Made by a program: the position numbers and the translations under genes | DNA from: Sporosarcina sp. NCCP-2716 | Lineage (GTDB): Bacteria; Bacillota; Bacilli; Bacillales_A; Planococcaceae | DNA length: 64,000 nucleotides | Assembly (NCBI RefSeq): GCF_023707985.1 | Contig: NZ_BRCF01000001.1 | Coordinates: forward strand, 183,967-247,966 | Direction of reading: 5' to 3' | Shown: piece by piece, positions 1-64,000 of the stretch | How the letters are laid out: each line of letters opens with the position of its first letter | How positions within the stretch are numbered: position 1 is the first letter of the stretch | The notes under the pieces: model-generated | The model's database searches: none | What the model was told of the DNA's origin: nothing | What the model saw: only the letters and a program-made list of their open reading frames with translations

Positions 1-29
1 TACAGGCTATTAACGGAGGTGCAGGTAAA

Positions 30-1079
30 ATCACTTTTAAACGAATTGGCATCACTGCCCTGCTGGCCGTCCTGGTCACGATTTTCATGGTATACCCGAT
101 GGACAGTTACGTTTCCCAGCCGGGAGGCGCATACGAACTGTCGCCGCTCGTCCATGTCGAAGGCGGCGATGAAAAAGACACGGGGACGTTCAGCTTAATG
201 ACGATCTCGGTCGGAAAAGCGACACCTGCCACGTACGTGTGGTCCAAAATCTCCGATAAGATGAAACTGCTGCCTGCGAGCACAGTGCGCCGGCACGGGG
301 AGGACGACCGGGAATACAATATCCGCCAGCTGCGTCTCATGACGGACTCGCAATTCAATGCGATCACTGTCGCCTTCGAGAGAGCGGGCAAACCTGTCGA
401 AATCGACTTCGCCGGCATTTATATCCAGCACGTCGTGGACGGCAGCGCATCGGACGGCAAGCTGGAGGCCGGCGACCGGATCACAGGGGTGGACGGCAAA
501 AGATTAGTCGAACCCGATCAATTCGCCGCGTATGTGACCGATCAGCGCAAAGGTGACACGCTCGAAGTGGAAGGGGAGCGGGAAGGGAAACCGTTCAAGA
601 CGGATATCACCCTGAAAGAGATCCCTGAAGCGAAAGGGAAAGTCGGCCTCGGCATCCAGTACCAGGAAGACCGGTCGCTGAAAACGATCCCGAAAGTCAC
701 GTTCAACACATCCGAGATCGGCGGTCCGTCAGCAGGACTGATGTTCACGCTTGAAATCATCAACCAGCTGGATGAGCGGGACATCACGAAAGGCTATACG
801 GTCGCCGGGACCGGTGAAATGCTGCCGGGCGGCACGGTCGGCCGGATCGGCGGCATCGACTTCAAAGTGATGGCAGCGGACAGGGACGGCATGGAGATCT
901 TCTTCGCCCCCGACGATGAGCTGCCTGACGAAGTGAAAGCAGCCAACCCGGGAATCCGCAGCAACTATGAAGAAGCCGCGGAGACCGCAAAAAAAATCGG
1001 CACGAAGATGAAGATCGTGCCGGTGAAAACGGTCGATGACGCATTGGATTATCTGGACAGACTGGAACCGAAAAAGTGA
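30..1079 (+). CDS. ylbL: YlbL-like membrane-anchored PDZ/Lon-type serine protease
   Basis: SepM/YlbL-family protease: an N-terminal hydrophobic anchor, a PDZ domain in the middle and a C-terminal Lon-type proteolytic domain acting outside the membrane. The Lon Ser-Lys dyad is visible as GGPSAG (Ser about residue 234) and the Lys of DFKVMAAD (about residue 279). The first ATG in frame is at 87, but that start cuts off a clear transmembrane segment (ALLAVLVTIF) encoded just before it. A strong ribosome site (GGAGGTG, 15-21) is followed by no ATG, GTG or TTG in frame; the best-spaced codon is ATC at 30, used here as the provisional start. The frame stays open to the window edge, so an earlier start outside cannot be excluded. 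A TAA at 11-13 in another frame may end the upstream gene. The neighbour tmcAL converges, with 13 bases between the two stop codons. Confidence 0.88.
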   Translation: MTFKRIGITALLAVLVTIFMVYPMDSYVSQPGGAYELSPLVHVEGGDEKDTGTFSLMTISVGKATPATYVWSKISDKMKLLPASTVRRHGEDDREYNIRQLRLMTDSQFNAITVAFERAGKPVEIDFAGIYIQHVVDGSASDGKLEAGDRITGVDGKRLVEPDQFAAYVTDQRKGDTLEVEGEREGKPFKTDITLKEIPEAKGKVGLGIQYQEDRSLKTIPKVTFNTSEIGGPSAGLMFTLEIINQLDERDITKGYTVAGTGEMLPGGTVGRIGGIDFKVMAADRDGMEIFFAPDDELPDEVKAANPGIRSNYEEAAETAKKIGTKMKIVPVKTVDDALDYLDRLEPKK

Positions 1080-1092
1080 CAGGGAACCGGAA

Positions 1093-2319
1093 TCAGCCTT
1101 CCATGATCGGCGGCGTCCTGTAGTCCAGGCCGATGAGCGGCTCCAGCGGGTCGATCCCGAAAGCATAACTGTCGGAGACACGGGCGGAGAGCCTGGCCGC
1201 TGCACTGTCGTGCGAAGCGAGCCGGCTGACTGCAGGCAGCGTCATGTCTTCCTTATGGAGCTTCAGATAGCGCCGCCCTGCAGGTGTCGCCCCGAGGATC
1301 CTCAGGTGATCGGGGGCAGCTGCTTCGTCACGCATGTCCTTCGTGACGCCGGTATAGATATGGGTCAGCATCCTCTGCAGGCGCGTCCACGTATACCGTT
1401 TCGACTTTACCCTGGCCATGAACGACGGAAAGTCCCCGGAAGTCTTGGCTGCCTTGAAGAATGCATTCTCGAGCCCTTCCGCCACGTCCGCAATGCGGGC
1501 GAGTTCCACCGGTCCGCTGCGGAGGATCTGGAAACGCAGCTGGGGATAGAACCGTTCCCAGCTGCCGAAATGATTGCGGCTGCCGAGCCAGGTGCTTAAC
1601 GCTCCGTATGTCGCGTCCGGCACGAACGGCCGGATGCTTTCCAGCGGGCTGCCTGCTGCCGGCCGGCTGAATATCTCTTTCCGGATGCCCGTTGCGCTTG
1701 CAATGCGGGAGTGGACGGAAATGTCGTCATAGTAACCGGCGCCGAGTCGCTGTACGGTGAAGGGCGTCATGGCAGACCCGATTGCGGCTGCCGCCTCCAT
1801 ATAATGAAAGCCCAGAATGTTGTTGGGTTTCGACAGATCGACCGTGGATGTCTCGTCCTGATGCTTCCGGACAAGTGATTCATACGCTTCGTTGAGCGCT
1901 TTCGGATAACTGATGCCGGTCCTGACGGCTGCCCGGACAGCCTCTTCGTATTTAGGACGCACCGCGCGCAGACGTTCCATCGTCTCCCGGAACGGTCCGA
2001 TGCTGCCGTTCTCACTGCCGAAGCAGAAGCCTGAGCAGCCCGCCGCATCCAGGAGCCGGATGGCGCCTTCCGAAAAGGCAGGTGCATTCGCCGTTGCGTT
2101 CGCATACGGGAGCTCGATGACCAGGTCGACTCCGTTTGCGAGCGCCATCCTGGTCCGCGTCCATTTATCGACGAGCGCAGGCTCGCCGCGCTGCAGGAAA
2201 TCGCCGCTCATGACGGCGACCACGGCATCCGCGCCGGATTCCAGTTTTGCCTGTTCCGCTTGATAGCGGTGGCCGTTATGGAATGGGTTGTATTCGGCGA
2301 CAATTCCGACTGCTTTCAT
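1093..2319 (-). CDS. tmcAL: tRNA(Met) cytidine acetate ligase TmcAL (YlbM)
   Basis: The family uses ATP and acetate to acetylate the wobble cytidine (C34) of elongator tRNA(Met) in the cytoplasm. The 408-residue protein opens with a nucleotidyltransferase fold carrying EYNPFHNGH, whose HxGH motif (residues 14-17) binds the nucleotide, followed by a conserved SGDFLQRGEPA stretch. Length matches B. subtilis YlbM (about 415 residues). The ATG lies at 2319 on the minus strand behind GAACGTGGAGTGA. Its position between ylbL and ylbN is the usual Bacillales arrangement. It runs divergently from ylbN, whose promoter occupies the shared spacer. Confidence 0.93.
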   Translation of the reverse strand: MKAVGIVAEYNPFHNGHRYQAEQAKLESGADAVVAVMSGDFLQRGEPALVDKWTRTRMALANGVDLVIELPYANATANAPAFSEGAIRLLDAAGCSGFCFGSENGSIGPFRETMERLRAVRPKYEEAVRAAVRTGISYPKALNEAYESLVRKHQDETSTVDLSKPNNILGFHYMEAAAAIGSAMTPFTVQRLGAGYYDDISVHSRIASATGIRKEIFSRPAAGSPLESIRPFVPDATYGALSTWLGSRNHFGSWERFYPQLRFQILRSGPVELARIADVAEGLENAFFKAAKTSGDFPSFMARVKSKRYTWTRLQRMLTHIYTGVTKDMRDEAAAPDHLRILGATPAGRRYLKLHKEDMTLPAVSRLASHDSAAARLSARVSDSYAFGIDPLEPLIGLDYRTPPIMEG

Positions 2320-2398
2320 ATCACTCCACGTTCCTTTCTTTGATTACTGTCAGAAGTTAAGTATAATGAAACAAGAAAAGAAGTGACAAGAAAATATC

Positions 2399-2427
2399 TT
2401 GACATCTTTTTTTATCCGCTATATAAT
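2399..2427 (+). promoter_or_regulatory. Consensus sigma-A promoter for ylbN-rpmF
   Basis: TTGACA (2399-2404), exactly 17 bases, then TATAAT (2422-2427): a full consensus match in both hexamers with ideal spacing. Predicted transcription starts near 2434, about 20 bases before the ylbN ATG. A strong constitutive promoter suits a ribosomal protein gene. It also rules out the longer reading of ylbN that would begin at 2383, upstream of the -35. Confidence 0.93.
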
Positions 2428-2454
2428 CAAAAGTGTTGTCTTGAGGTGATAGGC

Positions 2455-2988
2455 ATGAAATGGTCAATTCATCAGTTGCGAAAGTTCAAGCAGGGAGCCA
2501 TACCGCTTGACGAAGTGGTTGATCTTGGAGCTGTTAAGGAACGGAACCCCGAAATTCGGGATATTCCGCCTGTTCAGCTGACTGGTTATTGTACAGTCGG
2601 TTCCAAGAAGATATCCTTCCATTTCCGGCTCGAAGGTTCGATGACACTGCCGTGTGCACGCACGTGGCAGGATGTCCATTATCCGTTTCTCATCGAAACG
2701 GACGAACAGTTCAGCTGGGACGAACACGTCTTGGCTCAGGACGATGAGATCCATCCGCTTACGGGGGAGATGATCGATCCGATGCCGCTGTTCGAGGAAC
2801 TGGTTCTTCTTGAAGTGCCGATGCAAGTCTATTGTGATGACGCAGACTCGATGACGGAAGCATCCGGAGCCGGCTGGTCATATACGACGGACGATGAGTA
2901 CGAGAAGCAGCAGGCTGAGGAGCAGGAAACCAAAACGGACCCGAGACTTGCGGACTTAGCAAGATTTTTTGAATCCGATAACGACTAG
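2455..2988 (+). CDS. ylbN: YceD/DUF177 family protein (YlbN)
   Basis: A 177-residue acidic protein of the YceD (DUF177) family, which sits next to rpmF (L32) across bacteria. The family has been linked to rRNA processing in plants and bacteria, but a precise biochemical role in Bacillales is not settled. The start is ATG 2455, behind TTGAGGTGAT and downstream of the promoter. The central region ([18 protein letters not shown], then TLPCARTW) is the typical YceD core. The C-terminus is rich in Glu and Asp. It is cotranscribed with rpmF 22 bases downstream. Confidence 0.9.
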
Positions 2989-3010
2989 TCGAAATAAGGA
3001 GGTGCCTCTA

Positions 3011-3184
3011 ATGGCAGTACCAAAGAGAAGAACATCTAAAACCAAAAAGAACATGCGCCGTACCCATTACAAATTGCAAGTTCCAGGTATGACAACTTGT
3101 GAAAATTGCGGTGAGTTGAAATTGGCACACCGCATCTGTAAGTCATGCGGTCAATACAAAGGGAAAGTTGTTGTAGGCGAATAA
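3011..3184 (+). CDS. rpmF: 50S ribosomal protein bL32, zinc-binding form
   Basis: A 57-residue large-subunit protein near the peptide exit side. It begins [17 protein letters not shown] and has the four cysteines of the zinc ribbon (CENC at 30-33 and CKSC at 43-46), so this is the zinc-dependent (C+) paralogue. The start is ATG 3011 behind AAGGAGGTG. It is the second gene after the strong ylbN promoter and is followed by a terminator at 3228. Confidence 0.97.
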
Positions 3185-3227
3185 TTCAGATTCTGCCGCA
3201 ATGTCCGGATAGCGCTGCGCTGTCCTG

Positions 3228-3265
3228 AAGGCTGCCGGGAAACCATGGTTCCCGGCAGCCTTTTT
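3228..3265 (+). terminator. Rho-independent terminator after rpmF
   Basis: Near-perfect hairpin GGCTGCCGGGAA / TTCCCGGCAGCC around a short loop, then TTTTT. It closes the ylbN-rpmF unit and separates it from the crotonase gene at 3297. Confidence 0.93.
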
Positions 3266-3296
3266 CTATGCAGAAAAATATTCAGGAGGGGTTCGA

Positions 3297-4070
3297 ATGG
3301 CATATACATTGACGGAAAATGACGGGGTCCTGACGTTTTCGATCGACCGTCCGGAAGTACGCAATGCGGTCAATCATGACGTGATGGACGGGCTGGAACG
3401 CTTCATCGGTAAACTGGAGGAAGATCCGGACGTCAAGTGGGGAGTCATCACTTCGGAAGGCGGGAAAGCGTTCTGTTCAGGAGGGGACCTGGAAGAGTTC
3501 CATTCGTTCCGGACAGCGGAAGACGCCCGTCCGATGCTCACCCGCATGACGCGGCTCCTTTATCGGCTGGCGGGCGTGCATGTGCCGGTCGTCGCCCTCA
3601 TGGACGGAGCGGCGGTCGGCGGCGGCTGTGAACTGGCGGCGGCGTGCGATTTCCGGCTGATGCGGTCCGATGCGAAAGCGGGGTTCATCCAGGGGACGCT
3701 CGCGATCACGACAGGCTGGGGCGGGGCGTCACTGCTGTATGAGAAGGACGGGAACCACAGCCGCACTCTGCAGCTGCTAATGGGGGCCGGCGTGCACACC
3801 GCCGAAACGCTTGAAGGACTCGGATGGGTGACCGAAGTGTACAGCGGCAGCAAGGAAGCTGCGCTTGACCGGTTCCTCAAGCAGTATGCGGCAATCGCTC
3901 CGGGCGTGCTGCGTGCCTACAAAGCGGTGGCTGTCCGCAAGTTCGAATCCGCGGATCTGCAGGGGCGGATGCTGGCCGAATCCGAACAGTGCGCGGTCCT
4001 GTGGGAGAGCGAAGCGCACCATGAAGCCGTGAGGCGATTCAGGGAAAAGAAGCAGCCCAGTGAAGATTGA
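3297..4070 (+). CDS. Crotonase-superfamily protein, atypical active site (decarboxylase-like?)
   Basis: A 257-residue enoyl-CoA hydratase/isomerase-fold protein with the oxyanion-hole segments intact (FCSGGD at 59-64 and VGGGCELAAACDFRLM from about 107). In true enoyl-CoA hydratases two glutamates act; on my alignment both positions read Gln here (Q132 in FIQGTLAI and Q159 in TLQLLMG), and a Trp (W141, TGWGG) sits where hydratases have Ala. ACDFRLM and WGG resemble, from memory, the ethylmalonyl-CoA decarboxylase branch (ECHDC1). A plain hydratase role is therefore doubtful. The ATG at 3297 follows AGGAGGGG. It stands before a biotin carrier and carboxyltransferase, which suggests acyl-CoA carboxylation or its proofreading. 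Confidence 0.85.
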   Translation: MAYTLTENDGVLTFSIDRPEVRNAVNHDVMDGLERFIGKLEEDPDVKWGVITSEGGKAFCSGGDLEEFHSFRTAEDARPMLTRMTRLLYRLAGVHVPVVALMDGAAVGGGCELAAACDFRLMRSDAKAGFIQGTLAITTGWGGASLLYEKDGNHSRTLQLLMGAGVHTAETLEGLGWVTEVYSGSKEAALDRFLKQYAAIAPGVLRAYKAVAVRKFESADLQGRMLAESEQCAVLWESEAHHEAVRRFREKKQPSED

Positions 4071-4094
4071 ATTTTCAAAAGACGCAAGAATAGT

Positions 4095-4108
4095 TGAAAA
4101 CGATTTCA
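4095..4108 (+). promoter_or_regulatory. Catabolite-responsive element (cre) before the carboxylase genes
   Basis: TGAAAACGATTTCA matches the CcpA consensus TGWAANCGNTNWCA at every defined position and is palindromic. It overlaps a possible -35 (TTGAAA, 4094-4099) with TAAACT (4118-4123) as -10. The inference is that CcpA represses the biotin carrier and carboxyltransferase genes while preferred sugars are present, as expected for an acyl-CoA or amino-acid catabolic function. Confidence 0.72.
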
Positions 4109-4185
4109 ATTATCAGATAAACTAGAGAAAGATATTTGAAATCTATCTATCTGATGAGGAAGCGAATGTTGAGGAGGAGAAAGAA

Positions 4186-4401
4186 ATGGCAGAAGTACGT
4201 TCATCTATGACAGGCACGGTATTCACGATCGAAGTGGAAGTAGGCCAGGAAGTGAAGAAGGGGGATGTCGTCGTCATCCTCGAATCGATGAAGATGGAAA
4301 TCCCGGTTGAAGCTGAAATGGACGGCAAAGTCGCTTCCATCGCAGTGAAGGAAGAGGACTTTGTGGATGAAGGGGACGTCATCCTGACATTCGAAGGATA
4401 A
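4186..4401 (+). CDS. Biotin carboxyl carrier protein (stand-alone biotinyl domain)
   Basis: A 71-residue protein consisting only of a biotinyl/lipoyl-like domain. The biotinylation motif is ESMKMEI with Lys36 as acceptor. It resembles YngHB, the carrier of the B. subtilis yng acyl-CoA carboxylase, rather than AccB, which has a long N-terminal extension. It should shuttle carboxybiotin from a biotin carboxylase to the carboxyltransferase encoded 25 bases downstream. ATG 4186 follows GAGGAGGAGAAAGA. No biotin carboxylase gene lies in this window. Confidence 0.93.
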   Translation: MAEVRSSMTGTVFTIEVEVGQEVKKGDVVVILESMKMEIPVEAEMDGKVASIAVKEEDFVDEGDVILTFEG

Positions 4402-4426
4402 GCAGATCACAGAAGGGGGAATTGGC

Positions 4427-5980
4427 GTGACGAACAGCACAGAAGAACAAAAGGGGTATAACGTCAAACTGGACGAGCATCTGGAAACGATCTTTGCGGG
4501 CGGTCAGCCGAAATATCACGACAAAGCAGCGGAACAGGGCAAGCTGTTTGTCCGAAAGCGGCTTGAACTGCTCTTCGATAACGGGAAATATACGGAAGAC
4601 GGCCGTTTCGCCAATTGTGAAGCGGACGGACTGCCGGCGGACGGTGTCGTGACGGCGATGGGGAAAGTCGGCGGGCAGACGGTCTGTGTCATGGCGAACG
4701 ACTCGACGATCAAAGCCGGGTCGTGGGGATCCCGCACGGTCGAGAAGATCATCCGGATCCAGGAAACCGCTGAAATGCACCGCGTTCCGATGCTCTACCT
4801 GGTCGATTCCGCGGGCGCGCGGATCACGGATCAGCTGGACATGTTCCCGAACCGGCGGGGGGCCGGCCGGATCTTCCATAACCAAGTGCGGCTGTCGGGG
4901 TTCATCCCCCAGATCTGCCTGCTGTTCGGACCGTCCGCGGCGGGCGGTGCGTACATCCCGGCGTTCTGCGACATCGTCATCATGGTGAAAGGGAACGCTT
5001 CGATGTACCTCGGTTCCCCGCGGATGGCGGAAAAGGTCATCGGTCAGAAAGTGTCGCTCGAAGAGATGGGCGGCGCGGAAATGCACTGTTCGGTGAGCGG
5101 CTGCGGCGATGTGCTTGCTGAGACTGAAGAGGAAGCCATCGCGGAAGCGCAGCGGTATCTCGCGTTCTTCCCGGCCAACTTCACAGAGGCTGCTCCGCTG
5201 AAAGAAGCTGTGCAGGCGAAAGCCGGCCGGACGCTCGAGGAGATCATCCCTGAGAACCAGAACGCGCCGTTCAATATGCATGAGGCGATCGACACGCTGA
5301 TCGATGCGGACAGTTTCTTCGAAGTGAAGAAGAAGTTCGCACCGGAACTGATCACGGGGCTTGCCCGGATCGACGGCCGGCCTGTCGGGATCATCGCGAA
5401 CCAGCCGAAAGCGAAAGGCGGGGTGCTGTTCGGCGATTCGGCGGATAAAGGGGCGAAGTTCATCAACCTGTGTGACGCGTTCTCGATTCCGCTGCTGTTC
5501 CTTGCCGACGTCCCGGGCTTCATGATCGGGACGAAAGTGGAACGGGAAGGGATCATCCGCCACGGCGCGAAGCTGATCATGGCGATGAGTTCCGCGACGG
5601 TGCCGAAGATCTCGGTCGTCGTCCGGAAGGCGTACGGTGCCGGGCTGTATGCAATGGCGGGTCCGGCGTTCGAGCCGGATGTCTGCATCGCCCTGCCGAC
5701 AGCGCAGATCGCAGTGATGGGGCCGGAAGCGGCGGTCAACGCCGTCTATTCCAATAAGATCGAGGCGATCGAGGATCCGAAAGAGCGCCGTGCATTCGTG
5801 CAGGCGAAACAGCAGGAATACAAGGAAGAGATCGACATCTACCGGCTTGCGTCCGAGATGATCATCGACGAAATCGTCAAACCTTCCGATCTGCGTGCCG
5901 TCCTTGCAGACCGTTTCGCACTGTACAGCACGAAGGTGGTCCCGCAGCCGCCTCGCAAACATCCGGTCTATCCTGTATAA
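4427..5980 (+). CDS. Acyl-CoA carboxylase carboxyltransferase (beta) subunit
   Basis: A 517-residue carboxyltransferase of the PccB/YngE/methylcrotonyl-CoA carboxylase type. It moves the carboxyl group from carboxybiotin onto an acyl-CoA. Both crotonase-like halves are present. The N-terminal half includes LVDSAGAR and GPSAAGGAY. The C-terminal half includes FLADVPGFMIG and a GAGLYAMAG stretch. The start is GTG 4427 behind AGAAGGGGG. Substrate (propionyl-, methylcrotonyl- or another CoA) cannot be told from the sequence by eye. The adjoining biotin carrier and the cre site point to a catabolic enzyme, distinct from the AccA/AccD acetyl-CoA carboxylase. A terminator follows. Confidence 0.92.
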   Translation: MTNSTEEQKGYNVKLDEHLETIFAGGQPKYHDKAAEQGKLFVRKRLELLFDNGKYTEDGRFANCEADGLPADGVVTAMGKVGGQTVCVMANDSTIKAGSWGSRTVEKIIRIQETAEMHRVPMLYLVDSAGARITDQLDMFPNRRGAGRIFHNQVRLSGFIPQICLLFGPSAAGGAYIPAFCDIVIMVKGNASMYLGSPRMAEKVIGQKVSLEEMGGAEMHCSVSGCGDVLAETEEEAIAEAQRYLAFFPANFTEAAPLKEAVQAKAGRTLEEIIPENQNAPFNMHEAIDTLIDADSFFEVKKKFAPELITGLARIDGRPVGIIANQPKAKGGVLFGDSADKGAKFINLCDAFSIPLLFLADVPGFMIGTKVEREGIIRHGAKLIMAMSSATVPKISVVVRKAYGAGLYAMAGPAFEPDVCIALPTAQIAVMGPEAAVNAVYSNKIEAIEDPKERRAFVQAKQQEYKEEIDIYRLASEMIIDEIVKPSDLRAVLADRFALYSTKVVPQPPRKHPVYPV

Positions 5981-5991
5981 TCCGTCGTACC

Positions 5992-6037
5992 GCTGCCCGG
6001 CCCGTTCCCTGAAGTGGACGGACCGGGCGGCTTTTTC
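5992..6037 (+). terminator. Terminator after the carboxyltransferase gene
   Basis: GC-rich hairpin, with arms GCTGCCCGGCCCGTCC-like and GGACCGGGCGGC, followed by TTTTT. The panE ribosome site starts about 12 bases later. Confidence 0.85.
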
Positions 6038-6056
6038 ATATGGAAGGGGAGGTAGC

Positions 6057-6947
6057 ATGGATATTGTAATCGGAGGAGCTGGCGCCATTGGACTGCTGAT
6101 CGGCTCCTGCCTCGCGGAAGCCGGGCATTCCGTTTCATTCTGGACGCGGCGGCCGGAGCAGGCACAGGCGCTCCGGGAAAACGGACTCGTCAGGATCGAG
6201 GGCGGATATACGGAGCGTTTCGCTGTCGGGGCATTCACTTCGGTCTGCGAGGCGCCCGCCGGAGCGATGTGGATCGCGGCCGTGAAATCCAGCGGGCTGC
6301 CGGCGCTCATCAGCCGGCTCGGGACTGCGGAGCCGCCGGGATATGTGCTGTTCATCCAAAACGGCATCCGCCACTTCGAGGAAGCGGACCGCCTGGATCT
6401 CCCGTCGTTCGGATTCGCATCGGTGACCTTCGGAGCCAGGCGTGAAAACGACTGGACGGTCCGCTGTCTCGGCAGGGGGCATATCGAAGCTGCACACTGG
6501 CAGGGGGATGCGGGACTGCTGGATACTTTGCTGCACAGCGCTTCCCCGGTGTTTCCGATCGTCCGGCAGGCGGATGCGGAATCGATGCTGTACCGGAAAG
6601 TGTTCGTCAACTGCTGCGTCAATCCGCTGACAGCGCTGCTCGGCGTCAAAAACGGGGAACTCCTGAAAAGACCGGCTGCACGTGGAATGATGGAAGCGGT
6701 ATATGGGGAACTGGCTGCAGCGTATCCGGACATCGCTGGACAGATTGCGTTCAGCGACGTGGAAGCGGTCTGCTCCAATACGGCCGGGAATGAATCCTCC
6801 ATGCTGACGGACCGGAGAAAGGGCGTGCCGATGGAGACCGATACGATCGTGACGGCAGTGATCGGCAGGCGCCGGGATGAAATGCCTATGCTCGGTCTTC
6901 TCGAATCGCTCCTGAAAGCGATTGACGAAAGGGAAGAAAGCCTATGA
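6057..6947 (+). CDS. panE: 2-dehydropantoate 2-reductase (ketopantoate reductase, YlbQ)
   Basis: NADPH-dependent reduction of ketopantoate to pantoate for pantothenate and CoA synthesis in the cytoplasm. The 296-residue protein has the Rossmann motif GGAGAIG at residues 6-12 and the conserved KVFVNCCVNPLTALLGVKNG segment. In that segment Lys181 and the following asparagines correspond to the catalytic and substrate-binding residues of E. coli PanE. I chose ATG 6057 (behind GGGGAGGTAGC) because it begins exactly at the Rossmann strand; a longer frame from 5895 would run through the preceding gene and terminator. Its stop overlaps the start of the DUF3397 gene (ATGA). Confidence 0.93.
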   Translation: MDIVIGGAGAIGLLIGSCLAEAGHSVSFWTRRPEQAQALRENGLVRIEGGYTERFAVGAFTSVCEAPAGAMWIAAVKSSGLPALISRLGTAEPPGYVLFIQNGIRHFEEADRLDLPSFGFASVTFGARRENDWTVRCLGRGHIEAAHWQGDAGLLDTLLHSASPVFPIVRQADAESMLYRKVFVNCCVNPLTALLGVKNGELLKRPAARGMMEAVYGELAAAYPDIAGQIAFSDVEAVCSNTAGNESSMLTDRRKGVPMETDTIVTAVIGRRRDEMPMLGLLESLLKAIDEREESL

Positions 6948-7333
6948 TCGACGTATTCCAGCGCATCCTTACGCTTTTCATTGCGGTGCCATATGTCCTG
7001 ACAGCTGCAGTGTTCGCAGTCAGCAGACTGACGGGCCGCACACCGGTCAAATCGTTCCGGATTGCTGCTGACTGCACTGTCCCTTTCCTGATCCTCGCTG
7101 CACGGGTCATGATGAACGGGATGATCCCGAAAGCCGGAGCCGTGCTTCTGATCGGCATCCTGGCTGCCGGTATCAGCTGTGCGGTGGCCGAGCGGCTGCG
7201 CAGCAAGGAATTCAGGACGCGGCTCATGCTGCGCAACTTGTGGCGGATGCTGTTCATCGGTTTTTCCCTCATCTATATTCTGCTTGTGCTGGCCGGCCTC
7301 GTGATGGGCGTAGTGAGCTTCACTTCGGGCTAG
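6944..7333 (+). CDS. DUF3397 family four-helix membrane protein
   Basis: A 129-residue, strongly hydrophobic protein with about four transmembrane segments (around residues 7-27, 42-60, 65-85 and 104-125) and a basic stretch RLRSKEFRTRLMLRNLWR before the last helix. It fits the DUF3397 family found before bshC in Bacillales; no function is known to me. Translation is coupled to panE through an ATGA overlap. No terminator is visible before bshC. Confidence 0.8.
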   Translation: MIDVFQRILTLFIAVPYVLTAAVFAVSRLTGRTPVKSFRIAADCTVPFLILAARVMMNGMIPKAGAVLLIGILAAGISCAVAERLRSKEFRTRLMLRNLWRMLFIGFSLIYILLVLAGLVMGVVSFTSG

Positions 7334-7349
7334 GCGGCGAGCGTATCTG

Positions 7350-7378
7350 TTAGATGTCTCGGGCAAAAGTGATATACT
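7350..7378 (+). promoter_or_regulatory. Probable extended -10 promoter for bshC
   Basis: TATACT (7373-7378) preceded by TG at 7370-7371 forms an extended -10. The -35 region (TTAGAT, 7350-7355) is weak. It lies 46 bases before the bshC ATG. Confidence 0.55.
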
Positions 7379-7423
7379 CAGTCCATACAAAGTACACAGT
7401 TGGTGAAAAAAGGGGCTTGAACG

Positions 7424-9031
7424 ATGAAAATCGCATCACGACACTTACATAGAAACGAAGTCATGGACGCTTTCGAGAACAGTCCGGAATTCACGGGGAC
7501 GTATTTCGACTACGGACGTACCGATACGGACTTCGAAGAGCGGCTGAAAGAAGTACAGGGGCGGACGTACCAGCGGGAGGAACTGGCCGGCGCCATCCGT
7601 TCATTCCTTGAACCACACGGACTGTCGGACAGCCAGGCCGCGCATCTCGACGAACTCGCGAGTGACGGGGTCGCCGTGGTCGGAGGGCAGCAGGCCGGGC
7701 TTTTGACGGGTCCTCTCTACTCCGTGCATAAGGCGATCACCGTCATCTTGCTGGCACAGGAGAAACGGCGGCAATTGTCCGTGCCGGTCATCCCGGTCTT
7801 CTGGATCGCCGGGGAGGATCACGATCTGGACGAAATCAATCACGTATTCACCGAACAGGACGGCCGTCCGGTGAAGCGCCAGTATCCGGAACGGTTCGTC
7901 CTGAAGAAGATGGCGTCCGAAACCGTCTACGATCCGGAACAGATGGAGTCGTTCATCCGCCTCGTGTTCCGGGATCACGAAGAAACGGAGTTCACGAAAC
8001 AGCTTCTCGGCGATACGCTGGAAGCGGTGAAGGCGGAACGGACATTCACAGGTTTTTTCGTCCGTCTCATGAACGGGCTGTTCCGCCACCACGGACTCCT
8101 GATGATCGACGCGGCAGACCGGTCGTTCAGGGAGCTCGAGAAAGAGTACTTCAAACAGTTCATCCGTGAATCGGCTGCGGTCGCACAGGCGGTCGCTGAT
8201 ACGGAAAGGAAATTCAGCGATGAAGGCTTCGGCATGCCGATCGAAACGGATGCCGGCGCTGCCAATCTGTTCTACAACCATGAGACAGGCCGGGTGCTGC
8301 TGAGCCGTCAGGACGGCCTGTTCGTCAGCGAAGCGGCGGGGCTCCGGTTCACTGAGGAGGAACTGCTCGCAGTGGCGGCCGAAACGCCTTGGCTCCTCAG
8401 CAACAATGTCGTGACCCGGCCGATCATGCAGGATCTTACACTTCCGGTCCTGGCATTCGTCGGCGGACCCGGTGAAATCGCGTACTGGTCGCTGCTGAAA
8501 GACGCCTTCCATCAGATCGGCATCCGCATGCCGGTCGTCGTGCCGCGGATCTCGATGACGCTCGTGAGCCGGAATGTCCAGCACGCCATGGCGAAAACCG
8601 GACTCACGATCGAGGATGTCTTCAACGGCGAAACGATCGTGAAACGGGAAGAGTTCCTCGACGAACAGCGGGATGCGGAACTGGACAGGCTTCTTGAGGA
8701 AACGGCAGGGCTGCTGCGTTCCCAATACGGAACAATCATGGATCATATCGAAGATCCTGATCTGAAGTCGCTCGCAGACAAAAACCTGGGCTATCACCTC
8801 CGGCAGGTCAAGTTCCTTTCCGATAAAGCGGAGGACGCCCTCTTCCGCAAGTATGCGGCAGCTCTCCGCAGCTATCATCTGCTGGAAGGCGATCTGTATC
8901 CGGAACGCAATCTTCAGGAGCGAGTGTACACACCGTTCAGGTATTTGAATGAATACGGACCTGGGCTGATCGACGATCTACTCGGGCAGAATATACCAAT
9001 GGACGGAAGTCATGTCATCATTACGCTGTAA
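7424..9031 (+). CDS. bshC: Bacillithiol synthase BshC (cysteine-adding enzyme, YllA)
   Basis: Last step of bacillithiol synthesis: attachment of cysteine to GlcN-malate. The 535-residue length matches B. subtilis BshC (539). Typical segments are [20 protein letters not shown] (nucleotide-binding core), [15 protein letters not shown] and [12 protein letters not shown], with a coiled-coil segment in the C-terminal third. It implies that this organism uses bacillithiol as low-molecular-weight thiol. ATG 7424 follows AAAAGGGGCTTG. It stands immediately upstream of mraZ, as in B. subtilis, and is closed by a terminator. Confidence 0.95.
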
Positions 9032-9039
9032 ATTTCCAG

Positions 9040-9087
9040 AAAAGCATCCTGGATCGTGCTCAAACGCATGATCCGGGATGCTTTTTT
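9040..9087 (+). terminator. Terminator after bshC
   Basis: AAAAGCATCCTGGATC pairs with GATCCGGGATGCTTTT across a short loop, followed by a T run. It separates bshC from the dcw cluster. Confidence 0.92.
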
Positions 9088-9158
9088 GCTGTCACAAATG
9101 TAATAATCTCAATGAATGAAGTACAATTGATACATTTTCATTTCAAAACCAAAAATGG

Positions 9159-9188
9159 GTGGAGGAAAGTGGGGGGATGTGGTACATT
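9159..9188 (+). promoter_or_regulatory. Candidate MraZ operator (three GTGG repeats at 10-bp period)
   Basis: GTGG occurs at 9159, 9169 and 9179, exactly one helical turn apart, reading GTGGAGGAAA, GTGGGGGGAT, GTGGTACATT. MraZ family proteins bind tandem TGGGN-like repeats in their own promoter region. A further GTGGGG lies at 9200. I saw no convincing sigma-A hexamer pair around it, so the exact mraZ promoter is left open. Confidence 0.65.
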
Positions 9189-9213
9189 AAACTTACATAG
9201 TGGGGTGAAGGGT

Positions 9214-9645
9214 ATGTTCATGGGTGAATACCAGCATTCAATCGATACGAAAGGCCGTCTGATCATCCCTTCGAAATTCAGGGAGCATCTTTCCGACGGC
9301 TTCGTCATCACCCGCGGACTCGATAACTGCCTCTTCGGCTACCCCATGCAGGAATGGAAGAAACTCGAAGAGAAACTGAAAGCGCTGCCCGTCACGAAAA
9401 AAGACGCGCGCGCCTTCACCCGGTTCTTCTTCTCGGGCGCCACGGAAGTGGAACTCGACAAGCAGGGCCGTGTCAATATCCCCGCCTCCCTGATCGGCTA
9501 CGCGAAAATCGCGAAAGACTGTATGGTGATCGGGGTCTCCGGCCGCTTTGAAATCTGGTCGGAAGAACTATGGAACTCCTACTATGAAGAGTCGGCTGAC
9601 TCCTTCAACGACATTGCGGAAAACATTATGGACTTTGACTTCTAA
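9214..9645 (+). CDS. mraZ: Division/cell-wall cluster transcriptional regulator MraZ
   Basis: A 143-residue AbrB-like double-SpoVT fold repressor that forms ring-shaped oligomers and regulates the dcw operon. Two homologous halves are visible: [15 protein letters not shown] near the N-terminus and [15 protein letters not shown] near residue 80, both with the DxKGR(I/V)xIP signature. ATG 9214 behind TGGGGTGAAGGGT gives the normal family length; the frame extends upstream to 9112 without homology. It is the first gene of the cluster, followed by rsmH. Confidence 0.95.
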
Positions 9646-9680
9646 CTAGAGACTGATGACTCGGAAAGCAGGCGGTACCC

Positions 9681-10613
9681 GTGTTCGATCATACAACAGT
9701 ATTACTTCACGAAGCGGTGGAAGGGCTGGCGATCCAGCCTGATGGCATTTACGTCGACTGTACGCTCGGCGGCGCCGGCCACAGTAAAGAGATTGCAAAA
9801 CAGCTGTCGGACAAGGGCAGGCTGATCTGCTTCGATCAGGACATGACGGCGATCGAAGCTGCAAAAGAGACGCTGCATGACTGCCTGGACCGCGTAACAT
9901 TCATCCATTCGAACTTCAGCAGGCTGAAAGAGGAGCTGGAAAAGATAGGTGTCCATTCCGTCGACGGGATTCTTTATGACCTTGGTGTTTCTTCGCCCCA
10001 GCTCGATACACCGGAACGCGGGTTCAGTTACAACCATGATGCCCCGCTTGACATGCGCATGGATACGACCGCGCCCCTGACAGCTTTCGAAGTGGTCAAC
10101 GAATGGAGCTACCAGGATCTCATCCGGATCTTCTTCCGGTATGGCGAGGAGAAATTCTCGAAAAGCATTGCACGCAAGATCGAAGAGGCACGTGCGGAAA
10201 AGCCGATTGAAACGACTGCGGAACTGGCGGAACTTATCAAAACAGGCATCCCTGCAGCGGCACGCCGGACTGGCGGCCATCCTGCGAAACGGGTGTTCCA
10301 GGCGATCCGTATCGCGGTTAATGACGAACTCGGCGCTGCTGAGAAGTCACTGACCGATGCAATCGACCTGCTGAATCCGGGAGGCCGGATCAGCGTCATT
10401 ACGTTCCATTCATTGGAAGACCGGCTGTGCAAGACGATCTTCAAAGAAGCATCGACGCTTCCGGAACTGCCGCCGAACCTGCCCGTCATCCCTGAAGGGC
10501 TCGAAGTGAAACTGAAACTGATTACACGGAAACCGATTGTGCCAAGTGATACAGAAATAGAAGCGAATAAACGGGCACGCTCCGCGAAACTGAGAATCGC
10601 CGAGCGCAAGTGA
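9681..10613 (+). CDS. rsmH: 16S rRNA (cytosine(1402)-N(4))-methyltransferase RsmH (MraW)
   Basis: SAM-dependent N4-methylation of C1402 in 16S rRNA at the ribosomal P site. The 310-residue protein has [13 protein letters not shown] at its start, the SAM site [10 protein letters not shown] and the signature [14 protein letters not shown] 9681 is the only start that preserves the conserved N-terminus; its ribosome site (GCAGGCGG) is weak. It sits between mraZ and ftsL as in most Gram-positive dcw clusters. Confidence 0.96.
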
Positions 10614-10629
10614 AAGGGGAAAAAGTGGA

Positions 10630-10998
10630 ATGGCATTAGAGCAAAGGAAATTTGAACCTAATTACATACCGGAACAGGAGACGCAGCATACTCCGGCCGC
10701 TGCCCCTGCTCCAAAGCCGCGGAGGCTGTTTTCGCCGGGGGAGAAGTTCCTCGCTGTCGTCTTCCTCGCCGCGGTTGTCATGTTCTCGACATCTGTCCTG
10801 CATACACAGGCACAGATCAACGATACCAACAAAGACATGCACTACCTATCCAACAAAATCGAGGAAACATCAAAACAAAATATCGAATTGTCCAACCAAG
10901 TTAGTGAAAAATCGACGTATGAGCGCATTTGGGAAAAAGCAAAGGAACTCGGCTTGAATCTGAATGAAAGTAACGTAAAGGTCGTGCCTGGACGATGA
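10630..10998 (+). CDS. ftsL: Cell division protein FtsL
   Basis: A small bitopic septal protein that joins DivIB and DivIC to activate FtsW/PBP2B. The 122 residues comprise a cytoplasmic tail rich in Pro and Ala, one transmembrane helix (about 40-57, FLAVVFLAAVVMF) and an extracytoplasmic heptad-repeat coiled coil (from about 62). Sequence identity in this family is low, so the call relies on topology, length and position between rsmH and pbpB. The stop overlaps the pbpB start (ATGA). Confidence 0.92.
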   Translation: MALEQRKFEPNYIPEQETQHTPAAAPAPKPRRLFSPGEKFLAVVFLAAVVMFSTSVLHTQAQINDTNKDMHYLSNKIEETSKQNIELSNQVSEKSTYERIWEKAKELGLNLNESNVKVVPGR

Positions 10999-13232
10999 GG
11001 AAAAAGAAATTTCGATTTCAAGGTGGAGCCTTTCTGATGCTTGTATTATTTGGAGGGCTCTTTTTCCTTTTGTTCGGAAGAATGCTCCAGATCCAGATCA
11101 CCGGCCAGATCGATGGTCGGGCGCTCGCTGCGATGGCCGACCAGAAGTACCTGAAGGAATCGATCCTGCGCGCGGACCGCGGCAAGATCGTCGACCGCAC
11201 AGGGGAAGTCATCGCAGCCGATACGCTAAGCTACCGCCTTGTGGCCGTCCTGAGCCCGAATGCGAGCAAAGGCTCGAAAAAGCCCCAGCATGTGACGGAT
11301 TTCAAGAAGACGGCAGAAGTGCTGAGCCGCTACCTCGAAATGGATGAAGCGGATATTCTGAAACGGTTCACCGACGCCCCGGACACAGCCTATCAGATCG
11401 AATTCGGCAAAGCGGGCCGTTCCATTTCGAACGAAACCGCAAATGCCATCAAAGAAGAGGACCTGCCCGGCATCCGGTTCTTCGAAGATAAGAAGCGGCT
11501 CTACCCGAACGGCAAATTCGCCTCCTACCTGGTCGGTTTCGCCATGCCTGAGGAGATGAAAGACAAATCCGTCCAGACCGTCGGCAAGATGGGGCTCGAG
11601 AAGACGTACAACAAACAGCTGACCGGAACAGACGGGAAACTGAACTTCAAGACGGACCGATGGGGCATCCAGCTGCGCGATAACGAAAAACAGATCGAGC
11701 CGCCGAAGAACGGGCAGACGATCCAGCTGACCCTCGACAAGACGATCGAGAACTTCACGGAAGACGCACTGAACCGCGCGGAGAAGGAATATGGACCTGA
11801 AAAGATGCTCGCGGTCGTCGTCAACCCGAAAACAGGGGAGATCCTCTCCATGAGCCAGCGGCCGTCGTTCCATCCCGGCACGCGTGAAGGACTGACCGGA
11901 AACTGGCTCAACGAAGCGGTCGAAGAAACGTTCGAACCCGGCTCGACGATGAAAATGTTCACGCTGGCAGCTGCCATCGAGGAGAACAAATGGGAACCGA
12001 ACGCTTTCTACAAGTCAGGTGAATACAAGATCTACGACCGAACGATCCGGGACGTCAACAGGACCGGCTGGGGGACGATCACCTACCTGGAAGGGTTCCA
12101 GCGGTCGTCGAACGTCTCGATGGCCTATCTGCTCGAGCGGATGGGAGACCAGACATTCATCGACTATCTGAAGAAGTTCGGATTCGGCAAGAAAGTCGGC
12201 ATCGACCTTCCGAACGAAGCGCCGGGCATCGTGCTCGACAACTATCCGAGTGAGCGGCTGACGACTTCCTACGGACAGGGGTCGACCGTGACGCCGATGC
12301 AGATGATCCAGGCCGCGACCGCAATCGCGAATGACGGCAAAATGATGACCCCTTATGTCATCGACCAGATCATCGATCCGAACACCGATAAAGTCATCGA
12401 AAAACACGAACCGGAAGCGAAAGAGAGCCCGATCTCCGCAGAAACCGCGAAACGTGTGCGTGAAGTGCTGGCCTCGACAATCACGTCAGAGCACGGGACC
12501 GGCAAAAAGTTCGCTCTCGACGGCTATGAAGCGGGCGGGAAGACCGGTACAGCACAGATTCCGAGGACATCCGGCAGCGGCTACAGATCCGGTGACGGCA
12601 ACTATTTGTATTCGTTCCTCGGAATGGCGCCGATCGATGACCCGCAGCTGCTGACATACGTCCTCGTCCAGCAGCCGAAGCTGAAAGAAGGGAAGTTCGG
12701 TTCCGACCCGACTTCGGAAATCTTCACGTCGATCATGGAAAGCAGCCTCAAATACTTGAATATCGCCCCAGACAGCGAGCAGCCCGATAAATCGGTTGAG
12801 CTGGAGGACGTGACCGGGAAGTCATCGGACCAGATTGCGGCCGGACTGAAGGAACAGGGACTGACAGCTGTCGTCGTCGGGGAGCCGGGTGAAGTCACTG
12901 CACAGTCTCCGGCGGCAGGTACGAAACTTGCCCCGCACTCACTCGTGCTGCTGAAAACATCCGGTAGCACCACCCTGCCGGACTTCACAGGCTGGTCCAA
13001 ACGGCAGGTGATGGCATTCAGGAGTTTCTCGAACTTGGACATCCGTGTGAACGGGGAAGGCTATGTCGTAAAACAGAGCCTGACACCCGGCGCTTCGGTC
13101 TCCGAGCGCGATCCGATCGTCATCACGCTGGAAGAGCCCGAACAGACAACTGTCCCTGCCGATGATCCAGGAACAGAGGAAGAAATGGCTCCGGACGATG
13201 GGGAAACGGAAGACGATATTCTCGGTGGATGA
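10995..13232 (+). CDS. pbpB: Septal class B penicillin-binding protein PBP2B (FtsI-like)
   Basis: Essential transpeptidase that crosslinks septal peptidoglycan with FtsW. Order in the 745 residues: N-terminal membrane anchor (about 14-33), dimerisation domain with RADRGKIVDRTGEVIA, transpeptidase domain with Ser317 of STMK, an SSN motif (QRSSNVSM) and K516 of KTGTAQ, then two PASTA-like modules and an acidic tail (EEMAPDDGE). The ATG at 10995 overlaps the ftsL stop, so the two are translationally coupled. A spoVD paralogue follows. Confidence 0.95.
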   Translation: MRKKKFRFQGGAFLMLVLFGGLFFLLFGRMLQIQITGQIDGRALAAMADQKYLKESILRADRGKIVDRTGEVIAADTLSYRLVAVLSPNASKGSKKPQHVTDFKKTAEVLSRYLEMDEADILKRFTDAPDTAYQIEFGKAGRSISNETANAIKEEDLPGIRFFEDKKRLYPNGKFASYLVGFAMPEEMKDKSVQTVGKMGLEKTYNKQLTGTDGKLNFKTDRWGIQLRDNEKQIEPPKNGQTIQLTLDKTIENFTEDALNRAEKEYGPEKMLAVVVNPKTGEILSMSQRPSFHPGTREGLTGNWLNEAVEETFEPGSTMKMFTLAAAIEENKWEPNAFYKSGEYKIYDRTIRDVNRTGWGTITYLEGFQRSSNVSMAYLLERMGDQTFIDYLKKFGFGKKVGIDLPNEAPGIVLDNYPSERLTTSYGQGSTVTPMQMIQAATAIANDGKMMTPYVIDQIIDPNTDKVIEKHEPEAKESPISAETAKRVREVLASTITSEHGTGKKFALDGYEAGGKTGTAQIPRTSGSGYRSGDGNYLYSFLGMAPIDDPQLLTYVLVQQPKLKEGKFGSDPTSEIFTSIMESSLKYLNIAPDSEQPDKSVELEDVTGKSSDQIAAGLKEQGLTAVVVGEPGEVTAQSPAAGTKLAPHSLVLLKTSGSTTLPDFTGWSKRQVMAFRSFSNLDIRVNGEGYVVKQSLTPGASVSERDPIVITLEEPEQTTVPADDPGTEEEMAPDDGETEDDILGG

Positions 13233-13259
13233 ATAGCAGCGCACTCCCTCTCATAAATT
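13231..13259 (+). promoter_or_regulatory. Candidate sigma-E promoter for spoVD
   Basis: GAATAGC (13231-13237), 14 bases, then CATAAATT (13252-13259), close to the sigma-E -10 consensus CATACANT. It fills the 49-base gap before spoVD, which is sigma-E controlled in B. subtilis. Confidence 0.45.
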
Positions 13260-13281
13260 AGCAGTAAAACGAGAGGTGTGA

Positions 13282-15201
13282 GTGCTGTTGAAGCAGCTGA
13301 TCGGAGCTCAGTCGAAGAAGCGGCTGCGTGCCGTCTTCATTATTTTCCTCCTGATGATCGGAGCGACTGTCGGAAAACTATTCCATGCACAGATCATTAA
13401 GCACGAATGGCTGAAAGAACGGGCGCAGGCGAACTGGGACAGGGAAATCCCGTTCGGCGGGGTGCGCGGGGATATCGTCGACCGCAATAAACAGCTGATC
13501 GTCGGCAACCAGCTTGCCCCGACGCTGTATTTCATGCCTTCCCAGCATCCGGACCCTCCGGAAGCAGCTGCCAAGATCGCAGCCATCCTGAAGACGGATG
13601 AAAAGAAACTCGCTGACAAGATGAGCAAAAAGGAATATATGGTGAAGCTCGCACCGGAAGCGAAGAACATCACAAAAGCCCAGGCGGACGAAATCACCGC
13701 ACTCAAGATCCCGGGCCTCTACACGGGTGTCGACTTCATGAGAAGTTATCCGAACGGGGAGATGCTGTCGCGCCTGCTCGGTTTCACCGGCTATGACGGC
13801 CAGGGGCTGGCAGGCATCGAATACGAGTACAATGATTTCCTGAGCGGCAGCGGGGATAAGATCCGCATGTATACCGATGCAAGAGGGGTGCCGCTCCCTC
13901 ACGTGGATGATGATTTCAAGGACGGGGAGGCAGGTTCCTCCGTCGTCCTGACGATCGACGCGGAAATGCAGCGCATCGTCGAGAGGGAACTGTCGCAGGC
14001 GATGGAGAAATACGATGCCGCCCAGGCGCTCGCCATTGTCATGAACCCGAAAACCGGGGAACTGCTGTCGCTCGCGTCGGCACCGTCATTCGATCCGGCC
14101 GATTACCAGAAAGCAGACCCGAATATCTACAACCGCAACCTGCCCGTCTGGATGACATTCGAGCCGGGGTCTACATTCAAAATCATGACGCTCGCTGCCG
14201 GACTGGAAGAAAAACTCATCGACTTGGACCATGAAACGTTCAACGATCCGGGGTATACTATGGTAGGCGGTGCGCGGCTTCGCTGCTGGAAGCGGGAAGG
14301 GCACGGCCACCAGACGTTCCTGGAAGTCGTCGAGAACTCCTGCAACCCGGGGTTCATCGAAATCGGACGGCGTTTAGGCGAGGAACGGCTCTCCAACTAC
14401 ATCCGCAGCTTCGGCTTCGGTGAGTCCACCGGATCAGGTATCGCTGGCGAAGCGAAAGGCATCCTGTTCGCCAAGGATGCATTCGGACCTGTCGAACAGG
14501 CGACCACCGCGTTCGGCCAGGGAATCTCCGTCACGCCGATCCAGCAGGTGCAGGCGGTTGCGGCCGCCGTCAATGGCGGGATGCTGTACAAACCGTATAT
14601 TGTCAAGGAAATACTCGGGCCTGACGGAAAGGCGAAAGTGTCTTACGTACCTGAGCTGAAACGGCGTGTCATCAGTGAAGAGACATCTGCGGAAGTCCGC
14701 AAAGCACTGGAATCGGTCGTTGCAAAAGGATCGGGACGGAATGCCTTCGTCGATGAGATCCGGGTCGGCGGAAAAACCGGAACTGCCCAGAAAGTGCAGG
14801 ACGGTGTCTACAAAGACGGAGACTATATCGTTTCGTTCATCGGCATCGCGCCTTCGAACGATCCGGAACTCGTCGTCTACGTCGCAATCGACAGCCCGAA
14901 GAACTCCGTCCAGTTCGGCGGCGTCATCTCGGCACCGATCGTCGGCCGGATCATCGAGGAAATCGCCCCGCTGGCCGGCATCAAACCGCAGAAAGGCCAG
15001 CTTGAAAAGGAATACCGCTGGGGAGATCCCCTCACACAGCGCACACCGGACTTGGTCGGCCTGACGAAGAACCAAGTGGCGGAGCAGCAGCATACACTCC
15101 GCATCGAATGGCATGGGAAAGGCTCGAAAGTGAAAAAACAGCTGCCCCTTCCAGATACGGAAATCAGCGAAGAAGACGTGATCCACGTCTATACCGAATA
15201 A
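13282..15201 (+). CDS. spoVD: Sporulation class B penicillin-binding protein SpoVD
   Basis: Transpeptidase needed for spore cortex peptidoglycan with SpoVE in B. subtilis. The 639-residue protein (B. subtilis SpoVD 646) has an N-terminal anchor (about 15-35), a VRGDIVDRN dimerisation segment, Ser297 of STFK, ENSCN and K498 of KTGTAQ, and a single C-terminal PASTA-like module. GTG 13282 is chosen behind GAGAGGTGTGA. The single PASTA module and its place downstream of the two-PASTA pbpB distinguish it from the vegetative enzyme. In B. subtilis murE follows; here mraY follows directly. Confidence 0.9.
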   Translation: MLLKQLIGAQSKKRLRAVFIIFLLMIGATVGKLFHAQIIKHEWLKERAQANWDREIPFGGVRGDIVDRNKQLIVGNQLAPTLYFMPSQHPDPPEAAAKIAAILKTDEKKLADKMSKKEYMVKLAPEAKNITKAQADEITALKIPGLYTGVDFMRSYPNGEMLSRLLGFTGYDGQGLAGIEYEYNDFLSGSGDKIRMYTDARGVPLPHVDDDFKDGEAGSSVVLTIDAEMQRIVERELSQAMEKYDAAQALAIVMNPKTGELLSLASAPSFDPADYQKADPNIYNRNLPVWMTFEPGSTFKIMTLAAGLEEKLIDLDHETFNDPGYTMVGGARLRCWKREGHGHQTFLEVVENSCNPGFIEIGRRLGEERLSNYIRSFGFGESTGSGIAGEAKGILFAKDAFGPVEQATTAFGQGISVTPIQQVQAVAAAVNGGMLYKPYIVKEILGPDGKAKVSYVPELKRRVISEETSAEVRKALESVVAKGSGRNAFVDEIRVGGKTGTAQKVQDGVYKDGDYIVSFIGIAPSNDPELVVYVAIDSPKNSVQFGGVISAPIVGRIIEEIAPLAGIKPQKGQLEKEYRWGDPLTQRTPDLVGLTKNQVAEQQHTLRIEWHGKGSKVKKQLPLPDTEISEEDVIHVYTE

Positions 15202-15258
15202 CACCATCATCATCAGTGAACCAACGACTCGTTTGGGAACATAGAAGGAGATCTACAC

Positions 15259-16230
15259 ATGACGCTCGTCACCACCATTACGGCAATCGCCGTAACGTTC
15301 GGCCTCACGGCAATCCTAGGCTATGCCATCATCCCGCTGCTCCGGCGCATGAAGTTCGGCCAGAGCATCCGGGAAGAAGGCCCGGAAGCCCATTTGAAAA
15401 AAGCAGGAACCCCGACGATGGGCGGGCTGATCTTTCTGATTGCAATACTGATCGCCACGCCGATCCTGTCATACATATACGGCGTGCTGACGACACAGAC
15501 GATCGTCCTGCTCCTCGTCCTCATCGGCTTCGGGATCATCGGCTTCCTGGATGACTTCATCATCGTCGTGATGAAACGCAACCTGGGGCTGACCTCCCTG
15601 CAGAAACTGATCGGACAGATCATCATTGCGATTTTCGCATTCTTCCTATTGAAACTCGGACCGTTCGATACGGTCATTTCCATTCCATTCACCTCCGTCG
15701 AAATCGATATGGGGATCTTCTACATCGTCTTCCTCATCTTCTGGCTCGTCGGCTTCTCGAATGCCGTCAACTTGACGGATGGGCTGGATGGCCTCGTATC
15801 GGGAACGTCGTCCATCGCTTTCGCAGCATTCGGGATCTTGGCGGTGTCCTTCAACCAGCAGGATATCGCGATGTTCTCATTCGTCGTCTCCGGCGCCATG
15901 CTCGGCTTCCTGCTGTTCAACATGAAGCCGGCGCGTGTGTTCATGGGGGATACCGGTTCACTTGCGCTCGGCGGCGCATTGGCGATGATCTCCATGCTCA
16001 TCAAGCAGGAATTCCTGCTGCTGATCATCGGGATCGTCTATGTAATCGAGACATTGTCGGTCATCATCCAAGTGATCAGTTTTAAAACAACAGGCAAGCG
16101 GGTATTCAAGATGAGTCCGATTCACCATCATTTCGAATTATCAGGATGGTCCGAGTGGAAAGTTGTCCTCGTCTTTTGGGGAGTCGCCTTCCTGGCAGCT
16201 GTTCTCCCGGTTCTTATGGAGGTAATGTAA
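15259..16230 (+). CDS. mraY: Phospho-N-acetylmuramoyl-pentapeptide-transferase MraY
   Basis: Membrane enzyme that moves phospho-MurNAc-pentapeptide to undecaprenyl phosphate, forming lipid I. The 323-residue protein has about ten transmembrane helices and the family motifs GTPTMGG, FLDDFI (paired aspartates), NLTDGLDGL and [12 protein letters not shown] 15259 follows AGAAGGAGATC. The murD ATG begins directly after its stop. Confidence 0.97.
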
Positions 16231-17586
16231 ATGAAAAACGAAACACAATTCGAAGGGAAGAAAGCACTCGTCCTCGGCCTCGCGAAAAGCGGGCATGCCG
16301 CAGCCAGCCTGCTCGCTGCATGCGGCGCGGAAGTCACGCTGAACGATGCCGCACCCGACGACGGAAATCCGCTAGCTGCTGAATTGAGGGAGCTCGGCGT
16401 GACCGTCATATGCGGCGGCCATCCGGAAACTATACTGGACGGCGGTTTCGATTTCATCGTCAAGAATCCCGGTATCCCGTATCAGAATCCCGTCATCTTG
16501 AAGGCGGAGCAGCTCGGGATCCCGGTCTGGACGGAAATCGAACTCGCATATTTGATAAGTGAAGCACCGATCATCGCCATCACCGGCTCGAACGGCAAGA
16601 CGACTACGACGACACTGCTGTTCCATATGCTCAACATCGGCGACCGCCATCCGCTCATCGCGGGCAATATCGGCACCGTAGCTAGCACTGTCGCTTCTAA
16701 AGCGAAAGCGGATGAACTGATCGTCCTCGAAGCGTCTTCGTTCCAGCTCATGGGGACCGGCCGGTTCAGGCCGCACATAGCCATTTGGACAAATCTGTAT
16801 GAAGCGCACCTCGATTATCACGGAAGCCGGGAAGCATACGGCGAGGCGAAGGCGCGGATCACGAAAAACCAGACAGCCGGGGATTTCCTGATCTATAACG
16901 CGGATCAGCCGGAACTGGAACGCTATATCGCCGGCACGGAAGCCCGCCTCATCCCGTTCACGACAAAAGGCAGGGCGGAGACAGGTATTTCAGCGGACGA
17001 TGAACAGATCTACTGGCTAGGCGAACCGATCATCCCCCGCAGCAAGATCATGCTGCCGGGCGCCCACAATCTGGAGAATATCCTGTCCGCCACGGCAGCT
17101 GCCATCCTTGCCGGCTGTGATCGGAGTGCCATCGAAAGTGTGCTCAGTTCGTTCACCGGTGTCCGCCACCGGATGCAGTTCGTCAAGGAAGTCGACGGCC
17201 GGAAGTTCTACAACGATTCGAAAGCGACGAATACACTCGCGACGAAGAGCGCCCTGTCATCGTTCAGCACACCGACACTCCTCATCGCGGGAGGGCTTGA
17301 CCGCGGTCATTCGTTCGAAGAACTCCGACCGTACATGGTGAACGTCAAGGCTGTCATCGGAATCGGGGAGACAGCTGACCGGCTGCTTCAGTTCGCCGAA
17401 TCATGCGGCGTCACAGCGCTCAGTGAACAGCAGACGCTGACAGCAGCCGTGCAGGAAGCGTTCCGGGTGTCGTCCAAAGGAGATACGATCCTGCTGTCGC
17501 CTGCCTGTGCAAGCTGGGATCAGTACCCGAGCTTCGAAGCGCGGGGCGATGAATTCATCGACGCGGTCCAGCAACTGAAAGTGTGA
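16231..17586 (+). CDS. murD: UDP-N-acetylmuramoylalanine--D-glutamate ligase MurD
   Basis: Cytoplasmic ATP-dependent addition of D-Glu to UDP-MurNAc-L-Ala. The 451 residues show the N-terminal UDP-binding fold (VLGLAKSGHAAA), the ATP loop GSNGKTTTT near residue 118, the central-domain HLDYHG and the C-terminal NDSKATN. It starts immediately after the mraY stop and its ribosome site (GGAGGTAA) lies inside mraY. It is the only Mur ligase in this cluster. Confidence 0.97.
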   Translation: MKNETQFEGKKALVLGLAKSGHAAASLLAACGAEVTLNDAAPDDGNPLAAELRELGVTVICGGHPETILDGGFDFIVKNPGIPYQNPVILKAEQLGIPVWTEIELAYLISEAPIIAITGSNGKTTTTTLLFHMLNIGDRHPLIAGNIGTVASTVASKAKADELIVLEASSFQLMGTGRFRPHIAIWTNLYEAHLDYHGSREAYGEAKARITKNQTAGDFLIYNADQPELERYIAGTEARLIPFTTKGRAETGISADDEQIYWLGEPIIPRSKIMLPGAHNLENILSATAAAILAGCDRSAIESVLSSFTGVRHRMQFVKEVDGRKFYNDSKATNTLATKSALSSFSTPTLLIAGGLDRGHSFEELRPYMVNVKAVIGIGETADRLLQFAESCGVTALSEQQTLTAAVQEAFRVSSKGDTILLSPACASWDQYPSFEARGDEFIDAVQQLKV

Positions 17587-17629
17587 CCTGTACAAGAGGT
17601 CCTGTTTAGCAAATCCCTACAGCGAAAGG

Positions 17630-18718
17630 ATGCATGTCCTGCATTTCACGTACCGGAACCTATTCATCTTTGCAGCAATCAGCCTGACTGCGGTCGGCGT
17701 TCTCTTCGTCCATTCGGCTGCAGCGTATTGGGGACAGATCCGTTATGCCGATACGGCGCCATTTGCCTTCAAGCAGCTCATCTACATAGGCGTTTCCATT
17801 ACGGTGGCTTATTTCATGATGAGAACGCCTCATCTGTCGAACGGGAAGTTTTGGACAGTCTTCTACGTTGCGGCTGTCGTGATGCTGGCGGCGGTGCTCG
17901 TGCCGGGCATCGGGGCGGTGCGCAACGGGTCGCAGAGCTGGATTGCACTCGGTCCCGTAAGCATCCAGCCCGCCGAGTTCGTGAAGGTGGCGCTGATCGG
18001 AAAACTCGCCATGGGCATGAAGCAGAAACCCGGCAGACGGATCTGGGACTGGCGGCATTTCGCACTGATCCTCCTGCCGTTCGCGCTCATCATGATGCAA
18101 CCTGACTTGGGATCAGCCGTCATAATGATCGTCGCCGCTTTCGTCGTTCTGTTTGCGGCTGGCTATCCGCTTTCCTTTTTCGCCTTTCTCGGGTTTGCAG
18201 GAGCCGGATCATTCGCTGCCCTCATCCTGGCAGCCCCTTATCGGCTGGACCGCATCAAGTCCTATATCGATCCGTGGAGCGACCCGCTCGGCAAAGGGTT
18301 CCAGGGGATCCAGTCGCTGTTCGCCATCGCGCCGGGCGGCCTGCTCGGACACGGATTCGGCAACAGCCGGCAGAAGTACCTGTACTTGCCGGAACCGCAG
18401 AACGACTTCATCTTTTCCATCATCGCGGAAGAAACCGGATTCCTCGGAGCTGCGGCGGTTCTCGCCCTGTTCGTCTGTCTGCTGATCGGCGGCTTCGGTA
18501 TCGCTGTGCGGACGACGGGCTGGCGTGAATGCCTCGTCGTCTCGGGCATGGTGTCCATCATCATCTTCCAGACGTTCCTGAATGTCGGGGTCGTATCAGG
18601 GCTTCTGCCGGTGACCGGGGTGACGCTGCCGTTCATCAGCTACGGGGGTTCCTCCATGCTGACGACGTGGCTTGCCGTAGGGACCATCTTGCATTTTTCA
18701 AGGAGAACAACAGATTGA
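17630..18718 (+). CDS. SEDS peptidoglycan glycosyltransferase FtsW/SpoVE
   Basis: A 362-residue multi-pass membrane protein with about ten helices of the SEDS family that polymerises lipid II with a partner class B PBP. Signature segments are GSQSWI, PAEFVKVALI, QPDLGSAVI, GLLGHGFGNSRQKYLYLPEPQNDFIFS and VTGVTLPFISYGGSS. In B. subtilis this position holds SpoVE and a vegetative FtsW lies elsewhere, so this copy could serve the cortex, the septum or both. Two SEDS partners (PBP2B, SpoVD) are encoded upstream. murG and murB, which normally follow, are absent. Confidence 0.92.
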   Translation: MHVLHFTYRNLFIFAAISLTAVGVLFVHSAAAYWGQIRYADTAPFAFKQLIYIGVSITVAYFMMRTPHLSNGKFWTVFYVAAVVMLAAVLVPGIGAVRNGSQSWIALGPVSIQPAEFVKVALIGKLAMGMKQKPGRRIWDWRHFALILLPFALIMMQPDLGSAVIMIVAAFVVLFAAGYPLSFFAFLGFAGAGSFAALILAAPYRLDRIKSYIDPWSDPLGKGFQGIQSLFAIAPGGLLGHGFGNSRQKYLYLPEPQNDFIFSIIAEETGFLGAAAVLALFVCLLIGGFGIAVRTTGWRECLVVSGMVSIIIFQTFLNVGVVSGLLPVTGVTLPFISYGGSSMLTTWLAVGTILHFSRRTTD

Positions 18719-19551
18719 GTGAAAAGGAGGGGGAGGAATTGGAAAAAGTAATCGACATCGAAGACCGGATTCCGTCCATGCGGAAGAAACGCCGCAAGAA
18801 GACCAATCGGAAATTCATCTTTGTCTTACTCGTGTTCGTGGCCGCACTCCTCGTCCTCCTTTACTTTCAATCTCAAATGAGCAAGATCGACAGCGTGGAA
18901 CTGAATAATACAGCTCTCCATGACCGTGACTATTATTTGAAGCAGGCAGGGCTCCGGGAAGGGGATTCCCTCTGGGGGTTCTCCGCAGCGGAAGCGGCCG
19001 GCCGGCTGACGGATACGGAAGGCGTGGAGAAGGCATCCGTCAGACGGAAGTGGCTCCGCACTGTGACGGTCGACATCGAGGAATGGAAACCGGTCGCCTG
19101 GGCGGAAACGAAAGGCACCTATGAATTCATCCTCGAGGACGGGGGACTGTTCGTCCCGGCTGCAGGAGCAGCGGCGGATATCCCGATCGCCATCGGCTTC
19201 AGCGATGAGACGATGAGGAAGCAGCTCGCTTCCCAGCTGCTCGGGCTGAATGATACCGTCTATGAGCTCATCTCGGAAGTGAGGCTGGCAGGCAAGGACA
19301 AGTCCGACAGTGTCGTCCTGTACATGGACGACGGCTATGAGGTCCACGCGTCGCTTGCGACACTCGCGGACAAGCTGTCGTACTACCCGGATATCGTGAA
19401 CGAACTGACCGGTTCTGAAAAAGGGGTCATCGATGTAGAAGTGGGCACTTATTTTACGCCGTACAGCAAAGTGTACGGGGATAGAAAAGCAGGTGAGGAA
19501 GATGACGGAACAGACGGAGCGGCAGACGGCACTGCAGACTCCGAGTCGTAA
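18715..19551 (+). CDS. divIB: Cell division protein DivIB (FtsQ)
   Basis: A bitopic septal protein that stabilises the FtsL-DivIC complex. The 278-residue protein has a charged cytoplasmic head, one transmembrane helix (about 35-53, IFVLLVFVAALLVLLYF), a POTRA domain beginning with the SKIDSVEL strand and a beta domain. Two TTG starts are possible. The one at 18715, behind AAGGAGA, overlaps the stop of the preceding gene and keeps the charged head seen in B. subtilis. The one at 18739, behind AGGAGGGGGAGGAA, starts directly at EKVIDIEDRIP. I use 18715. The 3' end overlaps ylxW by 50 bases. Confidence 0.9.
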   Translation: MSEKEGEELEKVIDIEDRIPSMRKKRRKKTNRKFIFVLLVFVAALLVLLYFQSQMSKIDSVELNNTALHDRDYYLKQAGLREGDSLWGFSAAEAAGRLTDTEGVEKASVRRKWLRTVTVDIEEWKPVAWAETKGTYEFILEDGGLFVPAAGAAADIPIAIGFSDETMRKQLASQLLGLNDTVYELISEVRLAGKDKSDSVVLYMDDGYEVHASLATLADKLSYYPDIVNELTGSEKGVIDVEVGTYFTPYSKVYGDRKAGEEDDGTDGAADGTADSES

Positions 19552-20251
19552 GAAAAGGAATAACCGGATGTGGTATGCGCTCGTCTTTCTCGTACTCGGT
19601 TTCATCCTCGCGTTTTCCTACCGTACGCTCGGCCCCGGATCCGAGGCCCAGCAGATCCAATCGGAAGCCGATGCCCGTGAAGAGACGTACCGGGCGGAGC
19701 TGATCGAACAGAAGGAACGGAACAAACAGCTGACAGAGGAAATAGCGTCGAAGCAGAAACGGATTGCCGAAGTCGAACAGGGACTGAGTGATTCGGAAGA
19801 AAACCACGACACGCTCGTCAAGGAAGCGAAAAGCCTCCGGCTGCTGCTCGGCGTCGTGCCTGCAGCGGGACAAGGGGTGCGCGTGTCGCTTGAAGACGGG
19901 GACTACGATCCTGCACAGCAGAATCCGAACGACTATATCGTTCACGAAAGTCAGGTGCTGACGGTCGTGAACGAACTGAAGATCGCCGGAGCCCAGGCGC
20001 TGTCGATCAACGGCCAGCGGTTGAATGCCAATTCGAGCATCAAATGCACAGGGCCGGTCATTGCGGTGGATGGACAGACCTTTCCGGCACCGTTCGTCAT
20101 CGAAGCGGTCGGCGACGTGGATGCGCTCAATTCCTCTTTGACGCTTAAAGGCGGCGTGATGGACACGCTGATGCTCGACAACATTGTAATGACGATTGAG
20201 AAGAAGAAGGAGATCATCATGCCGGCACTCCGGGAGGATGCACAAAGTTGA
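19502..20251 (+). CDS. ylxW: DUF881 family membrane protein (YlxW)
   Basis: A 249-residue protein of the DUF881 family, which stands in pairs between divIB and sbp in Bacillales and whose role is unknown. It has one N-terminal transmembrane helix (about 22-39), a long coiled coil (about 50-105, rich in Glu, Gln and Lys) and the globular DUF881 domain (GVRVSLEDGDY, NDYIVHESQVLTVVNELKIAGAQALSING in outline). ATG 19502 behind AGGTGAGG is preferred to the GTG at 19493. It overlaps divIB by 50 bases. Confidence 0.85.
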   Translation: MTEQTERQTALQTPSRKKRNNRMWYALVFLVLGFILAFSYRTLGPGSEAQQIQSEADAREETYRAELIEQKERNKQLTEEIASKQKRIAEVEQGLSDSEENHDTLVKEAKSLRLLLGVVPAAGQGVRVSLEDGDYDPAQQNPNDYIVHESQVLTVVNELKIAGAQALSINGQRLNANSSIKCTGPVIAVDGQTFPAPFVIEAVGDVDALNSSLTLKGGVMDTLMLDNIVMTIEKKKEIIMPALREDAQS

Positions 20252-20276
20252 AGGCGGCGAAAGGAGAGGGGCGGGT

Positions 20277-20990
20277 ATGAGACGTAAATGGATGTTCAGT
20301 ATCATCCTGCTGATTGTCGGCTTCATGGTGGCCGTCCAGTACAATACGGTACAGCAGCCGGCAGAGCGGGATACACGGGACATTTGGGCCATCCGCAACG
20401 AACTGGCGAAAGAGCGGAAACTCCATAACGACCTGCTGACTGAAGTGCGGGGGCTGGATGATACGCTCGCCAAGTACGAAACCTCGGAAGAAGGGGAAGC
20501 GGGACAGGCCCTGGCGGACACGGTGAGGGATCTCCATGAACAGGCCGGCATGTCCGATAAGACCGGACCCGGCATCGTCATCGACGTCATCCCGTCCGAC
20601 GAAAGCATCGCTCTCGGCACCCCGCTCCACGAGGTGAGCCCTGAACTGCTGACCCGCTTCGTCAATGAAGCGAACCGTTTCAAGGATATCGATATGGAAA
20701 TCGACGGGAAACGGATCACCGCGCTGAGCGCCATCCGGGATATCAACGGAGAGACGACGGTCAATGGACTGCCGGTCGAACTGCCGCCATTCCAGATCAA
20801 GATCATCTCCTCCGACTTGAAGAACAGTGAGAAACTTTACAACTTCCTGCAGTCATCCTCCATACTGGATGACTTCTACCTGGATGATTTCGTGCTGGAG
20901 ATCAGCGAGCCTGCTGACGGGATTTCGATCAGCGGGCGGACGGACCAGCCGGGTAACCGATTTTTGAAAGAACTGCCAAAGGGGGGCTGA
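20277..20990 (+). CDS. ylxX: DUF881 family membrane protein (YlxX)
   Basis: A second DUF881 protein, 237 residues, with the same plan as its neighbour: transmembrane helix (about 5-22), coiled coil (about 35-80), then a DUF881 domain (GPGIVIDVIP, LLTRFVNEANRFKDIDMEI, INGETTVNG). ATG 20277 behind AAGGAGAGGGG gives the length of B. subtilis YlxX (237). The tandem pair is probably an old duplication. Its surface position and location in the dcw cluster suggest a link with division or envelope, but no activity is established. Confidence 0.85.
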   Translation: MRRKWMFSIILLIVGFMVAVQYNTVQQPAERDTRDIWAIRNELAKERKLHNDLLTEVRGLDDTLAKYETSEEGEAGQALADTVRDLHEQAGMSDKTGPGIVIDVIPSDESIALGTPLHEVSPELLTRFVNEANRFKDIDMEIDGKRITALSAIRDINGETTVNGLPVELPPFQIKIISSDLKNSEKLYNFLQSSSILDDFYLDDFVLEISEPADGISISGRTDQPGNRFLKELPKGG

Positions 20991-20992
20991 CC

Positions 20993-21361
20993 ATGTGGCT
21001 GCCGATACTCGGACTGATTCTCGGCGTATCACTCGGATTCCTTTCGGATATCCAAATACCGCAAGAATATGGAAACTACTTATCCATCGCAGTTCTCGCT
21101 GCATTGGACACGCTGTTAGGAGGGATCCGCGCGCACTTGCAGCGTGTGTATGACGACCTCGTCTTCATCACCGGGTTCTTCTTCAACATCCTGCTGGCAG
21201 CAGCGCTTGCATTCCTCGGTGTCCATTTGGGTGTCGACTTATACTTGGCTGCCATCTTTGCATTCGGTGTCCGGTTATTCCAGAACTTAGCTGTCATCCG
21301 GCGGGTGCTCCTGACGAAATGGTCGGAGATCCGGAAAGTTTCTGAGACAAATAATTCATAA
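20993..21361 (+). CDS. sbp: Small basic membrane protein Sbp (DUF1290)
   Basis: A 122-residue membrane protein with about three transmembrane helices and the DUF1290 core: IPQEYGNYLSIAVLAALDT, LGGIRA, FFFNILLAAALAFLG, GVRLFQNLAVIRR. It follows ylxX after two bases and lies upstream of ftsA as in B. subtilis. Function is unknown; its conserved position suggests a division-related or envelope role. Confidence 0.9.
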   Translation: MWLPILGLILGVSLGFLSDIQIPQEYGNYLSIAVLAALDTLLGGIRAHLQRVYDDLVFITGFFFNILLAAALAFLGVHLGVDLYLAAIFAFGVRLFQNLAVIRRVLLTKWSEIRKVSETNNS

Positions 21362-21395
21362 TGAGAGGATTTCGAGAGGAGATGGCGAAAATATT

Positions 21396-21424
21396 TAGAC
21401 AACGCAGTCACAATACAATAGAAT
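21396..21424 (+). promoter_or_regulatory. Probable sigma-A promoter for ftsA-ftsZ
   Basis: TAGACA (21396-21401), 17 bases, TAGAAT (21419-21424), 31 bases before the ftsA ATG. ftsAZ promoters in this gap are known in B. subtilis. Confidence 0.6.
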
Positions 21425-21455
21425 GGAAGAAGAGCCATAATGGGAGGTGCCAAAG

Positions 21456-22733
21456 ATGAGTCAGTCAACTATATATGTATCACTCGACATCGGGTCCTCC
21501 ACTATCAAAGTCCTAATTGGTGAGGTGGATGGCGGATCCCTCCACGTGATCGGGGTGGGCAACGTCCAATCCGCCGGCATCCGGAAAGGCTCAATCGTGG
21601 ATATCGATGCCACGGTCCAGTCGATCCGCAAAGCGGTGGATCAGGCGGAGCGCATGACTGGTCTGAGCGTCCACGAAGTCGTCGTCGGCATCCCGTCGAA
21701 CGGCGTGACACTCCACGACGTCAAAGGGGTCGTCGCCGTCAACTCGGACAACCGTGAAATCACCGATGATGAGCTGGACCGGGTCATGGAGTCCGCTCAA
21801 GTCATGTCGGTTGCACCGGAACGCGAAATTGTCAATATCATTCCGAAACAATTCATCGTCGATGATTACGACGAAATAAAAGACCCGCGCGGCATGATCG
21901 GAGTCCGTCTCGAAATGGACGGCACGATGATCACGACTTCCAAGACGCTCGTGCACAATATTTTACGCTGCGTGGAACGGGCGGGGCTGTCCATCCGGGA
22001 AATCTACCTGCAGCCGCTTGCGGCAGGCACATTCGCGCTGACCGAAGATGAGATGAACCATGGTACGGCGTTCATCGACATCGGCGGCGGCTCGACCACG
22101 GTTTCCGTCTTCTGGGAAAACCGCTTCGCAGCAACGGCAGTCGTGCCGGTCGGCGGTGATCATATTACGAAAGACCTGTCCATCATCCTGAAAACACCGA
22201 CGGAACAGGCAAGGAAGATCAAGCATCAGTACGGTCACGCGTATTACGACGACGCTTCAGACGACGAGCTGTTCGAAGTCCCGGTGATCGGCGCAGATAC
22301 AAAAGACCAGTACAGCCAAAAATACATATCGGAGATCATCGGTGTCCGTCTTGAAGAGCTGTTCGACCTCGTTCTTGAAGAACTGTACCGGATGGGCATT
22401 CGCGATCTTCCCGGTGGTGTTGTGCTGACAGGCGGTACAACTAAAATGGACGGCATCCTCCAGCTGGCGCGCCACGTCCTGAATACACGCGTCCGCATCT
22501 ACACGCCTGAGTATATCGGCGTGCGGGAGCCGATGTATTCGACGGCGGTCGGCCTGATCAGGTACGCGAGCATGGAAGACGCATTCTTCGGCTATGCCGG
22601 ATCCGGCTCTGTCGGACACGCTAGCGAGGAGACGGCTGTCGCCGCTCCTGCGAGGAAGAACCAGGAACCGAAAGAGCCGAAAGAGTCGATCCTCGGCAAA
22701 ACAAAACGCTTTTTCGACAGCTTTTTTGAATAA
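21456..22733 (+). CDS. ftsA: Cell division protein FtsA
   Basis: Actin-like ATPase that tethers FtsZ to the membrane. The 425-residue protein shows the phosphate-1 motif VSLDIGSSTIKV, the adenosine-side motif FIDIGGGSTTVSVF, the late motif GGVVLTGGTTKMDG and a C-terminal amphipathic membrane helix (ILGKTKRFFDSFFE). ATG 21456 behind GGGAGGTG is preferred to a GTG nine bases earlier. ftsZ follows after 48 bases. Confidence 0.97.
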   Translation: MSQSTIYVSLDIGSSTIKVLIGEVDGGSLHVIGVGNVQSAGIRKGSIVDIDATVQSIRKAVDQAERMTGLSVHEVVVGIPSNGVTLHDVKGVVAVNSDNREITDDELDRVMESAQVMSVAPEREIVNIIPKQFIVDDYDEIKDPRGMIGVRLEMDGTMITTSKTLVHNILRCVERAGLSIREIYLQPLAAGTFALTEDEMNHGTAFIDIGGGSTTVSVFWENRFAATAVVPVGGDHITKDLSIILKTPTEQARKIKHQYGHAYYDDASDDELFEVPVIGADTKDQYSQKYISEIIGVRLEELFDLVLEELYRMGIRDLPGGVVLTGGTTKMDGILQLARHVLNTRVRIYTPEYIGVREPMYSTAVGLIRYASMEDAFFGYAGSGSVGHASEETAVAAPARKNQEPKEPKESILGKTKRFFDSFFE

Positions 22734-22781
22734 TGATGATGAATCCCACTGGAGAAGTTGAATGATTAGGAGGAAAAAAAG

Positions 22782-23969
22782 ATGCTAGAGTTTGATACGA
22801 ATATCGAAGCGCTCGCAGTCATCAAAGTTATCGGGGTAGGTGGCGGCGGAAACAACGCGGTCAACCGGATGATTGAGCATGGTGTGCAGGGCGTCGAGTT
22901 CATCGCCGTCAATACGGATGCACAGGCGCTCAACCTGTCGCAGGCTGAAGTGAAATTGCAGATCGGTGGCAAGCTGACACGCGGACTTGGTGCAGGCGCC
23001 AATCCGGAAGTCGGCAAGAAGGCTGCCGAAGAAAGCCGCGAACAGCTCGAAGAAGCGCTTCGCGGAGCCGACATGGTGTTCGTCACTGCCGGCATGGGCG
23101 GCGGGACAGGCACAGGTGCCGCTCCTGTCATCGCGCAGGTCGCGAAGGATCTTGGCGCACTGACGGTCGGTGTCGTCACACGCCCGTTCACGTTCGAAGG
23201 ACGCAAACGTTCTACACAGGCCATCGGCGGTATTACGGCGATGAAAGAATCCGTCGATACGCTGATCGTCATCCCGAACGATAAGCTGCTTGAGATCGTC
23301 GATAAGAACACACCGATGCTCGAAGCATTCCGGGAAGCGGACAACGTGCTCCGTCAGGGTGTCCAGGGTATTTCCGACCTGATCGCCGTCCCTGGGCTCA
23401 TCAACCTCGACTTCGCCGATGTGAAGACGATCATGTCGAACAAAGGATCCGCCCTGATGGGGATCGGCATGTCGACAGGGGAGAACCGGGCGTCGGAAGC
23501 AGCGAAGAAAGCCATTTCCAGCCCGCTGCTCGAAACGTCGATCGACGGAGCGAAAGGTGTGCTCATGAATATCACCGGCGGCTCGAACCTCAGCCTGTTC
23601 GAAGTGCAGGAAGCGGCCGACATCGTAGCGTCGGCTTCCGATGAAGATGTCAACATGATCTTCGGATCGGTCATCAACGACGACTTGAAAGACGAAATCA
23701 TCGTGACGGTCATCGCGACCGGTTTCACGGATGATCAGATAACGGCAACACGGAGCAGCCGGACATCCGGATACGGCGGCATCCGCCAGCGTGAACAGCA
23801 GGCACCGCAGACGCACGCACCGCAACAGCAGCAGCATCAGGCCCCGCGTCATGAGGAGCCACAGCACCATCAGCCTGCCCAGCAGGAACCTGTCAGAAGC
23901 CAGCAGCAGCAGCCGCAGGACGAAGGTCTGGACATTCCGACCTTCCTGCGCAACCGCCGCCGTAAATAA
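22782..23969 (+). CDS. ftsZ: Cell division protein FtsZ
   Basis: Tubulin-like GTPase forming the Z-ring. In the 395 residues: [13 protein letters not shown] near the N-terminus, the GTP signature [10 protein letters not shown] (about residues 107-116), the T7-loop region [11 protein letters not shown], a Gln/His/Pro-rich linker (about 330-380) and the conserved C-terminal peptide [13 protein letters not shown] that binds FtsA and SepF. ATG 22782 follows TTAGGAGGAAAAAA. The linker is unusually rich in Gln and His, a variable feature of the family. A strong terminator ends the cluster. Confidence 0.98.
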
Positions 23970-23985
23970 CTCTTGAACAAGAACA

Positions 23986-24014
23986 GCCCCCGACTAAGAT
24001 GTCGGGGGTTTTTT
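23986..24014 (+). terminator. Terminator after ftsZ
   Basis: CCCCCGAC / GTCGGGGG hairpin with a six-base loop and TTTTTT. It marks the 3' end of the dcw cluster. Confidence 0.94.
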
Positions 24015-24032
24015 CACGTTTCCCATTCGTTT

Positions 24033-24095
24033 CCTGTCGAACTTTTCTGCGGGATCGGTACGCGAAGTGACAAAACTTTCGGATCTGCCGTGATA
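24033..24095 (+). promoter_or_regulatory. Candidate Spo0A-controlled promoter of spoIIGA-sigE
   Basis: CCTGTCGAA (24033-24041) matches seven of nine bases of the Spo0A box TTTGTCGAA, and GTGACAAAAC near 24068 resembles a reversed box. GTGACA followed about 18-19 bases later by GATACC could be the core promoter. In B. subtilis spoIIG is a Spo0A-activated sigma-A promoter with unusual spacing, so this reading fits; the match is imperfect. Confidence 0.4.
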
Positions 24096-24120
24096 CCCTT
24101 GCAAGCAAGGAGGACAGCCT

Positions 24121-24972
24121 ATGTATGGAGAAATCATGATCCTGGTCAATCTCATGTTCAACTACGCGGTGCTGGCGTTCGCAAACGCAGCCGGACGGAC
24201 ACGCATCAGCAGGAAACGCCTGCTGCTTGCTTCGCTCACCGGTGCGCTGCCTGCCGCAGTATATCCCGGATCGATCACCGCTTCCTGCATAGCGCTGTTC
24301 GCCATGGTCGGCACGGCATTCGGCTTCTCGCGGAAGCGCATGGCAGGAGGTGCGGGATATGTGCTGATGGGCGCGCTGCTTGCCGGCGGTCTGCTCACCG
24401 CTCTTCCGGTGGGCGAATGGGGCAGAGGCGGACAGTTCCGGCTCGTGCTCTGTGCGGGACTGGCATTCACCGTCCTGCAGCTCGTAAAGGGGAAATGGCT
24501 GTCCGTCCGCCAGCTGAGCAGGCTGTCGGAGTTCCGGTGCACATCCCGCCTGGAGCTGTTCGGCAGCCATGTCCCGCTGGATGTATTCATCGATACGGGG
24601 AACAGCTGCACGGAACCGCTGTCGGGGGAGGCTGTCCATTTCGTCTCCCTGAGAGCCGTGAGATCCATCATTCCTGACGACCTGCTCGCCTGCCTGCAAA
24701 AGACTGATTCTTCGGGCATCCCGAATTTGAAGGAGTTCCCGGAAGAGTTCCGCAGTCTCCTGCGCCTTATCCGGATCCAGACAGTGGACGGTGCCGGCTG
24801 GGCGGCAGGGATCCGGTTCGGTGCCTGGGAACTGGAAGGGAACCGGCTGCTCGATCCCGGCTTCATCGTCCTGACAGCGGATGATGCCCGGTATCCGCAT
24901 CAGGCATCCGCAATCTTACATGTCTCTGCCTTGGAAACGACAGAAGAAAGGGGAATGGCGCATGCTACATGA
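24121..24972 (+). CDS. spoIIGA: Pro-sigma-E processing aspartic protease SpoIIGA
   Basis: Membrane protease that cleaves the pro-sequence of sigma-E in the mother cell after polar septation. The 283-residue protein (B. subtilis 309) has five or so N-terminal transmembrane helices within about residues 1-130 and a cytosolic domain with the aspartyl protease signature FIDTGNSC. It starts [15 protein letters not shown] at ATG 24121 behind AAGGAGGACAG. Its last codons overlap sigE, so enzyme and substrate are translated together. Confidence 0.93.
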
Positions 24973-25672
24973 ATTGAAGAAATGGATGGCGGTCCTTGCG
25001 GGGTTCTTCAAAAAGAAGAATGGGACGTACTACATCGGCGGTCACGAATCGCTGCCGAAGCCGCTGACACGGGAAGAGGAAGCGGAAACGATCGCCGCCT
25101 ACATGGCAGGCGACCAGCAGGCACGCGACCGGCTGATCGAAAAGAACCTGCGGCTGGTCGTCTATATCGCACGGCGGTTCGATAATACGAATACGCATAT
25201 CGAGGACCTGATCAGCATCGGGGCGATCGGGCTGATCAAAGCGATCGAGACGTTCAAAAGCGACAAGAACATCAAGCTCGCCACATATGCTTCCCGCTGC
25301 ATCGAGAACGAAATCCTCATGCACCTTCGGAAAACGAACAGGCTCCGTTCGGAAATCTCGTTCGATGAGCCGCTCAATTCGGATGCGGACGGCAACGAAC
25401 TGCTTTTGTCGGACATCCTCGGCACGGATGAAGATATCATTACAGACGACGTCGAAAAGAAGATGGAGCGGCAGCATATGATCGAAGCCGTCACGACCTT
25501 GAGCGAACGTGAACGGCACATCATGGAATGCCGGTTCGGCCTGACGGGCAAGGTGGAGATGACGCAGAAGGAAGTGGCCGATCTGCTCGGCATTTCCCAG
25601 TCCTATATCTCCCGTCTCGAAAAGAAAATCATCGCTGATCTGCGTGAGCGTCTGAACCAGCCGATCGTCTGA
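24962..25672 (+). CDS. sigE: RNA polymerase sporulation sigma factor sigma-E (precursor)
   Basis: Mother-cell early sigma factor made as an inactive precursor. The 236-residue protein carries a hydrophobic/basic pro-sequence of about 20-27 residues ending near NGTYYIGG, the region where SpoIIGA cuts, followed by sigma region 2 ([28 protein letters not shown]) and region 4 with a helix-turn-helix ([22 protein letters not shown]). ATG 24962 overlaps the end of spoIIGA by 11 bases; the longer reading from 24881 lies inside spoIIGA. Confidence 0.95.
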
Positions 25673-25699
25673 TGGTTGAAATTGGCGTTTCGTGAAACC

Positions 25700-25728
25700 G
25701 CATAGAACCCCACTCGGAGGATAAGCTA
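25700..25728 (+). promoter_or_regulatory. Candidate forespore (sigma-F/sigma-G) promoter for sigG
   Basis: GCATA (25700-25704) resembles the -35 of forespore sigma factors and is followed after about 14-15 bases by GGATAAGCTA. The GGATA-AGC-TATCC segment is itself an inverted repeat. Spacing and -10 match are only moderate. CCGCATAGAA here recurs exactly before ylmC at 26598. Confidence 0.35.
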
Positions 25729-25765
25729 TCCTGTACAGTCATCTACAGAATACGGAGGAATTCAG

Positions 25766-26551
25766 ATGGTACGTACAAGAGTGGAAATTTGCGGTATCGA
25801 TACATCTACTTTGCCGCTTCTGTCGAGTGAGGCCATGAAAGAGACATTCATCCGTCTGCAAAGCGGAGATGAGTCTGCGAGGGACGAATTGGTGACCGCC
25901 AATCTCCGGCTCGTACTTAGCCTGGTACAGCGGTTCGCCTATCGCGGGGAACCGGCAGACGATCTGTTCCAGGTCGGCTGCGTAGGATTACTGAAGTCGA
26001 TCGACAACTTCGATTTAAAACATAACGTCCGGTTTTCAACATACGCTGTCCCGATGATTGTCGGGGAGATCAAGCGGCATCTGCGCGATCATCATTCCGT
26101 CCGCGTATCCCGCTCTTTGCGGGACATCGCCTACAAAGCGATCCGTGCCAAAGAAGCGTTCATCAACGAGCATCAGCGGGAGCCCCGGATCTCGGATCTG
26201 GCCGCGCTGACCGAAATCCCCGAAGAGGACATCCTGCTCGCACTCGACGCCATCCAGGACCCGATGTCGCTGCATGAGCCGATGAACGGTGACGGCGGCG
26301 ATCCGGTCTACATGATGGATCAGCTGCACGACAAAACGGTATCCGAAGAACGCTGGCTCACCTATGTGTCCATGAAGGAGACGATGACGGAACTGGACGG
26401 CCGCCAGCAGCTGATCCTGTCCAAGCGCTTCTACCTCGGCCAGACACAAACCGAAATCGCACGGGAGCTCGGCATTTCGCAGGCCCAGATATCCCGCCTC
26501 GAGAAACAGGCGATCGCCCAGATCCGGGCAGGGATGGAACAAAGTAAATAG
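25766..26551 (+). CDS. sigG: RNA polymerase sporulation sigma factor sigma-G
   Basis: Late forespore-specific sigma factor. The 261 residues (B. subtilis 260) include the conserved head VEICGIDTSTLPLLSS, region 2 (LRLVLSLVQRF, DLFQVGCVGLLKSIDNFD), region 3 and the region 4 helix-turn-helix (TQTEIARELGISQAQISRLEKQ). ATG 25766 follows ACGGAGGAATTC. It lies 93 bases downstream of sigE with a possible own promoter, and ends in a terminator. Confidence 0.97.
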   Translation: MVRTRVEICGIDTSTLPLLSSEAMKETFIRLQSGDESARDELVTANLRLVLSLVQRFAYRGEPADDLFQVGCVGLLKSIDNFDLKHNVRFSTYAVPMIVGEIKRHLRDHHSVRVSRSLRDIAYKAIRAKEAFINEHQREPRISDLAALTEIPEEDILLALDAIQDPMSLHEPMNGDGGDPVYMMDQLHDKTVSEERWLTYVSMKETMTELDGRQQLILSKRFYLGQTQTEIARELGISQAQISRLEKQAIAQIRAGMEQSK

Positions 26552-26557
26552 ACACCA

Positions 26558-26588
26558 GCGCAATGTGCACGGCACATTGCGTTTTTTC
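26558..26588 (+). terminator. Terminator after sigG
   Basis: CGCAATGTGC / GCACATTGCG perfect ten-pair stem with a one-to-three-base loop and TTTTTT. Confidence 0.94.
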
Positions 26589-26597
26589 TTTACGTTT

Positions 26598-26633
26598 CCG
26601 CATAGAATGTGACAAAGGAGGGGTTCTATGCGG
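26598..26633 (+). repeat. Ten-base inverted repeat enclosing the ylmC ribosome site
   Basis: CCGCATAGAA (26598-26607) and TTCTATGCGG (26624-26633) are perfect complements. The 16-base loop contains the ribosome site AAAGGAGGGG, and the right arm includes the ylmC ATG at 26628. In RNA the start codon would be paired and the ribosome site exposed in the loop. Confidence 0.8.
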
Positions 26634-26873
26634 TTCTCGGAAATCCAGAAGAAAGAAGTGATCGATCTCCACCGCGGCAAGTTTCTCGGCTTCATCCAAG
26701 ATGCTTCGATCGACGTGACGGACGGCAAAATCCAGACGCTCCACGTCGGGGATACGGAACGGTCGCTGTTCCTGGAAACACGTGTGAAAGACCAAAAACA
26801 GTTCCGCTACGAAGAGGTGGTCACGATCGGCAAAGATATCGTGCTGATCCAAAAGAAACCGCCTATTGAATGA
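26628..26873 (+). CDS. ylmC: YlmC/YmxH family PRC-barrel sporulation protein
   Basis: An 81-residue PRC-barrel protein of the YlmC/YmxH family. It begins MRFSEIQKKEVIDLHRGKFLGFIQDASID, the typical family opening, and continues with two more beta strands (DGKIQTLHV, VVTIGKDIVLI). The family is found in spore formers; its molecular role is not known to me. The start codon lies inside an inverted repeat (26598-26633). In B. subtilis ylmD separates it from ylmE; here it does not. Confidence 0.87.
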   Translation: MRFSEIQKKEVIDLHRGKFLGFIQDASIDVTDGKIQTLHVGDTERSLFLETRVKDQKQFRYEEVVTIGKDIVLIQKKPPIE

Positions 26874-26880
26874 CAAAACA

Positions 26881-26909
26881 TTGATAGTTGCGCCGCCGCT
26901 TGGTACAAT
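26881..26909 (+). promoter_or_regulatory. Sigma-A promoter for ylmE-sepF-ylmG
   Basis: TTGATA (26881-26886), 17 bases, TACAAT (26904-26909). Predicted start near 26916, upstream of the chosen ylmE ATG and downstream of a spurious TTG at 26888. Confidence 0.78.
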
Positions 26910-26938
26910 GGAACAAAGTATCGAGAAAAGTAGTGAAG

Positions 26939-27634
26939 ATGATGACACCTTTACAACAGCGTATCGAAACAATCGAAGAGACGATCTGCCGTGCATGTGA
27001 ACGTGCCGGCCGTGACCGACATGATATCACCGTCGTCGCCGTGACAAAGCAAGTATCCGCACAGCGCACACGCGAAGTGCTGGATGCAGGCATCATCCAT
27101 CTGGGTGAAAACCGGCCGGAAGGGCTCCTTGCGAAACAGGAAGCGATCCCCCAGGGGGCGGTGTGGCATTTCATCGGCAGCGTCCAGAGCCGCAAGGTGA
27201 AGGAGATCATAGAGCGCATCGACTACTTGCATTCACTGGATCGTCTCAGTCTTGCAAAAGAGATCCAGAAGCGGGCCGTCGAACCGGTCGACTGCTTTGT
27301 ACAAGTCAATGTCTCCGGAGAGGCTTCGAAATCAGGACTGTCCCCGGATGAGACGGCGGACTTCATCGATTCACTGCAGGATTACGATAAAATCCGCGTC
27401 ATCGGACTGATGACGATGGCACCGAACACGGAAGACGAACAGCTGATCCGCAGCGTGTTCAAGCAGCTCCGCGACCTGCGGGATGAACTTGCCGCGAAAC
27501 ACATGCCGCATGCGCCAGTCACGAAATTGTCAATGGGGATGTCGAATGATTACAGCATTGCAATCGAAGAGGGCGCAACCCATGTCAGGATCGGGACGGC
27601 GCTCGTCGGTTCGGAGAGCGAGGGAGACGAATGA
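26939..27634 (+). CDS. ylmE: YggS/YlmE family PLP homeostasis protein
   Basis: A single-domain alanine-racemase-fold protein that binds pyridoxal 5'-phosphate and balances vitamin B6 and amino-acid pools; it has no known catalytic reaction. The 231 residues show the PLP-lysine segment ITVVAVTKQV, then LGENRPEGLLAK, WHFIGSVQSRKV, CFVQVNVSGEASKSGL and LSMGMSNDYSIAIEEGATHVRIG in outline. ATG 26939 lies after the mapped promoter. The ribosome site (AGTGAAG) is weak. The sepF start overlaps the stop (ATGA). Confidence 0.94.
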   Translation: MMTPLQQRIETIEETICRACERAGRDRHDITVVAVTKQVSAQRTREVLDAGIIHLGENRPEGLLAKQEAIPQGAVWHFIGSVQSRKVKEIIERIDYLHSLDRLSLAKEIQKRAVEPVDCFVQVNVSGEASKSGLSPDETADFIDSLQDYDKIRVIGLMTMAPNTEDEQLIRSVFKQLRDLRDELAAKHMPHAPVTKLSMGMSNDYSIAIEEGATHVRIGTALVGSESEGDE

Positions 27635-28101
27635 GCATCAAAAACAAATTCGAGAAGTGGTTCTACCTGGATGAAGAAGAAGCCGCAGCCCGGGAAGCCG
27701 AAGTCCGGCAGCCTGCTCCGGTGAAGCAGGAGCGCAAAACAGGCAAACCGGCTCCTATGAAAAATGCACCGATGCCGAAACAGCCCCGTGAAAATGTGCC
27801 GGCCGGGAACATTGTGAGCCTGCAGAGCGTCCAGAAATCATCGAAGGTCGTCCTTGTCGAACCGCGTGTCTATGCAGAAGCGCAGGACATCTCTGAACAT
27901 TTGACGAACAAACGTGCAGTCATCGTCAACCTGCAGCGCATCGACCGCGAGCAGGGAATCCGGATCGTCGACTTCCTGAGCGGCTCCGTCTATGCGCTCA
28001 ACGGGGATATCCAGCGGATCGGCACGGACATTTTCCTCTGTGTGCCGGAGAACGTCGAAGTGAACGGCTCCATCTCCGATTATTTGAACGAAAGAAACTG
28101 A
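27631..28101 (+). CDS. sepF: Cell division protein SepF
   Basis: FtsZ-binding protein that bundles filaments and anchors the Z-ring to the membrane. The 156 residues have an N-terminal amphipathic helix (MSIKNKFEKWFYLDEE), a Pro/Lys-rich linker, and the C-terminal SepF domain (VEPRVYAEAQDISEHLTNKRAVIVNLQRID, then RIVDFLSG and YALNGDIQRIG). Coupled to ylmE by an ATGA overlap. Confidence 0.96.
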   Translation: MSIKNKFEKWFYLDEEEAAAREAEVRQPAPVKQERKTGKPAPMKNAPMPKQPRENVPAGNIVSLQSVQKSSKVVLVEPRVYAEAQDISEHLTNKRAVIVNLQRIDREQGIRIVDFLSGSVYALNGDIQRIGTDIFLCVPENVEVNGSISDYLNERN

Positions 28102-28120
28102 ATGAGGTGTACTGACCGTA

Positions 28121-28405
28121 ATGGATTTACTATTGGTTCAGATTTATAAAATTATCAGCCTGGCTCTGACGGCATACTCGTTTGCGTTAGTCATTTATAT
28201 CCTAATGTCGTGGGTTCCGGCTTCTCGTGATACTGCTTTCGGAAGGATCCTTGAAAAGATAGCGGAACCGTATTTAGGTTTCTTCCGCAGATTCATCCCG
28301 CCGCTCGGCATGATCGATATTTCACCGATTGTCGGTTTGCTGGCATTGCGACTCATCGAGCGCGGACTCAGATCGATTTTCATCTGGCTGCTTACCGTTC
28401 TATAA
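28121..28405 (+). CDS. ylmG: YggT family membrane protein (YlmG)
   Basis: A 94-residue YggT protein with two hydrophobic segments separated by the conserved SWVPASRDTAFGRILEKIAEPYLGFFRRFIPPLGMIDISPI region. Located next to sepF in Gram-positives and implicated in division or membrane organisation, without a defined activity. ATG 28121 follows GAGGTGTACTGACC. Confidence 0.92.
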   Translation: MDLLLVQIYKIISLALTAYSFALVIYILMSWVPASRDTAFGRILEKIAEPYLGFFRRFIPPLGMIDISPIVGLLALRLIERGLRSIFIWLLTVL

Positions 28406-28429
28406 GTGTCACCGCTGCCAGTCTGAACG

Positions 28430-28463
28430 AAAAATCACATCCTCACTTTGTGGGGATTTTTCT
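28430..28463 (+). terminator. Possible weak terminator between ylmG and ylmH
   Basis: AAAAATC-ACAT-CCTCAC pairs with GTGGGGATTTTT with an internal bulge, followed by TTTTT. It may attenuate rather than stop transcription. Confidence 0.45.
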
Positions 28464-28479
28464 ATAAGGAGAGAATCCC

Positions 28480-29256
28480 ATGGACGGCATCATGCAGCAT
28501 TTCAGAAAAGAAGAACAGCCCTTCGTCGAGCTCGTGCAGGACTGGGTGCGCGAGGTGGAGGATCTCTATTCCCCTAAACTGACCGGCTTCCTCGACCCGC
28601 GTGAGCGGTTCATCGTCCAGTCGATCGTCCGGGGGAGCGGCCTGCTCACTGCGGAAGACGGCGGTTTCAGCGAAGCGGAGCGGAAACGGCTGCTGCTGTA
28701 TCCGGACTATTATGAACCGGCCGCGGATGACTTCCAGATCGCAGTCTTCGGAATTCGGTATGCGTCCAAGTTTGTGACGCTGGAACATCCCGCCATCCTC
28801 GGCTCGCTTATGGCGCTCGGACTCGATCGATCTAAATTCGGCGATATCCGGCTGCAGGAGGAAAACGCCCAGTTTGCAGCCGCCGCCGAGCTCACCACTT
28901 ATCTCGAGACGAATTTCACGTCCGCTGGCAAGGCGAAAGTGCACCTCGCCGAACTGCAGGATGCCGCTGACTGGATTGAGACGGACGACGTATGGACGGA
29001 AGAGACACAGATCGTCAGTTCCCTGCGGCTCGACACGGTCATCGCATCTCTGCTGAATAGTGCGAGGCAGAAATCCGCCGCCCTCATCCATGGCGGGAAA
29101 GTGAAAGTGAACTGGCGCGTCATCGATCAGCCGGCTTTCGAACTGAACGAATCCGACATCCTGTCGATCCGCGGACACGGACGATTCAAAGTGATCGCCA
29201 TCGAAGGGCGCACGAAGAAGGACAAGATCCGGCTCGTCACTGGGAAGTTGGAATGA
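28480..29256 (+). CDS. ylmH: S4-domain RNA-binding protein YlmH (RqcP)
   Basis: A 258-residue protein whose last third is an S4 RNA-binding domain (RLDTVIASLLNSARQKSAALIHGGKVKVNWRVID in outline). In B. subtilis YlmH/RqcP binds stalled 50S subunits and, with RqcH, drives alanine tailing of incomplete chains. RqcH is encoded at 42430-44121 in this same window, so both partners are present. The N-terminal part (FLDPRERFIVQSIVRG, YPDYYEP) is the conserved YlmH region. ATG 28480 follows AAGGAGAGAATCC. Confidence 0.93.
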   Translation: MDGIMQHFRKEEQPFVELVQDWVREVEDLYSPKLTGFLDPRERFIVQSIVRGSGLLTAEDGGFSEAERKRLLLYPDYYEPAADDFQIAVFGIRYASKFVTLEHPAILGSLMALGLDRSKFGDIRLQEENAQFAAAAELTTYLETNFTSAGKAKVHLAELQDAADWIETDDVWTEETQIVSSLRLDTVIASLLNSARQKSAALIHGGKVKVNWRVIDQPAFELNESDILSIRGHGRFKVIAIEGRTKKDKIRLVTGKLE

Positions 29257-29271
29257 ATTTGCCGGGCGGAC

Positions 29272-29300
29272 TTTAGAAAAAGCCTGTTTTCTGTTATAGT
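29272..29300 (+). promoter_or_regulatory. Probable sigma-A promoter for divIVA
   Basis: TTTAGA (29272-29277), 17 bases, TATAGT (29295-29300), 44 bases before the divIVA ATG. The -10 is good, the -35 moderate. Confidence 0.6.
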
Positions 29301-29344
29301 CAACGATAGACGCAATAAGTTCATCTAAAAGGGGAGAGACTTGA

Positions 29345-29851
29345 ATGGCGCTTACACCAATTGATATACATAATAAGACGTTCGGCAGCAGATGGCGGGG
29401 GTATGACGAGGACGAAGTGAACGAGTTCCTCGAACAGCTCATGAAGGACTATGAGAACATGCTTGACGAAAACAAGGAGCTGGCACGCCGGCTGAAAGAG
29501 ACCGAAGAACAGGTCGCACATTTCAATGCCATCGAAGACACGCTCCAGAAGTCCATCATGATTGCGCAGGAAGCCGCTGAAGATGTCCGCCGCAATTCCA
29601 CACAGGAAGCGAAACTGATCATCAAAGAAGCGGAAAAGAACGCAGACCGTATCGTCAATGAAGCCCTTTCCCGCTCCCGTGAAATCACGATGGAGATCGA
29701 AGACTTGAAAAAGCAGTCGAAAATCTTCCGCAACCGCTTCCGTATGCTAATCGAAGCACAGCTGGATCTTGTGAAGATGGATGACTGGGATGCACTCCTG
29801 GAATACGAAACGACATCAAAGAAGCTGGAGACTGCCGCAGACAGCGAATGA
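29345..29851 (+). CDS. divIVA: Cell-pole and septum protein DivIVA
   Basis: Coiled-coil protein that recognises negatively curved membrane at septa and poles and recruits Min and, in sporulation, chromosome-anchoring partners. The 168 residues start with the lipid-binding domain (LTPIDIHNKTFGSRWRGYDEDEVNEFLEQL in outline), in which the Phe and Arg of TFGSRWRG are the membrane-contact residues. Two long coiled coils follow. ATG 29345 follows AAAGGGGAGAGACTTGA. It has its own promoter. Confidence 0.96.
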   Translation: MALTPIDIHNKTFGSRWRGYDEDEVNEFLEQLMKDYENMLDENKELARRLKETEEQVAHFNAIEDTLQKSIMIAQEAAEDVRRNSTQEAKLIIKEAEKNADRIVNEALSRSREITMEIEDLKKQSKIFRNRFRMLIEAQLDLVKMDDWDALLEYETTSKKLETAADSE

Positions 29852-29858
29852 CCGCTGC

Positions 29859-29888
29859 TTGACGAACAGTATGCCGCACGATTATAAT
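29859..29888 (+). promoter_or_regulatory. Sigma-A promoter of the ileS T-box transcript
   Basis: TTGACG (29859-29864), 18 bases, TATAAT (29883-29888). Transcription would begin near 29895, at the foot of the T-box leader. Confidence 0.82.
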
Positions 29889-29894
29889 ATGGTT

Positions 29895-30136
29895 CATATT
29901 ACATGACAGGCGCTGAAAGAGACAGTACTTTCCAAGTCAGGTGCAGAACAGCGAGCCGGGGGCGGTGGAAGCCCGGCCAGGCACATGGAGACGAAGATCA
30001 CTCTGGAGCCGGACTGCCCTGTGCAGTCCCGGTCACACCCCGTTACGGTGTTCGAGAGGCAGCTGCTGAACGCAGCTGCAACTAGGGTGGTATCGCGAGC
30101 TCACTCCTCGTCCCTTTTTTAGGGACGGGGATTTTT
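29895..30136 (+). promoter_or_regulatory. T-box riboswitch, isoleucine-specific, upstream of ileS
   Basis: A 240-base leader that senses uncharged tRNA(Ile). Stem I includes the distal GGCGGTGGAAGCC loop; the likely specifier codon is ATC at 29997-29999 within GAAGATCACT, matching isoleucine. The T-box sequence AGGGTGGTATCGCG is at 30084-30097. The terminator is CCTCGTCCCT (30106-30115) against AGGGACGGGG (30121-30130), then ATTTTT. Uncharged tRNA(Ile) should stabilise the antiterminator and let ileS be transcribed. The leader fills most of the 344 bases between divIVA and ileS. Confidence 0.93.
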
Positions 30137-30195
30137 CTATTTTCAGGCGCACTTGTCACCTGCCGAATACACGGACGACACGAGGAGGAATTGGA

Positions 30196-32952
30196 ATGGA
30201 TTATAAAGACACGCTGCTGATGCCGAAAACGGACTTCCCGATGAGGGGCGGTCTGCCGGCGAAAGAACCGCAGCTTCAGGAACAATGGGATCAGGAAGAC
30301 ATGTATGGAAAAGTGCTTGCACGCACGGAAGGACGCCCGACGTTCATCCTGCATGACGGACCGCCGTACGCGAACGGCGATCTCCATATGGGCCACGCGC
30401 TCAATAAGGTGCTGAAGGACATTATCGTCCGTCATAAGTCGATGACAGGCTACCATGCCCCGTACGTCCCGGGCTGGGATACACACGGTCTGCCGATCGA
30501 GCAGGCACTGGTCAACAAAGGGGTCAAACGGAAAGAGCACAGCATTGCCGAGTTCCGGCAGATGTGTGCGGAATATGCACTTCAGCAGATCGATAACCAG
30601 CGTTCGCAATTCAAGCGTCTCGGAGTCCGCGGGGACTGGAACGATCCGTATATTACGCTGAACCCTGCATTCGAAGCCCGGCAGATCAAGGTGTTCGGTG
30701 ATATGGCGAAAAAAGGATATATCTATAAAGGGCTGAAGCCGGTCTATTGGTCCCCGTCTTCCGAAACTGCGCTGGCAGAAGCGGAAATCGAGTACCAGGA
30801 TAAGAAATCGCCGTCCATCTATGTCAGCTTCCCAGTGCGGGACGGCAAAGGAGTCCTCGGTGATGATGTCAACATCCTGATCTGGACGACGACACCATGG
30901 ACGATCCCTGCGAACCTCGGTATCTCCGTGCACCCTGACTTCACGTACACGGTCGTCGAGGCGGACGGCAAGAAGTTCCTCGTAGCGAAAGACCTGGTCG
31001 ACCATCTCGCTTCCGAGCTTGGATGGGAAGACTATTCGACAGCCGGCGAATACAAAGGGCGCGAGCTGGAAATGATCACAGCGAGCCATCCGATCTATGA
31101 CCGTGAATCGCTCGTCATGCTCGGCGAACACGTCACTGCCGATGCAGGTACAGGATGTGTCCATACGGCACCGGGCCACGGAGAGGACGACTTCCATGTC
31201 GGCAAAAAATACGGGCTCGGCGTCCTGTCACCGGTCAATGACCGCGGTGTCATGACGGCGGAAGCACCGCTGTTCGAAGGCCTCTTCTACGAAGACGCGA
31301 ACAAAGCGATCACTGAGAAACTGAAGGAAGTCGGTGCGCTTGAAAAGCTGTCGTTCTTCACGCACTCGTATCCGCATGACTGGCGTACGAAGAAACCGGT
31401 CATCTTCCGGGCGACGTCCCAATGGTTTGCATCGATCGAATCGTTCCGCGGCGAGCTGCTCGAAGCGATCCGCAATACAAAATTCACGCCGTCTTGGGGC
31501 GAAACACGGCTGTTCAACATGGTCCGCGACCGCGGCGACTGGTGTATTTCCCGCCAGCGCGTCTGGGGTGTTCCGATCCCTGTGTTCTACACGGAAAACG
31601 ACGAACCGATCATCACGGATGAAACGATCGACCACGTTTCCGAACTGTTCCGGGAACACGGCTCGAACATCTGGTTTGAATGGGACACGAAAGACCTGCT
31701 CCCGGAAGGCTTCACACATCCGGGCAGTCCGAATGGCACGTTCACGAAAGAGACGGATATCATGGACGTCTGGTTCGATTCCGGTTCGACACACCAAGGT
31801 GTCCTTGTCGAACGGAAAGAGCTGTCGTATCCGGCAGATCTATATCTTGAAGGGTCCGACCAATACCGCGGCTGGTTCAACTCGTCGCTGACGACAAGCG
31901 TCGCCATCAACGGCATCGCGCCTTATAAAGGGCTGCTGAGCCACGGGTTCACGCTCGACGGCGAAGGCCGCAAGATGAGTAAATCGATCGGCAACGTCAT
32001 CCTGCCGTCGAAAGTGATGAACCAGTTCGGCGCCGACATCCTGCGTCTCTGGGTGTCATCCGTCGACTATACAGCTGACGTGCGCGTCTCCGATTCGAAC
32101 TTCAAGCAAGTGTCCGAAGTGTACCGGAAGATCCGCAACACGGTCCGTTTCCTTCACGGGAACACGTCCGACTTCACGCCGGGCACTGATACAATAACGT
32201 TCGACCAGCTCCGTCCGGTCGACCAGTATGTTTACGTGAAATTGCAGGACCTGATCCGCGAAGTGCGCTCTGCGTATGAAAATTACGAGTTCGCAGTCGT
32301 CTATCATGCGATCAACTCGTTCTGTACGAACACGTTGAGCTCGTTCTATCTCGATATCGCTAAAGACGTCGTCTACATCGAAGCTGCCGATCATCCGCAC
32401 CGCCGTGCGATGCAGACCGTCATGTATGACGCACTGATCACGCTGCTGAAACTGGCAGCGCCGATCCTGCCGCATACAGCGGACGAAATGTGGGCATACC
32501 TCGAACACGAGACAGCGGAAAGCATCCAGCTCACCGACATGCCGGACGCACAGGACGTGGACGCAGAAGAACTCCGCAAGACGTTCGACCAGCTGATGCT
32601 CGTGCGGGACGATGTACTGAAGGCACTTGAAGAAGCACGCAACAGCAAAGTGATCGGGAAGTCGCTCGAAGCGCACGTTTCTATGGCGGTGAGCGATGAC
32701 CTGAAAGCGCTGTTCGATACGGAAGACATCAACTTCGCCCAGTTCTTCATCGTTTCCGAATTCAGCCTCTCGGATGAGGCAGCTCTTCCGACCGGTGCAG
32801 GGACGTATGCTTCCGGCAAGATCGCCGTCGGAAAAGCTTCCGGCGAGAAATGCGAACGGTGCTGGACCATCTCCGAAACGGTCGGGGACAACAAAGAGTA
32901 CCCGGAACTTTGCGCACGCTGTGCAGACGTCGTTGCACACCATTACGCATAA
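30196..32952 (+). CDS. ileS: Isoleucyl-tRNA synthetase
   Basis: Class I aminoacyl-tRNA synthetase charging tRNA(Ile), with editing of valine. The 918 residues (B. subtilis 921) contain the HIGH-type motif as HMGH in [15 protein letters not shown], the editing domain ([11 protein letters not shown] in outline, and [11 protein letters not shown]), the [10 protein letters not shown] loop and a C-terminal zinc site (CERCW and CARC). Motifs fit the bacterial type 1 enzyme. ATG 30196 follows AGGAGGAATTGG. Regulated by the T-box leader. In B. subtilis it likewise follows divIVA. Confidence 0.98.
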
Positions 32953-32964
32953 CAGGGAACTTGC

Positions 32965-33008
32965 GACACTGCAGCCATGCCGCCGAACCGGCAGCTGCAG
33001 TGTCTTTT
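32965..33008 (+). terminator. Terminator after ileS
   Basis: GACACTGCAG / CTGCAGTGTC perfect arms with an inner GCCG/CGGC pairing, then TTTT. Confidence 0.85.
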
Positions 33009-33022
33009 GCATGATGAACCGA

Positions 33023-33053
33023 TTGACTTGTACGCCGCAGGGCGGGGTATGCT
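33023..33053 (+). promoter_or_regulatory. Possible promoter for lspA-rluD
   Basis: TTGACT (33023-33028) and TATGCT (33048-33053) separated by 19 bases, which is longer than ideal. It is the only reasonable pair between the ileS terminator and lspA. Confidence 0.45.
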
Positions 33054-33089
33054 AAACTAAGAACAACACTGCAGGACGGAGGGAACGGG

Positions 33090-33569
33090 TTGCTGATCTA
33101 TTACGGAATTGCGGTGATTGTCATTTTGCTGGACCAGCTGACAAAATGGGCAGTCGCAACGAACATGGAAATCGGGGAGCGGATCGCGATATGGGATCCC
33201 TATCTCAGCCTGCTGTCCCATCGGAACCGCGGAGCGGCATGGGGCATGCTGGAAGGGCAGATGTGGCTGTTCGCCATCGTCACAATCGCTGTCGTGGCAG
33301 GGATCATCTACTTCTTCCGGAAAGAAGGGAAGGACAGCCCGCTGTTTGCGTGGAGTCTCATGCTGCTGCTCGGCGGGGCAGTCGGGAACTTCATCGACCG
33401 GATGGTAAGGGGAGAAGTGGTCGACTTCGTCAGTGTCCTCATTCCCGTCGTCAATTATGATTTCCCCATTTTCAACGTGGCGGATTCGGCACTGACTGCA
33501 GGGGTCATCCTCGTCATCATCTACTTGCTGACAGAAGAGAAAAAAGAGAAGAAAGCTAAGGTGGACTAA
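33090..33569 (+). CDS. lspA: Lipoprotein signal peptidase (signal peptidase II)
   Basis: Membrane aspartic protease that removes signal peptides from prolipoproteins. The 159-residue protein has four transmembrane helices, LDQLTKW near the start, NRGAAWGML, and the two catalytic aspartates in GNFIDRM and FNVADS. The start is TTG 33090 behind GGAGGGAACGGG; no ATG fits the conserved N-terminus. Its stop shares one base with the rluD ATG, indicating coupled translation. Confidence 0.96.
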   Translation: MLIYYGIAVIVILLDQLTKWAVATNMEIGERIAIWDPYLSLLSHRNRGAAWGMLEGQMWLFAIVTIAVVAGIIYFFRKEGKDSPLFAWSLMLLLGGAVGNFIDRMVRGEVVDFVSVLIPVVNYDFPIFNVADSALTAGVILVIIYLLTEEKKEKKAKVD

Positions 33570-34477
33570 TGGAACAAGTTGAATACATCATCGATACAGA
33601 AACAGCCGGGGAACGGATCGACAAAGCACTGGCATCCGCGCATCCCGATTGGTCACGGACCCTCATCCAGCAATGGGTGAAAGACGGGATCGTACTCGTC
33701 AACGGCAGCACGGTCAAAGTGAATTACAAAGTGAAGCAGGGAGATGTCCTGACGGTCGACGAACCGGAACCTGAAGAATTGGATATCCCGGCAGAAGATC
33801 TGAACCTGGAGATCGTCTATGAAGACAAGGATGTGCTCGTCGTCAACAAGCCGAGCGGCATGGTCGTCCATCCGGCGCCGGGCCATACGACAGGCACGCT
33901 CGTTAACGGGCTCATGCACCACTGCACGGATCTGTCAGGGATCAACGGTGTCATGCGGCCGGGGATCGTCCACCGCATCGACAAGGATACATCGGGACTG
34001 CTGATGGTGGCGAAAAATGATAACGCCCACACGTCGCTTGTCGACCAGCTTGTGAAGAAATCGGTGACGCGTGTCTATACGGCGCTTGTCCACGGACATA
34101 TCCCGCACGATAACGGGACGATCGACGCACCGATCGGCAGGGACAAGAAGGACCGGCAGAGCATGGCTGTTGAAAACAATGGAAAAAATGCCGTGACGCA
34201 TTTCAAAGTGCTCGAACGGTTCGGCGATTTCACCCTTGTCGAATGCCGTCTGGAAACAGGCCGGACCCACCAGATCCGTGTCCACTTGAAGTATATCGGC
34301 CACCCGCTGGCCGGGGATCCGAAATACGGACCGAAAAAGACAATCGACTTTGGCGGTCAGGCGCTCCATGCAGGTACACTCGGCTTCGTGCACCCTGTGA
34401 CAGGGGAATACATGGAGTTCACTGCGCCGCTGCCGGAAAATTATGAACAGCTGCTGAACGAAATGCGCTCAAAATAA
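33569..34477 (+). CDS. rluD: RluD-type 23S rRNA pseudouridine synthase (YlyB)
   Basis: A 302-residue RluA-family pseudouridine synthase with an N-terminal S4 domain (residues 14-75) and a catalytic domain containing VHRIDKDTSGL, where the Asp is the nucleophile, and the TGRTHQIRVH segment. In E. coli RluD modifies 23S positions 1911, 1915 and 1917; exact targets here are assumed by family. It follows lspA as in B. subtilis and precedes the pyrimidine operon. Confidence 0.92.
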   Translation: MEQVEYIIDTETAGERIDKALASAHPDWSRTLIQQWVKDGIVLVNGSTVKVNYKVKQGDVLTVDEPEPEELDIPAEDLNLEIVYEDKDVLVVNKPSGMVVHPAPGHTTGTLVNGLMHHCTDLSGINGVMRPGIVHRIDKDTSGLLMVAKNDNAHTSLVDQLVKKSVTRVYTALVHGHIPHDNGTIDAPIGRDKKDRQSMAVENNGKNAVTHFKVLERFGDFTLVECRLETGRTHQIRVHLKYIGHPLAGDPKYGPKKTIDFGGQALHAGTLGFVHPVTGEYMEFTAPLPENYEQLLNEMRSK

Positions 34478-34479
34478 GG

Positions 34480-34508
34480 TTGACGTGTGCCGTTTTACGC
34501 GGTATGCT
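34480..34508 (+). promoter_or_regulatory. Sigma-A promoter of the pyrimidine operon
   Basis: TTGACG (34480-34485), 17 bases, TATGCT (34503-34508). Transcription should start near 34515, at the head of the PyrR leader, and it lies immediately after rluD. Confidence 0.85.
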
Positions 34509-34527
34509 GAAGAAAGAAATCGAATAG

Positions 34528-35286
<759 letters not shown>

Positions 35287-35316
35287 TTGAACGAACTTCT
35301 TGGAGGCTAGAGAAAA

Positions 35317-36630
35317 ATGGCAGAAAAAGTATTGGATGTACACGAAAAACCGCAGCCGGCACGATGGCTCGCACTCAGTCTTCAGCATATGTTCGCGATG
35401 TTCGGCGCGACGATCCTCGTCCCGCAGCTGGTCGGCCTGAGCCCGGCGATCGCACTCCTGACGAGCGGGATCGCCACACTCGTCTTCATCGTCATCACCC
35501 AGGGGAAAGTACCGGCGTACCTCGGATCCTCGTTCGCCTTCATCGTACCGATCCAGGTCGCGACGAAAACAGGCGGCATCGGCAGCGCGATGATCGGCAG
35601 CATGTTCGTCGCCCTCGTCTACGCGATCGTCTCCCTGATCATCTGGAAGACCGGACATAAGTGGATCATGAACATCCTGCCGCCGGTCGTCGTCGGCCCG
35701 GTCATCATGGTCATCGGCCTGGCTGTCGCTCCGACCGCTGTCGGAATGGCGAGCCGGATAGACATCGACGGTGTTTCGACTTACAGCCTCCTGCATTTCT
35801 CAGCAGCAATCGTCACATTGGCCGCTGCAGTCATCTGCATGATGTTCTTCCGGGGCGTTGTCAGCCTCATGCCGGTGCTGATCGGGATTATCATCGGGTA
35901 CATCTACTCTGCGCTCATCGGGATCATAGACTTCGGTCCTGTCCTGGCTGCGAAATGGGTGGCACTGCCGGACTTCCTGATACCCGGCGTCACGTATGAC
36001 TTCGTCGTCACACCGACCTTGCTGTTCATCATGGTGCCGATTGCGATTGTCACCATTTCCGAACATATCGGCCATCAGCTTGTGCTCGGCAAAGTCGTCG
36101 ACCGGGATTTCATCCGGGATCCGGGGCTGAACCGTTCGCTGCTCGGTGACGGTGTCGGCACGCTGATCAGCGGTCTGCTCGGCGGTCCTCCGAAAACGAC
36201 CTACGGGGAAAACATCGGCGTCATGGCGATCACCCGCGTCTACAGCGTGTACGTCATTGTCGGGGCTGCGGTGTTCGCGATCGTCTTCTCCTTCCTCGGG
36301 AAAGTGATGGCGCTCATCGCGACGATTCCGACAGCTGTGCTCGGCGGTATCTCGATCCTGCTGTTCGGGATCATCGCTTCATCCGGCCTGCGGATGCTCG
36401 TCGACAACCATGTCGACTTCGATAACCAGCGCAACCTGGTCATCACATCGGTCATCCTCGTCATCGGGATCGGCGGGGCGTCTCTCAACTTCAGCGAAAC
36501 GTTCCACATCGAAGGGATGGCACTCGCCGCGATCGTCGGTGTCCTGCTCAATCTGCTTCTGCCCGGACGGGAGAAACAGACATTGGAGGATCATCCGGAA
36601 GACCCGATCCTCGGTAAGAAAGACAACTGA
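35317..36630 (+). CDS. pyrP: Uracil permease PyrP (NCS2 family)
   Basis: Proton-coupled uracil uptake across the membrane. The 437-residue protein has about 12-14 transmembrane segments and NCS2 signatures: QHMFAMFGATILVPQLVG, VTISEHIGHQLV (conserved Glu/His), and GGPPKTTYGENIGVMAITRVYS in outline. ATG 35317 follows TTGGAGGCTAGAGAAAA. Only 30 bases separate it from pyrR, with no attenuator between them, unlike B. subtilis. Confidence 0.96.
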   Translation: MAEKVLDVHEKPQPARWLALSLQHMFAMFGATILVPQLVGLSPAIALLTSGIATLVFIVITQGKVPAYLGSSFAFIVPIQVATKTGGIGSAMIGSMFVALVYAIVSLIIWKTGHKWIMNILPPVVVGPVIMVIGLAVAPTAVGMASRIDIDGVSTYSLLHFSAAIVTLAAAVICMMFFRGVVSLMPVLIGIIIGYIYSALIGIIDFGPVLAAKWVALPDFLIPGVTYDFVVTPTLLFIMVPIAIVTISEHIGHQLVLGKVVDRDFIRDPGLNRSLLGDGVGTLISGLLGGPPKTTYGENIGVMAITRVYSVYVIVGAAVFAIVFSFLGKVMALIATIPTAVLGGISILLFGIIASSGLRMLVDNHVDFDNQRNLVITSVILVIGIGGASLNFSETFHIEGMALAAIVGVLLNLLLPGREKQTLEDHPEDPILGKKDN

Positions 36631-36639
36631 ATACGCGTG

Positions 36640-36750
36640 ACCTTTTAACATTGTACTGAGAGACAAGGAAAGGTTTATGTGGATGGAGTCCTGCACTTGC
36701 AGGACCCGTGTATACATAAATAGCCTTCCTGCCTGCCGGGAAGGCTTTTT
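36640..36750 (+). promoter_or_regulatory. Transcription attenuator 2 between pyrP and pyrB
   Basis: The intergenic leader ends in a terminator, AGCCTTCC (36722-36729) with GGGAAGGCT (about 36738-36746), then TTTTT. Upstream, CCTTTTAACATTGTACTGAGAG and ACAAGGAAAGG align with the first leader, but the PyrR loop reads CTGAGAGAC in place of CCAGAGAGG. An inner hairpin GTCCTGC/GCAGGAC lies at about 36689-36706. This should control the biosynthetic genes separately from pyrR-pyrP. Confidence 0.78.
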
Positions 36751-36784
36751 CAAACCCTTCCCCCAACTAAAGGAGGATGACAGC

Positions 36785-37696
36785 ATGGATAACCTACTGA
36801 CAATGACCCAATTCAACGAAGAGAACATTATGGAGATCCTGAATTATGCGGAGTACTTGAAGCGCCACGGCATCCGGGAATTGCCCGGGAAATATTTGGT
36901 GAGCAACCTGTTCTTCGAGCCGAGCACACGGACGAAGCTCAGTTTCGAAATCGCCGAGCGGAAACTGGGGCTTGAGATCATCCAGTTCGATCCGGGGCAT
37001 TCAAGCACGACGAAAGGGGAAACACTGTTCGATACGGTGAAGACACTGGAAGCGCTCGGTGTCAACGCAGTCGTCATCCGCCATCCGGAGAAGGAATATT
37101 ACAAGCAGCTAGAAGGCATCAAGATTCCTGTGTTCAACGGAGGGGACGGAACAGGGCAGCACCCGAGCCAGTCGCTGCTCGACCTGTTCACCATCAAGGA
37201 AGAATTCGGACGGTTCGAAGGTCTGAACATCGTCATCGCAGGCGATCTTTCGCACAGCCGTGTCGCCGCTTCGAACGCGGAAGCCCTGAAGAAGCTCGGG
37301 GCGAACGTCCAGTTCGTCTGCCCGCCGGAATGGTCGGGGGACTACGAAACGCTGTCCGGCTGGAACGGAGTGATCGAACAGGCCGACGTCGTCATGCTGC
37401 TGCGTGTTCAGCACGAGCGCCACGACGAGAAGATGAGCTATACGAAAGAACAGTACCATGCTCAATATGGGCTGACGGAACAACGGGCGGCGATGATGAA
37501 GAAAGACGCCATCATCATGCACCCCGCGCCGATCAACTGGGGAGTGGAGATTGCAGAAAGCCTGACGTCCCACCCGAAACTGCGCGTCTACGAAGCGGTC
37601 GAAAACGGCGTATATATCCGTGCGGCTGCAATGGAAATTATCTTACGAGGAGGAAATGTCCATGCACAAGCTGCTCCGAAATATTTGGCTATATGA
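36785..37696 (+). CDS. pyrB: Aspartate carbamoyltransferase, catalytic subunit
   Basis: Transfers the carbamoyl group from carbamoyl phosphate to aspartate. The 303 residues have the carbamoyl-phosphate motif [25 protein letters not shown], and the aspartate-side [14 protein letters not shown] 36785 behind AAAGGAGGATGACAGC is chosen; a longer reading would run back through the attenuator. No PyrI regulatory subunit follows, as usual in Gram-positives. It overlaps pyrC by 35 bases. Confidence 0.97.
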
Positions 37697-38936
37697 TGAA
37701 TCACCTGAAAGCAGGAAAGACGTCCGGATCGAGGATGGTCGGATAACAGAAATTGGTAGTAATTTGGATTCTAGTGAGGCGGACGTCATTGAAGGAAACG
37801 GATACTGCCTGGCACCCGGATTCGTCGACGTCCATGTCCACTTGCGCGAACCGGGCGGTGAGCGGAAAGAGACGATTGCGAGCGGAACACAGGCCGCAGC
37901 AAAAGGAGGCTATACGACGATCTGCGCCATGCCGAACACCCGTCCTGTACCGGACACAGCTGAAAATCTCGAGTATGTGAACGGGCTGATCCGCAACAAT
38001 GCGGTCATCCGTGTGCTCCCGTATGCGTCGATCACGATCCGGGAAGCCGGCAAAGAGCGGACGAATCTCGCAGAACTGAAAGAACACGGTGCGTTTGCGT
38101 TCACGGACGACGGAGTCGGGATCCAGGAAGCGGGCATGATGTTCGAGACGATGCAGGATGCCGCGAAATTGGATATGGCGGTCGTCGCCCACTGTGAAGA
38201 CAATACACTCATCTACGGTGGTGCAATGCATGAAGGCATCCGTAACAAGGAACTCGGCCTGCCGGGCATCCCGTCCGTAGCGGAATCGGTCCATATTGCA
38301 CGGGACATCCTGCTGGCGGAAGCAGCAGGCGCCCATTATCACGTGTGCCACGTCAGTACGAAGGAATCCGTCCGGGTCATCCGTGACGCGAAACGGGCAG
38401 GAGTGCATGTGACAGCCGAAGTGACCCCCCATCATTTATTGCTGACGGAGCATGACATCCCGGGTGACGACGCGATGTGGAAGATGAATCCGCCGCTCCG
38501 CGGAACGGAGGACCTCGCGGCGCTGCGGGAAGGACTGCTTGACGGAACGCTCGATTTCATCGCGACGGACCATGCACCGCATACGGCGGAAGAGAAAGCG
38601 GCCGGTTTCAAGAAGGCGCCGTTCGGCATCACCGGTTTCGAAACTGCTTTCCCACTGCTGTATACGCACTTCGTGAAAAACGGCGAGTGGACATTGGAAC
38701 AGCTTGTGGACTGGTTCGCCGAAAAGCCGGCGGATGTGTTCGGACTGCCGTACGGGAAAATCGAAGAACAGGCACCGGCGGATCTCGTGCTTCTCGATCT
38801 GTCGACAGAAAAAACGATCGATCCAGCACAGTTCGTGTCAAAAGGAAAGAATACGCCGTTCACAGGCAGCACATGTACAGGCTGGCCGGTGATGACGCTG
38901 TTCGGAGGGGAAGTCGTCTATTCCGGACAGGACTGA
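37662..38936 (+). CDS. pyrC: Dihydroorotase, class I
   Basis: Zinc enzyme that cyclises carbamoyl aspartate to dihydroorotate. The 424-residue protein has the metal motif [10 protein letters not shown], the later histidines of VAHCEDN and YHVCHVST, and ATDHAPHT with the catalytic Asp. ATG 37662 (eight bases after AGGAGG) is preferred to the ATG at 37656, which is too close to the ribosome site. Carbamoyl-phosphate synthase genes, next in B. subtilis, are missing; pyrK comes next. Confidence 0.96.
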
Positions 38937-38978
38937 GCGCGGCACGGACGGTCCAACACAACTTGAGGAGGCACACAC

Positions 38979-41375
<2,397 letters not shown>

Positions 41376-41379
<4 letters not shown>

Positions 41380-42002
41380 ATAAACACGAAATAGCGAAGA
41401 TCCTGCTGCATGCAGGGGCAGTGACACTGAGCCCGGATGAGCCGTTCACATGGGCATCGGGCATCCAATCCCCGATCTATTGCGACAACCGTCTGATCAT
41501 GTCGGATCCGGGCGGACGCCGCCGGGTCGCGGAAGGCATGTCGGAAGTGATCCGCACGAAGTATCCGGAAACGACTTTGATCGCCGGAACGGCAACAGCC
41601 GGAATTCCGCATGCTGCCTGGATCGCCGACATCCTCGGACTGCCGATGGTCTACATCCGTTCAAAGGCGAAAGGCCACGGACGGAGCAAGCAGATCGAAG
41701 GGAAAGCGAAGCCGGGAGACCGCGCAATCATCGTCGAAGATCTGATCTCGACAGGCGGCAGCAGCCTGACCGCGGCGGCAGCACTGCGGGAAGAAGGCGT
41801 GCATGTCGAAGGGGTCGTCTCGATCTTCACGTACGGACTCGAGAGCGCCGACCGTGCATTCGAGGAAGCCGGGCTGACGTATACGAGCTTGACGGATTTC
41901 CATGCATTGGCGGAAGTCGCCACCCGCACAGGTGCGATCCGCAAAGAATCCGTAGGTCCGCTGCTGGACTGGCACGAGAAGCTGAAAACAGGGGTTTTAT
42001 AA
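41376..42002 (+). CDS. pyrE: Orotate phosphoribosyltransferase
   Basis: Adds ribose phosphate from PRPP to orotate giving OMP. The 208 residues contain FTWASGIQSPIYCDNR and the PRPP motif AIIVEDLISTGGSS. ATG 41376 overlaps the pyrF stop (ATGA). Last gene of the operon, followed by a terminator. Confidence 0.97.
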
Positions 42003-42011
42003 GGCAAGTGG

Positions 42012-42039
42012 AGGCCGGGCGATGATGCCCGGCCTTTTT
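42012..42039 (+). terminator. Terminator of the pyr operon
   Basis: AGGCCGGGC / GCCCGGCCT perfect nine-pair stem with a six-base loop, followed by TTTTT. Confidence 0.95.
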
Positions 42040-42110
42040 GAATGGTGGAAGTGATCTACTGCGCGGTATTGGTCGGTTATTGGCGGAGCGGCAGACCGCG
42101 TGCTGGGGGA

Positions 42111-42380
42111 TTATGAGCGGAATTTGCGGGTTATGAGCGCTTTTTTGGATTTATGAGCGGTTTTTGAGATTTATGAGCGTTTCTTGCGTTTTATGAGCGT
42201 TTTCTGGAGTTTATGAGCGTTTCCTGCGTTTTATGAGCGTTTCCTGCGTTTTATGAGCGCTTTCTGGAGTTTATGAGCGTTTCCTGCGTTTTATGAGCGC
42301 TTTCGAGAATTTATGAGCGTTCCAAGCGTTTTATGAGCGTTTCCGGCAATTTATGAGCGTTTCCATCAATTTATGAGCAC
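42111..42380. repeat. 20-bp-period tandem array, 14 units of TTATGAGC
   Basis: TTATGAGC occurs at 42111, 42131 and every 20 bases up to 42371, fourteen times without a slip. The ninth base is G in all but the last unit. The second ten bases of each unit vary: TTCCTGCGTT occurs three times and TTTCTGGAGT twice in the middle, while the outer units are more divergent. The period is not a multiple of three and each unit carries TGA, so every forward frame is broken; the reverse strand carries TAA. It is non-coding and lies between the pyr terminator and the opposing rqcH terminator. Function unknown. Confidence 0.97.
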
Positions 42381-42393
42381 ATCACCCAAACGA

Positions 42394-42425
42394 CAAAAAA
42401 CCGGCAAGGCTTGAGCCTTGCCGGG
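42394..42425 (-). terminator. Terminator of rqcH (minus strand)
   Basis: On the minus strand, CCGGCAAGGC / GCCTTGCCGG with a short loop precedes TTTTTT. It starts five bases after the rqcH stop. Confidence 0.93.
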
Positions 42426-42429
42426 AACA

Positions 42430-44121
42430 TTATGCTTTCAGCTGACGCACGATCTCTTCATCTGGAGTGACGAAGACGGTCTGCTGTTCGAAATAGATGA
42501 CGAAACCGGGTTTCGAGCCGTTCGGTTTCTTGACGTGGCGCACTTCCGTGTAATCGACGGGGACGGATGCGGAGCCGCGTGCTTTGCTGAAGTACGCTGC
42601 AAGCGCCGCAGCTTCCTGGATCGTCTCGTCGTCCGGCGCGTCATCATGGATGACGACGTGGGACCCCGGGATGTCCTTCGTATGGAGCCAAATATGATTG
42701 CGAGCTGCAAGCTTCGATGTCAGCCAGTCATTCTGCCGGTTATTCTTCCCGACGGAAATCGTGATGCCCGACGAAGACACGTATGATTCCGGTTTCGGCT
42801 TCTTCGGCTTCGCTTTCTTCTTGCCTTTCCGAGCTTTCATGAGCCCGAGATCCGCCAGTTCATCCCGGATCTCATCGATATCATCGGTCGATGCCTGCAT
42901 CACCTGCTGCTTCACCATCTCGAAATAACTGATGTCCTCCGCGGCCTTCTCCAGCTGTCCCGCAATCTGCACGAGGGCGTTCTTCGCTTTCGAATACTTG
43001 GAGAAATACCGCTGTGCGTTGTCGATGGGCGACTTCCGCGGATCGAGCGGAATGGTGACCGTCGTGCCCTGTTCGTAATAGTTATCCACAGTTGCTTCCT
43101 TCTGCCCTTTTTCAATCGCGTAACTGTTTGCGGTCAACAGTTCACCATACAGCTGGAACGTATCGAGCCGTCCCGCGTCTTTCCGCTCCTTCTCGAGTTT
43201 CTGCACTTTCAGCTTGAGCTTCGCGATTTCATTGTCGAGCCAGCGCTCGAGATCGGCGGCCTGCGCCTTCACCCGTTCGCGGACCGCCCGGGCAAAGTAG
43301 ACTTTGTCCAGCAGATCGCCGAGTGTCGGGAACACGGTCGCCCGTGCATCGACATGAGTCAATTCCGCAGCTGAAAACAGCAGTTTTCCGTCCTTCTCGA
43401 CTAGGTTCGGGTGGAACGGGCCTTCAGAGAACGTCTGTACGTAAGCGCGATAGGTGCCAAACGCATCCGACCCTTCCAAGCCGCGCATCCGATAAAGCAG
43501 TTCCTCTGCATGGATCGGTGAGAATCCGGATAGTTCCCGGACGACCGACTTCGGCGAATCGAAGGAGGGGAGTAAGGTTTCGAAATCGTGTTCCGAAAGT
43601 CCAAACGGATCCGCCTTGTCCTGGGGAGGTGCCGGTATGTATGGCTGGCCGGGCATGATTGTCCGATAACTGTTGACCGACGGCGGTAAATGCTTGAGGC
43701 TGTCGATGATCATGCCGCGTTCCGGGTCGATGAGCAGGAAGTTGCTGTGGCGCCCCATGATTTCAAAAATGATCTCCCGTTCAATATCGTCACCGATTTC
43801 GTTTTTCGCACGGATCGAAAACTTCAGGATCCGGTCCGTGCCGACCTGTTCGACCGCTCTGACCGTGCCGCCTTCCAGGTGCTTCCTGAGCGTCATGCAG
43901 AACATCGGCGGCTCTGCCGGGTTCTGGATCGTTTCTTCTGTAAACTGGACGCGCGCGTAGGAAGGGTGGACGGAGAACAGCAGCTTCCGGTTCTGGCCGC
44001 CCGCCCGGATGATCAGGACGGTTTCCTGTGCGTTCGGCTGATGGATTTTCGTGATCCTGCCGTTTTCGATCGTCTGCAGTTCGCGTCTCATCGCGGTTGT
44101 GAACAATCCGTCAAATGCCAT
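42430..44121 (-). CDS. rqcH: Ribosome quality control protein RqcH (NEMF/Rqc2/FbpA family)
   Basis: Binds peptidyl-tRNA-blocked 50S subunits and recruits tRNA(Ala) to add alanine tails that mark incomplete chains for degradation. The 563-residue protein has an NFACT-N domain (MAFDGLFTTAMRRELQ opening), helical and coiled-coil middle (about 270-430, rich in Lys and Glu) and the NFACT-R domain (GITISVGKNNRQNDWLT, HTKDIPGSHVVI). The start is ATG at 44121 behind AAAGAGGAATTCAC; an upstream start at 44160 adds a tail without homology. Transcribed against pyrE and away from gmk. Confidence 0.95.
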   Translation of the reverse strand: MAFDGLFTTAMRRELQTIENGRITKIHQPNAQETVLIIRAGGQNRKLLFSVHPSYARVQFTEETIQNPAEPPMFCMTLRKHLEGGTVRAVEQVGTDRILKFSIRAKNEIGDDIEREIIFEIMGRHSNFLLIDPERGMIIDSLKHLPPSVNSYRTIMPGQPYIPAPPQDKADPFGLSEHDFETLLPSFDSPKSVVRELSGFSPIHAEELLYRMRGLEGSDAFGTYRAYVQTFSEGPFHPNLVEKDGKLLFSAAELTHVDARATVFPTLGDLLDKVYFARAVRERVKAQAADLERWLDNEIAKLKLKVQKLEKERKDAGRLDTFQLYGELLTANSYAIEKGQKEATVDNYYEQGTTVTIPLDPRKSPIDNAQRYFSKYSKAKNALVQIAGQLEKAAEDISYFEMVKQQVMQASTDDIDEIRDELADLGLMKARKGKKKAKPKKPKPESYVSSSGITISVGKNNRQNDWLTSKLAARNHIWLHTKDIPGSHVVIHDDAPDDETIQEAAALAAYFSKARGSASVPVDYTEVRHVKKPNGSKPGFVIYFEQQTVFVTPDEEIVRQLKA

Positions 44122-44153
44122 GTGAATTCCTCTTTCCGTTCGTTTTCTCCATT

Positions 44154-44184
44154 TTAGCACTAGACGGCAGACATATGGTATAAT
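44154..44184 (+). promoter_or_regulatory. Probable extended -10 promoter for gmk
   Basis: TGGTATAAT (44176-44184) is an extended -10 with a consensus TATAAT; TTAGCA at 44154-44159 is a weak, distant -35. About 75 bases before the gmk ATG. Confidence 0.65.
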
Positions 44185-44246
44185 ACGAATACATTCTTCG
44201 GATCGATCCCGTCCAGGGCTGATTTGAATTGAGAGACTATAGTTAG

Positions 44247-44876
<630 letters not shown>

Positions 44877-44880
44877 ATCC

Positions 44881-45105
44881 ATGTTATATCCATCCGTAGA
44901 TTCACTGAAAGAGAAGATCGACTCCAAATATACGCTCGTCTCGCTCGCCGCGAAACGCGCACGCGAACTGCAGGAAAAGCATAACGAGCAGTCGATGAAA
45001 TACGTATCCCACAAAAATGTCGGCAAAGCACTGGAAGAAGTGTCCGCCGGTCTGCTGAATAAGCAAAAGACGGATGACTCCATTGTCTACGAAGACGAAA
45101 TTTAA
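44881..45105 (+). CDS. rpoZ: RNA polymerase omega subunit
   Basis: A 74-residue RNA polymerase assembly subunit. It shows [30 protein letters not shown] in outline, the conserved segment that clamps the beta' C-terminus. ATG 44881 follows AAGGGGAATGAATCC. Cotranscribed with gmk, as in B. subtilis. Confidence 0.95.
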
Positions 45106-45127
45106 GTAAGCCTCAGCTGAATAAGAA

Positions 45128-45177
45128 ATGGAAGCTCCCTTAGAAAACGAATTTCTTTGGGAGTTTGCTATTTTTGG
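45128..45177 (+). terminator. Possible weak terminator before coaBC
   Basis: GCTCCCTTAGAAA pairs imperfectly with TTTCTTTGGGAG, and a TATTTTT stretch follows. Two mismatches make it uncertain. Confidence 0.35.
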
Positions 45178-45192
45178 AAAGGAATGAACACG

Positions 45193-46401
45193 ATGCTGGC
45201 GAACAAAAAGATTTTGCTCTGTGTGACGGGAGGAATTGCCGTCTATAAAGCCGTGGCCCTGGTGAGTAAGCTGAGCCAGGCAGGGGCGGACGTCAAGGTG
45301 GTCATGACGGAATCCGCACGTGAATTCGTGCAGCCGCTGTCCTTCCAGGTCATGTCGCACAACGATGTCTATACCGATACATTCGACGAAAAGGATTCCG
45401 CTGTCATCGCCCATATCGATCTTGCCGACTGGGCTGATCTGATCATCGTGGCGCCTGCTACGGCGAACGTGATCGGCAAACTCGCGAACGGGATCGCCGA
45501 TGACATGGTGACGACGCTGCTGCTCGCTGCGACGTCCCCTGTCTGGATCGCGCCTGCCATGAATGTCCATATGTATGAACACCCTGCTGTCCTGCGCAAT
45601 ATCGACCGGCTCAGCCGGGACGGATACCGGTTCATCGAGCCGTCGGAAGGGTTCCTTGCGTGCGGCTACGTCGGCAAAGGGCGTCTCGAAGAGCCCGAAC
45701 GGATAACGGAACTCGTCGGACGGTTCTTCGGACAGCACGACGACCGGCCGCTTCTCGGGAAAAAGGTCATCGTCACCGCGGGACCGACGCTCGAACGGAT
45801 CGACCCGGTCCGGTACATCTCCAACTTCTCAAGCGGCAAGATGGGCTATGCCATGGCGGAGGCAGCCGCCGCGCTCGGCGCTGACGTCGTGCTCATCTCC
45901 GGCCCGGTCGCAATCGATCCGCCTGCGGGTGTCCATATCGAACACGTCGAAAGTGCGGCACAGATGCTCGATGCGGTGCTTGCGCATTATGGATCCGCTG
46001 ATTATGTCGTGAAATCCGCGGCAGTGGCGGATTACCGTCCAAAAGCGGCGCATCCTCACAAAATGAAGAAAAAAGAAGGCGATTCGGTTCTCGAACTTGA
46101 ACGCACCACTGATATACTGAAGACACTCGGGGAGCAAAAGACGCATCAGTGCCTTATCGGCTTCGCTGCTGAAACGAACGATGCTGTTGCGTATGGGAAA
46201 GGGAAGCTGCAGTCAAAGAACCTTGACTGGATCGTCGTCAACGACGTCACGGATCCGGGCGGCGGGTTCGGCAGTGATTCCAACGTCGTCACCCTGATCG
46301 GAAAAGACGGGACGGAGCGCACCTTCCCGGCAATGGAGAAAAAACGGCTCGCCGGCGAACTGCTGGCATTGATCGCAGCCAAGGGATCTGATGCGCAATG
46401 A
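45193..46401 (+). CDS. coaBC: Phosphopantothenoylcysteine decarboxylase / phosphopantothenate--cysteine ligase
   Basis: Bifunctional CoA biosynthesis enzyme. The N-terminal flavin decarboxylase half (residues 1-185) has LLCVTGGIAVYKA, APATANVIGKLANGIADD and APAMNVHMY. The ligase half has TAGPTLERIDPVRYISNFSSGKMGYA in outline and the VKSAAVADYRP region. ATG 45193 (nine bases after AAAGGA) matches the B. subtilis N-terminus. Pantoate for this pathway comes from panE at 6057. priA overlaps by four bases. Confidence 0.96.
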   Translation: MLANKKILLCVTGGIAVYKAVALVSKLSQAGADVKVVMTESAREFVQPLSFQVMSHNDVYTDTFDEKDSAVIAHIDLADWADLIIVAPATANVIGKLANGIADDMVTTLLLAATSPVWIAPAMNVHMYEHPAVLRNIDRLSRDGYRFIEPSEGFLACGYVGKGRLEEPERITELVGRFFGQHDDRPLLGKKVIVTAGPTLERIDPVRYISNFSSGKMGYAMAEAAAALGADVVLISGPVAIDPPAGVHIEHVESAAQMLDAVLAHYGSADYVVKSAAVADYRPKAAHPHKMKKKEGDSVLELERTTDILKTLGEQKTHQCLIGFAAETNDAVAYGKGKLQSKNLDWIVVNDVTDPGGGFGSDSNVVTLIGKDGTERTFPAMEKKRLAGELLALIAAKGSDAQ

Positions 46402-48809
46402 TTGCTGAAGTGATCGTGGACGTCGCGGCCTATCCGATCGACCGTCCGTTCGATTATACGATCCCTGCGCTGTTTCAAGGTTTTATCGAGCCGGGCATGC
46501 GGGTGAAAGTGCCATTCGGCCCCCGCAAAGTCGTCGGCTACGTCATCGATGTCAAGGAAACGAGCGGGCTGGATGAAACGAAACTGAAACCCGTCGAACA
46601 GCTCATCGACTTCGAGCCGGTCCTTTCACCGGAACTGCTCGAGTTATCGGAGTGGCTTGCGGAGGACACGCTCGCCTACCGGATCGAAGCACTCCAAGTG
46701 ATGCTGCCGGCGGCGATGCGCGCCAAATACGAAAAGTTCATCGTCATCATCCGGCCGGAAGCTGTCACGGACGAGGCGTTTTTAAGCATGTTGAACGGCA
46801 GGGAGCGGGTGCCGCTGAAAGCAGCCGATACACCGGGACTGCTGAAACTGCTGAAAGCCTACACGACGGATGGCGCTGTCCGGGTGGAAACACTCGTGAA
46901 ACAGCAGACCGCCGTCAAGAAGGTCCGGATGATCCACATGCAGGACAAACGGACGATCGAAACGATGCTTGCAGGGTTGAACAAGCAAGCGGCCAAACAG
47001 CGGGATCTGCTCGAATGGATGCTCACGCATGCCGGTGAATCGATGGAAGCGGGCCGGCTGATGAAAGAGGCGGGTATGTCCGCGACCGTCCTGAAAGCCG
47101 TCATCGACAAAGGGGCGGCCACGGAACGGAAGACGGAAGTGTACCGCGAACCGGAAACCGTCCACATGAAGAACAGTTCAGCGCCGGCTGAACTGACGGC
47201 CAATCAGGGGGAAGCCGTCCGCCAAGTGACGGATGCATTCCATGAAGAGCGGGACAGCGTCTTCCTGCTGCACGGCATCACCGGCAGCGGCAAAACTGAA
47301 GTCTATTTGCGGTCGATCGAGGAAGTGCTCAAAAACGGCAGGGAAGCGATCGTACTCGTCCCGGAAATCTCATTGACCCCGCAGATGACATCCCGTTTCA
47401 AGGAACGGTTCGGCGATCAGGTCGCCGTCATGCATAGTGCACTGTCAGCGGGTGAGAAGTACGACGAGTGGAGGAAGATCCACCGGAAAGAAGTGAAAGT
47501 CGTCGTCGGCGCACGTTCTGCCGTATTCGCCCCGTTCGAGAACCTCGGCATCCTCATCCTGGATGAAGAGCACGAATCGACGTACAAACAGGAGGATAAC
47601 CCGCGCTACCATGCACGGGACGTCGCCATCTGGCGTGCCGCGTACAACCGCTGCCCGGTCATATTAGGGAGTGCGACACCGGCGCTTGAATCATACGCCC
47701 GCGCGTCAAAAGGAGTTTACGAACTGCTTGAGCTGCCGACGCGAGTGAAGGAGCAGGCACTGCCGTCCGTGACCGTCGTCGATATGCGGAATGAGCTGAA
47801 GGACGGCAACCGTTCCATGTTCTCCGTGCCGCTCGCGGAAGCGATCCGCGCCAGGCTCGCGAAGCACGAACAGATCGTCCTGTTCCTGAACAAACGCGGG
47901 TTTTCATCATTCGTCCTGTGCCGCGACTGCGGAACGACGATCCAATGCCCGAACTGCGACATTTCGCTGACATACCACCGGGCGACCGAAAACTTGAAGT
48001 GCCATTATTGCGGGCATGAAGAACAAGTGCCGCACAGCTGCCCGGAGTGTGAAAGCGAGCATATCCGATTCTTCGGGACAGGCACGCAAAAAGCGGAAGA
48101 GGAAGTCGCGAGGCTGTTCCCGGAGGCGCGCGTTCTCCGGATGGACGTCGATACGACACGCCAAAAAGGATCACATGCACGCCTCCTGCAGAAATTCGGC
48201 GAAGGCCAGGCGGATATCCTCCTCGGCACGCAGATGATCGCGAAGGGACTGGACTTCCCGAACATCACGCTCGTCGGGGTGCTCGCGGCCGACACGACGC
48301 TCCATCTGGCCGACTTCCGGGCTGCCGAGAAGACGTTCCAGCTGCTCACTCAGGTGAGCGGGCGTGCGGGCCGGCATGATCTGGAGGGCGAAGTGTTCAT
48401 CCAGACGTATACGCCTGAACATTACGCCATCGAACTCGCGAAAGCGCAGCTGTACGAGCCGTTCTACGATATGGAGATGAGGACGCGGAAGCAGTTCGGC
48501 TATCCGCCGTTCTACTATATCGTCAATATCCAATTCAGCCACGAGAACTTGCTGAAGGTCGTCGAATACGCCGAGAAAGCGGCCCGTTTCCTGACGGAGC
48601 ATCTCGGCCCGGACAGTGTGCTGATCGGTCCGACCGCGTCGGCCATCAGCCGGGTGAATAATAGATATCGCTATCAATGTCTGATAAAATACAAAAAAGA
48701 ACCGAAACTGACAGAAACGCTGCAGGCCCTCATCCGCCATTACCGCACCGGGTGGATCAAGGACGGGCTGCTGCTGTCGGTCGACAAATCCCCGGTCGTC
48801 ATCTACTGA
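46398..48809 (+). CDS. priA: Primosomal protein N' (replication restart helicase PriA)
   Basis: Superfamily 2 helicase that reloads the replisome at stalled forks. The 803 residues have a 3'-DNA-binding domain, Walker A GITGSGKTEVY, the DEEH box (LDEEHESTYKQE), and a zinc-binding cysteine cluster (CRDCGTTIQCPNCD, CHYCG, CPECES) near residues 510-555. ATG 46398 overlaps the coaBC stop. Confidence 0.97.
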   Translation: MIAEVIVDVAAYPIDRPFDYTIPALFQGFIEPGMRVKVPFGPRKVVGYVIDVKETSGLDETKLKPVEQLIDFEPVLSPELLELSEWLAEDTLAYRIEALQVMLPAAMRAKYEKFIVIIRPEAVTDEAFLSMLNGRERVPLKAADTPGLLKLLKAYTTDGAVRVETLVKQQTAVKKVRMIHMQDKRTIETMLAGLNKQAAKQRDLLEWMLTHAGESMEAGRLMKEAGMSATVLKAVIDKGAATERKTEVYREPETVHMKNSSAPAELTANQGEAVRQVTDAFHEERDSVFLLHGITGSGKTEVYLRSIEEVLKNGREAIVLVPEISLTPQMTSRFKERFGDQVAVMHSALSAGEKYDEWRKIHRKEVKVVVGARSAVFAPFENLGILILDEEHESTYKQEDNPRYHARDVAIWRAAYNRCPVILGSATPALESYARASKGVYELLELPTRVKEQALPSVTVVDMRNELKDGNRSMFSVPLAEAIRARLAKHEQIVLFLNKRGFSSFVLCRDCGTTIQCPNCDISLTYHRATENLKCHYCGHEEQVPHSCPECESEHIRFFGTGTQKAEEEVARLFPEARVLRMDVDTTRQKGSHARLLQKFGEGQADILLGTQMIAKGLDFPNITLVGVLAADTTLHLADFRAAEKTFQLLTQVSGRAGRHDLEGEVFIQTYTPEHYAIELAKAQLYEPFYDMEMRTRKQFGYPPFYYIVNIQFSHENLLKVVEYAEKAARFLTEHLGPDSVLIGPTASAISRVNNRYRYQCLIKYKKEPKLTETLQALIRHYRTGWIKDGLLLSVDKSPVVIY

Positions 48810-48834
48810 CCGGGGCAAGAAAAGAGGAATCCGT

Positions 48835-49356
48835 TTGACTGTATTGGAAATCGTGAAATATCCGGATGAAATCCTTGAAACGAAAACTGCACAGGTCACG
48901 AAATTCGACCGCAGGCTGCATAAGCTGCTCGACGATATGATGGAAACGATGATTGCAGCGGACGGTGTCGGCATTGCAGCACCGCAAGTCGGACAGTCGA
49001 TCCGTGCGGCGATCGTCGACATAGGAGAAGGCGACGCGCCGATCGAACTGATCAACCCTGTTATCACAGCGGTCGGCGGCGAGGATGTCGACTTGGAAGG
49101 ATGCCTCAGCTTTCCGGACTTGTACGGCGAAGTGAAGCGGCCGTTCTTCGTGCGCGTCGAAGCGCAGGAACGCGACGGCTCGCTCTATGAGCTGGAAGCG
49201 GAAGGCTATGAAGCACGGGCGATCATGCATGAGATCGATCACCTGGACGGCATCCTGTTCAATACGAAGATAAGCCGGATCGTGGACGCTTCGGAATTCG
49301 AGGAGCTCGATGAAACCTTAGTGGAACTTGGAGAGGACGGGAACGATATTGAGTAA
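48835..49356 (+). CDS. def: Peptide deformylase
   Basis: Fe2+/Zn2+ enzyme that removes formyl groups from nascent chains. The 173-residue protein has all three motifs: GVGIAAPQVG, EGCLSFP and HEIDHLDG. Start TTG 48835 behind AAAAGAGGAATCCG is the only one preserving the family N-terminus (VLEIVKYPDEIL). Pairs functionally with fmt, whose start lies inside its 3' end. Confidence 0.96.
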   Translation: MTVLEIVKYPDEILETKTAQVTKFDRRLHKLLDDMMETMIAADGVGIAAPQVGQSIRAAIVDIGEGDAPIELINPVITAVGGEDVDLEGCLSFPDLYGEVKRPFFVRVEAQERDGSLYELEAEGYEARAIMHEIDHLDGILFNTKISRIVDASEFEELDETLVELGEDGNDIE

Positions 49357-50290
49357 ACTAGTATTCATGGGAACACCTGACTTTTCAGTGCCGATCCTGC
49401 GCATGCTGCACGAGGAAGGCCACACGATCCTCGCTGTCGTCACGCAGCCGGATCGACCGGTCGGCCGCAAACGTGTCCTGACGCCGCCCCCTGTCAAAGC
49501 GGAAGCGCTGCGCCTCGGGCTGCCGGTCATCCAGCCGGAGAAATTGAAGGGGTCCGCCGAGCTGCAGGAGATCATCGCGCTCCAGCCGGATCTGCTCGTC
49601 ACAGCGGCATTCGGCCAGCTGCTGCCGAACGAACTGCTCGAATCACCGAAACTCGGATGCATCAACGTTCACGCCTCACTGCTGCCGGCCTACCGCGGCG
49701 GAGCTCCGATCCACCAGGCGGTCATGGACGGCTGCAGCGAAACAGGCGTGACGATCATGTACATGGTACAGAAACTCGACGCCGGCGACATGATTTCCCA
49801 AGTCACCGTGCCGATCCTGGAGACGGATGATACCGGCAGCATGTTCGAGAAACTGTCGAAGGCCGGTGAACAGCTGCTGAAGGAGACGCTCCCTTCCATA
49901 TTGGACGGTACGAATGACCGCATCCCTCAGGACGAGTCGCTCGTGACGTTCGCCCGCAACATTTCACGCGAGAAAGAACGGATCGACTGGACACGCCCGG
50001 CACGCAGCATCCATAACCAAGTGCGGGGGCTCTCCCCGTGGCCGACCGCCTATACGGTATTCGGCGGGGAAAACGTGAAAGTATGGAAGACGGAGCCCGC
50101 GGACGGTTCATCGGACGGAACTCCGGGTGAAATCATAGGACTCACAAAAGACCGGATCCTTGTACAGGCAGGGGACGGTCACGCCGTCGCCATCACCGAA
50201 CTGCAGCCTGCCGGCAAGAAACGGATGACAGCAGATGTCTTCCTGAATGGGTCAGGAAGCCAATGGAAAGAAGGGGACCGTTTCCAATGA
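49349..50290 (+). CDS. fmt: Methionyl-tRNA formyltransferase
   Basis: Formylates initiator Met-tRNA from 10-formyl-tetrahydrofolate. The 313 residues (B. subtilis 317) contain VFMGTPDFSVPILR, the formyl-folate loop HASLLPAYRGGAPIHQAV with the catalytic Asn/His/Asp set, and the C-terminal OB-like domain. TTG 49349 behind GGAGAGGACGGG lies inside the last codons of def and puts Ser-Lys-Leu before the first strand, as expected. Confidence 0.95.
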   Translation: MSKLVFMGTPDFSVPILRMLHEEGHTILAVVTQPDRPVGRKRVLTPPPVKAEALRLGLPVIQPEKLKGSAELQEIIALQPDLLVTAAFGQLLPNELLESPKLGCINVHASLLPAYRGGAPIHQAVMDGCSETGVTIMYMVQKLDAGDMISQVTVPILETDDTGSMFEKLSKAGEQLLKETLPSILDGTNDRIPQDESLVTFARNISREKERIDWTRPARSIHNQVRGLSPWPTAYTVFGGENVKVWKTEPADGSSDGTPGEIIGLTKDRILVQAGDGHAVAITELQPAGKKRMTADVFLNGSGSQWKEGDRFQ

Positions 50291-51654
50291 CAGCGAAAAA
50301 GAAACCGATCTGGAAAGGGAACGTCCGGGACGCCGCCCTTTCCATCCTGCTCGAAGTGAGCCGCAACCAGGCATACAGCAACCTATTGCTGACAAGGACG
50401 ATCGACACATACGGCATCAAAAGCCAGGATAAAGGCCTCCTGACAACGCTTGCATACGGGACACTCCAGCACCGGCTGACGCTCGACTATTACCTCGAGC
50501 CATTCATTAAAGGGAAACTCGATGACTGGGTGCGGGAACTGCTTCGCCTGTCGCTCTACCAGATCGTCTATCTGACGAAGATCCCGCCGCATGCCGCGGT
50601 GAATGAAGCGGTCGAAATCGCGAAACGCCGCGGACACAAAGGGACGGCGAGCCTCGTCAATGGCGTGCTGCGGTCCGTCTTGCGGCAGGGCGTGCGCTCC
50701 ATCGAGGAAGAGACGGATGAAATCAAGAAGATTGCCCTCGAGACGAGCCATCCTGAATGGCTCATCCGCCGATGGATCGACCAGTACGGGATGATTGACA
50801 CGCGGGAGATGGCAATTGCCAATAACATCCCGCCGATCAATACCGCACGGGTCAACACAGTGCAGACGAGTGTTGAAAAAGCGCTTCATCAGCTGAAAAG
50901 CGAAGGGGCGAAAGTGGAGATCGGCAAAGTGGTGCCGGAAGCGATCTACTGCCACAGCGGCAATATCGCAAGCACTTACACGTACACGAAAGGCTGGCTG
51001 ACCGTGCAGGACGAAAGCTCCATGCTGCCGGTCTACGCGCTCGACGTCCAGCCGGGCATGAAAGTGCTCGACATGTGTGCTGCGCCGGGCGGGAAGACTA
51101 CCCAGATCGCAGAGCATCTGGCGGACACCGGTGAAGTTCATGCTCATGATCTTCATGACCATAAGCTTGCGCTCATCGAAGAGAACGCCGACCGTCTCGG
51201 ACTGAAATCGATCTGGACGTCAAGCGGGGACAGCCGGGAACTCGGCGACGAATACGAGCCGGAGACATTCGACCGTATCCTCGTCGACGCTCCGTGCAGC
51301 GGACTCGGCGTCATCCGCCGGAAACCGGAGATCAAGTACAACAAGACGGAAGCGGACGTGGAATCGCTGTCGGAAATCCAGGCGCAGCTGCTGGAAACCG
51401 CATGGACACTCGTGAAACCGGGCGGCAAGATCGTCTATAGCACATGCACGGTGGATAAGACCGAAAATGACGGTGTCGTCCTGAACTTCCTTGAGAAGCA
51501 TCCGGAAGCAGTGAAGGAAGTGCCGGAATTTTTCCGGGAAGCCGGCCTGTCGACGCCGAACGGGATGCTGCAAGTGCTGCCGCAGCATTTCGGCAGTGAC
51601 GGATTCTTTGCCGCTGCTATCGTGAAGCCGGAAACTGCACAGAAAAGCGAGTAA
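50287..51654 (+). CDS. rsmB: 16S rRNA (cytosine(967)-C(5))-methyltransferase RsmB
   Basis: The 455-residue protein has an N-terminal NusB-like RNA-binding domain (about 1-140, NVRDAALSILLEVSRNQAYSN in outline) and a C-terminal SAM methyltransferase domain with DMCAAPGGKT, VDAPCSGLG (catalytic Cys) and STCTV (second Cys). ATG 50287 overlaps the fmt stop as ATGA. In B. subtilis rlmN lies between this gene and prpC; here only 17 bases do. Confidence 0.95.
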   Translation: MTAKKKPIWKGNVRDAALSILLEVSRNQAYSNLLLTRTIDTYGIKSQDKGLLTTLAYGTLQHRLTLDYYLEPFIKGKLDDWVRELLRLSLYQIVYLTKIPPHAAVNEAVEIAKRRGHKGTASLVNGVLRSVLRQGVRSIEEETDEIKKIALETSHPEWLIRRWIDQYGMIDTREMAIANNIPPINTARVNTVQTSVEKALHQLKSEGAKVEIGKVVPEAIYCHSGNIASTYTYTKGWLTVQDESSMLPVYALDVQPGMKVLDMCAAPGGKTTQIAEHLADTGEVHAHDLHDHKLALIEENADRLGLKSIWTSSGDSRELGDEYEPETFDRILVDAPCSGLGVIRRKPEIKYNKTEADVESLSEIQAQLLETAWTLVKPGGKIVYSTCTVDKTENDGVVLNFLEKHPEAVKEVPEFFREAGLSTPNGMLQVLPQHFGSDGFFAAAIVKPETAQKSE

Positions 51655-51671
51655 CGAATGGGGGAAGAGAG

Positions 51672-52430
51672 ATGCTGTTCAGTATTCGGACGGACATAGG
51701 CCGGAAACGGACGTTCAACGAAGATCAGGCCGCCTGTTTTGAACTGGATGACGGGACGGTCCTTGCAGTCATTGCGGACGGTATGGGCGGCCACCGGAGC
51801 GGCGATGTCGCCAGCGCCATGGCGGTCAGACTGATGGGGGAGCACTTTGACGGACTCCGGGATGGGGTTCCGAGGAGCGCTGATATGTGGGCGGAGTGGC
51901 TCGATGAGAGTGTCCGCAAAGTCAATCGGCTGATCTATGAAAAAGCACAGTCCGCCCCGGAGCATGACGGGATGGGCACGACACTCGAAGCGGCCGTCAT
52001 CCAGGGCGGTGACTGCCATATCGCGCACGTAGGGGACAGCCGGGTGTATTTGGTCCGATCCGGCGAAATAACCCAGATCACAAAAGACCATTCGTATGTC
52101 AATGCGCTTCTCGCAAGCGGTGAAATCACTGAAGCGGAAGCGGAAGTGCATCCGCAGCGCAATTGGATCATGCGTGCGGTGGGATCCGAGAAAAGCATAA
52201 CATCTGATTTTTACCATTTTCGGTTCCATCCGGGAGATTATCTGCTCATGTGTACGGATGGGCTGAGCAACAAAGTGGAACCGGAGACGATGCGGGTGCT
52301 CATCAGCGGCGGCGGTACACTGGACGGCAAAGTCGCCCAGCTGATCGATCTGGCAAATGAGCGCGGCGGCGAAGACAATATAACTGCTGTCCTGCTTGCC
52401 CATCCGGCGTCCGGGGCGGGTGCCCTATGA
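51672..52430 (+). CDS. prpC: PP2C-type serine/threonine phosphatase PrpC (Stp)
   Basis: Manganese-dependent phosphatase that reverses PrkC phosphorylation. The 252 residues show RTDIGRKRTFNEDQ, IADGMGGHRSGDVAS, THVGDSR-like AHVGDSRVYLV, and CTDGLSNKV with GGEDNITAVL, the metal-binding motifs of the family. ATG 51672 behind GGGGGAAGAGAG. Its stop overlaps the prkC start, a kinase-phosphatase pair. Confidence 0.96.
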   Translation: MLFSIRTDIGRKRTFNEDQAACFELDDGTVLAVIADGMGGHRSGDVASAMAVRLMGEHFDGLRDGVPRSADMWAEWLDESVRKVNRLIYEKAQSAPEHDGMGTTLEAAVIQGGDCHIAHVGDSRVYLVRSGEITQITKDHSYVNALLASGEITEAEAEVHPQRNWIMRAVGSEKSITSDFYHFRFHPGDYLLMCTDGLSNKVEPETMRVLISGGGTLDGKVAQLIDLANERGGEDNITAVLLAHPASGAGAL

Positions 52431-54400
52431 TCGGAAATCGTATTGGGGACCGCTATGACATCATCGGCACGATCGGCGAAGGCGGCATGTCAAAAGTCTA
52501 TTTGGCGCACGACCTGATCCTCGACCGGGACGTCGCCATCAAAGTGCTGAATTACGACTTCGCCCACGAAGAGGAACTGAAGCGCAGGTTCCAGCGGGAA
52601 GCCCTCTCGGCAACGAGCCTCACCCACCCGAACATCGTCAACATTTTCGACGTCGGTGAAGAGGATGAGCTCCATTATCTCGTGATGGAATATGTGAAAG
52701 GGATGACGCTGAAGCGGTACATACTAGAGAACGGACCGCTCCCGCCCGAAAAAGCGATCCCGATCATGCTTCAGCTGGTGGCGGCGATTTCGAACGCGCA
52801 CCATAACGGCATCGTTCACCGCGATGTCAAACCGCAGAACATCCTGATGGACGAGGAAGGCAATGTGAAGATCACGGACTTCGGAATCGCGATGGCACTC
52901 ACCGCCACGTCACATACGAAAACGAATTCCGTCCTCGGCACGGTCCATTATCTGTCGCCGGAACAGGCGCGAGGCGGCATGGCGACGAAGAAATCCGATA
53001 TCTACTCACTCGGGATCGTCTTCTATGAACTGCTCACAGGGAAACTGCCGTTTTCTGCAGAATCCGCTGTCGCAGTCGCCTTGAAACATCTTCAGGAAGA
53101 AACACCGTCCGTCCGGGCGGAGTTTCCGGCCATCCCGCAAAGTGTTGAAAACATCATCCTGAAGGCGACTGCCAAAGACCCAAGGCACCGCTACGTTTCG
53201 GCGGACGAGATGTATGACGATCTTCAGACGTCGCTCGACCCGTCGCGTCATGATGAAACGAAGTTCGCCCTGCCGTTCGACGAGGACGAAACACGGGCAC
53301 TGCCCGTCATCAAAGACGTCCCGCACCTGATCGATCCGGAAGATACGGTGAAAATCGAGCCGGTGAAACCGGCTCCGGTACAGCCTGCCGCAAAACCGGC
53401 GAAGAAAAAACGCAAAAAGTGGCCATGGCTTCTCGTTGTCCTGCTGCTCATCGCGGCAGGCGCCGTCCTCTACTTGACGGGCGTATTCGACCGCAAAGTG
53501 ACGGTGCCGAACGTACTCGGAAAAAGCGAAGCCGATGCGATCGCGCTTCTGGAAGACAGCGGATTCACCATCGATGATAAGCTCGAACAGCCGTCCGAAG
53601 AGTACGAATCCGGAGAAGTGTTCCGGACAATCCCGGAAGCGGGCAAAGAGCGCGACAAAGGCAGTGCGGTGAAACTGTACGTCAGCACCGGCAAGGAAAC
53701 GATGACCTTCAGCGATTACAAAGGAAGGGAATTCAAATCCGTGAAAGAACGGCTGGATACGTACGGATTCCGTTCCGTCGTGCCGGAGGAAGTATACGAC
53801 GACAAACCGGCAGGGACCATCCTGGACCAGGACCCGGAACCTGAATCGGAAGTCGTGCCGAGCGAGACCGATGTCATCTTCACGGTGAGCAAAGGCCCTG
53901 AACTGGTGACGCTGGAAAGCCTGATCGGCTATACCGATGACCAGCTCACCAAATATGCGAAGTCATCCGGCTTCAATATCACCGTCAAGAAACGGACGCA
54001 CTCGGACAGCATTCCGGCCGGCCAGGTCATGAGCCAGGATCCGTCTGCCGGGCAGTCACTGCCGATCGGTGCCGAGATCAGTGTCATCGTCTCGAAAGGC
54101 CCTGCTCAGAAGCCGGTCAAACTGTACGCGAAGCGTATCAAAATCCCATACGAAGCCGAAGACACCGATGATTCATCGGAAGACGGCGGGGATGAAGAGA
54201 GAGCTCCGCAGACAGTGCGGATCTATATCCAGGACCGGTCGCATTCCATGACTGATCCGGTGGAGGAATTCGAAATTACTGAAGACACCGAGAAACAGAT
54301 CACCGTTGAACTGGAAGAAGGCCAGCGGGGCGGCTATAAAGTGCTCCGCGGGACGACGATCATCGACGAAAAGACATTCGACTACAAAGACATTCAATAA
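52427..54400 (+). CDS. prkC: PASTA-domain serine/threonine protein kinase PrkC (Stk)
   Basis: Membrane kinase that senses peptidoglycan fragments; in B. subtilis it controls germination and wall homeostasis. In the 657 residues: kinase domain with HRDVKPQNIL and DFGIAMA, an activation segment rich in Thr, a juxtamembrane Lys/Pro stretch, one transmembrane helix (about 330-347, WLLVVLLLIAAGAVLYL), then three PASTA domains and a C-terminal beta domain after a Glu/Asp-rich linker. ATG 52427 overlaps prpC. Confidence 0.96.
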   Translation: MIGNRIGDRYDIIGTIGEGGMSKVYLAHDLILDRDVAIKVLNYDFAHEEELKRRFQREALSATSLTHPNIVNIFDVGEEDELHYLVMEYVKGMTLKRYILENGPLPPEKAIPIMLQLVAAISNAHHNGIVHRDVKPQNILMDEEGNVKITDFGIAMALTATSHTKTNSVLGTVHYLSPEQARGGMATKKSDIYSLGIVFYELLTGKLPFSAESAVAVALKHLQEETPSVRAEFPAIPQSVENIILKATAKDPRHRYVSADEMYDDLQTSLDPSRHDETKFALPFDEDETRALPVIKDVPHLIDPEDTVKIEPVKPAPVQPAAKPAKKKRKKWPWLLVVLLLIAAGAVLYLTGVFDRKVTVPNVLGKSEADAIALLEDSGFTIDDKLEQPSEEYESGEVFRTIPEAGKERDKGSAVKLYVSTGKETMTFSDYKGREFKSVKERLDTYGFRSVVPEEVYDDKPAGTILDQDPEPESEVVPSETDVIFTVSKGPELVTLESLIGYTDDQLTKYAKSSGFNITVKKRTHSDSIPAGQVMSQDPSAGQSLPIGAEISVIVSKGPAQKPVKLYAKRIKIPYEAEDTDDSSEDGGDEERAPQTVRIYIQDRSHSMTDPVEEFEITEDTEKQITVELEEGQRGGYKVLRGTTIIDEKTFDYKDIQ

Positions 54401-54414
54401 GGAAGAGGGATAGG

Positions 54415-55296
54415 ATGCCGGAAGGACAAATTCGAAAAGCTCTCAGCGGTTATTACTACGTCAAGACAGAAGATGGAATGATCCGTTCGCGCGGACGCGG
54501 CGTGTTCCGGAAGCGGAAGATCACGCCGCTCGTCGGCGACTGGGTGACGATTGTCCAAGAGGGGGAGGAAGACGCCACCGTCACGGAGGTTCACCCGCGG
54601 AAAAACGAACTCGTCCGCCCGCCTGTCTCCAATATCGATACGGCGCTGCTTGCCGTCTCGATTGTCGAGCCGGAGTTCAGCCCCGGACTGCTGGACAGGT
54701 TCCTCGTTCTCGTCGAATCGCACGGCATCGAGCCGCTTATCTGCCTGACAAAGAAGGACAAGGCATCGGTGCCCGGTCTGCAGCGTGCAGAGGAATGGGC
54801 CGCCTATTACCGATCCATCGGCTACACCGTCCTGCTGACATCGATCGACGATCCGGGAATCCTGCCCGCGCTGCAGCCGTACCTGGAAGGGAAGACGACG
54901 GTGCTCGCAGGCCAGTCCGGTGTCGGGAAATCGACCCTGCTGAACACGCTGCTGCCCGGTCTGCTCCTGGAAACCGGAAAAATCTCGGAATCCCTCGGAC
55001 GCGGCAAGCATACGACCCGCCACGTCGAGCTGCATGAAGTGGCGGGGGGGCTTGTGGCGGACACGCCGGGCTTCAGTTCGCTCGAGTTCGATACACTGGA
55101 AAAAGAGGAGCTCAGCAGCTGTTTCCCGGAATTCGCGAAAGCGTCCGAACAGTGCAAGTTCAGAGGATGCCTCCATTTGAAGGAGCCGTCCTGTGAAGTG
55201 AAACGGCAAGTGGAGAGCGGGGAGATCCTGCAGAGCCGGTACGATCACTATCTTCAATTCCTACAGGAAATCACTGACAGAAAGCCGAGGTATTAA
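54415..55296 (+). CDS. rsgA: Small ribosomal subunit biogenesis GTPase RsgA (CpgA/YloQ)
   Basis: Circularly permuted GTPase that checks late 30S assembly. The 293 residues contain an N-terminal OB fold, permuted G motifs (TKKD for G4, then [12 protein letters not shown] for G1 and DTPGFSS for G3) and a C-terminal zinc site ([14 protein letters not shown]). ATG 54415 follows AAGGAAGAGGGATAGG. In B. subtilis CpgA is phosphorylated by PrkC, whose gene precedes it. Confidence 0.96.
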
Positions 55297-55300
55297 CCGA

Positions 55301-55969
55301 ATGATTAAAATAGCCCCTTCTATTCTATCAGCCGACTTCGCCAGACTCGGCGAAGAGATCAAAGACGTGGAACGCGGAGGCGCGGACTGGATCCATGTCG
55401 ATGTGATGGACGGCCATTTCGTCCCGAACATCACGATCGGACCGCTGATCGTCGAAGCGATCCGTCCGGTGACGGAGCTGCCCCTCGATGTGCACCTGAT
55501 GATCGAAGAGCCCGACCGCTACATCGAACAATTCGCAAAAGCGGGCGCTGATTATATAACCGTGCACGTCGAAGCATGCCGCCACCTGCACCGGACAATC
55601 CAGCTTATCCGGTCGTTCGGTGTCAAGCCGGGCGTCGTCCTGAATCCGCATACACCTGTGGAGAGCATCCAGCATGTACTCGAAGACATCGACCTCGTGC
55701 TCTTCATGACCGTGAATCCCGGGTTCGGCGGTCAGAAATTCATTCCGTCGGTCGTTCCGAAAGTGAAGCAGCTGTCCGACATGCTGAAGGAACGCGGCCT
55801 TTCCGTCGACATCGAAATCGACGGCGGCATCACGCCCGAGACGATCGGACCATGTGTCGAAGCAGGTGCGACCGTATTTGTAGCAGGATCCGCAGTATAC
55901 AACAAAGAAGACCGAGCTGCCGCCATCTCAGACATCCGGTCGGCAGGCGAGCAGGCATTGGCCAAGTGA
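55301..55969 (+). CDS. rpe: Ribulose-phosphate 3-epimerase
   Basis: Pentose phosphate pathway enzyme interconverting ribulose 5-phosphate and xylulose 5-phosphate. The 222-residue TIM barrel has [46 protein letters not shown] and EIDGGI, all catalytic or phosphate motifs. ATG 55301 lies four bases after rsgA. The thiN start overlaps its stop. Confidence 0.97.
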
Positions 55970-56619
55970 AGACGGTCATCATATGTGCAGGGGGGCCGGA
56001 GGAAGAACTGATTCCTCTGGCTTCTTTTGCGGATGAAGGCGTCCAGTTCATCGGGGCGGACAGAGGGACGGTGCATCTGCTGAAAGCGGGGATCATCCCG
56101 GCTGCCGCCATCGGTGACTTCGACTCAGTCAGTACCGAGGAGATGAAAGCGATCGAGGATGCCGGCTGCCGGATCGAGCGCTGGCCCGCTGAGAAAGACG
56201 AGACCGACACGGAACTCGCCCTCGAGGCGGCGCTCAGCCTTGCGCCGGACCGCGTCATCATCACCGGCGTGACAGGCGGACGGCTGGATCATATGTATTC
56301 CGCGCTGCAGCTGCTCGGCAGGTATACACTCAGGTATCGGGGGACGGAATGGGTGCTCGCGAACCGGCAGAATGAGATGAGGGTGCTGCCGCCCGGCGTC
56401 ACGCGTGTGGAGCGCAGCGGGGCCTTTCCCTATCTGTCGCTGTTCCCGATGACGATGACCGCTGAAGGGCTGTCGCTGGCTGGTGTGAAGTACGAAGTGG
56501 AGGAGGAGACGATCCATTTCGGGGACACCCGCTTCACGAGCAACGAAATCACGGCCCCCTTCTGTACTATCACGATCCGTACGGGCATATGTTTAATGGT
56601 AAGGAGCTCAGATTCCTGA
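55966..56619 (+). CDS. thiN: Thiamine pyrophosphokinase (ThiN/YloS)
   Basis: Converts thiamine and ATP to thiamine diphosphate. The 217 residues show [12 protein letters not shown], the conserved AIGDFDSVS and [11 protein letters not shown], and [14 protein letters not shown]. Start GTG 55966 overlaps the rpe stop (GTGA) and reads [10 protein letters not shown]; longer readings run inside rpe. spoVM follows after 13 bases, as in B. subtilis. Confidence 0.93.
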
Positions 56620-56632
56620 AAGGAGTGGGAAC

Positions 56633-56791
56633 TTGCGGATTTATACTTTCACATTGCCTAAGTTTGTAAGCGGGATCGTCCGGAAGTGCATGGTGGTGTT
56701 CTCGAAAGAGGAAACGGCGAAAGCGAAGACGAAGCCTGCAGCCTCTGCAGCGAAGAAACGGAAAAAGCGCAATGAAAAAACGCCCGGCTGA
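56633..56791 (+). CDS. spoVM: SpoVM-like spore coat morphogenesis peptide with C-terminal extension
   Basis: A 52-residue ORF. Residues 1-26 (MRIYTFTLPKFVSGIVRKCM, then VVFSKE) match B. subtilis SpoVM, the 26-residue amphipathic helix that senses forespore membrane curvature and anchors SpoIVA. Pro9, needed for that sensing, is kept, as are Lys10-Phe11, Gly14-Ile15-Val16-Arg17 and Phe23. About 26 further residues form an Ala/Lys/Arg-rich tail not found in B. subtilis. TTG 56633 follows AAAGGAGTGGGAAC. Position between thiN and rpmB is the B. subtilis spoVM locus. A terminator follows. Confidence 0.85.
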   Translation: MRIYTFTLPKFVSGIVRKCMVVFSKEETAKAKTKPAASAAKKRKKRNEKTPG

Positions 56792-56818
56792 ACAACCAGC
56801 CCGGCGTTTTCTTTTTGT
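56779..56818. terminator. Bidirectional terminator between spoVM and rpmB
   Basis: AACGCCCGGCTG and CAGCCCGGCGTT form a stem with one mismatch, with a T run on the plus side and an A run (AAAAAA) before it, so it can end both spoVM and the opposing rpmB transcript. Confidence 0.85.
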
Positions 56819-56826
56819 ACGGTCTA

Positions 56827-57015
56827 TTAAACGCGTTGAACTTTACCTGATTTGAGTGCGCGGGCAGAAACCCATACACGCTTCGGCTTACCATTAACAA
56901 GAATACGGACTTTTTGAAGGTTTGCACCCCAAGTACGTTTGCTGGAGTTCATTGCGTGGGAACGGTTATTCCCTGCTCGTGCTTTGCGACCTGTAATTAC
57001 ACATTCTTTAGCCAT
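56827..57015 (-). CDS. rpmB: 50S ribosomal protein bL28
   Basis: A 62-residue basic large-subunit protein, [23 protein letters not shown] opening, then the [10 protein letters not shown] and [14 protein letters not shown] segments of L28. Only one Cys remains (Cys5), so it is the zinc-free form. ATG at 57015 on the minus strand behind CGAGGAGGTTATAAA. It faces away from yloU, as in B. subtilis. Confidence 0.97.
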
Positions 57016-57146
57016 TTTATAACCTCCTCGCGAATGATGATTAATATAATTCGCATACTAGAACAATTTATCATATCCGCTGGATGCTTGCAAGCTTTTT
57101 TCGTCGTTCTTTCAAGGGCTTTTCCTTTACACCGGCAAGAAAACGC

Positions 57147-57176
57147 TTGCTTTCTTTTCTTATAGCGGTCTATATA
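57147..57176 (+). promoter_or_regulatory. Candidate promoter for yloU-fakA
   Basis: TTGCTT (57147-57152), 18 bases, TATATA (57171-57176), 44 bases before the yloU ATG. TACAAT at 57178-57183 is an alternative -10 without a matching -35. Confidence 0.5.
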
Positions 57177-57219
57177 GTACAATGTGAACAGTGAAACTGG
57201 ATGCAGGAGGGATCGTGGC

Positions 57220-57582
57220 ATGTCAATTCAATTGGAAAACGATCATGGGAAAATTGATATAACGAATGATGTGATCGCCCGGGTCGTCGGTGAAGCTGCA
57301 GTCGAATGTTACGGCGTGGTCGGTATGGCATCGAAACACCAGATCCGCGACGGACTGACGGAGATCTTGAGAAAAGAGAATTACAGCCGCGGGATCATCG
57401 TGAGAAACGCAGGGGCTGATCTGCAGATCGATCTGTACATTATTGTCGGTTACGGAACGAAGATCACGGAAGTCGCCTACCAAGTACAATCCAAAGTACA
57501 GTATACACTGAAGAAAACACTCGGATTGACGATCGGTGCCGTCAATATTTACGTACAGGGCGTTCGTGTAACGAACCTGTGA
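57220..57582 (+). CDS. yloU: Asp23/Gls24 family envelope stress protein (YloU)
   Basis: A 120-residue Asp23 (DUF322) protein: GKIDITNDVIARVVGEAAVECYGVVGMAS in outline, then VQSKVQYTLKKTLGL and VNIYVQGVRV. Family members sit at the membrane and respond to envelope stress; the one paired with the DAK-type gene has been tied to fatty acid kinase by context only. ATG 57220 behind GCAGGAGGGATCG; a TTG/GTG-type extension upstream has no homology. Confidence 0.92.
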   Translation: MSIQLENDHGKIDITNDVIARVVGEAAVECYGVVGMASKHQIRDGLTEILRKENYSRGIIVRNAGADLQIDLYIIVGYGTKITEVAYQVQSKVQYTLKKTLGLTIGAVNIYVQGVRVTNL

Positions 57583-57599
57583 AGGAGGAACCCAGTTCA

Positions 57600-59264
57600 A
57601 TGAAGTCGATCGATGGACAGAAGTTTGCGGAAATGGTGCAGATGGGTGCACATCACCTCAAACAGAATGCAGATTATGTAGATTCTTTAAACGTATTCCC
57701 GGTGCCTGACGGCGATACCGGGACGAATATGAACCTGTCGATGACGTCAGGTGCGAAGGAAACGGAAGCACACGTCTCCGAGCATCTGGGCAAGACGTCA
57801 CAAGGACTGTCAAAAGGCCTGCTGATGGGCGCGCGCGGCAATTCCGGCGTCATCCTGTCCCAGCTGTTCCGCGGTTTCGGGAAAGCGGTGGAGGACAAGG
57901 CGTCGCTTACTGCGGGCGAATTCGCAGCGGCTCTCCAATACGGGGTCGAAACGGCTTACAAAGCTGTCATGAAGCCGGTGGAAGGGACGATTTTGACAGT
58001 TGCCCGAGAAGCGTCGGATGCAGCTGTGAAAGAGGCAGCAGTCACGGACGATCTCATCCAAGTGATGGAGGCGACAGTCGGAGAAGCGAAAGCCTCATTG
58101 AAGCGGACACCCGATCTGCTGCCTGTCTTGAAAGAAGTGGGTGTCGTGGACAGCGGCGGCCAGGGGCTTGTCTATGTGTACGAAGGCTTCCTCGCTTCCC
58201 TGAAAGGCGAAGAACTGCCTGAACGCACGGTCGTCCAGTCGATGGACGAGCTTGTCAGCGCAGAACACCACCGCAATGTGCAGGGGTTCATGGACACGGC
58301 TGATATCGAATTCGGCTATTGCACGGAATTCATGGTCCGTTTCGAAGACGAAAAAACAGGAAACCATCCGTTCGATGAAACGGAGTTCAGACAGCATCTG
58401 AGCGGGCTCGGTGATTCCCTGCTCGTCATCTCGGACGATGAGATCGCCAAAGTACATATCCATACGGAAGATCCGGGCGATGCATTGTCCTACGGTCAGA
58501 CGTTCGGCTCTCTCATCAACATCAAGATCGAGAACATGCGGCAGCAGCATATGGACATCGTCGGCAGTCCGTCTGCACATAAGACGGCGAAAGAGCCTGC
58601 TGCAAAGCATCCATATGCCGTCGTCACAGTGGCGATGGGTGAAGGGATTGCGGATCTGCTGAGAAGCCTCGGAGCGTCGTACGTGATCGAAGGCGGCCAG
58701 ACGATGAACCCGTCGACGGAAGACATCGTGAAGGCAATCAACGAAGTCGGCGCGGAGCGTGTGCTCATCCTGCCGAACAATAAGAATATCGTGCTTGCAG
58801 CGGAACAGGCAGCGGAACTGCTCGGTATCGAAGCCGCTGTCGTGCCGACGAAGTCGGTGCCGGAAGGGCTTGCAGCCATTCTTGCATTCAATCCGGAAGC
58901 CGGCGTGGCGGCCAATGCGAAGTCGATGGCTGCTGCTGCGGCGGGCGTGAAAACGGGTCAGGTGACGACCGCTGTGCGTGACACGTCGATCGATAACATT
59001 TCAATCCGCAAAGATGACTACATGGCAATTGCTGACGGCAAGATCACGATTGCGACGCCGTCACTTGAAACGACAATGAAATCGCTGATCGACAGCCTCG
59101 TCACGGAAGATGATGAGATCGTAACGGTCATTTACGGGGAAGGCGTTTCAGCTGAAGATGCCGAAGCGATGTCCGCGTACATCGAAGGCCAGTTCGAGAA
59201 TGTCGAAATTGAATTGTACAATGGAAAACAGCCGTTGTACCCTTATATACTATCTGTCGAATGA
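57600..59264 (+). CDS. fakA: Fatty acid kinase ATP-binding subunit FakA (YloV)
   Basis: Phosphorylates fatty acids presented by a FakB (DegV-fold) carrier, feeding acyl phosphate to PlsX/PlsY. The 554 residues have an N-terminal DhaL domain with the Mg-ATP motif FPVPDGDTGTNM, GARGNSGVILSQ and SGGQGLVYV, a middle FakB-binding domain and a C-terminal domain of unknown fold. ATG 57600 follows GAAGGAGGAA. plsX lies downstream at 63755, so phospholipid genes flank this segment. Confidence 0.94.
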   Translation: MKSIDGQKFAEMVQMGAHHLKQNADYVDSLNVFPVPDGDTGTNMNLSMTSGAKETEAHVSEHLGKTSQGLSKGLLMGARGNSGVILSQLFRGFGKAVEDKASLTAGEFAAALQYGVETAYKAVMKPVEGTILTVAREASDAAVKEAAVTDDLIQVMEATVGEAKASLKRTPDLLPVLKEVGVVDSGGQGLVYVYEGFLASLKGEELPERTVVQSMDELVSAEHHRNVQGFMDTADIEFGYCTEFMVRFEDEKTGNHPFDETEFRQHLSGLGDSLLVISDDEIAKVHIHTEDPGDALSYGQTFGSLINIKIENMRQQHMDIVGSPSAHKTAKEPAAKHPYAVVTVAMGEGIADLLRSLGASYVIEGGQTMNPSTEDIVKAINEVGAERVLILPNNKNIVLAAEQAAELLGIEAAVVPTKSVPEGLAAILAFNPEAGVAANAKSMAAAAAGVKTGQVTTAVRDTSIDNISIRKDDYMAIADGKITIATPSLETTMKSLIDSLVTEDDEIVTVIYGEGVSAEDAEAMSAYIEGQFENVEIELYNGKQPLYPYILSVE

Positions 59265-59272
59265 CAGAGTAC

Positions 59273-59309
59273 GAAAAAAGCGTCGCAGCCTTGCTGCAGA
59301 CGCTTTTTT
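59273..59309 (+). terminator. Terminator after fakA
   Basis: AAAAAAGCGTC-GCAG / CTGC-A-GACGCTTTTTT hairpin, nearly symmetric, followed by a T run. Confidence 0.9.
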
Positions 59310-59334
59310 CAAGGGGCATGGACGTTCGCTATTT

Positions 59335-59363
59335 TTGTTTTCCGGCCGGTTATCGTGTAGAAT
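59335..59363 (+). promoter_or_regulatory. Sigma-A promoter for sdaAB-sdaAA-recG
   Basis: TTGTTT (59335-59340), 17 bases, TAGAAT (59358-59363). It lies between the fakA terminator and the TTG start of sdaAB at 59402. Confidence 0.72.
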
Positions 59364-59401
59364 ACTATATAGGAAGATGTGCAAAAAAGGGGGAGTTTTC
59401 A

Positions 59402-60064
59402 TTGAAATATAGATCCGTTTTCGAAATCATCGGTCCCGTCATGATCGGTCCGTCATCATCCCACACTGCTGGTGCTGCAAGGATCGGTCTCGTCGCGCGC
59501 GACTTGTTCGGCAGGCAGCCGGACTGGGCGCGGATCCATCTGTATGGTTCATTCGCGGAAACGTACAAAGGGCACGGCACCGACGTGGCGATCGTCGGCG
59601 GCCTTCTCGGTTATGATACATTCGACGAACGCATCCGGACCGCATTCGAAGACGCGGAAGCACTCGGCATGACATTTGAGTTCATCCCGGAAGAAGAGGA
59701 AGCGGATCACCCGAATACAGCGAAGCTCGTCATCGGAGACGATGACGGCGTCATGGAACTGGTCGGGATTTCAATCGGCGGAGGTACGATGGAAGTTGTG
59801 GAGCTGAACGGCTTCCCGCTCCGCCTGTCGGGACACTTCCCGGCACTCCTCGTTGTCCACGATGACCGTGCAGGCGTCATTGCGAACGTTTCGAACGCGA
59901 TCGCTGCACAGGACATGAACATTGCACATATGGAAGTCGGACGGAAAGAAAAAGGGGAAATGGCGCTGATGGTGATCGAAGTCGACCAGGTGGTCAATGA
60001 CGGACTGATCGAACAGCTGCGTGCACTTCCGAATGTCACACAAGTTTCGACATTGGCGAACTAA
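59402..60064 (+). CDS. sdaAB: L-serine dehydratase, beta subunit
   Basis: Part of the iron-sulfur L-serine deaminase that turns serine into pyruvate and ammonia. The 220 residues (same as B. subtilis) begin MKYRSVFEIIGPVMIGPSSSHTAG, with the SSSHTAG motif, and end in an ACT domain (LLVVHDDRAGVIANVSNAIAA). Start TTG 59402 behind GGGGGAG is downstream of the promoter; a longer reading from 59261 would cross the fakA terminator. Confidence 0.94.
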   Translation: MKYRSVFEIIGPVMIGPSSSHTAGAARIGLVARDLFGRQPDWARIHLYGSFAETYKGHGTDVAIVGGLLGYDTFDERIRTAFEDAEALGMTFEFIPEEEEADHPNTAKLVIGDDDGVMELVGISIGGGTMEVVELNGFPLRLSGHFPALLVVHDDRAGVIANVSNAIAAQDMNIAHMEVGRKEKGEMALMVIEVDQVVNDGLIEQLRALPNVTQVSTLAN

Positions 60065-60078
60065 GGAGGCGGACAACT

Positions 60079-60987
60079 ATGGAAATTTTATTTTCAAATG
60101 TAAAGGAACTGGTGGCGGTCGCGGAAAAGGAACAGCAGCCGATCTCGGAGATCATGATCCGTCAGGAAATGCTGCTGACGCGGCGCTCCCGTGAAGAGAT
60201 ATTTGCGCAGATGGAAAACAATCTCGCAGTCATGGAGAATTCGGTTGAAGAGGGGCTGAAAGGCGTCCATTCGGCGTCAGGCCTGACCGGCGGAGATGCC
60301 GTACTGATACAGAATTACATGAAGACCGGTAAGGCGCTGTCCGGAGAACTGCTGCTGGACGCCGTGAGCAAAGCGGTCGCAACGAACGAAGTGAACGCGG
60401 CGATGGGCATGATCTGCGCGACGCCGACCGCAGGTGCTGCAGGCATCGTACCAGGTACGCTGTTCGCTGTGAAGAACAAGCTGAATCCGACACATGAGCA
60501 GATGGTGAACTACTTGTTCACGACTGGAGCTTTTGGTTTCATCGTCGCGAACAATGCGTCGATTTCCGGCGCGGCGGGAGGCTGCCAGGCGGAGACAGGT
60601 TCGGCTGCATCGATGGCGGCTGCTGCGATTGTCGAAATGGCCGGGGGGACACCGCAGCAGAGTGCAGAAGCCTTCTCGATCGTCATGAAGAACATGCTCG
60701 GCCTCGTCTGCGATCCGGTCGCAGGGCTCGTCGAGGTGCCGTGCGTCAAACGGAATGCGATGGGTGCCGCGAAAGCGCTCGTCGGTGCGGATATGGCGCT
60801 TGCAGGGGTCGTCAGCGTCATCCCTACCGACGAAGTCATCGAAGCGATGCACAAGATCGGCCAGTCGATGCCGTCCGCACTCCGTGAAACCGCGAAAGGC
60901 GGTCTGGCGGCGACGCCGACAGGCAAAGCGCTGGAAGCTGAAATCTTCGGGAAAGACAGCGATACACGTGACACTGTCACTAAGTGA
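60079..60987 (+). CDS. sdaAA: L-serine dehydratase, alpha subunit
   Basis: Catalytic [4Fe-4S] subunit. The 302-residue protein shows ATPTAGAAGIVPG, GAAGGCQAETGSA, and the cluster cysteines in LVCDPVAGLVEVPCVKRN. ATG 60079 follows AAGGAGGCGG. It works with the beta subunit encoded 14 bases upstream. Its last 20 bases overlap recG. Confidence 0.96.
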   Translation: MEILFSNVKELVAVAEKEQQPISEIMIRQEMLLTRRSREEIFAQMENNLAVMENSVEEGLKGVHSASGLTGGDAVLIQNYMKTGKALSGELLLDAVSKAVATNEVNAAMGMICATPTAGAAGIVPGTLFAVKNKLNPTHEQMVNYLFTTGAFGFIVANNASISGAAGGCQAETGSAASMAAAAIVEMAGGTPQQSAEAFSIVMKNMLGLVCDPVAGLVEVPCVKRNAMGAAKALVGADMALAGVVSVIPTDEVIEAMHKIGQSMPSALRETAKGGLAATPTGKALEAEIFGKDSDTRDTVTK

Positions 60988-63016
60988 TCCAGTCACCTCG
61001 CTGAAAGGGATCGGCAAGACAGCTGGCGAGCAGCTGGAGACTCTTGGGATCCATACAATTGAAGAACTGGTGATGATGTTTCCATACCGTCATGAAGACT
61101 TCCGGCTGAAGGACCTGTCGGAGACGCCTCACGGGGAACGGCTCACGATCGAGGGACGGGTGGAGAGCATTCCATCCGTCCTGTTCACCGGGAGTAAGCG
61201 GTCCCGTCTGCAGATCCAGCTCCTCGTCGGCCAGCATCTCGTCAAAGCGGTGTTCTTCAACCAGCATTATTTGAAAGACCGGCTGAACCCCGGGCAGATC
61301 GTCACGATCACAGGAAAATGGGATCGCGGCCGTCAGCTTATCAACGTGAGCAATTTCAAGGATGGGCCGAAGATCGGGCAGGCGGATTTCGAGCCGGTCT
61401 ACAGCTTGAAAGGCATTGTGAAACAGCCGACGTTCCGGCGCTGGATGCGTCTTGCGCTCGACGAAGCTGCCGGGGAGATACCGGAGACACTGCCGCAGTC
61501 GATCTTGACGGCCTACAAACTGCCGACGCTTGCCGAAACACTCGAGATGGTGCATTTTCCCGATACACCCGACGACGTCAAACATGCACGGCGACGCGTC
61601 GTCTACGAGGAACTGCTGCACTTCCAGCTGAAGATGGCGGCACTCAAGAAAGATCGCAAAGAAGCGGGGAAAGGGACGCCCATCCCTTATGATCTCGAGA
61701 AACTGAAACTATTCATCGCTTCCCTGCCGTTTGAACTGACGGGCGCCCAGAAGCGTGTCGTCAACGAATTATGTGCAGAACTGAAGAGCCCGCTGCGCAT
61801 GAACCGGCTGCTCCAGGGGGATGTCGGCTCGGGGAAGACGGTCGTTGCCGCGATCGCGCTCTATGCGGCAATCACGGCAGGCTTCCAGGGAGCACTCATG
61901 GCACCGACGGAAATTCTTGCCGAACAGCATGCCGAGACACTCGCCGGCTGGCTGAAGCCGGCAGGAGTGACGGTCGCTTTTCTGTCAGGATCGACGAAAG
62001 GGAAAGCGCGCAGGGAAATTATCGAGCGTCTGGAAGCGGGGGAGATCGATCTGCTGATCGGCACACACGCACTCATTCAGCCGGATGTGAATTTCCACAG
62101 GCTGGGGCTTGTCATCACGGACGAACAGCACCGGTTCGGCGTCGAACAGCGGCGTGTGCTGCGGGATAAGGGGGAGCATCCGGACGTACTATTCATGACC
62201 GCGACCCCGATCCCCCGGACGCTCGCCATCACGGCGTTCGGGGAGATGGACGTCTCCCTGCTCGACGAAATGCCAGCCGGCCGCAAAGAGATCGAAACCC
62301 ACTGGCTGAAAGAAGACTCGCTCGCCCCGGTGCTGAGAAGGATGGAGAAGGAACTGCAGGCAGGACGCCAGGCATATGTCATCTGTCCGCTCATCGAAGA
62401 GTCCGATACGCTCGATGTCCAGAATGCCGTCGACGTGTTCGGACAGCTGTCGGCTTACTTCGCAGGCAGGTTCACTGTCGGTCTGATGCATGGCCGGCTC
62501 CATGCCGATGAAAAAGAGCAGGTCATGCGTGACTTCAGTGAAGGCAGGATCGACTGCCTTGTGTCCACGACGGTCGTCGAGGTCGGTGTCAACGTGCCGA
62601 ATGCGACGTTCATGCTCATCTATGACGCGACCCGGTTCGGCCTGGCTCAGCTCCATCAGCTCAGGGGACGGGTCGGCCGAGGAGCGGACCAGTCCTACTG
62701 CATCCTGCTTGCGGACCCGAAAACCGAAGAAGGAAAAGAGCGCATGATGACCATGTCCGAAACGAATGACGGGTTCCTGCTCGCCGAAAAAGACTTGGAA
62801 CTGCGCGGGTCCGGTGACTTCTTCGGCAAGAAACAGAGTGGGCTTCCGGAATTCAAGATGGCGGACCTCGTCCACGATTTCCGGGCGCTCGAGACGGCTA
62901 GGCAGGATGCGGAACGGCTGCTGGAATCCGATGAGTTTTGGAACGATGGCGCATATGACGGCCTCCGCCGGACAGTGGAAGAATCGGGGGTCCTGCAGAG
63001 CGAGCGGATCGACTAG
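60968..63016 (+). CDS. recG: ATP-dependent DNA helicase RecG
   Basis: Fork-reversal and branch-migration helicase. The 682 residues equal the B. subtilis length. Order: wedge/OB domain, helicase motif I GDVGSGKT, DEQH box, GRVGRGADQSYC, and the C-terminal TRG segment. GTG 60968 gives MTLSLSDPVTSLKGIGKT, 12 residues before KGIG, as in B. subtilis; its ribosome site is weak, so expression may depend on read-through from sdaAA, which it overlaps. Confidence 0.96.
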   Translation: MTLSLSDPVTSLKGIGKTAGEQLETLGIHTIEELVMMFPYRHEDFRLKDLSETPHGERLTIEGRVESIPSVLFTGSKRSRLQIQLLVGQHLVKAVFFNQHYLKDRLNPGQIVTITGKWDRGRQLINVSNFKDGPKIGQADFEPVYSLKGIVKQPTFRRWMRLALDEAAGEIPETLPQSILTAYKLPTLAETLEMVHFPDTPDDVKHARRRVVYEELLHFQLKMAALKKDRKEAGKGTPIPYDLEKLKLFIASLPFELTGAQKRVVNELCAELKSPLRMNRLLQGDVGSGKTVVAAIALYAAITAGFQGALMAPTEILAEQHAETLAGWLKPAGVTVAFLSGSTKGKARREIIERLEAGEIDLLIGTHALIQPDVNFHRLGLVITDEQHRFGVEQRRVLRDKGEHPDVLFMTATPIPRTLAITAFGEMDVSLLDEMPAGRKEIETHWLKEDSLAPVLRRMEKELQAGRQAYVICPLIEESDTLDVQNAVDVFGQLSAYFAGRFTVGLMHGRLHADEKEQVMRDFSEGRIDCLVSTTVVEVGVNVPNATFMLIYDATRFGLAQLHQLRGRVGRGADQSYCILLADPKTEEGKERMMTMSETNDGFLLAEKDLELRGSGDFFGKKQSGLPEFKMADLVHDFRALETARQDAERLLESDEFWNDGAYDGLRRTVEESGVLQSERID

Positions 63017-63086
63017 ACGATAGCCGGCTGATACCCGGCGTGGGGTCCATTACAGCCGGCCTGCGGAACGGCCGAATCCAAACAGC

Positions 63087-63127
63087 AGAATGCAAATGAG
63101 CAGACCGCTCTTGCATTCTTTTTTTTT
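63087..63127 (+). terminator. Terminator after recG
   Basis: AGAATGCAA (63087-63095) pairs with TTGCATTCT (63111-63119), with an inner GAGC/GCTC pairing and a run of eight T. Its right arm contains the -35 of the fapR promoter. Confidence 0.9.
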
Positions 63128-63139
63128 ACTTTATATACT
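63111..63139 (+). promoter_or_regulatory. Sigma-A promoter for fapR-plsX
   Basis: TTGCAT (63111-63116), 17 bases, TATACT (63134-63139). The predicted start near 63146 falls inside the FapR operator. Confidence 0.8.
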
Positions 63140-63143
63140 GTTA

Positions 63144-63160
63144 CTATTACCAAGTGCTAA
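63144..63160 (+). promoter_or_regulatory. FapR operator
   Basis: CTATTACCAAGTGCTAA matches 13 of 17 positions of the FapR consensus TTAGTACCTRRTACTAA as I recall it. It covers the predicted transcription start, the position where FapR blocks its own operon in B. subtilis until malonyl-CoA releases it. Confidence 0.65.
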
Positions 63161-63179
63161 TCAGGGAGGGCGGACGGCG

Positions 63180-63758
63180 TTGCGATTACAAAAAAAAGAG
63201 CGTCAGCAAAAACTTCAGCAGCTGCTGGAGACGACCCCTTTCCTGACGGATGAAGAAATTGCAGCACACTTCGACGTCAGTGTGCAGACCATCCGGCTGG
63301 ATCGGCTCGAGTGCGGAATCCCCGAACTCCGGGAACGGCTCCGTTCGGCAGCGGCCGAAACGATTGCCGGCAAAGTGAAGGCGCTTGAAGAAGACGAAGT
63401 GATCGGGGAAATCATTGATATCGAACTGGACAGCAAGGCGATTTCCATCCTGGACATCACCCCTGCCCACGTGTTCCAGAAAAGCGGGATCGCCCGGGGT
63501 CATCATCTGTTCGCCCAGGCCAATTCGCTCGCCGTCGCCGTACTCGACGATGAGCTGGCGCTGACAGCGAAATGCGTCCTGCATTTCGTGAAGCCGGTCA
63601 AGGCGGGGGACCGTGTCGTCGCCCGTGCCGTTGTCCGCGGACGGAAGGACAGCCGGTCCATCGTCGATGTCTCATCAGCCGTCGGGGAAGAGCCCGTTTT
63701 CAGCGGTGAGTTCCACATGTACCGCGCTGCCGGGACCAACAAGGAGGAAGCGGAATGA
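63180..63758 (+). CDS. fapR: Fatty acid and phospholipid biosynthesis repressor FapR
   Basis: Malonyl-CoA-responsive repressor of the fap regulon. The 192 residues have an N-terminal helix-turn-helix ([34 protein letters not shown] in outline) and a C-terminal hot-dog effector domain ([28 protein letters not shown] in outline). TTG 63180 behind GGGAGGGCGG gives the B. subtilis length (188). ATGA overlap with plsX. Confidence 0.95.
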
Positions 63759-64000
63759 GAATTGCAGTCGATGGAATGGGCGGTGACCACGCCCCGAAGG
63801 AAATCATAGCAGGCGTGCTGCAGAGCCTGGAGGAATTCAGTGATATACATATACAGCTGTATGGCGACCGGGAGGCGATGGCCCCTTATCTGACAGACCA
63901 TGACCGACTGACAGTCGTCCACTGCAGCGAAAAGATCGAGCCGGAGGACGAACCTGTGCGTGCCGTGCGCCGGAAAAAGGATGCTTCGATGGTGCGGATG
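63755..64000 (+). CDS. plsX: Phosphate acyltransferase PlsX (5' part, cut by window end)
   Basis: Converts acyl-ACP to acyl phosphate for phosphatidic acid synthesis. The 82 residues visible begin [20 protein letters not shown], the family signature, and run to KKDASMVRM without a stop. ATG 63755 overlaps the fapR stop. The remainder of about 250 residues is outside the window. Confidence 0.95.

Follow-up and report, generated by a model that had tools for sequence, protein, structure and literature searches.

Tandem arrays of a conserved word at a two-turn step, dispersed behind gene ends in Sporosarcina: candidate sites for a DNA-binding protein

The pyrE–rqcH Locus

Between the convergent genes pyrE and rqcH of Sporosarcina sp. 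NCCP-2716 lies a row of short direct repeats, which we analyzed within a 64,000-nucleotide stretch of DNA (hereafter the window). The locus comprises the following features:

41376..42002, plus strand: pyrE (orotate phosphoribosyltransferase), left neighbor; TIGR00336 above its cut-off, start picked by eye
42011..42037, plus strand: terminator-like hairpin with a T run 3′ of pyrE; recognized by eye, the terminator scan giving no score
42044..42110, plus strand: G-rich leader ahead of the first unit; sequence and composition
42111..42378, plus strand: row of 14 TTATGAGC words, 20-bp period, 12-nt spacers; sequence and word count
42379..42400, plus strand: A/C-rich trailer past the last word; sequence and composition
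42401..42424, minus strand: intrinsic-terminator-like hairpin 3′ of the NFACT/RqcH-family gene; terminator scan
42430..44121, minus strand: rqcH (NFACT/RqcH-family gene), right neighbor, convergent with pyrE; NFACT_N above its cut-off, start picked by eye

The product of the right-hand gene scores below the cut-offs of the EfbA and archaeal RqcH models; its closest named relatives are Sporosarcina proteins at 85–87% identity (loci L064–L070). The original prediction for this stretch described 14 copies at an exact 20-bp period, and the exact word count agrees: TTATGAGC starts at 42111, 42131, and so on to 42371, every step is 20 bp, and neither strand of the 64-kb window holds a copy beyond these 14. 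In 100 shuffles the word matched 0.99 times on average and 4 times at most, and TRF reports the array with periods of 20 and 60. Unit comparison confirms that similarity peaks in the middle units, as had been noticed, and the array is non-coding in that no ORF of at least 80 amino acids overlaps it. The degenerate copy TTATTGGCGG reported at 42077 is present, 34 bp ahead of the array; it looks like a chance occurrence.

Arrays across the Genome

The window array is not unique: its genome (G000; 20 contigs, 92% complete) contains at least 37 in all. TTATGAGC-N12-TTATGAGC pairs occur there 168 times in forward and 190 times in reverse orientation (reversed control pattern, 0), and a search with an array-start pattern returned 28 places. 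Within 33 extracted stretches, our script recovered 37 chains, each at least three units long, with 356 units in total, which is a lower bound for the genome. Counting such arrays in the genome and its relatives had been put forward as a check on the prediction, and many others were found. Among 250 sampled genomes of the family, three-unit TTATGAGC matches occur in 16 (the window's included), all in the window's genus.

The helical phasing that had been predicted holds almost without exception. Steps within the G000 chains are 300 of 20 bp, 18 of 21 bp, and 1 of 19 bp; when exact words were linked over any step of 15–25 bp, we obtained 269, 15, and 1, respectively, and, in a second genome of the genus (G152), 141 steps of 20 bp and 8 of 21 bp. 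Steps of 20–21 bp likewise hold in the relatives, so that two of the outcomes named in advance as refuting the prediction, absence of other arrays and loss of phasing elsewhere, did not occur. Given that 21-bp steps outnumber 19-bp steps, a limit of about two helical turns fits these data. Across the 334 units of exactly 20 bp, positions 1–8 carry 1.81–1.97 bits and position 9 (G) 1.56; T11, T12, and T20 carry 1.27, 1.04, and 1.44 bits, and the remaining spacer positions at most 0.8. The octamer is exact in 251 of 264 internal units, and 210 different 12-nt spacers occur among these 264. G152 has two unit types, TTATGAGCG and TTATGATCA, with positions 7 and 9 linked (76 and 80 units vs. 18 others), and neighboring units alternate between them in 129 of 149 pairs (L165–L184), which suggests a functional or duplication unit of 40 bp. 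In G000, 300 of 320 units are of the TTATGAGCG type. Two-unit duplications are visible within arrays.

The spacers also change in composition along an array, from G-rich in the first unit to C-rich in the last, with a G-rich leader and a C-rich trailer. Leaders of most G000 arrays are G-rich without sharing a common sequence; their G:C counts are 130:39 between two minus-strand genes, 360:115 between convergent genes, and 39:20 between two plus-strand genes. This drift is independent of the strands of the flanking genes in the three larger context classes and incomplete in the two classes with one array each; it recurs in 16 G152 arrays. Terminal inverted repeats or a closing stem were considered and rejected, leader and trailer of the same array pairing no better than mismatched pairs over 36 arrays (permutation p 0.66). 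A second dispersed repeat, in which a hairpin (AGAAAATGCTYCGC ... GCGAAGC) accompanies a GC-rich part, adjoins several arrays: it sits in the leaders of L043, L053, and L054 and in the trailers of L045, L049, and L054, pairs having 35–71 bp in common at 74–88% identity.

Gene Context and Replication

Neighboring genes were called with a simple ORF script, which gave both neighbors for 36 of the 37 G000 arrays: 23 are convergent, 8 antisense to both genes, 4 sense to both (one of them a doubtful three-unit chain), and 1 divergent. The 18 arrays in extracted stretches of G152 comprise 8 convergent, 10 co-directional, and no divergent cases. Shielding from transcription by the pyr and rqcH terminators, as originally proposed, thus fits the window site but does not extend to all arrays: that of L055 is separated from its two co-directional neighbors by 13 and 16 bp.

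Orientation relative to replication was rejected as a rule, being biased but not fixed in G152 (hand tally: 12 plus and 13 minus on one replichore, 19 plus and 2 minus on the other) and mixed within contigs in G000. In 17 of 18 G152 arrays, the inferred leading strand carries the purine-rich side of the spacers, the exception being the pyrE–rqcH array, and this fits near-neutral spacers. Clustering around the origin in G152 is weak: 19 of 38 merged loci lie no farther than 500 kb from the inferred origin (p 0.02, with origin and locus list both approximate).

Persistence at Orthologous Sites

The pyrE–rqcH array recurs in all seven near relatives (L064–L070), with words TTATGAGC/TTATGATC. Among 21 Sporosarcina or Filibacter loci 3′ of rqcH, pyrE is the next gene in 14, which divide into these seven, one (L136) with TTATCCGC at 21 bp, and six without an array. 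Two of the other seven loci (L074 and L082) have a AACGCCAG array at 20 bp 3′ of rqcH, and five have none. We dropped both AACGCCAG arrays as instances of the same site: pyrE lies about 2.5 kb past the array in L074, and in L082 it falls outside the extracted stretch, the array lying behind rqcH only. A second persistent site lies behind lexA. There, 30 loci were obtained from 68 genomes, and the region behind the gene was readable by script in 14. All 10 relatives with LexA at least 92% identical have an array (TTATGA[GT]C in phase), the exact words numbering 3 to 32 over no more than 900 nt (one stretch stops after 164 nt); the remaining 4 readable loci (LexA below 92%) have no TTATGA[GT]C words in phase. 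Among the 16 loci not readable by script, G242 and G205 have ACAGTT arrays behind lexA. More broadly, 6 of 18 arrays in the G152 stretches match G000 arrays in flank and orientation (L035/L175 by trailer only), vs. a roughly guessed expectation of about 0.2, in a non-random sample whose stretches were partly chosen on known arrays.

Word versus Spacer Conservation

Does the sequence between the words persist as well? We aligned the pyrE–rqcH arrays of six species unit by unit (L064, L065, L066, L068, L069, and L070; the GC-rich L067 and the window were excluded). Mean pairwise identity is 96.1% in the word and 68.8% in the spacer, figures that come from this one site and carry a mild bias, the word columns having been set from the consensus. 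Six of the eight word positions are 100% identical; position 1 reaches 93% and position 7 (G/T) 76%. The DNA from the pyrE terminator to the array is 66.8% identical (73.9% with the terminator included) and that downstream 69.0%. For five of the species (L070, of another length, excluded), codon positions 1, 2, and 3 of rqcH are 96.1, 97.7, and 65.2% identical, and in the same five the word stands at 95.9%, the spacer at 67.0%, and the flank at 65.9%. The word is thus conserved about as strongly as amino acid-changing sites, and the spacer about as weakly as silent sites (word 96%, spacer 69%, third codon position 65%). Across the six species, the array has one indel, compared with four in the flank upstream of it and three in that downstream. 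Word and spacing look to be under selection, and the spacer appears near-neutral in sequence, its length almost fixed.

Other Clades, Other Words

Arrays of the same design, one word per array with drifting spacers, occur in several families beyond the window's. Among 80 rqcH loci scanned, intergenic-looking arrays of about 21 bp were seen in Lysinibacillus (L084, L087), Bacillus ndiopicus (L105, two different words), Metasolibacillus (L112), and Bacillus sp. DNRA2 (L119). A five-fold TTAT pattern at 21 bp matches 100 of 253 genomes of the order, in 13 of 19 genera, a count that is not clean: in many rows from genera g10, g13, g14, g17, and g18, forward matches are no more numerous than those of the reversed control, probably because TATT occurs within arrays such as TTTATTCTACG. 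At class level, a four-fold TTTAT pattern matches 29 of 398 genomes and 21 of 144 genera (control, 24 genomes), and outside the window's family 15 genomes vs. 14 for the control, in 94 vs. 25 places; some of its rows are simple repeats (G004) and some perhaps coding (G133). A repeated word with drifting spacers is plain in the TTTAT-pattern sequences of G332, G344, G374, G543, G574, and G606. The patterns used found nothing in the remaining 153 of the 253 genomes, and TTTATC gave no match in Lysinibacillus sphaericus 2362; the arrays are therefore non-essential in Planococcaceae. Near-identical copies of one array (TTATAGGAATACTTTGAAGATTTATCGAAAC...) lie at several loci of contig C2 in G139 (Planococcaceae); these are a dispersed element, not independent arrays.

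Within the window's genus, ACAGTT at 21 bp occurs in 16 of 68 genomes, at up to 101 places (G055), with a control of 0 throughout; a few rows contain a different kind of repeat, near-perfect (G249 C8, G128 C8). None of seven TTATGAGC genomes has it (G000, G152, G190, G217, G116, G157, and G213). ACAGTT matches once each in G229 and G256, whose lexA sites bear TTATGA[GT]C arrays, and G196 has both words. The two sets of genomes being nearly non-overlapping, clades mostly use different words in one design. In two cases a single site bears different clade words: pyrE–rqcH (TTATGAGC and TTATCCGC) and lexA (TTATGAGC and ACAGTT).

Comparison with Known Systems

In form, the arrays appear closest to plasmid iterons and parC centromeres, from which they differ in being dispersed over the chromosome. 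Iterons are tandem direct repeats of about 17–22 bp, helix-phased, lying at a replication origin and bound by Rep. The Sporosarcina arrays, at least 37 of them chromosomal, are not placed, as iterons are, at a replication origin accompanied by a rep gene. A mobile origin was rejected on the following searches: with the window array, the plasmid search returned seven records with E-values between 3 and 10, all of which fell short of 80% query coverage, and the phage collection gave no match; a viral contig matching a three-unit pattern was dropped as an unrelated 10-bp repeat. CRISPR loci have repeats of about 20–50 bp, unique spacers of similar length, and cas genes; with a word of 8–9 bp and a spacer of 12 nt the present array is, as first judged, not one of them. 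DNA uptake sequences are not known to form phased tandem arrays. They do resemble the Sporosarcina arrays in consisting of a short genome-wide word that differs between related clades, as the work on their dialects describes (PMC3630211). Plasmid parC centromeres are rows of direct repeats on which the bound protein, ParR, builds a higher-order complex; ParR of pSK41 binds 20-bp repeats, and the families vary in the sequence and spacing of their repeats (PMC9426499). The 20-bp step of the window array falls within the parC pattern of direct repeats phased at about 10–20 bp; its neighbors, however, are pyrE and the NFACT-family gene rather than parM and parR, and a plasmid has one locus beside parM/parR, whereas Sporosarcina has dozens of arrays.

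The nearest described repeats are the STAR elements of Staphylococcus, which share intergenic direct repeats, a conserved word, variable spacers, many loci, and a varying number (PMC3532100). STAR is a 14-bp GC-rich repeat, T(G/A/T)TGTTG(G/T)GGCCC(C/A), whose copies are separated by 40 bp or more; its loci are not common to different staphylococcal species (PMC3532100). The Sporosarcina arrays have instead an 8–9 bp word at a 20–21 bp step (TTATGAGC with 12-nt spacers in the window), sites shared between species, and clade-specific words. We found no description of these arrays among the papers listed by our open-access literature searches; most subscription journals were outside the scope of the search, and an earlier description is possible.

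A Row of Binding Sites?

We consider it fairly probable (roughly 0.6) that a sequence-specific protein binds the words of each array, which would make the arrays rows of binding sites maintained by selection. Occupancy would be cooperative and the purpose chromosome-level, such as organization, segregation, or the separation of transcription units, each specific purpose being less probable than binding itself. The conserved word of 8–9 bp would be the site of the protein; the step of 20–21 bp would place sites two turns apart, all on one face of the helix; and bound copies may touch their neighbors, giving a nucleoprotein filament or wrap like that of Rep on iterons or ParR on parC. Dozens of such arrays around the chromosome, mostly behind gene ends, would be kept by selection on word and spacing. 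A protein binding cooperatively on one helix face would require words conserved far beyond their surroundings and all in direct orientation, a step fixed at two turns, and many units at each site, as these arrays have. Against it count the G-to-C gradient along arrays, the many genomes of the family without a match, and the wholly different clade words, which require a coevolving protein or repeated replacement.

One special case of the binding-array reading, an array-bound protein that acts as a roadblock between neighboring, often convergent, transcription units, would suit the 23 convergent arrays and single divergent one among 36 in G000, and the 8 of 18 convergent with none divergent in G152. 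We nevertheless regard it as doubtful: the window site already has terminators, 10 of the 18 G152 arrays are co-directional, L055 occupies a short co-directional gap, and promoter avoidance alone would position any insert likewise. That the arrays are a neutral or selfish satellite, grown by slippage, unequal exchange, or copying and tolerated in intergenic DNA at gene ends, is improbable. Unit number does vary (3 to 32 exact words at lexA), copies do occur within genomes (two G152 arrays sharing 249 bp of leader at 98%; the near-identical copies in G139), and the distribution is patchy; yet word identity of 96% vs. 69% in a spacer at the level of silent sites, the near lack of any step other than 20–21 bp, and long persistence at the same gene pair all speak against it. 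Expansion by slippage, part of the original prediction, accordingly survives in part: it accounts for the variable word number at lexA and the two-unit duplications, but alone it is insufficient, because the word is conserved while the adjoining spacer drifts.

Still less probable is a self-recognition or DNA-uptake word, by which a clade would mark its own DNA for uptake or other recognition. One main word per genome, differing by clade, and an intergenic position would be expected of such a mark, which needs no tandem phased arrays; uptake words are scattered as single or paired copies. Least credible of all, and very improbable, is an element acting in RNA as a repeated protein-binding or structured region of the transcript. 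Lying behind gene ends, the arrays are within reach of read-through RNA. Over 34 arrays of at least six units, however, folded on both strands against two shuffle types, there is no excess stability (mean z 0.06 to 0.94, positive values being less stable than the control), and no Rfam family scores above threshold, the one match in 1.5 kb lying far below it. Moreover, co-directional G000 arrays are antisense to both neighbors in 8 cases and sense in 4, and it is hard to see what a fixed 20-nt step would mean for an unstructured RNA. RNA-level and purely neutral accounts thus fit poorly, and the preference for a DNA-level role over an RNA role expressed at the outset is upheld: the word is kept in place, the spacer is not, and the RNA folds no better than controls.

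Extending the binding-array reading, we put forward tentatively, and with the odds somewhat against it, a chromosomal system of many Bacilli in which a sequence-specific protein would polymerize on dozens of two-turn arrays behind gene ends, the word turning over from clade to clade (TTATGAGC/TTATGATC, AACGCCAG, ACAGTT, TTATCCGC, TTTATCAGCG, TTTATTCCACG, and others) and some sites staying put. In bacteria, such a system would correspond to the fast-evolving satellites of centromeres, or it would be a chromosome scaffold made of dispersed iterons. If the arrays are real nucleoprotein sites, a layer of chromosome organization has been largely overlooked in a much-studied bacterial class, and the clade-specific words would offer a natural experiment on the joint change of a DNA-binding protein and its hundreds of sites.

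The two 21-bp arrays of Bacillus ndiopicus (L105) lie at 6441–6534 and 7509–7601, about 1 kb apart, and have the unrelated words TTATTCTA and CGGGCGAA. Other tandem repeats came to light around rqcH. In Cohnella terricola (L137, 4772–4997) a different repeat of 50–51 bp lies behind rqcH, and in Anoxybacillus (L121, 4898–5215; L122, 5416–6036) 60-bp and 39-bp repeats near rqcH are coding-looking and unrelated to the arrays.
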